45,818 nt of DNA from Balneolaceae bacterium (GTDB lineage Bacteria > Bacteroidota > Rhodothermia > Balneolales > Balneolaceae): NCBI GenBank assembly GCA_007694095.1, contig RECI01000191.1:1-45818 (forward strand), given 5' to 3'. The position numbers and the translations under genes were made by a program. The notes beneath the pieces are model-generated. The model saw nothing but the letters and a program-made list of their open reading frames with translations. It ran no database searches and had not been told where the DNA came from. Below, in pieces: positions 1 to 45,818 of this stretch (its first letter is position 1; each line of letters starts with the position of its first letter).

Positions 1-35
1 AGCGGTGCTTTTCCGCCACCTGGCAGAGTTGAACG
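1..35 (-). repeat. Truncated copy of the dispersed direct repeat-hairpin element
   Basis: Bases 2-35 are the exact reverse complement of the element at 23997-24030. The window edge cuts it inside the hairpin. The conserved flank (minus strand: ACTCTGCCAGG, at 19-29) and most of the hairpin are present; the second direct repeat lies outside the window. Confidence 0.8.
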
Positions 36-82
36 GTTTTTATTAGTATTGAAAGCGAAAAGCTTGAGCGACAGCATACGCC

Positions 83-107
83 TTTTCACTTTTCACTTTT
101 CACTTTT
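83..107. repeat. (TTTTCAC)n heptamer array 1
   Basis: Three perfect TTTTCAC units followed by TTTT. It lies about 45 bp beyond the stop codon of the sigma-factor gene that reads toward it. The same heptamer forms five more arrays in this window. Confidence 0.9.
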
Positions 108-152
108 GCCTTTAACTTCCATCAAACTCGAGAAGGTGCCAACTAATTAAAC

Positions 153-680
153 CTATCTTCCGGTAAGAATCTCCCTTAATTTCATTCTTGCTCCGTAAAG
201 GCGGGATTTTACTGTTTTTTCATCGATTTCAAGAATATCTGCGATTTCGCGGTAGCTGAGTTCTTCAAAATGCCGGAGGTGTATCACGATCTTTTGATCT
301 GTTGTCAGCAATTCTATTGAATCATACAATTTTCGATGATCTTCTTTCTCTTCCAGTTTACTATGCGGAGTTTCTGTTTGCTTTTGATTTGAAGACAGCA
401 GCTCCATTTTTTTTGAACTGCGATTATGGTTTAAAGATTCATTAATTATAATTCTGTATAACCAGCTGTAAAAACGATAATTGACATTATACGTATGCAA
501 TTTCTCCCATGATTTGATAAACCCTATTTGAGTAACATCTTTTGCAATGTCTGAATCCTGCACAATACTCAGCGCGGTACGGTACATCGCCAGCTGGTAT
601 CGCATCACCAATTGGTCAAAAGCACTATTGTCCCCGTTTATAGATCTAGCGACAAGTTCCTGGTCACTTAATTCAGTCAT
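153..680 (-). CDS. ECF-family RNA polymerase sigma factor
   Basis: The 175-residue protein has the usual length and two-domain layout of an ECF sigma factor. Region 2 (about residues 9-75) contains the DV(T)Q..FIKSWEKL helix typical of core RNA polymerase binding and -10 recognition. Region 4 (about 118-172) contains LTTDQKIVIHLRHFEELSYREIADIL followed by the recognition helix TVKSRLYGARMKLRE. It should direct transcription of a regulon that cannot be read from this window. No zinc-finger or FecR-type membrane anti-sigma gene follows it. Upstream on the same strand, 106 bp away, are a STAS protein and an RsbW-like ATPase, so control by partner switching is plausible (inference). The start is the only sensible ATG. 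Confidence 0.93.
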   Translation of the reverse strand: MTELSDQELVARSINGDNSAFDQLVMRYQLAMYRTALSIVQDSDIAKDVTQIGFIKSWEKLHTYNVNYRFYSWLYRIIINESLNHNRSSKKMELLSSNQKQTETPHSKLEEKEDHRKLYDSIELLTTDQKIVIHLRHFEELSYREIADILEIDEKTVKSRLYGARMKLREILTGR

Positions 681-786
681 AAAAATCAGTTATCTCGTAA
701 TATTCTAAAGGAGATCGTAGTTATATGGTTGATGAGTAAGATAGATATGTACTTAAAAAAAATTTAGCTAAAACGTATTTATGTTA

Positions 787-1077
787 TTAAGAATCGATAA
801 TTTCAAAAACCTGCTCCAGGCGGGTATATTTGAAAATGTCGCGCACGTGGCTGTTTATATTTGTTAACCGCAGCTTACACCCTTTCTCATGCAACCGTTT
901 ATAGGTATTCACAAGAACACTCAATCCCATGCTGGAAATATAGTTGAGGTCTGTCATGTCGATCGTTACAGTATTGGTTGCTTCAGATAATTCCTGAGTT
1001 GCTTTTTCAGCCTGGCTTGCGTCAAAACGGCCAGAGAATTTCCATTCATTTTCGTCGATTTTTTCAATTGTTAGCAT
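787..1077 (-). CDS. STAS-domain anti-sigma factor antagonist (RsbV/SpoIIAA-like)
   Basis: A 96-residue single STAS domain. The characteristic strand-loop-helix reads IDMTDLNYISSMGLSVL (about residues 39-55), aligning with the D-S-S-G-L-G loop of SpoIIAA/RsbV. The last serine of that loop, which is phosphorylated in SpoIIAA, is Met here; the preceding Ser is kept. Family members bind an RsbW-type kinase and release the sigma factor when unphosphorylated. It starts 9 bp after the stop of the RsbW-like gene, so the two are almost certainly co-transcribed. Confidence 0.88.
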   Translation of the reverse strand: MLTIEKIDENEWKFSGRFDASQAEKATQELSEATNTVTIDMTDLNYISSMGLSVLVNTYKRLHEKGCKLRLTNINSHVRDIFKYTRLEQVFEIIDS

Positions 1078-1086
1078 ATGTTTACC

Positions 1087-1500
1087 TCAAATATATTTTA
1101 CCATCGTGATTTTAGAAATCCCGCGTTGATGTTCAAAACTGATTTCATCCATCAATTGTTTAATTAGGTGTATCCCCAATCCACCGGATTTTTTTTTCTC
1201 AACATAATCTTCCAAATCCAGGTCATCGGTTTTTGTAATATCAAACGGATTTTCTTCGTGGTCAATTAAGCAAATAATTATTTTATTTTCACCTTTTTTA
1301 TCCACAGAAATCTCAATTTTGTTATCCATTGATGAATTATGTCTCACCATATTCATAAACACCTCTTCAACACACAAATCAATCTCCATTTTTTGACGGT
1401 CGGAGCATCCGTACTCATTTTCTTTTTGTTGTAAAAATTGAAAAACGTTCTCCAACTCATCGGTTTTTCTGCTGAAATTCATTTTGGAATTCATAGTCAT
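1087..1500 (-). CDS. RsbW-like ATP-binding anti-sigma factor / serine kinase (HATPase_c)
   Basis: A 137-residue GHKL-fold protein of the RsbW/SpoIIAB type. The N box is recognisable around CVEEVFMNMVRHN (Glu and Asn ligands for Mg-ATP), as is the G2 box KSGGLGIHLIKQLMDEI near the C-terminus. The G1 box is degenerate: IDHEENPFD replaces the usual D-x-G-x-PFD, so the ATP-lid glycine is missing. Known relatives hold a sigma factor inactive and phosphorylate a STAS antagonist. It is first in a minus-strand unit with the adjacent STAS gene and, after 106 bp, the ECF sigma gene. Two in-frame Met codons follow the first (residues 3 and 7), so the exact start is uncertain. Confidence 0.85.
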   Translation of the reverse strand: MTMNSKMNFSRKTDELENVFQFLQQKENEYGCSDRQKMEIDLCVEEVFMNMVRHNSSMDNKIEISVDKKGENKIIICLIDHEENPFDITKTDDLDLEDYVEKKKSGGLGIHLIKQLMDEISFEHQRGISKITMVKYI

Positions 1501-1720
1501 GAATATAATCGTTCAACTTTTATATGTATCATCATTTTAAAACACCAGCCATAATAAATAATAAAATGCCATTTTAGAATAAAATTTATTATTGTTCTGC
1601 TAAAAGTAAACTAAATATAGTTAACCTATCCACGGATTTTATGAACTTTATCTAAATAGAAGCCGATAAATATAACCTGAAACAACGAATTAACTGCAAT
1701 TATAAATAAATCCAATAACT
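1501..1720. promoter_or_regulatory. Divergent promoter region between the two STAS units
   Basis: A 220-bp, strongly AT-rich spacer separates the minus-strand RsbW/STAS/sigma unit from the plus-strand STAS/kinase unit. It must hold promoters for both directions. I could not find a convincing TAnnTTTG (-7) box with a paired -33 TTTG, so no precise promoter is called. Confidence 0.4.
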
Positions 1721-2065
1721 ATGAAATTCAATATATCAGAACGCTACAATTGTGTAGTCATTGAACTTAAAGGCAAAATCATGGGCGGCCCGGATGCCGA
1801 TTATTTTAAAGCTGAACTTCAAAAATTGATCGATGCCGGTAAAACCAAATTAATTATTGATCTTCAGGATGTTAAGTTCATGAATTCATCCGGCCTTGGA
1901 ATATTAATCGGAGGACTAACAACCATGAGGAAAATCGGCGGGGATATTAAACTTGCAAATGCCGATAAACGGATCTCAAGCCTCCTGATGGTGTCACAAC
2001 TAAATACCGTTTTTGATCATCACCTGAGCCTCGATTCAGCTATTAAAGCCTACGATGATGAGTAA
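1721..2065 (+). CDS. STAS-domain anti-sigma factor antagonist, second copy
   Basis: A 114-residue STAS protein. Unlike the copy at 787-1077 it keeps the canonical phospho-acceptor loop, KFMNSSGLGILIGG (about residues 62-75), with both serines. It is therefore the better candidate substrate for the neighbouring RsbW-like kinase. It is divergently transcribed from that kinase and lies upstream of a transmembrane Ser/Thr kinase on the same strand with a gap of 140-170 bp. Its role as a partner-switch antagonist is inferred from the family and context. Confidence 0.88.
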   Translation: MKFNISERYNCVVIELKGKIMGGPDADYFKAELQKLIDAGKTKLIIDLQDVKFMNSSGLGILIGGLTTMRKIGGDIKLANADKRISSLLMVSQLNTVFDHHLSLDSAIKAYDDE

Positions 2066-2237
2066 TTACAATCACCTGTATTTTTAAAGCAGGGTATCAG
2101 TACGTTCCGGCTGAGGTTTCAGGTATTCATACTACATTACAAGTGAAAAAACCATATTCAAATACCAAACCCTCAAAAAGAACCGGGAGAATTTTGCCGG
2201 TATAAGAGTGCATATCCCACAAAGCATGGGGCAGTCT

Positions 2238-4811
2238 ATGATTGGAAAGACTATCTCTCATTATAAAATACTCGATAAGATTGGCGAAGGCGGGATGGGT
2301 GTGGTGTATAAAGCCCGTGACACCAGGCTCGACCGGGATGTAGCATTAAAATTCCTCTCTTCTCATTTAACAGCCAACGAGCAAGCCAGGAACAGATTTG
2401 TTCGCGAAGCAAGGGCAGCCTCATCGTTAGATCATCCTAATATATCAGTAATCCATGAAATTGGTGAAACCAGCGATGGGCACTCTTTTATCTGCATGGG
2501 TTATTATGATGGAAAATCACTCAAAGAGTTACTAGAACATGATCCGCCCGACATTGAAACTTCTGTTGCGATTATTATACAGATCGCAAAAGGATTACAG
2601 CGTGCCCACGAAGCAGGCATTGTGCACCGGGATATTAAACCGGCAAATATTATCCTCACTGATCAGGGCGAGGTAAAGATTGTCGATTTTGGACTGGCTA
2701 AACTTGTGAATGAAACCGGAGTTACAGAAACCGGATCACGTGGCGGAACTCTGGCATACATGTCGCCGGAACAGCTCCAGGGAGAAAAAGTTGATCACCG
2801 AACTGATCTTTATTCACTGGGTATTCTGATGTATGAAATGTTTTGCGGCAAGCGTCCCTATCATGAGGAACATTACGCTGCTCTTATGTATTCCATTGTA
2901 AATACGGATCCCCCACCCCCTTCAGTTATCAATCCGACAGTACCCAAAGATATCGATGAGCTGATTCTCAAACTGATTCACAAGAACCCCGACAAAAGGG
3001 TGCAGAAGGCCGGTGATGTTATACAAATCCTGGATTATACTTTGAACAAAAAAACAAATTCAGAGGAAAAAGAAACATCGGGTACCAGCAATTTTTTTAC
3101 GCGCCAAACCTTAGTCATTTCCGCCATCATAGCTTTACTCGCCGTAACGGTACTGTCTCTGCCATATACAGGTGGCCCATTGTTACATTACTTCAACTTG
3201 AATCAAACTCCTGAAGACATTCACCTTGTAGTGCTTCCGTTTACCAATATCGGGGATGATCCGGATAATCAGGCATTCGCCGACGGATTGATGGAAACCC
3301 TCACCAGTTCCCTCACCTTGATTCAGCCTGCAGATGTTTCATACTGGGTTGTATCAGCAAGTGAAGTACGCCGGCAAAATGTAACAAGTGCCGCTGAGGC
3401 TCTCAGAGAATTCAATGCCACGATAGCTGTATACGGAAGTATACAGCGGCTGGCAAACCAAGTCAGGCTTACAATAAACCTGGTGAATACAAGAACATCA
3501 CATCAGATAAAATCGGATATGATAACCGTGCCGCTGGAATCTCTTCCCCGCCTTCTGGATGAAGCGATCCTGAAACTTGCGCAAATGCTCGATATTGAAA
3601 TCGGATCAGAAACAGGAATCTATTATCTGGCAAGTGGAACTTCCAATCCTGATTCGTATGAACATTATGTTGAAGGCAGGGGATTCCTGCAGCATTACCA
3701 AAATATAGACAATATTTACCGGGCAATTGAACTGTTTGAAAGGTCGGTTGAACAAGACTCGGGTTTTGCCCTGGCCTATGCGGGTTTGGGTGAAGCTTAC
3801 TGGAGGCTGTTTGATGATACAAGAAATACAGAATGGGTAAATTTGGCACAACAATATGCAAACAAAGCATTGGAATTAGACAATTTTCATCCATCTGTAC
3901 TGGTTACTGCGGGAATGATACAACTTGGACGAGGAAATGTAACAAACGCCATTACCTATTATCAAAAAGCTGTTGAGTTAAATCCGGCAAATGCGGATGC
4001 TTATAGAGGACTAGCTGCGGCGTATGAACAAATGGGGCTTCTGAATGAAGCAGAAGATATCCTGAAAAGAGCTATCCGGCTTCAACCCACGTATTGGGTA
4101 GGGTACAATCAGCTTGGCGATTTTTATGTAAAACAGGGAAGATATACTGATGCCATTTTACAATTCGAAAAAGTTATCGAACTAATTCCAAACAGTAATT
4201 ACGGGTACATGAACCTGGGGATTGTATATTACTATCTTGAAGAATTTGACAAAACCATCGAACTTTTCCATAATGCGGCAGAGATAATGCCTGGGCCAAT
4301 TTTATATTCAAACCTGGGTACATTTTACTACTATCTTGAGGCTGACTATGAAAAAGCTGCTGAAATGTATGAGAAATCCCTGTCTATCAACGACCAATAT
4401 CACCAGATTTGGGGACATCTTGCCTCAGCATTGTTATGGGCCGAAGAAGACAGTTCCAGGGTGGCTGGTTATTATGAAAAGGCCCTTGAAATGGCTATGG
4501 AAGAACTTAAAATTAATCCCCGTGATGCTGATTTATTAGTCAGTATAGCCGGTTACCAGGCTTCATTAGGTGATCATCATAATTCCCTTAACTATCTAGG
4601 GCGTGCCATTGAAATTGCGCCTGAAAATACCGTCATTAAAGGGAATGCCGGAATTGTATACGAACAACTGGGAGAACGAAATCAGGCTTTATCCCTGATA
4701 ATAGAGGCCTTAAAACAAGGGTATTCATTAGCCGAAATTGAAAACGATCCGCATCTCAGGGATTTCCGTAATGATCCCCGGTTTATTCAATACCTGCAAA
4801 GTGTACAATAA
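2238..4811 (+). CDS. Transmembrane Ser/Thr protein kinase with TolB-like and TPR regions
   Basis: From the ATG at 2238 the protein is 857 residues. The kinase domain (about 1-270) is complete: glycine loop GEGGMGVVYK at 16-25, VALK lysine at 38, catalytic HRDIKPAN at 130-137, DFG at 150-152 and an SPE motif. It should therefore be active. One hydrophobic segment (about 291-310) precedes a region starting HLVVLPFTNIGDD (about 330-470) that resembles the TolB/FlgO-like module of such kinases. A long run of TPR repeats fills the rest, likely on the other side of the membrane. Start choice: an in-frame GTG at 2208 and an ATG at 2226 also exist, but the family usually begins MIGxTISHYKIL, matching 2238. 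The preceding STAS gene suggests shared signalling. Confidence 0.92.
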   Translation: MIGKTISHYKILDKIGEGGMGVVYKARDTRLDRDVALKFLSSHLTANEQARNRFVREARAASSLDHPNISVIHEIGETSDGHSFICMGYYDGKSLKELLEHDPPDIETSVAIIIQIAKGLQRAHEAGIVHRDIKPANIILTDQGEVKIVDFGLAKLVNETGVTETGSRGGTLAYMSPEQLQGEKVDHRTDLYSLGILMYEMFCGKRPYHEEHYAALMYSIVNTDPPPPSVINPTVPKDIDELILKLIHKNPDKRVQKAGDVIQILDYTLNKKTNSEEKETSGTSNFFTRQTLVISAIIALLAVTVLSLPYTGGPLLHYFNLNQTPEDIHLVVLPFTNIGDDPDNQAFADGLMETLTSSLTLIQPADVSYWVVSASEVRRQNVTSAAEALREFNATIAVYGSIQRLANQVRLTINLVNTRTSHQIKSDMITVPLESLPRLLDEAILKLAQMLDIEIGSETGIYYLASGTSNPDSYEHYVEGRGFLQHYQNIDNIYRAIELFERSVEQDSGFALAYAGLGEAYWRLFDDTRNTEWVNLAQQYANKALELDNFHPSVLVTAGMIQLGRGNVTNAITYYQKAVELNPANADAYRGLAAAYEQMGLLNEAEDILKRAIRLQPTYWVGYNQLGDFYVKQGRYTDAILQFEKVIELIPNSNYGYMNLGIVYYYLEEFDKTIELFHNAAEIMPGPILYSNLGTFYYYLEADYEKAAEMYEKSLSINDQYHQIWGHLASALLWAEEDSSRVAGYYEKALEMAMEELKINPRDADLLVSIAGYQASLGDHHNSLNYLGRAIEIAPENTVIKGNAGIVYEQLGERNQALSLIIEALKQGYSLAEIENDPHLRDFRNDPRFIQYLQSVQ

Positions 4812-4872
4812 GATTTATAATAATGGATGTGGCGCACAACAAAACCAAAAACTAAAATCGCGGTGTACTATA

Positions 4873-5253
4873 ATGAAACTATCACATAGGATAGAATTAA
4901 AACTGGAGAAACAATTCAGAAAAGATAATCACGGCAGAGATCATCATTTTTATTTCGCTGATGATATAGTTATCAATGAAGATATGATTGCAGAAGGTGT
5001 AGAGATCACATGGACTACTGAAGATCAAACTGAATTTGAAATCTGGTTTCCACGTGAAAGAAACCCGCTCTCGATCTTCTTTTTATGCAAATGGTTTACT
5101 CTCAAATCACGAAATCACAAAATAACTAAGACCATTGATCGGAATATTGGCTGTAAACATGAAGTAGATTATTATTTTTACAGCATATATAATAAATCGA
5201 CTCAAACATTGGCTCATGGCCATTCGTCACCAAAAATGATCATCAAAAAATAA
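4873..5253 (+). CDS. Hypothetical protein, 126 residues
   Basis: Not recognised. The frame is open upstream into the kinase gene, but the first ATG outside that gene is at 4873, giving a soluble, charged protein. It is rich in aromatic and basic residues (HHFYFADD, EFEIWFPRERNP, HEVDYYFYS) and has no signal peptide or membrane segment. It ends in a lysine-rich tail, KMIIKK. It lies 61 bp after the kinase stop and reads toward polA. It could be co-transcribed with the kinase. No function is proposed. Confidence 0.5.
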   Translation: MKLSHRIELKLEKQFRKDNHGRDHHFYFADDIVINEDMIAEGVEITWTTEDQTEFEIWFPRERNPLSIFFLCKWFTLKSRNHKITKTIDRNIGCKHEVDYYFYSIYNKSTQTLAHGHSSPKMIIKK

Positions 5254-5294
5254 AAGGAACTGTTATCATGCAGTAAAAATGAGCCGGGATATTT

Positions 5295-8033
5295 CTAATG
5301 CGCCTCCAGCCAGTTATCAGCAATTCCCATATCCACTTCCAGAGGTACAGCAAGGCTTGCAGCGCTTTTCATAAGTTCTTTAATTTTTCCGGGTACCTGA
5401 TCAATCTCTGATTCTTTGATCTCGAAAATCAGTTCGTCGTGCACCTGAAGCAGCATTCGGGAGCTGAGTTTTGCTTGTTCCAGGTAATTGTGTATCTGGA
5501 TCATTGCCATTTTAATGATATCGGCAGCTGTTCCCTGGATCGGCATGTTGATAGCCGTTCTCTCGGCAAAACCACGCACATTCCAATTACGTGAGTTGAT
5601 ATCAGGAATATAGCGTCTTCGGCCCATCAGCGTTGTAACGTACCCGTTATCCCGCGCAAATTTGATTGTTTCATCAATATATTTTTGAATCCCGGGAAAA
5701 CGCCCAAAATATTGGTCAATCATCTCTTTTCCTTCCGCATTGCTGATTCCCAGCCTCGACGCCAGACCATAGGCACTCACACCATACGGTATGCCGAAAT
5801 TTACCTCTTTCGCCTTACGGCGGTGATCAGGGGTCACCTCATCGAGCGAGTTGAGGCCAAAAATCTCTTTTGCCGTCCTCGCGTGTATATCTTCACCTTC
5901 TTTAAAAGCACGGATCATATTCTCATCACCCGATATTGATGCAATGACACGCAGTTCCACCTGTGAATAATCCGCAGCCATTAACCTGAACCCCTTCTCG
6001 GCAACAAACGCCTTACGGATTTCACGCCCTCTTTGGGTTCGTATCGGGATATTCTGAAGATTCGGGTTCGAACTCGACAGCCTGCCGGTCGCAGCAACGG
6101 TTTGGTTAAAATCGGTATGGATCCGGCCGGTTTTCGGATGAACCAGTTTTGGAAGGGCATCTACATATGTTGACAGCAATTTGCTCAGGCTTCGATAATC
6201 GAGCACCAGCGATGGTACCTCATGTGCCACTGCAAGTTTCGACAATACATCTTCTGAAGTGGAATACTGGCCGGTTTTAGTTTTTTTCCCGGAAGGAAGT
6301 TTTAATTTTTCAAATAAAACCGTGCCAAGTTGTTGCGGTGAATTGAGATTGAACTCCTCTCCCGTTTTTTCAAAGATCGTTTTTTCAAGATCCTGAAGAT
6401 CGTTTGTCAGTTCTTCAGAGAACGTTTTGAGCATCTCCATATCAATATACACACCGGCCCTTTCCATCGCAGCCAGCACCCTGATCAGAGGGAATTCCAG
6501 CGTTTCTGCAATTTCCCGGAGTTCATCTTTTTGAAGCTGCTCGGATAACACCTCATAGAGCCTATAGGTGACATCGGCATCCTCGCAGGCGTAATCTTTA
6601 ATTGAATCATAAGGCAGTTCGGTCATGGGAGTCTGATTTTTCCCCTTCCCGATGATATCTTCAATTGGAACCGGCTCGTAGTTCAGGTATTTTTTTGCCA
6701 GTATATCCATCTTCAGGCGTTGCGAGCTGTCGATTAAATACCCGGCAACCATCGTATCAAATACCGGCCCATTAACAGTAAAACCGGCACTTTCCAGTAT
6801 AAGCTTGTCGAACTTATAATTGTGGGCAATTTTCAGTGACTTTTCATTTTCAAACAGTGGTTTTAAAAGCTCCCGTACTTCATCCTGGCTTAACGCCCCT
6901 TCAACGTTTACCGGGATATAAAATGCCGATTCCGGCTTGGCGCTGACAGAAATACCGGCCATGGTTGCAGACAGGGAATCCGTTCCGTCTGTTTCGGTAT
7001 CAAAACAGATAGCAACAGTATTTTTTAACTGGTTTACGGCATCTCTTATCTCATCGGCTGCAACCGCAAGCTTGTATGAAACCGCATCAGGATTAAGGCT
7101 TTTAACTTTATCTTTTTCGGGTTCACTATCACCAAAAAGCTGACCTTGCCCGCCAGGTTCTTCATTCAAATATTTTCTTGTTAATGTCCTGAACTCCATC
7201 CTTTTAAAGAAAAGACCCAGATCTTTTTTATTTGATCCTTTCCACTCAAAAGTGCGCCAGTCGGCTACGTCGGGCACATCTATTTTGATTGTTACCATGG
7301 TTTTTGCCTGCAGTGCCTGTCCGGAATGTTCTGTAAGTCCCACACGGTTTCTTTTTGACTTCATTTGGGGCGCTGCTTCAATAGCTTTTTCGAGTGAGCC
7401 ATATTCGTTGATCAGGTCAGGAGCCCCCTTTTTCCCGATCCCCGGCACACCGGGAATATTATCTGATGTATCCCCGATGATTGCAAGCACATCAATCACC
7501 TGCTCGGGATAGACCCCAAAATACTCCTTCACTCCTTCACGGTCGATAAGGATAAACCCGCCGTTTCGATTATCGGGTTTCACCATAGTGATATGGTGAT
7601 CCACAAGCTGCATAAAATCTTTATCAGGTGTCACAAGAAACACATCCACATCTTCGGCCCGGGCATTATATGCAATCGTTCCAATGATATCATCAGCCTC
7701 GTAACCGTCCTGTTCAATATTGGTGATGCCAAACTTTTCGAGCATCTCCTTGATGAGCGGTATACCCACTTTCAGTTCTTCGGGTTGCGGAGGCCTGTTC
7801 GCCTTGTATTCTTCATCAATTTCATGTCTGAATGTTGGAGCATGTGTATCCCATGCCACGGCGATATGTGTCGGCTCTTCTTCTTCAAGCAGCTTCACCA
7901 GCGTATTCGCAAAACCAAGAATTGGGCCGGTAGATATTCCCTCAGAGCTTTTAAGCCTGCTTTTGATAAAGGCAAAATGTGCACGATAGGCCAGCGCCAT
8001 GCCGTCGAGGAGGTAGAGTTTTTTCTTTTTCAT
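5295..8033 (-). CDS. polA: DNA polymerase I
   Basis: A 912-residue, full-length family A polymerase with all three domains. The N-terminal 5'-3' exonuclease begins LYLLDGMALAYRAHFAF. The 3'-5' exonuclease keeps its catalytic set: DTETDG (near residue 345), HNYKFD and YACEDADVTY, so proofreading should be active. The polymerase domain keeps motif A (AADYSQVELRV), motif B (RRKAKEVNFGIPYG) and motif C (QVHDELIFE). It fills gaps in excision repair and removes Okazaki primers. nfo lies upstream on the same strand across a 158-bp gap, a sensible base-excision-repair pairing. It converges with the plus-strand gene ending at 5253. Confidence 0.98.
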   Translation of the reverse strand: MKKKKLYLLDGMALAYRAHFAFIKSRLKSSEGISTGPILGFANTLVKLLEEEEPTHIAVAWDTHAPTFRHEIDEEYKANRPPQPEELKVGIPLIKEMLEKFGITNIEQDGYEADDIIGTIAYNARAEDVDVFLVTPDKDFMQLVDHHITMVKPDNRNGGFILIDREGVKEYFGVYPEQVIDVLAIIGDTSDNIPGVPGIGKKGAPDLINEYGSLEKAIEAAPQMKSKRNRVGLTEHSGQALQAKTMVTIKIDVPDVADWRTFEWKGSNKKDLGLFFKRMEFRTLTRKYLNEEPGGQGQLFGDSEPEKDKVKSLNPDAVSYKLAVAADEIRDAVNQLKNTVAICFDTETDGTDSLSATMAGISVSAKPESAFYIPVNVEGALSQDEVRELLKPLFENEKSLKIAHNYKFDKLILESAGFTVNGPVFDTMVAGYLIDSSQRLKMDILAKKYLNYEPVPIEDIIGKGKNQTPMTELPYDSIKDYACEDADVTYRLYEVLSEQLQKDELREIAETLEFPLIRVLAAMERAGVYIDMEMLKTFSEELTNDLQDLEKTIFEKTGEEFNLNSPQQLGTVLFEKLKLPSGKKTKTGQYSTSEDVLSKLAVAHEVPSLVLDYRSLSKLLSTYVDALPKLVHPKTGRIHTDFNQTVAATGRLSSSNPNLQNIPIRTQRGREIRKAFVAEKGFRLMAADYSQVELRVIASISGDENMIRAFKEGEDIHARTAKEIFGLNSLDEVTPDHRRKAKEVNFGIPYGVSAYGLASRLGISNAEGKEMIDQYFGRFPGIQKYIDETIKFARDNGYVTTLMGRRRYIPDINSRNWNVRGFAERTAINMPIQGTAADIIKMAMIQIHNYLEQAKLSSRMLLQVHDELIFEIKESEIDQVPGKIKELMKSAASLAVPLEVDMGIADNWLEAH

Positions 8034-8191
8034 AATTAATTCTTAGTGAATCTTTTGTCGTGTGTCTTGAGGACAGCAACCTCCAGGCGTGTGTTAGCTC
8101 CCTGAAGCGTTGCAGAATGTAGCACCAAGCGCTGTAAGGACCACCACTCCATTACTGACTCTCTCAGGTTCTCATGACTCATGATTCAAAT

Positions 8192-9037
8192 CTATTTGAT
8201 TAAATCTTTTAATTTTTTTATTTCTTCCGCCCAGCGATCGGGGTTTGGTGTTTCCAGGATCAGAGGAATTCCGTTGAAACGGGCATCTTTCATGATCAGT
8301 TCGAAAGGTTTCCAGCCAATCAATCCGTCACCAAGGCTTTCGTGGCGGTCCACCCTCGACCCAAGTGTTTTTTTGGAATCGTTCAGGTGCATCGCCATCA
8401 GCTTGTCGAAGCCCACTATTTCGTTGAACTGATCAAATGTTTCTGTAAATCCTTCTTCGGTAGATAGATCGTATCCGGCAGCAAAGGTATGTGCAGTATC
8501 AATACAAACCCCCACCCTGTCCTTCTGCTCAACCTGCTCCATGATTTCAGCAAGATGCTCAAACCGGTATCCCATGTTCGTGCCCTGGCCTGCCGTATTT
8601 TCAATAACTGCCTTTACAAACGAGGTTTTTTCCAGTGACCAATTGATGGAATCAGCAATTATCTTCAGGCATTCGGTTTCACTTATTTTGTTCAGGTGGC
8701 TTCCGGGATGAAAATTGAGCAGCCCGATTCCAAGCTGTTCACATCTCTGAAGCTCATCCAGGAATGCGTTTCGTGACTTTTGCAGGTTGGCTTTTTCCGG
8801 GTGACCAAGGTTAATGAGATAACTGTCGTGAGGTATAATGGAATCTGCCGTGTAACCGTACTCCTCACATCTTTTTTTGAATTCCAGGATGTTTTCTTCC
8901 GACAGTGGTTTGGCATGCCATTGCTTCTGGTTTTTTGTGAATAATGCAAAACCGGTTGCGCCAATATCATGTGCATTTTGAGGAGCATTTTCAACACCTC
9001 CTGCCGCACTTACGTGTGCTCCAATGTACTTCATCAA
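8192..9037 (-). CDS. nfo: Deoxyribonuclease IV (AP endonuclease, Nfo family)
   Basis: A 281-residue TIM-barrel AP endonuclease of typical length. The metal-ligand motifs are present in order: [43 protein letters not shown] and LETPNP, together supplying the trinuclear-zinc Glu, Asp and His ligands. It nicks DNA 5' of abasic sites; Pol I, encoded downstream on the same strand, could then fill the gap. Two ATG codons in tandem begin the gene (residues 1 and 2), so the true start could be 3 bp shorter. Confidence 0.97.
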
Positions 9038-9146
9038 TAATTTATTTCATTTAAAATTTTTCATCAAAATACAAAACCTGCGGAAGCGGTGACGAATTTC
9101 TTTTGAATCCGCTGTAATTTTTAATATTTAGAATGATATGGGTTTG

Positions 9147-9246
9147 TGTAACTGTGGAATCGTGTAATTGTTGAACTGTTTTTTCCCATTGCACATTTCC
9201 TATACAGTTCTACACTTGCGGAATTCTCAACAGTTCCGCAGTTTCA
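9147..9246. repeat. Imperfect inverted repeat upstream of the GH5 gene
   Basis: The left arm at about 9147-9180 (beginning GTAACTGTGGAATCG) and the reverse complement of the right arm at about 9204-9246 (beginning GTGAAACTGCGGAAC) share a GTGwAACTGyGGAA pattern, and both contain GAACTGT. A related string (GAACTGTGGAATTGT on the minus strand) occurs at about 40515-40529. It probably marks a degenerate dispersed repeat in this leader. Confidence 0.4.
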
Positions 9247-9261
9247 CAAATCATCACTACC

Positions 9262-10359
9262 ATGTACAGGATTAAATTCACACTATTCTTAGCTACAATA
9301 TTTTCCACTACCGGAATTTTTATCACCTGCAGCTCATCCATTCCGGTAAACACTGATAATGATCCTAACCCGGTTGAAGCCGCCGATCAGGATAATTTCC
9401 GTGATGCTTTTGAAATAAACCGGACCCTTGGAAAAGGCGTCAACCTCGGGAATGCCCTCGAAGCACCGTCTGAAGGGGATTGGGGAATGGTTATAGAGGA
9501 GCATTTTATCGACCTGATTCAAAAGGCCGGTTTTCAGTCAGTTCGAATTCCGGTAAGATGGAATGCCCATGCCGGTAACAGTCAACCGTATACTATCAAT
9601 GTTGCTTTTTTTGATCGTGTTGACGAAATCATTCAATGGTCACTTGACCGGGGCCTTGCAGTGATGCTCAACATCCATCACTACAATGAACTGATGCAAC
9701 AGCCGCAGCAGCATCGTGAACGTTTTTTAAAAATTTGGGATCAGATTGCCACGCATTATAAAGATTACCCGGAACAACTGGTTTTTGAGATCCTGAATGA
9801 ACCTCATGATAATCTTACCCATATTTTATGGAATACCTATCTGAAAGAGGCTATAAATGTAGTTCGCCAAACTAACACGCGAAGGGTTATAGCCATTGGA
9901 ACGGCAAACTGGGGAGGTTTTGGAACACTTCAGCAGCTCGAACTTCCAATGCATGACCGGCAGCTGATTGCAACCGTTCACTATTATAACCCGTTCCAAT
10001 TTACACACCAGGGAGCAAGCTGGGCTGGGCCTGATACAGATAATTGGCTTGGAACAACCTGGGATGGAACACCCGAAGAATTTAACGAGGTAAATCGTGA
10101 CTTTGATAGCGTTAGTGCATGGGCACAAACCAATAACCGGCCCGTACACCTTGGAGAATTTGGTGCTTTCAGTACTGCAGATGAAGATTCGAGACAACGC
10201 TGGACAGCGGCTATTCGTGAAGCGGCAGAAAACAGGGGCTTCAGCTGGGCATATTGGGAGTTCGGAGCCGGTTTTGGGATATATGACCGCAATGCAAATC
10301 AATGGCACAAGCACCTGCTTGAAGCGCTGATCCCGGAAAGCCCTGAATTGGGGAAATAA
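9262..10359 (+). CDS. Secreted/lipoprotein glycoside hydrolase family 5 (endoglucanase-like)
   Basis: A 365-residue protein. The N-terminus is hydrophobic and ends in FITCSSS, a plausible but non-ideal lipobox, so it is probably a lipoprotein. The catalytic domain fits GH5: GKGVNLGNALEAP and SVRIPVRWNAH early on, NIHHYNE, the acid/base glutamate in EILNEPHDN (about residue 180), ATVHYYNPF, and the nucleophile in LGEFGAF (about residue 299). The C-terminal WAYWEFG is also typical. It should cleave beta-1,4-glucans or related beta-glycans outside the cytoplasm. No SusC/SusD pair or other polysaccharide genes surround it, so it is not in an obvious utilisation locus. The substrate cannot be fixed from sequence alone. 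Confidence 0.93.
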   Translation: MYRIKFTLFLATIFSTTGIFITCSSSIPVNTDNDPNPVEAADQDNFRDAFEINRTLGKGVNLGNALEAPSEGDWGMVIEEHFIDLIQKAGFQSVRIPVRWNAHAGNSQPYTINVAFFDRVDEIIQWSLDRGLAVMLNIHHYNELMQQPQQHRERFLKIWDQIATHYKDYPEQLVFEILNEPHDNLTHILWNTYLKEAINVVRQTNTRRVIAIGTANWGGFGTLQQLELPMHDRQLIATVHYYNPFQFTHQGASWAGPDTDNWLGTTWDGTPEEFNEVNRDFDSVSAWAQTNNRPVHLGEFGAFSTADEDSRQRWTAAIREAAENRGFSWAYWEFGAGFGIYDRNANQWHKHLLEALIPESPELGK

Positions 10360-10531
10360 ACAACGGGAATATATTAGTAAATTTAAGGTTCTCAGAGTTC
10401 TACCTCTACCTTAGCAAAGCATTCATCTTTTGCACACGCAGCGAAATCCTTCCATTTCAGCAGGAAATGCACCGCTTGCGTGTCAGGATGACAGCCAGCC
10501 ACGGTACGATCAGTCGGGGCAGCGGCCCGGT

Positions 10532-12745
10532 TTACCTGATTCCTGGCTGTAATACCTGAAAACTCAGCCTGGATTGAACCTGATAATCACCAACCGGCCA
10601 ATTGTAATATACCCTTATTTCGTATTCACCCGGTTCTTCGAGTTCAATGGTGTTCGAGCCGGCTGACTCGCCCCCGATATACCACCAGTGGATTCCCCAG
10701 GTTCTGTCTGTGGCGCCGGCAGGAGCTACAGAAATCCAGTCTGTATTATTACCGGGAAGATTGTGCCATCTCACATCTATTGATTCGCCTGTGTCGAATG
10801 ATAGCGAAGTAAGTGTGATATGCACATTTTGGGCTAATTTTACCGGAACAGTTTCTTGAGTTTCTTCTATCCGGGGATAACGGCTTCTTTGCGGAGATCT
10901 TTCGAGTGATTCACCCTGCTGCCTTCGCCGCTCAATTTCATCTTCAATTTCATATGCATCTGATGCATGCACCTGGAACCCCCACAGTTCACGTACCCCT
11001 TCTGGCCCCAATTCCAGAAAGATAAAACCGCGAAAACTTCTTCCCCTGGCATATCGGATTAACAGGTTTGGAATTCCGTTTCCGGTTTCATCAACCATCT
11101 CAAATTCCGGAAATACCATGAACTGGCTTAAACTCCAGGCATGGTCGCCATTACGCATGATATGTACTTCATTCCGCTGCCCCTCCGGAACCACGATAGT
11201 ATATCCCAAATCCTCACCGGTCAGCGACTGCTCATCTGTTGCTTCCACTGTGGATGCTTCTTCCGTAATCAGCCAGCCTGAATTTGAATGTTCATCAAAG
11301 TGCCCATAATAACGTAGTATCCCAAATGGTGATGCCAAACGGCTGCCGTCAACATCCCTGACAATTAAACCTTCAAAGAAAAGAAGGCCATGCTTTGCAC
11401 CATGGCTCTGTTCAAAAATCTGCAGCCTCCAGTCACCGTACTCTCTGTCAGTGAACAATCTTCCGTCTGTCTCCTGTGGAAAGATAGTACTGTCTGAAAA
11501 ACCGCTTCTGCCGAGAATTATGCCCACGGATTGTTCTGTTTCATCAATCCGGGTTTTTGCAGTCCAATCTCCGGCCGGATTTACAACCACTTTTTCACCT
11601 CTGCTCAGTATCACTGCTCGCCCTGGTGCCGGGATGCCGGAATTGTCAAAAGGTGTCACCTCAATTTCACCACTGTAGCTGATGAAAGATTCCCTTCCCG
11701 ACTCATCAACCTCAACACCAAACTCTGTACCCCTGACTCCAGCAATGGCACTGCTTGTCTCTACATTCCAGGCAGCACCTTGAACAGCTCTTATCCACAT
11801 TCTGCCCAATAGTTGTTGAAGAGGATTCCTTTGATCAGCCTCTGGCTGAACAGGAATATCCAGTGTGCTACCAGGCCGCATTCTTACTAATATTCCACCG
11901 GGCAACGTTATTTCAGCGAAACCATTTGGTCCTGTTCGAATCTGGCTTCCTTCCGGTATATATGTTCCTGTTGTAACACTTTGCCATCGATGATCAATCC
12001 GTGCCTGTACATCTCCCCGTTTGTATGTGATTAATGATAATGAACCGTCTATTTCGAAATCCTCATCAACCTGAGAATCCGGAAAAGGTTCTGAGGTATC
12101 TTTTACTTCAGATTCCGCCAGTTCTTCCTGAGCAGGCAACCCAGGAACCCATTCATACAGGTAATCAAAATATCGGAATGCACTGCTTGAACCAATGAAA
12201 AACGTGATCACATAATAAGCTTCATGATCTCCATGGTAAACTGGCGGCTGAATGATCGCCATATCACTTTTAGGATCAGTATCACCTATACCGCTTACTG
12301 CTAACGCACCATAATTTTCCCCGAATGGCCGCCTTTCCGGATCACGATCCGGCCTGGTGTCATGAATGCTGATACGTGCTCCAGGATTCCAGTGCCAGTC
12401 GGGACGCCGGTACTGGGTTCTGGAAATTGAAAATGGAAGTTCTATAATACTGCCGGGTATAAGAACCTGCGGAGGTTCGGAGTAAACTCCATTTGCCCTG
12501 AATACCAGCATAATATCGCCCCAATCCGTTTCAGTGTTAAATGCAGCAGAACCCGGCCCACCCGACATGTACGACCGTTGTGCCCCTTCCCTGACATCAT
12601 TCTCCAGCCCGCGGGTTTTCAGTTCACTTAACCTCCAGTACCCATCGGCACCCTGTGCAAATGAAACCGCTTCAGTAAAAAGAAATGCAAATCCACATAT
12701 TGCAAGTACAATTTTAACAAAATAATATAGTTTTTGGTGTGCCAT
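10532..12745 (-). CDS. Secreted FecR-domain protein with C-terminal beta-sandwich region
   Basis: A 737-residue protein with an N-terminal signal peptide ending near VSFAQGADG. A FecR-like domain lies at about 250-370: YKRGDVQARI, then IPEGSQIRTGPNGFAEITLPGG and a conserved AGVRGTEFGVEV. The last ~100 residues (from VHITLTSLSF) look like a beta-sandwich module ending GEYEIRVYYNWPVGDY. FecR domains were first known in iron-signalling anti-sigma regulators, but there is no N-terminal anti-sigma region or adjacent sigma factor here. This is more like the large extracytoplasmic FecR proteins of unknown role. It converges with the GH5 gene across a 172-bp spacer and follows the beta-barrel gene on the same strand. 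Confidence 0.8.
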   Translation of the reverse strand: MAHQKLYYFVKIVLAICGFAFLFTEAVSFAQGADGYWRLSELKTRGLENDVREGAQRSYMSGGPGSAAFNTETDWGDIMLVFRANGVYSEPPQVLIPGSIIELPFSISRTQYRRPDWHWNPGARISIHDTRPDRDPERRPFGENYGALAVSGIGDTDPKSDMAIIQPPVYHGDHEAYYVITFFIGSSSAFRYFDYLYEWVPGLPAQEELAESEVKDTSEPFPDSQVDEDFEIDGSLSLITYKRGDVQARIDHRWQSVTTGTYIPEGSQIRTGPNGFAEITLPGGILVRMRPGSTLDIPVQPEADQRNPLQQLLGRMWIRAVQGAAWNVETSSAIAGVRGTEFGVEVDESGRESFISYSGEIEVTPFDNSGIPAPGRAVILSRGEKVVVNPAGDWTAKTRIDETEQSVGIILGRSGFSDSTIFPQETDGRLFTDREYGDWRLQIFEQSHGAKHGLLFFEGLIVRDVDGSRLASPFGILRYYGHFDEHSNSGWLITEEASTVEATDEQSLTGEDLGYTIVVPEGQRNEVHIMRNGDHAWSLSQFMVFPEFEMVDETGNGIPNLLIRYARGRSFRGFIFLELGPEGVRELWGFQVHASDAYEIEDEIERRRQQGESLERSPQRSRYPRIEETQETVPVKLAQNVHITLTSLSFDTGESIDVRWHNLPGNNTDWISVAPAGATDRTWGIHWWYIGGESAGSNTIELEEPGEYEIRVYYNWPVGDYQVQSRLSFQVLQPGIR

Positions 12746-12852
12746 GGCTCTTACAATTGTGAAACATTAAAAGTTATCATCCAATATTTTCAGTAAACCT
12801 TATACCTAAACATAATTGTCCTTTAGCATTTTCGGTTGATGTGTTACACCAT

Positions 12853-13500
12853 TCAGAACGAATATCCCAAAGTTGCATAAAATCCATTTTGAACCCCTTC
12901 AAAGATGCCGAAGGCACCAATTTCATCATCTTCAACCAGGATATTCGTGAGGCCGAAATTATAGCGGACTTCAACACTGATCCTGCCTGTCTGAATTCCT
13001 GTTCCGCCGGTCGCACCGAAATAAAAGTACTTAAGTTCGTCTGTTAAGTCATTCACAGATCCATTTGCTTTTACTTCGGCTTTCTGGAAATAACCTCCAT
13101 ATGGCCCGCCTAAAAAATAAACTGCCGATCTATCCTGAAATGGTATATTTATCCTCAATAAAAGTGGCACCTGCAAGGTTTGATAGTGAACATTTGTCCG
13201 GGGCATATACTGTTCTGCTCCCTTGTTATTAATGAACATATAGTGCACTTCCGGCTGAATGGAAAGGTATCCGGATAACGGCAATTCGATAAATAGGCCA
13301 ACACCAAATCCAATTTCTGCATCAGAAGTCATCTCAATTCCATCAGGATTACCAGTTTCCGGATAAAACGTCAGTAATGTTTCTATATAAGTAAGTCCGC
13401 CTTTAATCCCGAAATTTGCATTCTGCGCATCTGTTTTACCAATCAGGGAAACTGTGAAAATCGATAACAATAAGTATTTAAATAGATTATAATTATTCAT
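12853..13500 (-). CDS. PorT-like outer-membrane beta-barrel protein
   Basis: A 215-residue protein with a signal peptide ending near GKTDAQNA. The mature part alternates polar and hydrophobic residues (FGIKGGLTYIE, LSIQPEVHYMF, LLLRINIPF, ISVEVRYNFGL) and ends in a terminal Phe (YATLGYSF), the signature of an outer-membrane barrel. It matches the style of the PorT/OMP_b-brl_2 family common in Bacteroidota. The gene is upstream of, and co-directional with, the FecR-domain gene across a 107-bp gap. Function unknown. Confidence 0.82.
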   Translation of the reverse strand: MNNYNLFKYLLLSIFTVSLIGKTDAQNANFGIKGGLTYIETLLTFYPETGNPDGIEMTSDAEIGFGVGLFIELPLSGYLSIQPEVHYMFINNKGAEQYMPRTNVHYQTLQVPLLLRINIPFQDRSAVYFLGGPYGGYFQKAEVKANGSVNDLTDELKYFYFGATGGTGIQTGRISVEVRYNFGLTNILVEDDEIGAFGIFEGVQNGFYATLGYSF

Positions 13501-14187
13501 ACTAGACTGTTAAAAAGAAATTGAAAATTACAGCAACTGAAAAGAGGTAAGATGATAGGAGCACCTAATGGAAAAGCAGTACTTGTATCAGAAGAATTGA
13601 AGGTAACTGACAGGGTAAAAGCAGATTTAAACTCAACTGAGCATCCGGAATCAATAATCCACATATAGACGGTCTGCAAAACGACATGTTTCGTCATAAC
13701 TGCTCCGATTTTGTTACGAATACATAATCCTGGCAGTTGCGGGAGAACAGACTTGAAACTAAAATGAAATAATCACTTGATGAATTTCAACATAACACAC
13801 TAAAGCATAGGGCCAACGGGATCATCAGATCTCATTTTTAAACAGCAACTTGCGTTCTGCGTTCTGGGTTCTGGGTTCTGGGTTCTGGGTTCTGAAAACT
13901 GTTATTTTGCCTTTACTCTATAAAGAACTTTACGTTTTTTCCGATTTTATCAGTTAAAAAAAACCGGATACTAATTGTAAGATAATAAAACACGGTAATT
14001 TTCACAGAATTTTTAAAACAATGCTGATTCACACCAATCCCAACCTTTGATGGAGGCGCAACAAATGAACCAACAGTGTTTTATTACCCTGGCAATTGCT
14101 ACATAGATCTCGTCCCCAAAACCAGATCACAATACCATCACTCCCTCACTCCATCTCTCCCTCACTCCATCTCTCCATCTCTCCATC
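13501..14187. other. Gene-poor spacer between icd and the beta-barrel gene
   Basis: This ~690-bp stretch shows no convincing gene. The short open frames within it lack family resemblance. It holds two tandem repeat arrays, annotated separately, and must contain the promoter for the minus-strand beta-barrel gene at 13500. Confidence 0.6.
13852..13894. repeat. (GSGTTCT)n heptamer array
   Basis: Six consecutive 7-bp units: two GCGTTCT followed by four GGGTTCT. It has the same period as, but an unrelated unit from, the TTTTCAC arrays elsewhere in the window. Confidence 0.9.

Positions 14188-14189
<2 letters not shown>
14138..14189. repeat. CTCCATCT/CTCCCTCA tandem array at the icd stop codon
   Basis: A pyrimidine-rich array of 8-bp units (CTCCATCT and the variant CTCCCTCA). 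On the minus strand it begins inside the TGA stop codon of icd (14188-14190) and reads GATGGAGA repeats downstream. Strong purine/pyrimidine strand asymmetry could form unusual DNA structure. Confidence 0.85.
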
Positions 14190-16500
<2,311 letters not shown>

Positions 16501-16891
16501 CTATTCAGTGAGCTGATTTAAGCCGGTTTTTTGACTGGTATTCACCTTTTAAAAAACGGTATTATACACCGTTAAAAGTATAATTGCCTGTTCACATGAG
16601 TTCGATTTTTAAACAGGCTTCAGTGAATGGAACAAACGGCATCGTATTTGATGGCAGAATTTTTAGTCACAAAATAACAGGGATCCCCATGGAAAATATC
16701 GACGTGCCCCCTCCTTCGATAATTAGTATTCGATATTCATTATTCCCACTCCCCTCGTCTGCCCGTTGCATTTTCGGGCTGCCGAATGTATGCGATGACA
16801 GACGCAAGAAGGATTTCTTATCAAATTCCACGGCCGGCCTCTCGTTGGGATTTATCGTTTTTCAAGCTATTGACACCGGAGAGCTGCGAGG

Positions 16892-16908
16892 CCGAAGCAC
16901 TGCTTCGG
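16892..16908. repeat. Palindromic repeat CGAAGCA-C-TGCTTCG, copy 1
   Basis: CCGAAGCACTGCTTCGG: 8-bp arms around a single C. The same 15-bp core recurs at 17042-17058 with C/G outer bases exchanged to G/C, so both keep an 8-bp stem. Confidence 0.8.
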
Positions 16909-16995
16909 AATGCAAAAGCCGGAGCCCTATAACAAGTTTGTTTGATATTATAAAAACCCTGGACAAAGGAGGATCAGCACAGGGGGCTTAGTTTT

Positions 16996-17011
16996 TGTGG
17001 AGGTGCGGGGA
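16996..17011 (-). repeat. Duplicate of the ssrA 3' terminus (att-like direct repeat)
   Basis: TGTGGAGGTGCGGGGA is identical, over 16 bp and in the same orientation, to 17275-17290, which encodes the acceptor end and the start of the T arm of tmRNA. It lies 279 bp downstream of the real 3' end. ssrA 3' ends are well-known integrase targets, which leave exactly this kind of distal duplicate. Confidence 0.7.
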
Positions 17012-17041
17012 ATTTCCCACAGGGATCGCTTTGCGGGAACC

Positions 17042-17058
17042 GCGAAGCACTGCTTCGC
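17042..17058. repeat. Palindromic repeat CGAAGCA-C-TGCTTCG, copy 2
   Basis: GCGAAGCACTGCTTCGC, the second copy of the palindrome at 16892. It is immediately preceded (17008-17041) by a hairpin whose right arm (AGGGATCGCTTTGCGGGAA) is nearly repeated at 43024-43042. Confidence 0.8.
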
Positions 17059-17233
17059 AACTAAACAACTCGTTAGCAATACCGGTAGTACCTAAATGAT
17101 ATGCGATAGACCGAAGAACCGATAAACCGAATGACCGATTTTTTTTCCTATTCGTAAATTAGTCATTCAATTCATCGCAAATCAAATGATGAACAACATG
17201 TTGGTATGAACGGCACATTAAGCACCTAAAGAA

Positions 17234-17268
17234 AAAGCCCCGTCAACGTAATGAAACATTGCGGGGCT
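17234..17268 (-). terminator. Intrinsic terminator of ssrA
   Basis: On the minus strand, AGCCCCG and CGGGGCT form a 7-bp GC-rich stem followed directly by TTTTTC. The 19-base loop contains a further AATG/CATT pairing. It lies just past the ssrA 3' end and in the right orientation. Confidence 0.85.
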
Positions 17269-17276
17269 ATATTATG

Positions 17277-17641
17277 TGGAGGTGCGGGGAGTTGAACCCC
17301 GGTCCGAATTGGCAACCCATCAAGCGTCTACATGCTTAGCTGCTGATTAAGGTTTCGGATGATGCCAGGCTCAGCTGCAAAGCAACACCATCCTATTCTG
17401 CATTATGTTCTCCAGCTGCGCGGCAGACACGCACTTCGGAAAATCCTGTTTTAGTCGACGCTCCGGATGGGACTAACAGGCAAGCGCCCATTGGAACGGA
17501 CCCGTCAGTTTAAGCTGCGAGTCGGTATGAGTAATTGTTGTCAATTACGTTTATTCCATGATGATTTTTTACGAGATTCATCGGACAAACTCGGCATGCA
17601 ACCTGCGAATGTACTCAACCCGTCGAATCCAGTACACCCCC
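17277..17641 (-). ncRNA. ssrA: Transfer-messenger RNA (tmRNA)
   Basis: The 5' end (minus strand) reads GGGGGTGTACTGGATTCGAC, the conserved tmRNA start. The 3' end has a tRNA-like T arm, CGGGG-TTCAACT-CCCCG, and an acceptor strand CACCTCC that pairs with the 5' GGGGGTG (one G-U), then discriminator A. CCA is not fully encoded (ACA), so it must be completed after transcription. The tag frame is at 17510-17548: resume codon GTA, then VIDNNYSYRLAA and a TAA stop. The peptide ends in the LAA expected for proteolysis. tmRNA rescues ribosomes stalled on broken messages. Length is about 365 nt. Ends are inferred from pairing, with an uncertainty of one or two bases. Confidence 0.96.
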
Positions 17642-17855
17642 AAATTTTTTAACTGTTATCAGTTTTTCAAGGAACAGTGATCGGTAATAGTTAACCTGAT
17701 CAGTCAATTAAGATAACGATAATATAATCTAAATCGTACCTTTCAAAGGAAGTATAGAATTAAAAGAATCATTGCAATATAACACAACATTTCCCCCTAT
17801 CATACGTGTAAGTAAGAGTTCAAATTAATCAATAACAAACGGCTAACAATTAATA

Positions 17856-20123
17856 TTGAAGTATCAACTAACTCTATTCATCCTATTTACATTTCTCCCG
17901 TTTTATGCAGCTAAAGCCCAAGAAAATGCTTCAGTAAACGGATATATCACCGACGGGCGCACCGGAGAAACTCTGATCATGGCCAATATCGCGCTGATGG
18001 AAATCAACAGGGGGGCTTCATCGAATACATCGGGTTACTATACGATTACAAATATTCCTCCGGGAACGTACACAATTGCTGCCAGCTATATCGGCTACAG
18101 GCGGTTTGAAAGGGAAATCACGTTGGAAACCGGGCAAAACCTTCGCCTAAATATCGAACTCGTTACTGAAGGAGTTGAGCTTGACGCACTTGTGGTTGAA
18201 GCTGAGGCTGATCGGGAGGAACAGCGAAATATCGGAACCGCGCAGATTGCCACGCAGCTTATCAAGGATTTACCCTCTGTAATAGAACCTGATGTTTTCC
18301 GTTCCGTTCAATTGCTGCCCGGTGTAAAGGCCGCATCCGATTTTTCGAGTGGGCTTTATATTCGGGGCGGAAGTCCAGATCAGACATTGATTCTGCTGGA
18401 TGAGACTACGGTCTACAATCCAACCCACTTTTTCGGTTTCTTCTCAACATTTAACCCTGATGCTGTTAAGGATGTAAGGCTCTACAAGGGTGGTTATCCG
18501 GCTCAGTATGGTGGTCGAATCGGTTCAGTTTTAACGGTCTATAATAAAGATGGCAACCGAATGGAAACCCGGGGAACAGTAAGCCTTGGCCTGCTTGCAT
18601 CACGTGCCTCTGTCGAAGGACCATACAGCCGGGGTTCGTGGATGCTGGCTGTGAGGAGGTCTACACTTGAACCGATATTAGCCGTTTTCCGGCAAACCAT
18701 TGACAATGTTCCCAGCCTCTTTTATTTCTACGATATCAATGGAAAATTTAATTTTGACGCTTCAGAAAACGATCGCCTCTCTGTTGCCATTTACTCCGGA
18801 AATGATAATGTAGCATTTCCCTTCCAGGAAGACGCCAACATCCGCCTTGCTTACGGTAATCAGACTGCAACTGCACAATGGCGACGAATCATAAGCAATA
18901 ATCTGTTCGGTTTTGTAACTGTTACCGGATCAAGATACTTTAACAAACCCAAATTTGAGATTGCAGGAACGGCGTTTGAAAGAAATAACGATATCCTCGA
19001 TTTTTCATTGAAAGCCGACCTGGAGTACTTGCCGAATGAAAAACATACAATCTCAACAGGCATCTGGGCAGGTAATATTGCATTGCGGTTTCGTGACAGC
19101 TTCGATAATCAACAGACATTTAACAGCAAGATCGAATCCCAATACCTTTCAGCTTACCTGCAAAACCGCTGGAGGCCGGCAGATGAATGGATTATAAACG
19201 GCGGTGTGCGGCTCAATACCTTTTCTGAAGGTAAATATGTAAGGCTCGAGCCTCGTCTTTCTTTGGAACATCGTCCCGGATCAAGGATTCGGCTTCAGGC
19301 TGCATATGGTCGGTACTATCAATACCTGTCTCTTATTACCAATGAAGCTTTCTCTGGTTTTGATTTATGGCTTACTTCCGGAGAAGGAGTTCCCCCTGCT
19401 TATGGCGATCAGTTTGTTATTGGCGCCAAAACAATTCCATTTACCGGATACGGTTTTGATGCTGAAATCTACTATCGCACTATGCGAGACTTATTCGAAC
19501 TCGATCCTTTTGTTAATGATGCAGCAGGCCTTGATTATCAGGATCTGTTTCGTTTTGGCGATGGCTATGCTTATGGAGTAGAACTCTTTCTTGAAAAACA
19601 GACCGGCCCGCTTACAGGGTTTGTCGGGTATACCTTTGGAATTACACGCAGAAAGTTTCCCGGGTTCAATACACCCATCCTTGATGATCCAACCCGTGCC
19701 AGGTTTTATCCTCCAAAATACGACCGCACTCATGATGTGAATGTGGTTGCAAGTTACCAGCTCTCATCTCGCTGGACTACCAATGCCGTATTCAACTACG
19801 CAACAGGACAGGCTTATACTGAGCCCCTGGGACGAACCCAGTTCAACGATATCCCCTGGGATAATTCTATACGAGATGCGATAATTGTCGGGAATGTGAA
19901 TGCATCCCGGCTTCCATCCTACCATCGTATGGATATTTCGTTTATCCGAAGTGGACGGTTCTTTAACCTCGGTGATGCAGAGTGGCAACTGCAAATTATC
20001 AATGTATATTCACGCCGAAATGTATGGTTCTACAACTATGATTTTGATGAAAACCCAATTGAACGAGAGGATATCACACAACTGCCAATCGTACCTTCTG
20101 TTTCATATACGGTTAATTTTTAG
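17856..20123 (+). CDS. TonB-dependent outer-membrane receptor with carboxypeptidase-like N-terminal domain
   Basis: A 755-residue protein. The signal peptide ends near AAKAQENA, followed by a carboxypeptidase regulatory-like beta-sandwich (about 26-110, VNGYITDGRTGETL to LRLNIEL). A plug domain starts at about 125-240 (IEPDVFRSVQLLPGV, LYIRGGSPDQTLILLDETTVYNP), and a ~22-strand barrel fills the rest, ending SVSYTVNF. It imports a substrate, probably a siderophore, metal complex or oligomer, using TonB energy. The partner DUF4249 lipoprotein begins 9 bp downstream. The start codon must be TTG: an in-frame TAA lies at 17844 and there is no ATG before the plug region except deep in the first domain. 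Confidence 0.94.
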   Translation: MKYQLTLFILFTFLPFYAAKAQENASVNGYITDGRTGETLIMANIALMEINRGASSNTSGYYTITNIPPGTYTIAASYIGYRRFEREITLETGQNLRLNIELVTEGVELDALVVEAEADREEQRNIGTAQIATQLIKDLPSVIEPDVFRSVQLLPGVKAASDFSSGLYIRGGSPDQTLILLDETTVYNPTHFFGFFSTFNPDAVKDVRLYKGGYPAQYGGRIGSVLTVYNKDGNRMETRGTVSLGLLASRASVEGPYSRGSWMLAVRRSTLEPILAVFRQTIDNVPSLFYFYDINGKFNFDASENDRLSVAIYSGNDNVAFPFQEDANIRLAYGNQTATAQWRRIISNNLFGFVTVTGSRYFNKPKFEIAGTAFERNNDILDFSLKADLEYLPNEKHTISTGIWAGNIALRFRDSFDNQQTFNSKIESQYLSAYLQNRWRPADEWIINGGVRLNTFSEGKYVRLEPRLSLEHRPGSRIRLQAAYGRYYQYLSLITNEAFSGFDLWLTSGEGVPPAYGDQFVIGAKTIPFTGYGFDAEIYYRTMRDLFELDPFVNDAAGLDYQDLFRFGDGYAYGVELFLEKQTGPLTGFVGYTFGITRRKFPGFNTPILDDPTRARFYPPKYDRTHDVNVVASYQLSSRWTTNAVFNYATGQAYTEPLGRTQFNDIPWDNSIRDAIIVGNVNASRLPSYHRMDISFIRSGRFFNLGDAEWQLQIINVYSRRNVWFYNYDFDENPIEREDITQLPIVPSVSYTVNF

Positions 20124-20132
20124 GATGATATA

Positions 20133-21098
20133 ATGCTGAAAAACAAGACTTTCAAAAGTAAAATCGATCCAATTGCAATGAAGAATCCCGGCAATGCAAC
20201 ATTCAGTACTATCATGGTCTTCATCACTATGATCTTAGTTCTTGCTTCGTGTGAAATCATGAACCAGGAAGAATACACTGAATATGTGGTAGTTGAAGCG
20301 TATGCTGTCGCCAACCGTACACTGCCGAACGTGCAGGTTACCAAAACATCCCCGGTAAATGAGTTTTTTGACCCGGTCAATAATGTATTAATGCTGGCTA
20401 TTGTTCAAATTGTGCTGCTTGATGAAAATGGAAACGATGAGGAGGTGTTTTCATACCGGTTTTCATTTACCGATGGAGGAGTTTTTGTACCGGTAGATAC
20501 CGTATACGTTGTGGAGCCAAGGCGATCTTACCGCCTGGATGTATCTTTTAATGACAGGCCTGAAGTTATCCGTGCTGTAACTACCGTTCCCGATACATTC
20601 AATATCATCAGTGATGTACCGGAATCAGTGGTTTACCAGTCTGAGAATCAGCTCGAGATCACCATCTCTCAGGCTCAGCGACTTGGTTCGCAAAATGTGT
20701 TTGTATTCAGTTCGGTAGCCCTTGAGCCGGAAGAAGAGAATCTTACTCCCTTTTACAAAGCATCCTTTGAAGATGAAAACATTGAATTGGCGGATGTAAT
20801 CATTAATTCCTCCGGGCTCATTAATGAAGGGAATTTTGATATCAACCCTGACGGCACAATTACGCTTCGTTTTCCCTGGATCGGTGTGGCTTTTTATGGA
20901 GAGACACTTGTTGTAACAAGCCTTGTAGACAGAAACGTTAACGATCTGATTCGGTCCCAACAGGTACAGCTTGGGGGTTCTACCCTCTCGCCCGGTGAGA
21001 TCCCCAACCTTATTTACAACGTGGATGGCGGAATCGGAATATTTGGAAGTATTTCAACAGATACCGTGAAAACCGTTTTTAGAAGGCCTGGTTTTTGA
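20133..21098 (+). CDS. DUF4249-type outer-membrane lipoprotein
   Basis: A 321-residue lipoprotein with a clear lipobox, LVLASC (Cys at about residue 40). The mature protein is mostly beta (VVVEAYAVANRTLPNVQVTKTSPVNEFF, LDVSFNDRPEVIRAVTTVPDTFNI) and resembles the DUF4249 family found immediately downstream of TonB-dependent receptors in Bacteroidota. It likely sits at the cell surface as the receptor's accessory. The 9-bp gap to the receptor gene shows co-transcription. The ATG at 20133 follows a GGATGA-like ribosome site; a second in-frame ATG at 20178 would give a more standard signal-peptide length and cannot be excluded. Confidence 0.88.
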   Translation: MLKNKTFKSKIDPIAMKNPGNATFSTIMVFITMILVLASCEIMNQEEYTEYVVVEAYAVANRTLPNVQVTKTSPVNEFFDPVNNVLMLAIVQIVLLDENGNDEEVFSYRFSFTDGGVFVPVDTVYVVEPRRSYRLDVSFNDRPEVIRAVTTVPDTFNIISDVPESVVYQSENQLEITISQAQRLGSQNVFVFSSVALEPEEENLTPFYKASFEDENIELADVIINSSGLINEGNFDINPDGTITLRFPWIGVAFYGETLVVTSLVDRNVNDLIRSQQVQLGGSTLSPGEIPNLIYNVDGGIGIFGSISTDTVKTVFRRPGF

Positions 21099-21517
21099 TA
21101 TTAAACGATTAAAACAGGAGATCGATTAATCACAGATTATAAAATCTGAGAAAGTGAAAGATTTTGAGAGTGATCATCGATTGATGATTCCAGAACACAG
21201 GCATTGCTTTTTATACGTTATATTGTTAGCTCAACTTCCGCAATATGTCAATTAAAGCTTGTAAACGGCTTTTGTAGTTGCTGCAATGGCAGGATTTGCG
21301 TGTCAATTCGTTTCAAGTCTGTTACATCTAAACGTTAGATTGTCAGGTTGGTACCGTTGGGCACATAGATCTCAACAATGAGACCCAAGGGTTGGAATAC
21401 GGAGTTTGCCTTCCATGCGAAGATATGATTATCCGCTCAACGAATCGATCACAGTTGACAGGACATCAGGGGTGGTTTTTCCTATAGGTATGTTCTTCTA
21501 CGTTTCCCATTCTCAAA
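21099..21517. other. Spacer upstream of the transposase element
   Basis: About 420 bp with no open frame worth calling. It contains a small perfect palindrome, ATCTAA-ACG-TTAGAT (21326-21340). I see no other structure I can support. Confidence 0.5.
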
Positions 21518-21616
21518 AGTCCGTTTGCGGACGAGCGATATGGTAACCCAGTGGATTTATCCCTGGGAAAAACCGCACCCTAAATGAGAAAGTGCCGCAG
21601 GCACGGTCGATATTCC
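21518..21616 (+). repeat. Left inverted repeat of the transposase element
   Basis: Contains GTCCG-tttg-CGGAC, then CCCAGTGGATTTATCCCTGGG (arms CCCAG/CTGGG), then GTGCC-gca-GGCAC, ending GGTCGATATTCC. The 24 bases between hairpins 2 and 3 differ from the right copy. Confidence 0.88.
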
Positions 21617-21704
21617 TTCCTTTAAAACCTGTGAAAATTCTTGTAAGGATTAACCGGTTTTTGGTTCATACTTATATACCAAACCAATCATTATAAAACA
21701 TCTC

Positions 21705-22166
21705 ATGGCAAATACCTTTCATCAACTCTATGTCCAAACGGTTTTTCCGGTCAAATACAGAAAAGCTCTCATCCATTCATCATGGAAACCAGAACTCCAG
21801 GCCATTATCGGAAATCTAATTAATGAAACCGGTTGCAAAACTTTCATCATAAACGGGATGGATGATCACATGCATTGCTTATTTGGATTAAAACCGTCGC
21901 TAAGTGTTTCAGATGTCATGAAATCCGTGAAAGCAAAATCTTCGAAATGGATCAATGAGAACGGGTATTTGAGGCGCCGGTTTGAATGGCAGCCAGGCTA
22001 TGGTAGTTTTTCCTACAGTCGCACTGATGTGAATAACGTGTATCATTATATTAGAAGTCAAGCCAAACACCACAGGGGAATGAGTTTTCGGGAGGAGTAT
22101 ATCAGAATGCTGAAAGAGGCTGGGGTGACCGATGAGATACCATATCTCTTTGACGAGTTGAAGTAA
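21705..22166 (+). CDS. tnpA: IS200-like Y1 (HUH) transposase / REP-associated transposase
   Basis: A 153-residue protein of the PF01797 type. The HUH metal-binding motif is HMH within GMDDHMHCLFGLKPS (about residues 50-64). The catalytic tyrosine is in DVNNVYHYIRSQAKHH, in the expected helix with a trailing Gln. Such enzymes cut and rejoin single-stranded DNA at hairpins. Length and the SYSR, FREEY and YLFDEL blocks match transposases widespread in Bacteroidota. It is complete with an ATG start, so it is possibly active. Confidence 0.93.
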   Translation: MANTFHQLYVQTVFPVKYRKALIHSSWKPELQAIIGNLINETGCKTFIINGMDDHMHCLFGLKPSLSVSDVMKSVKAKSSKWINENGYLRRRFEWQPGYGSFSYSRTDVNNVYHYIRSQAKHHRGMSFREEYIRMLKEAGVTDEIPYLFDELK

Positions 22167-22201
22167 GATGGGTGAAACAGTAGTTGCCTGTAATAAAGTT
22201 T

Positions 22202-22302
22202 GGAATATCGACCGTGCCTGACGGCACTTTCGGGGTTTGTGGCCTCTACAATCCCAGGGATAAATCCACTGGGTTACCATATCTTTCGTCCACAAGTGGA
22301 CT
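22202..22302 (-). repeat. Right inverted repeat of the transposase element
   Basis: On the minus strand it reads GTCCA-cttg-TGGAC, the same CCCAG...CTGGG hairpin, a different 25-base linker, then GTGCC-gtca-GGCAC and GGTCGATATTCC. Relative to the left copy, hairpin 1 has G-to-A on one arm and C-to-T on the other, which preserves pairing. Confidence 0.88.
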
Positions 22303-22502
22303 TACATGTGTGTTTTATATTTTAAAAATGACCAGATTTACCTGTAAACGATGATCTCCAGTTGCTAAAGGAAAGCTATTCTGAATAACCTGGTGAATGA
22401 AATATTCTGATCTGCAATTTTGAAATCATCGTTCAATAAGTATTATGTTTGCAGCAACTACATCGCCATTTTATAGTCACAAAGCTAAATTTGCAGTCGA
22501 TC

Positions 22503-23780
22503 TTACAACAGCATGCTCAAAGGATTCTCAATCATCTGCCGCAATGTATTAAGAAATTCCGCAGCTTTCGCACCGTCCACAACCCGGTGATCACTTGATA
22601 GTGTAACTTTCATCCGCTTTCCGGGAACTACTTCGCCATTTTTCACAACAGGCACATCCCTGATAGCACCTACTGCAAGGATACACGCATTGGGCGGATT
22701 GATAATGGCGGTAAACTCCTCGATGCCAAACATTCCGAGATTGCTGATGGTAAATGTGCTGCCTTCCATCTGTTCCGGCTGCAGTTTACGGTCGCGGGCC
22801 AGCCCTGCAAGTTCACGGGTTTCCGAAGAAATTTGCCTGAGTGTTTTCTTATCGGCATGCCGGATTACCGGTGTCATCAGCCCTTCATCAATTGCAACAG
22901 CAACGGCAACATTAACATCGCCATGTTTACGAATTACATCATCAAGCCAGGATGAATTTACAGCAGGATGTCTCCTCAATGCTGAGGCACACGCCTTAAC
23001 AACAATATCATTGAAGCTGATTTTTACATCACTGATTTTATTTAAACCTTCCCTTGCGGCGATTGCAGCTTCCATATCTATATCGATTGTTTCATAGAAA
23101 TGGGGGTTTGTGAATTTACTCTCTGAAAGCCTTCTCGCAATCGTCTTTCTCATTTGTGTAATTTTCACATCCTCAGATTCTTCAGAGGCATAAGAAATAG
23201 AAGGTGCAGCAGGTTTTTTCGTTTCCGGCTTATAATTTTCAATATCCTTTTTAACAATCCTGCCGTCAGGCCCTGATCCTTTAACTTTCTGGAGTTCAAT
23301 CCCTTTTTCTTCTGCGATTTTACGGGCAAGCGGGGATGCCTTGATGCGCCCATCGCCGGAATCTGCAGGTTCAGAGCTGCTTTTTTTCTCACTGATGTCA
23401 TCCAAAATCGGGTCAAATTCTTCTTTATCTCCTGAATCTTCTTTTGACTCTTTGTTCTCTTTCTTTTCTTCTTTCTTATCAGGTGCAGTGTCTTTTCCGG
23501 CTGGGTCACCTGAATCTTCAAGCAAGCCACTGATGTCTTCCCCTTCTTCTCCAATAATGGCCATTGTGCCACCCAATGGCACGGCATCTCCTTCTGCAAC
23601 TAGTATCTTTAAAACGGTGCCGCTGTCAAATACCTCAACTTCCATGGTGGCTTTATCGGTTTCTACTTCGGCAATCACATCGCCGGAATTTACCTTATCA
23701 CCTTCCTTAACATTCCATTTCGCGATAATCCCTTCTTCCATGGTGTCGCTAAGCTTGGGCATCTCAATTTTTTCAGCCAT
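22503..23780 (-). CDS. pdhC: Pyruvate dehydrogenase E2, dihydrolipoamide acetyltransferase
   Basis: A 425-residue E2 with one lipoyl domain (1-78, lipoylated Lys43 in ETDKATMEV), an E3/E1-binding domain (about 147-182, KASPLARKIAEEKGIEL...GRIVKKDI) and the trimer-forming acyltransferase core. The catalytic SSDHRVVDG (His398, Asp402) is intact. The linker between lipoyl and binding domains is highly charged and acidic (many E, D, K, S) rather than the Ala/Pro-rich hinge of many E2s. It transfers the acetyl group to CoA. It lies downstream of pdhA and pdhB on the same strand, separated from pdhB by ~300 bp of repeats, so it may have its own promoter. No E3 gene is in the window. Confidence 0.96.
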   Translation of the reverse strand: MAEKIEMPKLSDTMEEGIIAKWNVKEGDKVNSGDVIAEVETDKATMEVEVFDSGTVLKILVAEGDAVPLGGTMAIIGEEGEDISGLLEDSGDPAGKDTAPDKKEEKKENKESKEDSGDKEEFDPILDDISEKKSSSEPADSGDGRIKASPLARKIAEEKGIELQKVKGSGPDGRIVKKDIENYKPETKKPAAPSISYASEESEDVKITQMRKTIARRLSESKFTNPHFYETIDIDMEAAIAAREGLNKISDVKISFNDIVVKACASALRRHPAVNSSWLDDVIRKHGDVNVAVAVAIDEGLMTPVIRHADKKTLRQISSETRELAGLARDRKLQPEQMEGSTFTISNLGMFGIEEFTAIINPPNACILAVGAIRDVPVVKNGEVVPGKRMKVTLSSDHRVVDGAKAAEFLNTLRQMIENPLSMLL

Positions 23781-23850
23781 AATTTTTTAATTCTTCAATG
23801 TTTATTTTGCGTCAATAGTGGATAACCTGTCACCCGAACGTTACTAATTG

Positions 23851-23884
23851 AAAAGTGAAAAGTGAAAAGACAAAAGTGAAAAGT
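23851..23884. repeat. (GTGAAAA)n heptamer array 2
   Basis: AAAAGTG units with one interruption (AGACAAAAGTG). It is in inverted orientation to array 3, about 160 bp away, so the two bracket the pdhB-pdhC spacer. Confidence 0.9.
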
Positions 23885-23996
23885 ACTATGATGATTCACA
23901 ATAATCCAATTAATGAATACTATTCCAGTTTTAATATCCTGCGACCGCTATTCCGGTCTGTGATGATATTGGTTTTCAAATTACACTCAAATACAA

Positions 23997-24042
23997 CGTT
24001 CAACTCTGCCAGGTGGCGGAAAAGCACCGCCACTCTTGCAGG
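23997..24042 (+). repeat. Direct repeat-hairpin-direct repeat element, copy b
   Basis: ACTCTGCCAGG (24003-24013) and ACTCTTGCAGG (24032-24042) flank a perfect 7-bp stem, GTGGCGG/CCGCCAC, with a 7-base loop. The lead-in is CGTTCA. It is followed directly by TTTCAC and array 3. Confidence 0.88.
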
Positions 24043-24080
24043 TTTCACTTTTCACTTTTCACTTTTCACTTTTCACTTTT
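24043..24080. repeat. (TTTTCAC)n heptamer array 3
   Basis: Five units (the first lacking one T) plus a trailing TTTT. It ends 3 bp from the TAA stop codon of pdhB (24084-24086). Confidence 0.92.
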
Positions 24081-24083
24081 GCA

Positions 24084-25067
24084 TTAATTCCGGTATGTTA
24101 CTGCATTTACTGCATCAATTACCCGTTTTGCATCTGGCAGCCAGAGGTCAAACAGGTTTTTGGCAAAAGGTGCATGCACATCCGGAAGTGTGACTCTGCG
24201 AACAGGGGCATCCAGATAATCAAAGGCTTCACGCTGAATTATAAATCCCGCTTCAGCTGCCATTCCGCCATATGGATGTGCTTCATCTACAATCACACAA
24301 CGGTTGGTTTTCTTCACGGATTGGATAATCGTATCCATATCGAGCGGTTTGATGGTACGGGGATCAATGAGTTCCATTTCCACACCATCTTTTGCAAGCT
24401 CTGCGGCAGCTTTTTTTGCCACATGATACATCTTGCCAGATGCAATTACAGTTACATCGTCACCTTCTCTTTTAACTTTTGCTTTGCCTATGGGAATGAT
24501 GTAATCTTCCTCATCGGATACTTCCCCTTTCATACCGTACATCTGTTCCGATTCCATAAATATCACCGGATCTTCACACCTGATAGCCGATTTGAGCAGG
24601 CCTTTTGCGTCATCCGGTTCAGAAGGATATATCACCACAAGCCCCGGGAAGTGTGCATACATCGAATCGTAAGCCACGGAATGGGTTGCAGCGAGCTGAC
24701 CTGCAGAAGCATTCGGCCCCCTGAAGACGATAGGTACACTAGCCTGCCCGCCAAGCATGTAGCGAATTTTTGAAGCATGGTTTAGTATCTGGTCAGCAGC
24801 AAGTACAGCAAAATTAAATGTCATAAACTCGACTATAGGGCGAAGGCCTTTCATAGCAGCTCCAACACCAATACCCGAAAAACCGAGTTCGGAAATGGGT
24901 GTATCAATAACCCGTTTAAAGCCATATTTATCAAGCAGGCCTTCTGTAACTTTATAGGCACCGTTATACTCTGCAACTTCTTCACCCATGATGAATACAT
25001 TTTCATCGCGGTCCATTTCTTCATCAATTGCCTGTAAAAGTGCTTCTCTGAATTGTAATACAGCCAT
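24084..25067 (-). CDS. pdhB: Pyruvate dehydrogenase E1 component, beta subunit
   Basis: A 327-residue E1-beta of normal length. Typical blocks are LQFREALLQAIDEEMDRDENVFIMGEEVA, TPISELGFSGIGVGAAMKGLRPIVEFMTFNF, the FRGPNASAGQLAATHS loop, and VIVDEAHPYGGMAAEAGF near the C-terminus. Together with E1-alpha it decarboxylates pyruvate with thiamine diphosphate and loads the lipoyl arm of E2. It starts 46 bp after pdhA on the same strand. Confidence 0.96.
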   Translation of the reverse strand: MAVLQFREALLQAIDEEMDRDENVFIMGEEVAEYNGAYKVTEGLLDKYGFKRVIDTPISELGFSGIGVGAAMKGLRPIVEFMTFNFAVLAADQILNHASKIRYMLGGQASVPIVFRGPNASAGQLAATHSVAYDSMYAHFPGLVVIYPSEPDDAKGLLKSAIRCEDPVIFMESEQMYGMKGEVSDEEDYIIPIGKAKVKREGDDVTVIASGKMYHVAKKAAAELAKDGVEMELIDPRTIKPLDMDTIIQSVKKTNRCVIVDEAHPYGGMAAEAGFIIQREAFDYLDAPVRRVTLPDVHAPFAKNLFDLWLPDAKRVIDAVNAVTYRN

Positions 25068-25113
25068 TCGTAAATAGGTTAATTAATTAAAACGTTATTC
25101 TTTTTCCAGGTTA

Positions 25114-26211
25114 TTACCTGTCGTGGAAATATGGAGTTCCGGCAAACATATCTTCGTACAGCTCTTCCGGTTCCGGGAATGGTGATTTCTCAGCAAAGTC
25201 GATCGATTCGAGAACTTCCTGCTCAATTTCCTCCTGTATGGACTCCAGTTCTTTTTCTTTCAGGATTTTTTCATCCAGAATGTAGGTTTTCATCCGTTCA
25301 ACCGGATCTGTTTTTTGATACTCCTCCAGTTCCTGCTTTGTACGGTATTTTTGCGGATCGGACATGGAATGCCCCCGATACCTGTATGTTCTGATTTCGA
25401 TGAAATAGGGTATACTGTTTTCGCGGACGTCATCCGCAATTTTTTTCATATTTTCATATACGGTAAAAGCATCCATGCCGTTAAACATCGCGCTTTTCAT
25501 TCCATAGCCATTGGCCCGTTCATAAATTTCACCAACTGTATGGCGGTGTGCAGCGGTTCCCATGGAGTATCCGTTGTTCTCTACAACAAAAATACATGGC
25601 AACTTCCATAATTGAGCCATATTCAGTGTTTCGTGTAAGGAACCCTGGTCAACTGCACCATCGCCAAAAAAGCAGCACGAAATTTCTCCATTGCCTTTAT
25701 ATTTATTGGCAAAGGCCAGCCCTGCGGCAATAGGAATATGGCCTCCTACGATGCCATGGCCACCCCAGAAATGATTTTCTGCTTTGGCGAAATGCATGGA
25801 GCCCCCTTTACCTTTAGAACATCCGGTTGCTTTGCCAAAGAGTTCCGCCATTCCCTCATTCGCTGTAATGCCGCGAACCAGTCCCCAGCCATGATCCCGG
25901 TATGCCGTGATGATATCATCGCGATCATCAAGGGCATAAACTGTACCTGTTGAGATTGCTTCCTGGCCAATATATAAATGGAGGAAACCGCCAAACTTTC
26001 CTTTTTGATACATCTGCATGGCACGTTCTTCAAACCGGCGCTGCAAATACATCTGCCTGAACATGCCGACTACATCATCATCAGAAAGCCCTAAACTTTT
26101 ATGTTTCTTCTTGGTTACAGGAGGCAGTTCAACTGATTTCTCAACTCTTCCATTACTGTCGTAATTCAGCCCAATTGGTGTAAATATGGCTTCATGCTTA
26201 TTTTTCGACAT
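25114..26211 (-). CDS. pdhA: Pyruvate dehydrogenase E1 component, alpha subunit
   Basis: A 365-residue E1-alpha. The thiamine-diphosphate motif is clear: GDGAVDQGSLHETLNMAQLWK...VENN. GKGGSMHF, the GGHGIVGGHIPIAAG block and the phosphorylation-loop region TYRYRGHSMSDP(QKYRTKQE) are also present. Together with pdhB it makes the heterotetrameric E1. It lies 92 bp downstream of alaS on the same strand and may be read from the same transcript. An alternative 2-oxoacid specificity (branched-chain) cannot be fully excluded from sequence, but PDH is favoured. Confidence 0.94.
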   Translation of the reverse strand: MSKNKHEAIFTPIGLNYDSNGRVEKSVELPPVTKKKHKSLGLSDDDVVGMFRQMYLQRRFEERAMQMYQKGKFGGFLHLYIGQEAISTGTVYALDDRDDIITAYRDHGWGLVRGITANEGMAELFGKATGCSKGKGGSMHFAKAENHFWGGHGIVGGHIPIAAGLAFANKYKGNGEISCCFFGDGAVDQGSLHETLNMAQLWKLPCIFVVENNGYSMGTAAHRHTVGEIYERANGYGMKSAMFNGMDAFTVYENMKKIADDVRENSIPYFIEIRTYRYRGHSMSDPQKYRTKQELEEYQKTDPVERMKTYILDEKILKEKELESIQEEIEQEVLESIDFAEKSPFPEPEELYEDMFAGTPYFHDR

Positions 26212-26303
26212 AGCTTACATTAAAAGATTCGTTTTCTTTTTTTCTAGAAGTTGAAAAAGATACCCAAAATTTCAGAAATTTACAGATTAGTAACAGTATG
26301 AAT

Positions 26304-28964
26304 TTACAACTTGTAACCGGCCACCCATTCTGATGCAGCTTTAAAGGCCTCCTCGATTTTATCCGGAAATCGTCCGCCGGCAGTTGCAAGGTTTGGCTGC
26401 CCCCCTCCACCACCGCCAACAGTTCGTCCCAGAACAGAAACAAGATCGCCTGCTTTCAATCCTTTTGAGATAAGATCGTCAGTAACAGCTGCCATAATAT
26501 ATACCTTATCGGCTTCATAATCAGAAGATGCCAGTACGAACACACTATTCCCTTTTACCTTCTGAAGGGCATCATAACCCATTTTTTTCAGGGAGTCCAT
26601 TGTTCCCTCTTCTATATTGGCACTGAATAATTTGACTCCTCCAATATCTTTGCCATTCATCAAAATACGATCCAACTCACCGGCTGACTGCTGCTGCTGT
26701 ATTTTGCTGAGTTCTTTTTCCAGGGAACGGTTCTTATCGATTAATTCCTGAATACCTTTCAATGGATCTTTTTGTATGCCAATCAATTCTTTGATGTGGT
26801 TTAAAAGATCTTTTTCCTGTCTCAGGTAGGCATCGGCACTCTTTCCGGTTATGGCTTCAACACGCCTGATGCCTGCAGCGACGGATGTTTCTTGTATGAA
26901 CCGGAAATAACCTATCTGCCCTGTTGCATTCACATGGGTGCCTCCGCAAAGTTCAACCGAATAAGAAGGGTCGAATGTGATGACCCGCACACGTTCACCA
27001 TATTTTTCCCCAAACAGCATCATCGCTCCGCGACTTTTTGCCTCATCGATCGATATATAGCGCTCTTCAAGCAGCGGAATATTTTCCATGATTTTTTCAT
27101 TCACCCGCATCTCGATTTTTTCGAGATCATCTAACGTAACTGCTTCGTAGTGGGAAAAATCGAACCGAAGCCTGTCGGGTGCAACCAGCGAACCTTTTTG
27201 TACAACATGCTTTCCGAGCACTTCCCTTAAAGCGGCATGCATGATATGAGTGGCCGAATGGTGCTTTTCAATTTCAGCCCGCCGTTCTGCATCCACCCTG
27301 GCAATCCATGATCCTGAAAGATCGCCGGGAATATTGTCCGCAAAATGAACCTGTCCATCTGTTGTTTTTTGTACATCGGTGATTTTGACTTTTATATCGC
27401 CTTTTTCGAGGATCCCGGTATCTGCAACCTGTCCGCCAGCTTCGGCATAAAACGGGCTTTTATCAAAAATCAGTAGATTCCGGCCATCTTTAAAGCCTGA
27501 AGCCCTGACTTTTACTTCCGTTTCCAATTCGTCATAACCTGTAAATACAAAATCTCCCTCAGTGAGTATATTCCACTCAATACCTGCAGAGCTTTTTGCA
27601 GAAAATTTTCCTGAGGCCCTGGCGCGTTCTTTTTGTTCTTGCATCAACCTGTTAAATCCGGCTTCATCCACATCAATGCCTTTTTCACGGGCCATAAGCT
27701 GCGTGAGATCAATCGGGAAACCGTAGGTATCATGAAGCTTGAATGCTTCCTCACCTGAGATGCTACCTCCTTCTTCTGCCATTGTATTAAAGAGCTCGAT
27801 ACCTTGGCCAAGTGTGTTTAAAAAGCTTTTTTCCTCCGATAAAATTACATTTTGCACATATTCTTTCTGCGAATCAAGCTCATGGAATATATGTTTGAAC
27901 TGTGCGGCCAGTACAGGAACCAGGCTTGCCATAAACGGCTCTTTGAACCCCAGCCTGTCCCAGCCGTATCTTACTGCCCGCCGTAAAATTCTTCGAACTA
28001 CGTACCCACGCCCTTCGTTTGACGGGGAAGCACCGTCTGCAATTGAGAAGCTCACGGCACGAATATGATCGGCAATCACCCTCATCGCGATATCAGTATC
28101 CTCTTGAGCACCGTACGAAATACCGGACAGGGCTGCTATTTCTTCAATCACCGGCTGGAATATGTCGGTATCGTAATTGGAAGTTTTCCCCTGGATCACT
28201 GCGCAAATGCGCTCAAAACCCATTCCTGTGTCAACATGCCTGGCGGGGAGTTTTTCGAGTGAACCATCCGCTTTCCGGTTGAACTGGATAAAAACAAGGT
28301 TCCAGATTTCCATTACCCGCGGATCGTCTTTGTTTACGAGGGTGGCACCGGGCACTTTCTTCCTCTCCTCTTCCGGGCGCAAATCGATATGAATTTCGGA
28401 ACACGGGCCGCACGGGCCTGTTTCTCCCATTTCCCAAAAGTTATCTTTTTTCCCGAAAGCCAGTACATGATCATGGTTGATCGTTGTTTTTGACTTCCAA
28501 AGGTCAATGGCTTCCTGGTCGATAGGAAGGCCTTCCTTTTGATTTCCCTCAAATACGGTAGCATACAGCCGGTCTGGTTCAAGCCCCCAGCGCTCAACAA
28601 GGAGTTCCCAGGCCCATTCGATGGCCTCCTCTTTAAAATAATCTCCGAATGACCAGTTCCCGAGCATTTCGAACAACGTATGATGATATGTATCATGTCC
28701 CACTTCTTCGAGGTCGTTGTGTTTTCCGCTTACACGGATACATTTTTGGGTATCCGCTGCTCTCTTCCAGATTCTGCCGCCCTCTGTAAGTCCCTCCTGC
28801 TCTCCGAGGAAAACTGCTTTAAACTGATTCATTCCGGCATTTGTAAATAGAAGTGTGGGATCATCTTTTGGTACAACGGGTGCACTATCCACAATGAGGT
28901 GATCTTTTTCCTTAAAAAAATCGAGGAACTCGTTTCGAATCTGGTCAGAAGTTTTCGTCGGCAT
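26304..28964 (-). CDS. alaS: Alanine-tRNA ligase
   Basis: A full-length 886-residue AlaRS. The catalytic core begins RNEFLDFFKEKDHLIVDSAPVVP and includes the motif 2 region LFTNAGMNQFK. The editing domain keeps its zinc/catalytic motifs HHSATHIMHAAL and CGGTHV. The C-terminal DHHA1-type domain ends with a glycine run (VGGGGGGQPNLATAGG). It charges tRNA-Ala and clears mischarged Ser/Gly. It is divergent from the DUF502 gene across 141 bp. It heads the minus-strand run into pdhA. Confidence 0.98.
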   Translation of the reverse strand: MPTKTSDQIRNEFLDFFKEKDHLIVDSAPVVPKDDPTLLFTNAGMNQFKAVFLGEQEGLTEGGRIWKRAADTQKCIRVSGKHNDLEEVGHDTYHHTLFEMLGNWSFGDYFKEEAIEWAWELLVERWGLEPDRLYATVFEGNQKEGLPIDQEAIDLWKSKTTINHDHVLAFGKKDNFWEMGETGPCGPCSEIHIDLRPEEERKKVPGATLVNKDDPRVMEIWNLVFIQFNRKADGSLEKLPARHVDTGMGFERICAVIQGKTSNYDTDIFQPVIEEIAALSGISYGAQEDTDIAMRVIADHIRAVSFSIADGASPSNEGRGYVVRRILRRAVRYGWDRLGFKEPFMASLVPVLAAQFKHIFHELDSQKEYVQNVILSEEKSFLNTLGQGIELFNTMAEEGGSISGEEAFKLHDTYGFPIDLTQLMAREKGIDVDEAGFNRLMQEQKERARASGKFSAKSSAGIEWNILTEGDFVFTGYDELETEVKVRASGFKDGRNLLIFDKSPFYAEAGGQVADTGILEKGDIKVKITDVQKTTDGQVHFADNIPGDLSGSWIARVDAERRAEIEKHHSATHIMHAALREVLGKHVVQKGSLVAPDRLRFDFSHYEAVTLDDLEKIEMRVNEKIMENIPLLEERYISIDEAKSRGAMMLFGEKYGERVRVITFDPSYSVELCGGTHVNATGQIGYFRFIQETSVAAGIRRVEAITGKSADAYLRQEKDLLNHIKELIGIQKDPLKGIQELIDKNRSLEKELSKIQQQQSAGELDRILMNGKDIGGVKLFSANIEEGTMDSLKKMGYDALQKVKGNSVFVLASSDYEADKVYIMAAVTDDLISKGLKAGDLVSVLGRTVGGGGGGQPNLATAGGRFPDKIEEAFKAASEWVAGYKL

Positions 28965-29105
28965 GTGTTGGTTTAAATCAAATTCAATATTTATGAAAGC
29001 TTAATAAAATATGGAATTTTGATCAGAACCTCATCCAAAAAGGAGAATCAACAGTTATGAAATTGTTCTTTATCTTTAAAGAAAACCATTTACATATTTG
29101 ATTAT

Positions 29106-29681
29106 ATGAAATCCATTTTCAATTATTTCTTCCGGGGACTTCTATTTGTGCTCCCTATTTTCGCAACATTCTATGTGATTCTTGTAATAGTAAACTGGGC
29201 TAACAACACATTAAACACTCTCCTGTTTTCATGGCTTCCGTTCCAGATTCCGGGCCTGGGTTTGATTTCAGCTTTTATACTGATTGTGCTACTTGGCATG
29301 GCGGTTTCCTGGGCGTTCTCAAGACCGATTTTTTCTTATTTCGAGAGCATTATCGCACGTACGCCTCTAGTAAAAATCATCTACACGGCGTTCAAGGATT
29401 TTACAGAAGCTTTTGTTGGAGATAAAAAAAAGTTTAACCGTCCGGTTCTATTGCAGCTTTTTGAAGGTGTAGACCGTATTGGATTTATAACTGAAGAAGA
29501 TCTTGCCTTTCTTGACATCGAATCAAAAGTTGCCGTTTACTGCCCTCATTCATATAATTTCAGTGGTAATTTATTTCTTGTTGAATCTGGCCGTTTAACA
29601 CCGCTTCATATAAATCCAGCCGATGCGATGAAATTTGTTGTTAGCGCCGGTGTTACACAAATCGAAAATAACGATGGATGA
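29106..29681 (+). CDS. DUF502 family membrane protein
   Basis: A 191-residue protein with two N-terminal membrane segments (about 8-30 and 50-72), then the family's conserved soluble part: TPLVKIIYTAFKDFTEAF, KKFNRPVLLQLFEGVDRIGFITEED, and VYCPHSYNFSGNLFLVESGRLTPL with the final DAMKFVVSAGV. The function of the family is unknown; it is widespread in bacteria and plants. Its stop overlaps the next start by 4 bp (ATGA), so the three genes 29106-31779 form one operon. Confidence 0.9.
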   Translation: MKSIFNYFFRGLLFVLPIFATFYVILVIVNWANNTLNTLLFSWLPFQIPGLGLISAFILIVLLGMAVSWAFSRPIFSYFESIIARTPLVKIIYTAFKDFTEAFVGDKKKFNRPVLLQLFEGVDRIGFITEEDLAFLDIESKVAVYCPHSYNFSGNLFLVESGRLTPLHINPADAMKFVVSAGVTQIENNDG

Positions 29682-30832
29682 AAATAACGAATTATAAAAG
29701 AATTGATTACAAACATCTGTTTTCTCATGTGGATACCGGTGAAATCTATTTGAATCATGCTGCTATTTCACCTCTGCCAAAATCGACTGTTACAGCAATC
29801 CGAAAGTTTTTGCTTGAACGTGAAAACGGGCCGATTGAAAATTTTGATTCCTGGATCGGAATCGTCAATGAAGCCCGAAGCCGTATCAGCCAACTGATTA
29901 ACGCACCAGCTCAACATCAGGTTACATTTATGGGTAATACATCCGATGCCATCTCCACTGTAGCTGAAGGTTTCTCATGGAATGCAGGTGATCAAATTAT
30001 CCTCAATTCCCTTGAATTTCCATCAAACGTTCACCCGTTCCGGATTTTCGAAAATAAAGGGGTGCAACTCATTTATGTTAAACCGGATCGTAACGGTTAC
30101 ATCACTCCGGAAATTCTTGAACAAGCCATTACCCCAAAAACAAGGATGCTCTCTATCAGTGCTGTACAATACTTGACAGGTTTCAGGGCTGATCTGGAAG
30201 CCATAGGAAGGTTATGCCGGCATCACGACATCTATTATATTGTGGATGCAATCCAGGGGCTTGGCGCTGTGAACATTGATGTTCAAAAATCACAGATAGA
30301 CGCACTCGCAACAGGTGCACACAAATGGCTGATGAGCCCAATGGGTACCGGTTTTTTATACCTGTCTGACCGGCTATCCGAAAATCTGAAACCTGCAAAA
30401 ACGGGTTGGCTTTCTGTTGAAAACCCATGGGACTTGTCCAATTTTAACCAAAATTGGCTTCCCGTGTCCCGGCATCTTGAAACAGGAACCTACAATATTA
30501 TGGGAATCACAGGATTGAACGAATCTTTAAAAATGATCCTTGATATAGGTATAGATATTATTGAAAAAAAAATTACTACACTGTCAGGTTACATATCTGA
30601 TAAAATTACAGTCTCGGATAGAGTCAGTCTGCTTTCGCCGGTGGATGTTCATTATCGGGCTGGTATTGTTACATTTAAACTTGACGGTAAACCTGATCCG
30701 GAAGAAACAGTAAGCAGGCTTAAAGATCAGAATATTACCATCTCTGCGAGAGAAGGTTATTTCCGGATTTCACCACATTTTTATAACACTTTTGAAGAAA
30801 TTGACATTGTCTTAGAACACTTATTCGATTAA
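29678..30832 (+). CDS. Aminotransferase class V family protein (cysteine desulfurase/epimerase-like)
   Basis: A 384-residue PLP enzyme of fold type I. YLNHAAISPLP opens the domain. VDAIQGLGAVNIDV supplies the cofactor Asp, and GAHKWLMSPMGTGFLYLS the Schiff-base Lys. The C-terminal half includes ETGTYNIMGITGLNESL. The family includes cysteine desulfurases, isopenicillin-N epimerase-like and kynureninase-like enzymes. The SufS/NifS catalytic-Cys loop is not obvious, so I do not call it a desulfurase. Translationally coupled at both ends: ATGA overlap with DUF502 and TAATG overlap with the YihY gene. Confidence 0.88.
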   Translation: MKITNYKRIDYKHLFSHVDTGEIYLNHAAISPLPKSTVTAIRKFLLERENGPIENFDSWIGIVNEARSRISQLINAPAQHQVTFMGNTSDAISTVAEGFSWNAGDQIILNSLEFPSNVHPFRIFENKGVQLIYVKPDRNGYITPEILEQAITPKTRMLSISAVQYLTGFRADLEAIGRLCRHHDIYYIVDAIQGLGAVNIDVQKSQIDALATGAHKWLMSPMGTGFLYLSDRLSENLKPAKTGWLSVENPWDLSNFNQNWLPVSRHLETGTYNIMGITGLNESLKMILDIGIDIIEKKITTLSGYISDKITVSDRVSLLSPVDVHYRAGIVTFKLDGKPDPEETVSRLKDQNITISAREGYFRISPHFYNTFEEIDIVLEHLFD

Positions 30833-31779
30833 TGAAAGTTGTAATCAAAGATATCTGGGAACTGATAGTAAATACGTTCAAAAAATCGGCTGATGACGAT
30901 ATTTTCACCTTTGGTGCTGCGATTGCTTTTTACACCATTTTTTCAATTGCACCCCTGTTAATTTTATTGGTTTCACTGGGCGGATTCTTTTTGAGTGAGG
31001 AGATGATTATTGGTCAGATTCAAGATACAGCCGGAGATTTTTTAGATGAAAGTACCATTGTTACGCTTACGGCATATATTTCCGAAAGAACAACAAGTGG
31101 TGCGGGAATTATCACTTCCGTAATTGCACTTGTTGCCATAATTTTCGGCGCCACAACTGTGATCAGTCAGCTTAAAATCGCATTAAACCGTATCTGGAAC
31201 GTACAAGATGTGACAATGAACTCAATATGGAATTTTGTCTTTAACCGGCTTCTTTCATTTGGCATGATACTTATCTTCGCTTTACTTCTGATTTTTTCAC
31301 TTCTCGCCGAGGCTATCCTGGGAATTATAGGACGTTTTTTTGTTGATTTACTCCCTTCATTTCAACTTGATTTTTTCCGGCTTTTAAGTAAAATCGGAAC
31401 CGCGGGTATTGCGGTATTATGCTTCACACTGATCTTTAAAATTCTGCCTGACGTACATGCACGCTGGCTTGATGTGCTCGTCGGGGCTATAGTTACGACA
31501 CTTTTGTTTCTCCTGGGAAAAAACATGATCGGGGTTTATTTTTCCGCTACAGGAATTGATGCAACCTATCGTGCGGCAGGATCTCTCATCATTTTTGTGA
31601 TATGGGTTTACTATAATGCACTCACCATTTTACTTGGCGCAGTTTTTACACAGGTTTATACAGCAAAATTTGGCGGAACAATTTTACCATATAGATTTTC
31701 CATACTTAAAGGAGGACTGCCTTCAATCGAGCATAAGGATGAGGTAAAAGAGAAAGATGAGGTCATAGAGAAGGATTAA
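30832..31779 (+). CDS. YihY/BrkB family inner-membrane protein
   Basis: A 315-residue polytopic protein with about six membrane segments. The N-terminal block FTFGAAIAFYTIFSIAPLLILLVSLGG matches the family signature, as do TVISQLKIALNRIWNVQ and AAGSLIIFVIWVYYNALTILLGAVFTQVY. Family members are often mislabelled ribonuclease BN; their role is unknown. The C-terminus is a charged E/K/D tail built on a repeated (K/E)DEV motif. Its ATG overlaps the previous stop (TAATG). Confidence 0.92.
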   Translation: MKVVIKDIWELIVNTFKKSADDDIFTFGAAIAFYTIFSIAPLLILLVSLGGFFLSEEMIIGQIQDTAGDFLDESTIVTLTAYISERTTSGAGIITSVIALVAIIFGATTVISQLKIALNRIWNVQDVTMNSIWNFVFNRLLSFGMILIFALLLIFSLLAEAILGIIGRFFVDLLPSFQLDFFRLLSKIGTAGIAVLCFTLIFKILPDVHARWLDVLVGAIVTTLLFLLGKNMIGVYFSATGIDATYRAAGSLIIFVIWVYYNALTILLGAVFTQVYTAKFGGTILPYRFSILKGGLPSIEHKDEVKEKDEVIEKD

Positions 31780-31844
31780 TACGTTGCCAACGATAAATAA
31801 GAGGTGCATAAATCATTGCGCTATCTTAGAACTGATAGTCACAA

Positions 31845-31979
31845 GCCCCATTGGGGTAAACGGGACGCTTGCGCCATCTACACGATGGTGCTAGCATCAC
31901 AGGAATACACGATGGCGCAAGCATCTTGCTTGTGACCACGGTGCCGACTTACAAGATGGCGCAAGTATCTTGCTTGTGC
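31845..31979. repeat. Cluster of interlocking hairpin repeats (GATGGYGCAAGYATC type)
   Basis: It begins with GCCCCATTGGGG (31845-31856). Three related units follow: one containing CACGATGGTGCTAGCATCAC (about 31881-31900), one CACGATGGCGCAAGCATC (about 31909-31926) and one CAAGATGGCGCAAGTATC (about 31952-31969). Units 2 and 3 both continue TTGCTTGTG. Unit 1 pairs with an upstream GCGCCATC. CAAGAT...ATCTTG in the last unit is a perfect 6-bp stem. It lies between convergent genes and may also act as a bidirectional terminator. Confidence 0.75.
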
Positions 31980-32075
31980 CCCCCGGTGTTTATTCAAAAA
32001 AATAATGCGATCAAACGAGGGGTAACGCAACGAAAGCCGGTTAAAGCAGGGGGTCGTGTAAACCGGATCAAATCT

Positions 32076-32996
32076 TTAATAGACCTCTTCAAAAGTTCTT
32101 ATACCCGGTTTTACATACTCTTTTATTTCATTCAAGCGGATTTCATTCAGATCAGCCGGAAGCTCTTTCTTTATTTCAAGGTAGTCATAAAAACCCTGTC
32201 TGAGCAGTTCCAGGTAAATTCCTGTCTCCATACCTTTCATGCCACAAATATAGATCAGTGTATTATCCCTGGCGAGAATGTGTGCGAGAACATCCTTATG
32301 GTCATCCAAAGCAGTCTGCACGTATCTTTTTGAGCCATCTACTCTTCTGTCTTCCCGCGATATGCATGTGATGTATTTGAATTTGGAATTGGCACTATCC
32401 ATTTTTTCAAAAAAATCTGCATAAAGCAGATCGGTTCGGTACGAACATCCGAATATAAGAATACAATCTTTCTCATATCCGTTATCAAATAACTCATGGA
32501 TCATTCCGCGAAAAGGAGCAATTCCCGTACCTGTTGCGAAAAACAGGTAATTAAAATCTGATGCGTTCTCTGGCAGTAAAAAGCGTTTGCCGCTAGGGCC
32601 GGTCATATTAACTTTCTCACCCGGTTTCAGGTCGGCCAGATAATTGGATGCCACACCAAGGTAGATTTTATCGCCAAGTTCTTCGATGGTCCTTTTTACA
32701 GTGGTAGATATGAGATGCCTCTCACCCTTCTCACCGGCCGTAGGTGATGAGACTGAATATAACCGAAGTTTATGTTCCCGTCCACCATCTGCAACCCCGG
32801 GGGGCAGAATTCCGATTGATTGTCCAACCCGAACACGGTCTACAAGATCAGTGCCGGAAATATCAAATGTTATATGCCTTACATAGTTCGGGCTCGATTC
32901 TTTGGTAACAACATAATTTTCTACTACGGTAACCTCAACGGGGTTTTTCTTTGAATATATGTTTAATTCTACTTCAGGTAATATGATTTCAGACAT
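32076..32996 (-). CDS. Plant-type ferredoxin-NADP(+) reductase-like flavoprotein
   Basis: A 306-residue FAD/NAD(P) oxidoreductase. The FAD motif is RLYSVSSP, the NADP region starts GTGIAPFRGMI, and later YICGMKGME matches the NADP-adenine loop. The last residues are EEVY: a C-terminal tyrosine is diagnostic of plant-type FNRs, where it stacks on the flavin. No iron-sulfur domain is present, so the electron partner is a separate ferredoxin. The ferredoxin-like fixX gene lies 6 kb away, but a functional link is only a guess. BoxA-like reductases are an alternative subfamily. Confidence 0.87.
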   Translation of the reverse strand: MSEIILPEVELNIYSKKNPVEVTVVENYVVTKESSPNYVRHITFDISGTDLVDRVRVGQSIGILPPGVADGGREHKLRLYSVSSPTAGEKGERHLISTTVKRTIEELGDKIYLGVASNYLADLKPGEKVNMTGPSGKRFLLPENASDFNYLFFATGTGIAPFRGMIHELFDNGYEKDCILIFGCSYRTDLLYADFFEKMDSANSKFKYITCISREDRRVDGSKRYVQTALDDHKDVLAHILARDNTLIYICGMKGMETGIYLELLRQGFYDYLEIKKELPADLNEIRLNEIKEYVKPGIRTFEEVY

Positions 32997-33058
32997 TCTT
33001 TAAAAAGGAGATAGTTTGGTTAAAAAGTAATGGTTGATATTAAACTGAGATAATATTT

Positions 33059-33694
33059 TCATTCCCGAGTGAGCGGGAACTCAATCATTTTATCTGAGAT
33101 CTCTCTCAGTGATCTTGTTGAGTGCGAAGCCATTAATATAAGGGTATTATTCTTTATTTTTGTATCGGCAATAAGATTGAAAACAACTTTTCTGGTGGCT
33201 TCATCAAGGCCGCGAAGTGGTTCATCCAGGATCAGGATCTTTGGTTCGACTATGATAGCCGCCGCGATTTGTGTTTTCTTTTTCATTCCGGTGGAATAGG
33301 TGCCTATGGGCTCATCTCTTTCGGCAAGGGCAAGTTTATCAAAAAGGTTGTTCATATTTTCAAACGATTCATCCTCCCAGAGCTTGCGGCTGCGTAATAT
33401 CCATTCCAGTAATTCCATTGCGGATAGATGATGGGGAAGTGTCTCTTCATCATGTACCAGGCCTACATATTGAAGGTAAGCAGAAGGTTTCCGGTGAATA
33501 TCAACCCCATTGTAAAGTACCATGCCATCGGTTGGAAAAGAATTTACCGAAAGAATCCTTAAAAAGGTTGTTTTACCCGAGCCGTTTGGCCCAACAAGGC
33601 CTACCCCACATCCTTGTTCAAAAGACATAGAAATACCTGCAAATATAGGCTTTCCGGCTTTAAATTGTTTAGTTAGGTTTTTTATAACAAGCAT
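33059..33694 (-). CDS. ABC transporter ATP-binding protein (CcmA-like)
   Basis: A 211-residue, single ABC ATPase domain with Walker A GPNGSGKTT (about 35-43), signature YSTGMKKKTQ (in place of LSGGQ, as in ABC-2 exporters), Walker B ILILDEPLRGLDEAT and an H-loop MASHS. It energises export by a separate membrane partner. The likely partner ends only 2 bp upstream on the same strand. CcmA (heme/cytochrome c maturation) is similar in size, but no ccmB/ccmC gene is present. Confidence 0.92.
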   Translation of the reverse strand: MLVIKNLTKQFKAGKPIFAGISMSFEQGCGVGLVGPNGSGKTTFLRILSVNSFPTDGMVLYNGVDIHRKPSAYLQYVGLVHDEETLPHHLSAMELLEWILRSRKLWEDESFENMNNLFDKLALAERDEPIGTYSTGMKKKTQIAAAIIVEPKILILDEPLRGLDEATRKVVFNLIADTKIKNNTLILMASHSTRSLREISDKMIEFPLTRE

Positions 33695-33696
33695 AA

Positions 33697-34932
33697 TCAG
33701 TTGTAATTGGCCCCATTAAATGTTTTAGCCATTCCCAATGCGGAAACAAAAATTGCTGAGAGTAAAAATGTTATGGCAACTGCAGCCTGACTCGCCACAT
33801 CAGGTGTGCCAAATAAAAAATATTGAACATTCATTCCCAAAAACAACGGCAGCAGCCACCGTATTTGCATCCAAACCCTGCTAAAGAACCAGATATCTAC
33901 CGGTGCCACCCAGCGCAAAAGCCATGGCGGCGCCACTTCGTGCCTGAACGTGAGCAAGGTAAACAGATGATGAAGGAGTGCAAAAATCACCCAGATAATG
34001 GTTAAAAACTGGGGATCAGGGCGCTGATAAGCTATAAACAGAACCACAAGGTGTCCGGCTGCCACAGCCCGCCCTGCCGGAACAATTCGATCGAGCTGAA
34101 CAATAAACTGCCACACATGCATTCTGAGGAAACCAGGCACCCACCACAGCTGGTTAACCTGCCGAACTGCCATCGCCTCTTCGCCTTTCAGATTTACACC
34201 GAAGAATTCCCGGAAAAAAGAGTTGCTGGAATAAAAATCCCTGACAAGTGTACCTGTAAACTTTCGCAGGTAATTAATGGCATACACAACTAAGCATGCA
34301 AAAATTGCCATTTCTGCTATCGGGTGTACCAGTTCACCAAGGTAAACGGCAAGGATAATGGTTCCTGAACCGATGGTCAAAATAATCAGGGTATTCATCA
34401 GGCTTGGAATCGATCCCGGATCTAACGGGTATTTCAGGTAATCGGCAACTTTTTGCCTGATATCCCTCCCCTTAGTAGATTCCTTCCAAAATTGTGATGC
34501 CGGACCGCTCTTTACATATCGAACAGCGGATAAAATTACTATGGAAGAAAACAATAGCCAGGATGAAAAAAGTGAGATTATTTTAATTGTAAGATTTTGA
34601 AACGGGCTGTTAAAATCTACCAGCAACATAACTGCCATCAATAAAAAAACTGGCCAGCAATAGCTGCCAAGTTTAGTAAAGATATAATGACTGAGGGATT
34701 TTTTATCAAGATTACCGAGTTGTATCAGCGGTGTATTTTTGTCCGGAAACAGAAGGTAAGGAGTCAGAAATGCCGCCAGCCCGGTAAGGACAAAAAGAAA
34801 ATATCGCTGTGTAATCACCCTGCTTTCAAGGGTTGAGTTTCCGGTCCATATCAGCCCGAGTATGATGGCCAGAATGGCTGTTGTTAGTAAAATGAACCTG
34901 GACGTTTTTCGCCTGATTGAAATTGTTGCCAA
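33697..34932 (-). CDS. Polytopic membrane protein, probable ABC exporter permease
   Basis: A 411-residue protein with about ten hydrophobic segments, for example FILLTTAILAIILGLIW near the N-terminus and AAVAITFLLSAIFVSALGMA near the C-terminus. A soluble loop around residues 150-175 is rich in Lys, Asp and Arg. I do not recognise a named family. Its stop is 2 bp from the start of the ABC ATPase gene, so the two are co-transcribed and it is probably the transmembrane half of that exporter (inference). The substrate is unknown. It is divergent from etfB across 130 bp. Confidence 0.75.
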   Translation of the reverse strand: MATISIRRKTSRFILLTTAILAIILGLIWTGNSTLESRVITQRYFLFVLTGLAAFLTPYLLFPDKNTPLIQLGNLDKKSLSHYIFTKLGSYCWPVFLLMAVMLLVDFNSPFQNLTIKIISLFSSWLLFSSIVILSAVRYVKSGPASQFWKESTKGRDIRQKVADYLKYPLDPGSIPSLMNTLIILTIGSGTIILAVYLGELVHPIAEMAIFACLVVYAINYLRKFTGTLVRDFYSSNSFFREFFGVNLKGEEAMAVRQVNQLWWVPGFLRMHVWQFIVQLDRIVPAGRAVAAGHLVVLFIAYQRPDPQFLTIIWVIFALLHHLFTLLTFRHEVAPPWLLRWVAPVDIWFFSRVWMQIRWLLPLFLGMNVQYFLFGTPDVASQAAVAITFLLSAIFVSALGMAKTFNGANYN

Positions 34933-35024
34933 AGGGTACGGATTAATAGGTAATAACTCCCGGCTTGAATATAAGAGTGTTTTATAATATTTACTTCCAT
35001 GTTTTGTATATTCCCTTTGAACAT

Positions 35025-35038
35025 AAAAGCGTTTCCAA
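35025..35038 (+). promoter_or_regulatory. Shared leader motif AAGCGTTTCCAA upstream of etfB
   Basis: AAAAGCGTTTCCAA ends 24 bases before the etfB ATG. The 12-base core AAGCGTTTCCAA recurs exactly 23 bases before the acyl-CoA dehydrogenase ATG (39046-39057), where it is part of a perfect 7-bp inverted repeat. Only the half-site is kept here. Confidence 0.5.
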
Positions 35039-35062
35039 CCTACAGAAATTAACCCATCAAGT

Positions 35063-35827
35063 ATGAAATTTTACGTTTGTATAAAGCAGGTTCCCGATGT
35101 AAATGCACCCCTTCATATTAAAGACGGTGAACTTATCCAGGATGCAGACAGAAATATTTTAAACGCTTATGATGCATCTGCAATTGAAGCCGCACTGGTA
35201 CTCCGGGAAAAACATGGAGGCGAAATTGAAGTAGTACTTATCGGAACTGATAAAGCCAAAGAAACCATCCGTAAAGCCCTGGCTATGGGAGCCGATTCCG
35301 GGATATTTATTCAAGCTGATACTGACGTTCAGTTCGATTCTTTCTCATACGCAAAAATTCTTTCAACCTTTTTCGCAGATAAAGAGTACAACTTTATTCT
35401 ATGCGGCAAACAATCACAAGATACAGATGCCGGGCTCACCGGTTCTATGCTTGCCGGGCTTTTGGATCTTCCCTATGTAACAAATGCAGTAGGGCTTGAA
35501 ATGACTGGAAATTCTCTCATTGTTAAGAGACAGGGGGATGCCGGTCAGGAATTAATTGAGTTGCCATCTCCCGGGCTTGTAACTTGTTCCAATGACATGA
35601 ATGATCCAAGAATACCCAACCTAAAGGGAATCATGCAGTCAAAGAGAAAACCTGTCGAAACAATCCCTGTGAACGACCTGCCGACAGATTCAACAGCAAT
35701 AAAAACTAAAATTCTTGGATATGAAGTAAAGCCTGCACGTGAAGCCGGTAAGAAATTTGATGGTGAACCGGATGAAATAGCACGGCAGGTTGCGAGGCTT
35801 CTGGACGAAGCGGAGAATGTAGTTTGA
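35063..35827 (+). CDS. etfB: Electron transfer flavoprotein, beta subunit (FixA-like)
   Basis: A 254-residue EtfB. The N-terminal MKFYVCIKQVPDVNAPLHI and the nucleotide-binding region FILCGKQSQDTDAGLTGSMLAGLLDLP (about residues 112-138) are typical, as is the later PRIPNLKGIMQSKRKP. In non-bifurcating ETFs this subunit binds AMP; in bifurcating ones it binds a second FAD. The motif GKQSQDTDAGLTG differs from the common GKQAIDGDxxQVG, and I cannot assign the type by eye. First gene of the block etfB-etfA-fixC-fixX-acyl-CoA dehydrogenase. Confidence 0.95.
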   Translation: MKFYVCIKQVPDVNAPLHIKDGELIQDADRNILNAYDASAIEAALVLREKHGGEIEVVLIGTDKAKETIRKALAMGADSGIFIQADTDVQFDSFSYAKILSTFFADKEYNFILCGKQSQDTDAGLTGSMLAGLLDLPYVTNAVGLEMTGNSLIVKRQGDAGQELIELPSPGLVTCSNDMNDPRIPNLKGIMQSKRKPVETIPVNDLPTDSTAIKTKILGYEVKPAREAGKKFDGEPDEIARQVARLLDEAENVV

Positions 35828-35908
35828 TATAAATATCCATTTTGATAATCAAATTACCAAATCACAAGCACCAATTTTCAAACAGTTTAATAATTTTTAA
35901 AACAGCCA

Positions 35909-36889
35909 ATGAGCACACTACTAACCTACATTTCGGTAAACAACGGCAAAATCAAACGGTCATCGCTTGAGGTGTTATCCCGTTGCAATGAGCTTGCGCA
36001 ACAGCATAATCTGATTTCTGCGGCTATCATTATTGATAAAAATGCTTCCGAGATAGCAGAAAAGCTTAAGGCTTACGGTCCATCCGTTATTTATATCATT
36101 GAAAACCCGGTTTTCAATAATCATCTGAATACCCCATTGCTCAAAGCACTTTCTTTGGCAATCGAAAAAATCAAACCGAAAATTGTAGCGTTTGCATCCA
36201 CAGAAAGTACGAAAGATATCCTGGGAGCCCTTGCTGCAAATCGGGGGGCTGCATCACTGGCAGATGTATCAGAGTTTGAATTATCAGGAACCGGAGTGAA
36301 AGCCAAACGCCCGGTAATGGCCTCGAAAATTATATCATCCGTTGAGGCAAATGATTCACTGGTACTGCTGACCGTGCGTTCCGGTTCTTATGATGTATCA
36401 ACCCAGCAAGCCGATTCAAACATTGAGGAAATTCCTTTCAGTTTCAATGATGATGAGCTTAAAATTACACTTAAAGAAATTATTAGCGCTTCCGGTGATA
36501 AAATTGACCTTTCTGAAGCTGAGACTGTAATTGCTGCCGGACGCGGCGTAAAAGACGAAGAAGGCAGAAAGCTGGTTGAAGAACTTGCATCTGTTTTGAA
36601 AGCCGGAATCGGCGCATCACGCGCATTAACTGAAGCGGGAGTTTATGATCCCAGCCTGCAGATCGGTCAGACCGGTAAAGTAGTTTCCCCACAGCTTTAT
36701 ATTGGAATTGGGATTTCAGGTGCCATTCAACACGTTTCAGGTATGGCCAACAGCAAAGTGATTGTTGCCATCAACAAAGACCCTGATGCTCCCATCTTCG
36801 ATATAGCGGACTATGGTATCGTAGGCGATCTTTATAAGGTTTTGCCGCCGTTTATTGAAGAGCTGAAAAAAGTGAAAAGTGAAAAGTGA
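35909..36889 (+). CDS. etfA: Electron transfer flavoprotein, alpha subunit (FixB-like)
   Basis: A 326-residue EtfA. The FAD-binding C-terminal half is clear: AAGRGVKDEEGRKLVEELA, GASRALTEAGVYDPSLQIGQTGKVVSPQLYIGIGISGAIQH and INKDPDAPIFDIADYGIVGDLYKVLP. With EtfB it carries electrons from acyl-CoA dehydrogenases. The gene starts 81 bp after etfB. The last codons (LKKVKSEK, then TGA) are read from a GTGAAAA heptamer array, so the C-terminal tail is repeat-derived. Confidence 0.96.
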   Translation: MSTLLTYISVNNGKIKRSSLEVLSRCNELAQQHNLISAAIIIDKNASEIAEKLKAYGPSVIYIIENPVFNNHLNTPLLKALSLAIEKIKPKIVAFASTESTKDILGALAANRGAASLADVSEFELSGTGVKAKRPVMASKIISSVEANDSLVLLTVRSGSYDVSTQQADSNIEEIPFSFNDDELKITLKEIISASGDKIDLSEAETVIAAGRGVKDEEGRKLVEELASVLKAGIGASRALTEAGVYDPSLQIGQTGKVVSPQLYIGIGISGAIQHVSGMANSKVIVAINKDPDAPIFDIADYGIVGDLYKVLPPFIEELKKVKSEK

Positions 36890-36893
36890 AAAG
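36867..36893 (+). repeat. GTGAAAA heptamer array 4, inside the etfA 3' end
   Basis: Three GTGAAAA units starting at 36872. The TGA stop of etfA (36887-36889) is formed by the array itself. Confidence 0.92.
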
Positions 36894-36941
36894 CTGGAGC
36901 GATTGGCGACAGGTCCCGACACGCCGGGGTTAAAAGTGAAA

Positions 36942-36986
36942 CCTGCAAGAGTGCCCCGACAGGCCTGTCGGGGTTCCTTGCAGAGT
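36942..36986 (-). repeat. Direct repeat-hairpin-direct repeat element, copy c
   Basis: On the minus strand: ACTCTGCAAGG, a perfect 20-bp palindrome CCCCGACAGGCCTGTCGGGG (36954-36973), then ACTCTTGCAGG. The outer context (CGTTCA before, TTTCACTTTT after) matches copy b, but the hairpin is entirely different. Confidence 0.88.
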
Positions 36987-37060
36987 TGAACGTGTTATGG
37001 AAGTGAAAATTAAAAAATCAATGTTAATACTCGCAACTCAAGAGGAACAGCTGCCTGTTT

Positions 37061-38383
37061 ATGGATGAAAAATTTGACTGTATAATTGTTGGTGCCGGGG
37101 TTGCCGGGCTGGCCGCAGCCATGATATTGGCCCGGAACAATCTGAAATTCCTGCTAATTGAAAAAGGTGACTTCCCTGGTTCAAAAAATGTTTCAGGCGG
37201 TGTATTGTGGGGGAGCGATCTTGCAAAACTTGTACCCAACTACTGGGATGAGGATGCCGGATGGGATCGCTTTATCAACCACCGGCGGTTAACATTTATG
37301 GATAACCAATCAGCTTTCTCTGTTGATTTCAAGTCCTCACACTTTAACGAAACTCCCTATACAGGCGTTGTGGTGCTGCGTTCAAAGTTTGACCGCTGGC
37401 TCGCCGGTAAAGTCCAGGAAGCTATCGATGCCAGCGAATATGCGATGGATTCCTTCATTGCACCCAATATTTTAGTTGAAGAAATATTGATGGAAAATGG
37501 AAACGCTGTTGGTATCCGAACCGGAGAGGACAGGTTTTATTCCGACTCAGTAATTATCGCTGAAGGTGTGAATAATTTACTGACCCGCCAGGTTGGCCTG
37601 CAGGATACATATGTGCCGGCCGATCATATTTTAACCGGAATTAAGGAAATTATCCGGTTTGATGAACGTGTACTCGAAGACCGCTTCCAGCTAAACGGCA
37701 GAAGCGGAATGAGTAACGAATTTGTGGGATTTTCAACGGATGGTGTTGAAGGCGGCGGGTTTCTTTACACCAACAAAAATACCATTTCACTGGGGCTTGT
37801 CCTTGGCCTCAAAGATTTACGGGAAAAAGAAAAAGCTCCCTATGATATCCTGAATACCTTTAAACAGCATCCTGTTATATCTGATATGATCCGGGGGGGC
37901 GAGGTTGTTGAATATTCAGCTCATGTGGTTTCTTCTGGCGATAAACGGATAATTCCGAAGCGGCTCTGCAAAGGTGGTCTTCTCGTTTGTGGTGAAGCCG
38001 CCAATCTGCTGATGAATTCCGGTAAAGCGATCCAGGGTATGGATTACGCAATGAGATCGGGCATACTTGCTGCTGAAGCTATCGTAAATGCAAAGAAAAC
38101 CTCTGATTTCGGTGAAGCATCCATGCAACGATACCAGGCTGCCCTGGAAGACAGCTATATAATGAAAGATATCAATAACTTCCAGGATGCAGTACACCTC
38201 CTGCATGACCCCGTAATGACCCAGAAAGTCCCGAATCTGCTTTGTGATTTTGGCAGGAATTTTTTCAGTATTAAAAACGAACCCACAAGGAAGGCACGAC
38301 AAATGCTTGGTGAGTCCGTCAAGAAATACTCATCCTACTGGGAATTAATGAAAGTAGGTGTGAAAGGAGCGAAAGCTCTTTGA
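37061..38383 (+). CDS. fixC: FixC/ETF-quinone oxidoreductase-like flavoprotein
   Basis: A 440-residue FAD protein. The dinucleotide motif is at the N-terminus (IIVGAGVAGLAAAMILARNN), followed by the family's KNVSGGVLWG. Later blocks include GFSTDGVEGGGFLYTNKNTISLGLVLG and LVCGEAANLLMNSGKAIQGMDYAMRSGILAAEAI. It lacks the fused C-terminal 4Fe-4S domain of mitochondrial ETF-QO; that part is supplied by the separate fixX gene. It passes electrons from ETF toward quinone at the membrane. 171 bp downstream of etfA. A heptamer array starts 3 bp after its stop. Confidence 0.93.
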   Translation: MDEKFDCIIVGAGVAGLAAAMILARNNLKFLLIEKGDFPGSKNVSGGVLWGSDLAKLVPNYWDEDAGWDRFINHRRLTFMDNQSAFSVDFKSSHFNETPYTGVVVLRSKFDRWLAGKVQEAIDASEYAMDSFIAPNILVEEILMENGNAVGIRTGEDRFYSDSVIIAEGVNNLLTRQVGLQDTYVPADHILTGIKEIIRFDERVLEDRFQLNGRSGMSNEFVGFSTDGVEGGGFLYTNKNTISLGLVLGLKDLREKEKAPYDILNTFKQHPVISDMIRGGEVVEYSAHVVSSGDKRIIPKRLCKGGLLVCGEAANLLMNSGKAIQGMDYAMRSGILAAEAIVNAKKTSDFGEASMQRYQAALEDSYIMKDINNFQDAVHLLHDPVMTQKVPNLLCDFGRNFFSIKNEPTRKARQMLGESVKKYSSYWELMKVGVKGAKAL

Positions 38384-38385
38384 GT

Positions 38386-38408
38386 CAAAAGTGAAAAGTG
38401 AAAAGTGA
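38386..38408 (+). repeat. GTGAAAA heptamer array 5, at the fixC stop
   Basis: CAAAA-GTGAAAA-GTGAAAA-GTGA, starting 3 bp after the fixC TGA (38381-38383). It is followed by a hairpin, CCCATCT...AGATGGG (38409-38434). Confidence 0.9.
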
Positions 38409-38434
38409 CCCATCTGCGCTAAAGCTTAGATGGG
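38409..38434. terminator. Candidate hairpin downstream of fixC
   Basis: CCCATCT and AGATGGG form a perfect 7-bp stem around a 12-base loop, 25 bp past the fixC stop. There is no T tract, so termination is uncertain. Confidence 0.35.
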
Positions 38435-38603
38435 TAATAATGCTGGAGCGACAGCGACAGTCCCGACACACCGGGATAAAAATCTGGTTCACCAGACCTG
38501 AGGTGTCGGTATGAAAATTGATAAGATTTTGTAAGTTATTTCCATTTTGAAGGTCATACTTAATAAATATGAAACCAATATTTAGGTATCAACAAGGTAA
38601 AAC

Positions 38604-38628
38604 TTTTCACTTTTCACTTTTCACTTTT
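38604..38628. repeat. (TTTTCAC)n heptamer array 6
   Basis: Three TTTTCAC units plus TTTT, inverted relative to array 5. It lies 34 bp before the fixX start. Confidence 0.9.
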
Positions 38629-38662
38629 AAATCAAACCCAACACATATAAATCATCAATCCA

Positions 38663-38965
38663 ATGAAACTCCTGACCTTATCCGAACAGCTCGGTCTTAT
38701 CAGTTACCGGAATCAGGCTAAATCTGAAATTAAACCGCACATTATGGTGGATACAGGAATTTGCAACTCCGTTTGTCCGCACAAATGCACAACGTATGTT
38801 TGCCCGGCCAAGTGCTATACAATGGATGAGCAAGGCATGGTACATTTCCAGGTTGAGGATTGCATCGAATGTGGCACCTGTATGTATGCCTGCGACCAAG
38901 GTGCGATAAGCTGGGAATTTCCGGATCCGGAGATCGGGCGCGGAGTTACATGGAATTATGGGTGA
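38663..38965 (+). CDS. fixX: FixX-like ferredoxin
   Basis: A 100-residue iron-sulfur protein. The cluster-binding pattern CIECGTCMYAC (about 72-82), preceded by VCPAKC, binds one 4Fe-4S cluster in the FixX/ETF-QO arrangement. Extra cysteines in the N-terminal half (CNSVCPHKC, about 32-40) could bind a further cluster or be structural. It partners FixC. It lies 279 bp downstream of fixC, separated by repeats. Confidence 0.93.
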   Translation: MKLLTLSEQLGLISYRNQAKSEIKPHIMVDTGICNSVCPHKCTTYVCPAKCYTMDEQGMVHFQVEDCIECGTCMYACDQGAISWEFPDPEIGRGVTWNYG

Positions 38966-39036
38966 TATAAACCGCCCCCTCTCTTAAACTCAACTATTTA
39001 GAGACAATTGAAAGTATAATTCCATAGAATTTTCAT

Positions 39037-39058
39037 TATCTTTGGAAGCGTTTCCAAA
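39037..39058 (+). promoter_or_regulatory. Candidate operator overlapping a -7 box before the acyl-CoA dehydrogenase gene
   Basis: TATCTTTG (39037-39044) matches the Bacteroidota -7 consensus TAnnTTTG. It overlaps a perfect 7-bp inverted repeat, TTTGGAA-gcgt-TTCCAAA (39041-39058). The right half matches the etfB leader over 12 bases. A regulator binding here would block the promoter. No clear -33 box at the expected spacing was found. Confidence 0.5.
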
Positions 39059-39080
39059 TAATTTGCAACAAACTATTTTC

Positions 39081-40271
39081 ATGAATTTGAACCTGCTTGA
39101 AAGAACATATGACCTGTCATTCGAACTAACAGAAGACCATCAAATGATTCGCGACAGTGTTCGTGATTTTGTAGAGCGATATGTAGCGCCGGATGTGATT
39201 GAAAGAGACGGCAAAAAAAAGTTCCCTTTCGAAATTGTAAAGATGCTCGCCGACCAGGGATTACTGGGAATTTGTCACCAGGAAAAATATGGCGGCGCAG
39301 GTTTCGATACCATCAGCTTTTGCCTTGCGATCGAAGAAATTGCCCGTTGGGATGCTTCCCTGGCACTAACTGTGGCCTCCCATACATCACTTGGCACAGG
39401 GCATATAGCACTTGCCGGAAGCCTTGAGCAAAAAATGAAGTATATGCCGGATTTAACATCCGGGAAAAAGCTTGCAGCATGGTGCCTTACCGAACCTGGC
39501 TCCGGAAGTGATGCCTCCGGTTTGAAAACAACTGCAGTGAAAGATGGTGAAAACTGGATATTGAACGGAACAAAAACATTTATCACACAGGGATCGGTTG
39601 GCCATATATATGTAGTTCTCGCAAAAACTGACCCAACACTTGACACCAAAGGGATCAGTGCTTTTATCGTAGAGCGTGATTGGGACGGGGTTAACCCGGG
39701 CACCCCGATGCATAAACTTGGAATGAACACATCCGATACCGCTGAAGTTGTATTCGAAAATGTAAAGGTGCCAAACGGTAATTTATTGGGAGAACCAGGG
39801 TATGGATTTATTGATACAATGAAGGTTTTGGATGGCGGCCGCATTGGCATCGGTGCACTTTCAGTCGGAATAGCCCGGGGTGCACTGGAAGAATCGATGA
39901 AATATGCCAAAGAAAGAAAACAATTCGGCAAGCCGATAGGAGATTTCCAGGCAATTGAGCATAAAATGGTGAATATGGCCGTTGAAATCGACGCAGCGAG
40001 GCTTTTGGTTTATCGTGCAGCGTGGCTTAAAGACCAGGAGAAACCCTATACAAAAGAGGCTTCAATGGCCAAACTGTTCGCCTCAGAGGCAGCGGAACGC
40101 GCCACACTGGATGCCGTCCAGATTCACGGAGGCTATGGCTATACCAAAGAATACCATGTAGAACGGTTCCTGCGCGACATGAAACTGATGACAATCGGTG
40201 AAGGCACATCTGAAATTCAGCGGCTTATACTGTCCCGCGAAATAAAAAAAGACCTGGGATATTATAGTTAA
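39081..40271 (+). CDS. Acyl-CoA dehydrogenase
   Basis: From the ATG at 39081 the protein is 396 residues. Family signatures are present: AWCLTEPGSGSDASGLKTTA (FAD region), WILNGTKTFITQG, RIGIGALSVGIARGALEESMKYAKERKQFG and VQIHGGYGYTKEYHVERFLRD, where the Glu of TKEYHVE is in the position of the catalytic base of medium/short-chain enzymes. It oxidises an acyl-CoA and hands electrons to ETF, whose genes lie just upstream. The frame is open back to a TTG at 39042, but that falls within the candidate operator, so the ATG is preferred. Confidence 0.96.
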   Translation: MNLNLLERTYDLSFELTEDHQMIRDSVRDFVERYVAPDVIERDGKKKFPFEIVKMLADQGLLGICHQEKYGGAGFDTISFCLAIEEIARWDASLALTVASHTSLGTGHIALAGSLEQKMKYMPDLTSGKKLAAWCLTEPGSGSDASGLKTTAVKDGENWILNGTKTFITQGSVGHIYVVLAKTDPTLDTKGISAFIVERDWDGVNPGTPMHKLGMNTSDTAEVVFENVKVPNGNLLGEPGYGFIDTMKVLDGGRIGIGALSVGIARGALEESMKYAKERKQFGKPIGDFQAIEHKMVNMAVEIDAARLLVYRAAWLKDQEKPYTKEASMAKLFASEAAERATLDAVQIHGGYGYTKEYHVERFLRDMKLMTIGEGTSEIQRLILSREIKKDLGYYS

Positions 40272-40416
40272 CCCGGATTATTCACGAATAGAAAGTTTTA
40301 TAATTTCAAGTTATTGATAATATTGGTCGTACTTAAAATATAAAGTAGCCCAAATTTGAGTTACCAGAAAAAGCGGCGCTCCGAGATAAAAGAGGAGCTT
40401 GGTGAATAATCCGGGT
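40271..40416. mobile_element. 146-bp MITE-like element with perfect 15-bp terminal inverted repeats
   Basis: ACCCGGATTATTCAC at 40271-40285 is the exact reverse complement of 40402-40416. The interior is non-coding and AT-rich. The left terminus shares its first base with the acyl-CoA dehydrogenase stop codon. No transposase is inside, so it would be non-autonomous. Confidence 0.65.
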
Positions 40417-40428
40417 AAGGACACTATT
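40416..40428 (+). repeat. Shared 13-mer TAAGGACACTATT, copy 1
   Basis: It abuts the right end of the MITE-like element. An identical copy is at 42906-42918. Confidence 0.6.
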
Positions 40429-40442
40429 GTTAGAGTACCATA

Positions 40443-40612
40443 ATTCAATAGTTCCACTCTTGAATCCGCTTCAACGCTGCGAGGTGCTATCGCACGCTCT
40501 CAGGTTTTCGCTCGACAATTCCACAGTTCCGCCCAGTAATCCGCTTCAACTCTGGCAGGAGGCCCGAAAGGCGCGGGCCACTCAGCCAGGTTTTCGCTCA
40601 ATAATTCCACGA
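40443..40612. repeat. Two tandem direct repeat-hairpin elements (copies d and e)
   Basis: Two ~75-bp units, each with AATCCGCTTCAAC before and CAGGTTTTCGCTC after a central hairpin. Copy d: ACGCTGCGAGG, stem GTGC-tatc-GCAC, ACGCTCTCAGG (40474-40504). Copy e: ACTCTGGCAGG, stem GGCCCG/CGGGCC, ACTCAGCCAGG (40549-40590). The stems differ while the flanks are conserved. The rest of the 413-bp spacer 40272-40684 has no gene. Confidence 0.85.
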
Positions 40613-40684
40613 TGCATTCTCATAACCAGTCTGAAGCTTTAAAATATCAGGAGAGACTTCGGAATTCTGTCGGGTAGTTCGGGT

Positions 40685-41584
40685 TTAAGGCTTTGGAAGC
40701 ATGGGGAATATCATCCTTATCTCCTCTTCTGTTGGGTACCTCCCATACTCGGCAATTTCAAAGGATTCGGAATATCGAAATTGTGCCGCCATATCATCGC
40801 CGTACCATTTTGCAAGCCCTGCTTTTTTTGCTTGTGAAATCTCGCGTCCAAACCAGGCCTGTCGCATCCAGTCAAGCCGGGCATCCGGATCATCAGGAAC
40901 CTCATCAAGCCGGTGTGACGTCCATGGCAGCCACTCAAAAAACTGGGACTCGTGTGCCGCCATTGCGTAAAGCTTCGTATCCATGGCTTCATCAATGCCA
41001 ATCACCACATCATGACTGAATGGATTGGGTTTGGTAAATCGGTCTTCCATATAGAAAAATACAGGGTTATTTCTGACCGGTTCGGTATCAGGCGCTACAT
41101 TCGGAACAATCACCATGTAAGAGGAATCAATAACCAGTTGCCCGGCATTTCTGTGGTCGGGGTGATAATCATTCGGCCGGTGGCCAAACACCACATCGGC
41201 ATTCCACTCCCTGATTGCACGAATTACATCAAGACGAACATGAAGATCCGGCAGTAATTCTGCATCATGATTGTCAAATATCTCATACTCCGCAATTCCC
41301 AATCGTTTTCGGGCTTCTTCCGCCTCTGCTCTCCTGATTCGCGCCAGCGCGCCTCCTCCCATTTCGTGATGTCCAGCATTTCCATTGGTTAACGAAAGAT
41401 ATTTGACCTGGTGACCCATCTTTGCCATCATAGCAGCTGTACCCCCCATTTTGATCTCTCCATCATCGGGATGGGCAAATATCACCATTATTCTTAATGG
41501 ATCATCGGCAGGTGAATTGATTTGAGCAAAAGTGAATTCAGAAAAGAGCAGCAATATAATTACTGAAAGAAGAGTTGCTTTCAT
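40685..41584 (-). CDS. Secreted PIG-L/LmbE family N-deacetylase
   Basis: A 299-residue protein with a signal peptide (ends near FTFAQIN). The metal-binding motif is AHPDDGE (about residues 37-43), with a second ligand motif YHPDHRNAG. Family members remove acetyl groups from N-acetylglucosamine-like substrates using zinc. Export suggests a periplasmic or surface glycan or glycoconjugate substrate. It is co-directional with, and 102 bp downstream of, the GatZ-like gene. Confidence 0.9.
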   Translation of the reverse strand: MKATLLSVIILLLFSEFTFAQINSPADDPLRIMVIFAHPDDGEIKMGGTAAMMAKMGHQVKYLSLTNGNAGHHEMGGGALARIRRAEAEEARKRLGIAEYEIFDNHDAELLPDLHVRLDVIRAIREWNADVVFGHRPNDYHPDHRNAGQLVIDSSYMVIVPNVAPDTEPVRNNPVFFYMEDRFTKPNPFSHDVVIGIDEAMDTKLYAMAAHESQFFEWLPWTSHRLDEVPDDPDARLDWMRQAWFGREISQAKKAGLAKWYGDDMAAQFRYSESFEIAEYGRYPTEEEIRMIFPMLPKP

Positions 41585-41686
41585 GGCAGTTTTAGTTTGG
41601 TTAGAAAGTATGAAAGGCCAGGAAGTTGTCGTTCTCCCTTACCCTTCTTTTAAGATAATTGAGCAACACGGAAACTACAACGATTA

Positions 41687-42874
41687 TTAAAGTGCCAGAT
41701 TAAATCCGCGAATGTAACGCATCATCTGTTTTTTTATCTCGTCTTTGAGATACTGATCGAGTATAATCCCTTTTTTTTCAATAACTTTTTCTGCCTCAGC
41801 CTTTATATCTCTGAATTCCTTTGTTGAATACACATAATGGCCGGATATGATTGCACGATCACGGTCATCCGCCTGCGAATCTCTCAACATCCATTTCTTC
41901 CATTTTTTAGATTGATACGACAATTCAAGAAATTGTTCGGCCAAATGATTCATAGAGTAATTTTCGAGAAGATGAAGCAATGCTTTGGTCTCTGACACAG
42001 CGAATTCCGGGGCAACATTGGCTGCCTGGATACCTAATTCCGTGTGTAATTTGATTGCATCTTCAGATAGATAATCAGCATTATGTGCCTTTATATACAT
42101 GCCTGAGCTGCCACAAATTTCAACAAGTTCCGGTATCCTGTTTCGAATCTCTGATTTTTCATTATTTTCCATAATCGAACGCTCGAGACTCCCGGTATTC
42201 CTGGTTTCCATTACCCGTGTTCCTGTCTGTACAACCACAAACATGGGCAGATCATAACTCTTTTTTTTACAAAATTGGTTGATCTTATCAATCAGGTATT
42301 GCAAAGCTTCGTTAGTGTTAATTCCTCCGCTCTGCTCTTCAGTACCTACCTCATAAATAATTTCACTCTTTCTTGCGGAAGCGTATTCAGCACAAAATTC
42401 ATACAGCTCAAATACCCGTTCAAGAATTTGGTCTGTTGATGGGGTATCATGAATATCAATGCTGGGATCAATATGCAGAAACGTGAATCCTGCATCAATA
42501 TCTACACGGTAGGACTCTTTCGCTGATTCCATCGCTTTTTTTAGTGAATAGTTGCCCTCACTTTCAATTGTATTTTGCCAGGGGCCGCCATGATCACGGG
42601 CCAAATAAACCTGACCGGTTTTATCTTTGCTTTTCACATATCCGGAGAACTCTGAAGTTGTCCAGTTATTAACATAACCTCCGCCATGCTTCGCTGAATC
42701 AACCTGCCGGCGGCTTGCAATGAGCATCAATGGAAAATCAAGTTCATTGCTGAGTTCAACAGCTGCATCCACACAATTCACACTAACAGGCCCAACTGCA
42801 AGCAATGTACATCTCTTTTTCCTGATGAATCGGGTCAGCCTGTTTTTTATAACTGAACCATTCTTTGAGTTCAT
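41687..42874 (-). CDS. GatZ/KbaZ-like protein (class II tagatose-bisphosphate aldolase non-catalytic subunit family)
   Basis: A 395-residue protein that lines up by eye with E. coli GatZ: ARDHGGPWQNT corresponds to the GDHLGPNCWQ region, IYEVGTEEQSGG to the IGTEVPVPGG region, and YIKAHNADYLS to YEAHSTDY. NVAPEFAVSETKAL near 280 and the end MRYIRGFNLAL also fit. GatZ and KbaZ stabilise the GatY/KbaY aldolase. No aldolase, kinase or sugar-uptake gene is nearby, so its role here is unclear. Confidence 0.8.
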   Translation of the reverse strand: MNSKNGSVIKNRLTRFIRKKRCTLLAVGPVSVNCVDAAVELSNELDFPLMLIASRRQVDSAKHGGGYVNNWTTSEFSGYVKSKDKTGQVYLARDHGGPWQNTIESEGNYSLKKAMESAKESYRVDIDAGFTFLHIDPSIDIHDTPSTDQILERVFELYEFCAEYASARKSEIIYEVGTEEQSGGINTNEALQYLIDKINQFCKKKSYDLPMFVVVQTGTRVMETRNTGSLERSIMENNEKSEIRNRIPELVEICGSSGMYIKAHNADYLSEDAIKLHTELGIQAANVAPEFAVSETKALLHLLENYSMNHLAEQFLELSYQSKKWKKWMLRDSQADDRDRAIISGHYVYSTKEFRDIKAEAEKVIEKKGIILDQYLKDEIKKQMMRYIRGFNLAL

Positions 42875-42905
42875 GATAATCGATTATTTTAACGCATCCT
42901 TGAGA

Positions 42906-42918
42906 TAAGGACACTATT
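42906..42918 (+). repeat. Shared 13-mer TAAGGACACTATT, copy 2
   Basis: Identical to 40416-40428. It lies 31 bp upstream of the GatZ-like start codon, in the leader of that minus-strand gene. Confidence 0.6.
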
Positions 42919-43055
42919 TATTGTCATTCCAAATATCGTGAGTGGTAAGCCAGGTTCCATCGGCCTGAAGCAGTTATGTTTCTGATATTATTTTGGAATT
43001 TGGAACTTGGTGTTTTGCCTCGAAGGGATCACTTTGTGGGAAATTCCGGATATAA

Positions 43056-45143
43056 TCAGTTTACAATCATTCTTCCGCGCATGATGATATGATGCCCGGG
43101 AAATGTACATACATACGTGTATTCACCCGGAACCTCTGGCGCTGTGAAATAGATGGTTTCAGTTGTTCCCGGTGTAAGAACAGATGTAAAATAGAGTACA
43201 TTTTCGTTATCCGGGATGTAATCCCTTTCAGGCCCCTGCAGCCCGAGAAGCATGGCTTCCTCACCTACCTGATCAGCCGTTCCCGGATTTACGATGACAA
43301 CGTTGTGCTGCATATCGTCATTATTATTGAATACTAGCTGTATCCTGCTTCCTGCGTTTACTTCAAGAGTTTCAATATCGAAACGCAGCCCGGGCTGTGT
43401 GCCCAGCCTGATGGTTCTGTCGGGGCCATCCGCCCATGATTCGGGCATCTCGGTAACCCTTCCAGCAACCCTCGCAGGTGAATCGGCTCTTTCACGGCGG
43501 GCTATTTCATCAACCGCACCGGCAGCACGGTGTGCCGCGTGTGCATCATGATCGAATGAAGCAGTCCATTCATTTTCGGCCAGCTCACTTCCTTCGGGGA
43601 TATAATTCAATGTATAGTAACCGGCGTCATGCAGCAGAGGAATTCCATCGGCCGACCGAATTGCCCCCAGTTTGATCTCATGAACATATTTTTCACGCAT
43701 ATTATCCACAACAAGACGCACACGGGATCCGTCATCAGATACTTTGAGGCCTCTGACCGGGGAAGTTTCCTGGCGTATAATCGGGCTTCCATAATCATAT
43801 CGGTACATATAAGTGAAACTGGTTACCCCGTACAAAGCCGGATTTGAAGCAAGATCTTTGTTCACAGGTTTGGTAAACTCAATTTCAAAACCGTCGGGTT
43901 TTGCGGTAATATTCCGCATTTCAAATGGAACATTTCCGTTCCATTCAAGCCTTTGAAGGCCATAACCCCGCTCACCGGTTGACGCCCATCCCCGGTCGGT
44001 CAGTCCCACATACATGGCTCCGTCTTCACCCCATATCATTCTCAGGACACCCGATGCAAAACCGCGCCTGAAAGGAAAAACAACCCCCTGGTACTGCCCA
44101 TTGATTTTTTCCAATACCACGCGGTTGATTAAAGCATGCCCCTGGTCACCAACAAAGTAGTGCCCTTTATAAGGCCCGAAGGAATTGTCTGTTGCTTCAA
44201 GAATGTCGGATGTGGAAATTCCCATGATGGTATGTGGAATCCAGACAGCCGGAAGTTTTAATCCCGGTACACGTTCGGCTGTTTCGTACATAGGATTTTC
44301 ACTGTCTATGATATCCTCCCGGCGAACATCAACCGGCGACTCGGGCAGGTGTGCCCAATCGAGGCTGGCAACATTACCATGAAAATCGCCTTCCTCCACG
44401 TGTGCAAGAAAACCCGAACCTATCCAGTCGCCCTCATTTTCAGTATAGAGAATTTCCCCCCTGCTGTTGACTGCAATACCGGCTGGCGATCGCATTCCGG
44501 CAGCAAATGGCCTCATTTCACCATCCGGGCTGATAACCATTGCCCATCCCCTCCAGGGCACGCGGCTTTCTGCCTCCCACCACCGTGGACTGCCGAAAGC
44601 CACATTTCCGGTAACAACCATATCCCCATTGGGCAAAAAGTCGGGACCAAATGTGTATTCGTGGTAGTGTCCGGAAAGAGGCCATGCGTAAACACGCTCA
44701 TATAAATCTGCTACACCATCACCACTCGTGTCGGTTAATTTTGTTAGTTCTCCGCGCTGTGCGGTATAAAGTGATCCATTACGATACCGCAGGCCAAGCG
44801 TTTCGTACAGGCCCTCGGCGAATTTGGTGTAGTACGGCGCAAATCCATTTTCCAATGACGGATTTCCAATCGTCCAAATCTCTCCGCGCCGTGTTGCCAC
44901 AGCAAGTTTACCGTTTGGTTTTAAAGCAAGCCCTCCCACTTCCAGGACTACTCCATCCGGTGCGGGAATATTACGAATCAGGTAATAATCGCTCTCATTC
45001 ACGGAAATAATCGTATCAGCCTGTACAGCTACCAATTCTGCCCCTTTTACTGATACCGGAAACCGGATAAACAAAAACAGGAAAAATGTAATTAAAAAAA
45101 GTTTATTGTATCTGCCTGATGCCAGGTTAAAAAAACTATTCAT
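43056..45143 (-). CDS. Secreted beta-propeller dehydrogenase-like protein with C-terminal cupredoxin domain
   Basis: From the ATG at 45143 the protein is 695 residues, with a signal peptide (FLITFFLFLFIRFPVSVKGAE). The middle resembles glucose/sorbosone dehydrogenase-like or PVC-group propellers (GLALKPNGKLAVATRRGEIW, FAAGMRSPAGIAVNSRGEILYTENEGDW, GHYFVGDQGHALINRVVLE). The last ~115 residues are a type I copper domain with ligands His in MQHNVV, and Cys, His and Met in YVCTFPGHHIIM. So a redox propeller is fused to its own electron-transfer copper site. The frame opens at 45224 (ATG, 3 bp after the upstream stop), but that would place ~27 polar residues before the signal peptide. Substrate unknown. 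Confidence 0.85.
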   Translation of the reverse strand: MNSFFNLASGRYNKLFLITFFLFLFIRFPVSVKGAELVAVQADTIISVNESDYYLIRNIPAPDGVVLEVGGLALKPNGKLAVATRRGEIWTIGNPSLENGFAPYYTKFAEGLYETLGLRYRNGSLYTAQRGELTKLTDTSGDGVADLYERVYAWPLSGHYHEYTFGPDFLPNGDMVVTGNVAFGSPRWWEAESRVPWRGWAMVISPDGEMRPFAAGMRSPAGIAVNSRGEILYTENEGDWIGSGFLAHVEEGDFHGNVASLDWAHLPESPVDVRREDIIDSENPMYETAERVPGLKLPAVWIPHTIMGISTSDILEATDNSFGPYKGHYFVGDQGHALINRVVLEKINGQYQGVVFPFRRGFASGVLRMIWGEDGAMYVGLTDRGWASTGERGYGLQRLEWNGNVPFEMRNITAKPDGFEIEFTKPVNKDLASNPALYGVTSFTYMYRYDYGSPIIRQETSPVRGLKVSDDGSRVRLVVDNMREKYVHEIKLGAIRSADGIPLLHDAGYYTLNYIPEGSELAENEWTASFDHDAHAAHRAAGAVDEIARRERADSPARVAGRVTEMPESWADGPDRTIRLGTQPGLRFDIETLEVNAGSRIQLVFNNNDDMQHNVVIVNPGTADQVGEEAMLLGLQGPERDYIPDNENVLYFTSVLTPGTTETIYFTAPEVPGEYTYVCTFPGHHIIMRGRMIVN

Positions 45144-45227
45144 GTATTTAAAAGCTTTATGGGTATCGGAAATCCAATTGATTCGAATAAATTGAAATAA
45201 TCCTCTTAATATATTGTATTTCATAGT

Positions 45228-45818
45228 TTACCAGATATAAGAGTATTCGATTGATGTTTCATCATTTACCTGAACCGGGATCAGCAGTTCTCTTGAATTT
45301 CCTACTGTTCTGATGCGTGCCGAATCGGCAGCGTCACCATGAATTTGTACGTAATACTGTTTTCCGCCTATCTCGTACAGCTGATTTGGCAGGATCGTTA
45401 TTTGGGCCGCTGACGCCACCCGCACCATCAGCGTATTTTCAAAACCGGAATTTTCATTTGTAAATGTAAGCACCCGGGTAAGTAATTTTCCTTCGAAATC
45501 AGGTTTCAGTACATCATTTATACTTGAGCCGTGTAACCGGTAATTAAATGCAATACTGTTATCCTCAAGTAAGCGGTAATGATTTAGCCTGTATTCTGCA
45601 TGCTCCGGGTGTGCTGCGGGCCATACATCCCTTGCACCGTCAACTTTTGCGATGGAAGGCCATGCGTTGATCGTAATTGCAGCATCTTCGTTCAGCGACA
45701 GGTTGCGTCCGCCACGGCCAACCCACATGGTTGCCGCATTGATAAAATCACCCTTCCAGATTTTCATAAGTGCGCCGCTGTTCTGGTCTAACGCAAAATT
45801 TACACCCTGCGGATAACC
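45228..45818 (-). CDS. Partial secreted protein (C-terminal part; gene continues past the window)
   Basis: The frame is open to the window edge. The visible 196 residues begin GYPQGVNFALDQNSGAL and continue KIWKGDFINAATMWVGRGGRN. This wording resembles the C-terminal region of large cytochrome/PVC-type proteins (a DUF6797-like style), but no heme CxxCH motif is in the visible part. Its stop is 3 bp from the upstream-most start of the propeller-cupredoxin gene, so the two are co-transcribed. Confidence 0.7.
   Translation of the reverse strand, partial: GYPQGVNFALDQNSGALMKIWKGDFINAATMWVGRGGRNLSLNEDAAITINAWPSIAKVDGARDVWPAAHPEHAEYRLNHYRLLEDNSIAFNYRLHGSSINDVLKPDFEGKLLTRVLTFTNENSGFENTLMVRVASAAQITILPNQLYEIGGKQYYVQIHGDAADSARIRTVGNSRELLIPVQVNDETSIEYSYIW

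Follow-up and report, generated by a model that had tools for sequence, protein, structure and literature searches.

REP elements are short imperfect hairpins that occur as many dispersed intergenic copies, and doublets, proximity to ORF 3' ends and stem irregularities are among their described features (PMC3733652; PMC8266576). Palindromic REP-like repeats that carry no terminal tag have been described in Mycobacterium, Deinococcus, Bordetella, Brucella and cyanobacteria (PMC3733652), and atypical secondary structures with genomic copies are described for TnpA-Y1 subclass 2.6 of Bacteroidetes (PMC6006769). The REP hairpins of E. coli have a stabilising effect on the 3' ends of RNA (PMC13289151). 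Here we analyze an apparently undescribed family of repeated-DNA hairpins of Balneolota and Bacteroidota. The stretch in which it was noticed, referred to below as the window, is the whole of a single contig (C287; 45,818 nucleotides) within a 4.56-Mb, 324-contig genome assembly.

All five hairpin copies reported by a first-pass annotation of the window are present, at or a few bases off the places it gave, and its four different paired centres exist as described. Copy 1 (1..35, minus strand) is cut by the contig end, so that only its 5' arm and a portion of its inner stem are present. Copy 2 (24001..24046, plus strand) is the hairpin CAAC-T-CTGCCAG-...-CTTGCAG-GTT. It lies 40 nt past the stop of a dehydrogenase E1-beta-like gene (24084-25067, minus strand), with a (TTTTCAC)n heptamer array (24047..24087, no strand) between the stop codon and the hairpin. 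Copy 3 (36939..36988, minus strand) is tipped by CCCCGACAGGCCTGTCGGGG and lies 51 nt past the stop of an etfA-like gene (35909-36889, plus strand). Copies 4 (40472..40506, plus strand) and 5 (40547..40592, plus strand) are tandem partners with a 75-bp period, the former being a short-loop variant, ACGCTGCGAGG-TGCTATCGC-ACGCTCTCAGGT, and the latter having the tip GGCCCG/CGGGCC and one mismatch in its arm. Contig C323 carries a second tandem pair, whose inner tip is identical to that of copy 5 and whose arms are fully paired. Copies had been said to be intergenic throughout; this holds in the window, while genome-wide some overlap open frames of at least 100 codons, mostly short and probably spurious.

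Several other repeats were observed in the window. Imperfect heptamer arrays of the type AAAAGTG/CACTTTT are found at 82-107, 23851-23890, 24047-24087, 36868-36893, 38383-38408 and 38602-38628, all of them intergenic and adjoining gene ends. At the etfA-fixC spacer (the site of copy 3), relatives often have inverted arrays of quite different, species-dependent heptamers, for example GAGTCTT...AAGACTC, GAGTATC...GATACTC or GCAGAAG...CTTCTGC. A second dispersed hairpin family, GATGGCGCAAGC...GCTTGTG, is present at 31871-31990, in the etfA-fixC spacer of two relatives (G005 and G016) and beside some ACTCT hairpins. The palindrome CCCCGACARGCNTGTCGGGG (36954-36973) forms the tip of several hairpins and has more matches elsewhere in the genome, some of which take the form TCCCGACA...TGTCGGGA.

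The copy number of the hairpin family is far above chance. In the window's genome, the pattern TTCAACTCTGCN{18,45}CAGGTTT has 19 matches against none for a reversed-pattern control, CAACNCTGNNAGGN{5,35}CNNNCAGG has 52 against none, and ACNCTNNNAGN{6,38}ACNCTNNNAGGT has 135 against a single control match. Removal of nested matches leaves about 120 distinct copies. On one strand, here called the T strand, they follow the plan A-C-K-C-T-N-N-N-A-G-R ... A-(C/T)-K-C-T-N'-N'-N'-A-G-G-T. Read from the base, the hairpin consists of an AC/GT pair, a bulged K, seven base pairs formed by CTNNNAG and CTN'N'N'AG, and a bulged K on the other arm; inward of this second bulge a single pair, G-C or rarely A-T, is followed by either an A-A mismatch or a T-A pair, beyond which lies an inner stem that, like the loop, is very variable in length. 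Each arm thus has one bulged base, the two lying on opposite strands and seven base pairs apart. The bulged letters are T or G on one strand and A or C on the other (of 205 unique copies, 148 have T/T and 31 have G/G). Together with CT..AG, the G-C pair that follows it and AC...GT, they are the fixed letters of the family, and every stem position outside them is free provided that it is paired. By inspection, internal loops of the GA/GA or GNA/GNA type are often nested in longer tips. At L191:2551-2695 an array of overlapping ACTCT/ACGCT hairpins, whose arms are able to pair with either neighbor, was observed inside a repetitive open frame.

The free positions covary strongly. Among 206 unique copies, the first inner-stem pair is Watson-Crick at a rate of 0.87 (0.31 when shuffled), the first outer pair at 0.94 (0.44) and the second outer pair at 0.66 (0.30), none of these pairs having been selected for; the middle N of the arm is paired at 0.88 (0.27), a value that, as for all three N positions, is inflated by the preselection of copies with at least 6 of 7 arm positions paired. 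When this filter is left out, all three N positions are paired in 53 of 86 unique pattern matches and two are paired in a further 28. All four pair types occur at two stem positions. The copies are kin to one another, so that these counts are not independent events and overstate independence. An orthologous comparison is available from the congener G018, which shares three stop-adjacent hairpins with the window's genome. In one of them CTGCAAG/CTTGCAG is replaced by CTGCCAG/CTGGCAG and the inner G-C pair by A-T, both being paired double substitutions. The first-pass proposal of selection for structure is borne out by this ortholog and by the pairing at the middle arm, first inner and first outer positions. 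Its description of constant flanks is not, since compensated exchanges also affect the NNN letters and the outer stem.

The same results bear on the idea that different hairpins insert into a single target, or slot, which is duplicated on either side. The outer parts of the element do resemble direct repeats of about 11 bp, and the palindrome CCCCGACARGCNTGTCGGGG of one centre recurs elsewhere in the genome. However, the likeness of the outer parts comes from base pairing between the arms CTNNNAG/CTNNNAG, themselves nearly self-palindromic, and folding shows that every complete copy is one long imperfect hairpin rather than a hairpin held between two repeats. A partner arm is present at 29 of 30 exact matches to the 3' flank, and there is covariation between the two arms. 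These two results led to rejection of the slot model, which is barely conceivable as an explanation. A search of the window's genome for empty sites with a single flank found none.

Hairpins have a fixed position and orientation relative to the adjoining gene, the order on the coding strand being stop codon, 2-60 nt, ACCTNNNAGAGT ... CCTNNNAGAGT. When counts are restricted to the stops of open frames of at least 100 codons, which stand in for curated gene calls, a stop lies within 60 nt in the favored orientation 50 times and in the other once in the window's genome, with counts of 24 versus 5 in congeners and 27 versus 11 in a wider set. A control shifted by 700-900 bp gave 16 versus 28 among 393 positions. 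Between convergent genes, 20 of 23 hairpins are nearer the stop predicted by this rule. Because the orientation is tied to single genes, we infer that it is not a simple replication-strand effect. Clustering of the ORFs around hairpins revealed no recurrent partner gene. A position after stop codons would also suit intrinsic transcription terminators of unusual sequence. However, when a U-tract directly after the hairpin was sought, TTTT was found on the coding strand within 16 nt downstream in only 6% of copies, and terminators are a very improbable explanation.

A more serious alternative is that the hairpin is a host mRNA 3'-UTR element, selected as RNA and immobile, which blocks 3' exonucleases or binds a protein after Rho-type termination. 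This would account for the fixed orientation and position after stop codons and for the maintenance of orthologous copies, one of them with paired changes, and the stabilising effect of E. coli REP hairpins on RNA 3' ends offers a precedent. Moreover, of the sense and antisense strands, RNA parameters give the sense strand the more stable fold in 159 of 213 informative copies, the coding strand being slightly more stable by RNA and DNA parameters alike. On the other hand, a structured transcript is expected to show an excess of G-U over A-C mismatches, and this is absent: stem mismatches on the T strand comprise 43 G-T and 37 A-C, which amounts to no strand signal. The loops point in the same direction. 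Loops of the GNA and c(GNNA)g types are exceptionally stable in DNA, while selection on RNA would be expected to favor GNRA. On the coding strand, GNA makes up 33 of 45 triloops and GNNA 39 of 50 tetraloops closed by c/g, but only 3 of these 39 are GNRA. The absence of the family from many relatives and the presence of copies in alternating arrays also speak against a pure mRNA 3'-end element, which ranks second and is possible rather than likely. Weighed together, and in spite of the slightly greater stability of the coding strand, the loops, the mismatches and the lack of a U-tract favor single-stranded DNA as the level of action, and a role in mRNA may coexist with it.

The distribution of the family is patchy. 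The pattern ACTCTNNNAGGN{5,35}ACTCTNNNAGGT matches 21 of 195 relatives: about half of the genus itself carry it, as do a few genomes from other genera belonging to its family and order. When 84,980 species genomes were scanned, at least 85 matching stretches were returned, nearly all from Balneolaceae or Bacteroidales-type genomes. Among the matches listed are Labilibaculum, Ancylomarina and Rhodohalobacter, which places the family across Balneolales and Bacteroidales/Marinilabiliales; two outliers by title in the same set, one a Mediterraneibacter MAG and the other a Pseudomonas isolate, are close to the number expected by chance. Viral contigs contained only two pattern matches. Bacteroidales hairpins are often arranged as inverted doublets with a spacer of about 18 bp, and the window's genome has a 60-bp tandem array and an alternating array. 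Copy 3 is lineage-specific, since the hairpin is absent from the etfA-fixC spacers of 29 relatives except for a decayed remnant in G018. A clean insertion point was sought in these spacers and a clean empty site in the L200/L331 comparison; none was recovered from either, the sequences being too diverged.

Comparison with relatives was also informative for integrons. Their attC sites follow a cassette ORF and fold as bulged single-stranded DNA, and sites of this kind recombined by an integron integrase would resemble the hairpins found after stop codons, many of which have an AAC/GTT base. The window's genome does encode a full integron integrase on contig C35. However, integron integrases are common in the order, exceeding the cut-off in 60 of 127 relatives without relation to hairpin presence: G013 (52 copies) and G005 (41 copies) have none over the cut-off, and many integrase carriers have no hairpins. 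No co-occurrence was thus detected across the relatives, some of whose assemblies are incomplete. The hairpins follow housekeeping genes rather than cassette arrays. The R box consensus RYYYAAC...GTTRRRY was also absent from the copies and flanks inspected, in which the stem base varies between AAC/GTT and GAC/GTC and the 3' side is not GTTRRRY. We consider an attC-like origin highly improbable. The integrase gene is full-length at C35:6974-7915 of the window's genome (G000; locus L184), and a broken second copy is located at C30:5097-5968.

A cognate Y1 transposase flanked by hairpins was sought in the window's genome, its relatives and 20 hairpin-bearing genomes without success, and of about 60 Y1_Tnp loci scanned only two or three had hairpins nearby, about the number expected by chance. 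The window has a Y1_Tnp gene of its own (21705-22166, within 21517-22303), which is flanked by 52-bp inverted repeats with small palindromes of their own that are unlike the hairpin family. A GTAG/GTGG or CGTC foot tag was likewise sought in both flanks, and no such 4-mer was among the most frequent. CCCG-like letters are enriched on one flank in the window's genome only (49% versus 9%) and are mostly absent elsewhere (11%). Because neither a terminal tag nor a flanking RAYT was found, and because integron integrases do not track the hairpins, the family is not filed as a REP/RAYT member or as attC.

For a family with the observed structure, covariation, placement, orientation and distribution, the most likely explanation, at somewhat better than even probability, is spread as a DNA element of the untagged REP-like kind. 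Copy number relative to control, patchy and lineage-specific presence, covariation, orientation, loop types, doublets and arrays all speak for it. Against it stand the lack of a candidate enzyme, the failure to recover a clean empty site among the too diverged relatives and the fact that placement and orientation at single genes point equally to a role at the RNA level. Probably, a putative enzyme moves or copies the hairpin in the form of single-stranded DNA, and the copies are kept at gene 3' ends. In such a mechanism, a protein would read the bulged hairpin as single-stranded DNA and would spread or copy it in trans. Copies would be kept just downstream of stop codons, where transcription may in addition provide the mRNA with a stable 3'-terminal hairpin. 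By analogy with the REPs of E. coli, spread as DNA and a function at mRNA 3' ends would not be fully exclusive. A more radical and rather unlikely version is that the family represents a class of single-stranded DNA element, read by its structure, that was previously unknown. Here a putative recombinase, independent of Y1 transposases and integron integrases, would recognise the two opposite bulges by their spacing of seven base pairs and would install each hairpin, always in the same orientation, behind a stop codon. The family has a strict orientation relative to stop codons and no known enzyme, and it makes two questions testable: which protein is responsible for the spread of hairpins of the untagged REP-like kind, and whether such hairpins function at the level of DNA or at the 3' end of mRNA.

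The first-pass annotation knew of no named family with this design, and the tests made here agree: at the gathering threshold, comparison of the window and nine loci with Rfam returned only tmRNA and one tRNA, and a literature search for the motif letters found no relevant paper. The design is nevertheless close to that of untagged REP elements. Like GTAG- or CGTC-tagged REPs and their BIME/REPIN doublets, the family comprises short imperfect hairpins with conserved stem irregularities and alternative loop and inner-stem variants, dispersed as many intergenic palindromic copies near ORF 3' ends and organised in places as inverted pairs, tandem arrays and alternating arrays. It differs from them in having two fixed bulges on opposite arms, a stem that is almost entirely free to covary and a single orientation relative to the neighboring stop codon. 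TnpA-Y1 subclass 2.6 (PMC6006769) is alike in phylum group and in its atypical hairpins with genomic copies, but our family does not flank any of the Y1 genes that were checked. Integron attC sites are also sequence-poor, structure-rich, bulged single-stranded hairpins that follow an ORF, and they differ by their cassette arrays, consensus and integrase. The untagged palindromic repeats of PMC3733652 are alike in having no terminal tags and occur in other phyla. We describe the family as one that works like an untagged REP element without REP/RAYT membership. It is a widespread and easily recognised REP-like addition in Balneolota and Bacteroidota, and its structural covariation is unusually clean.
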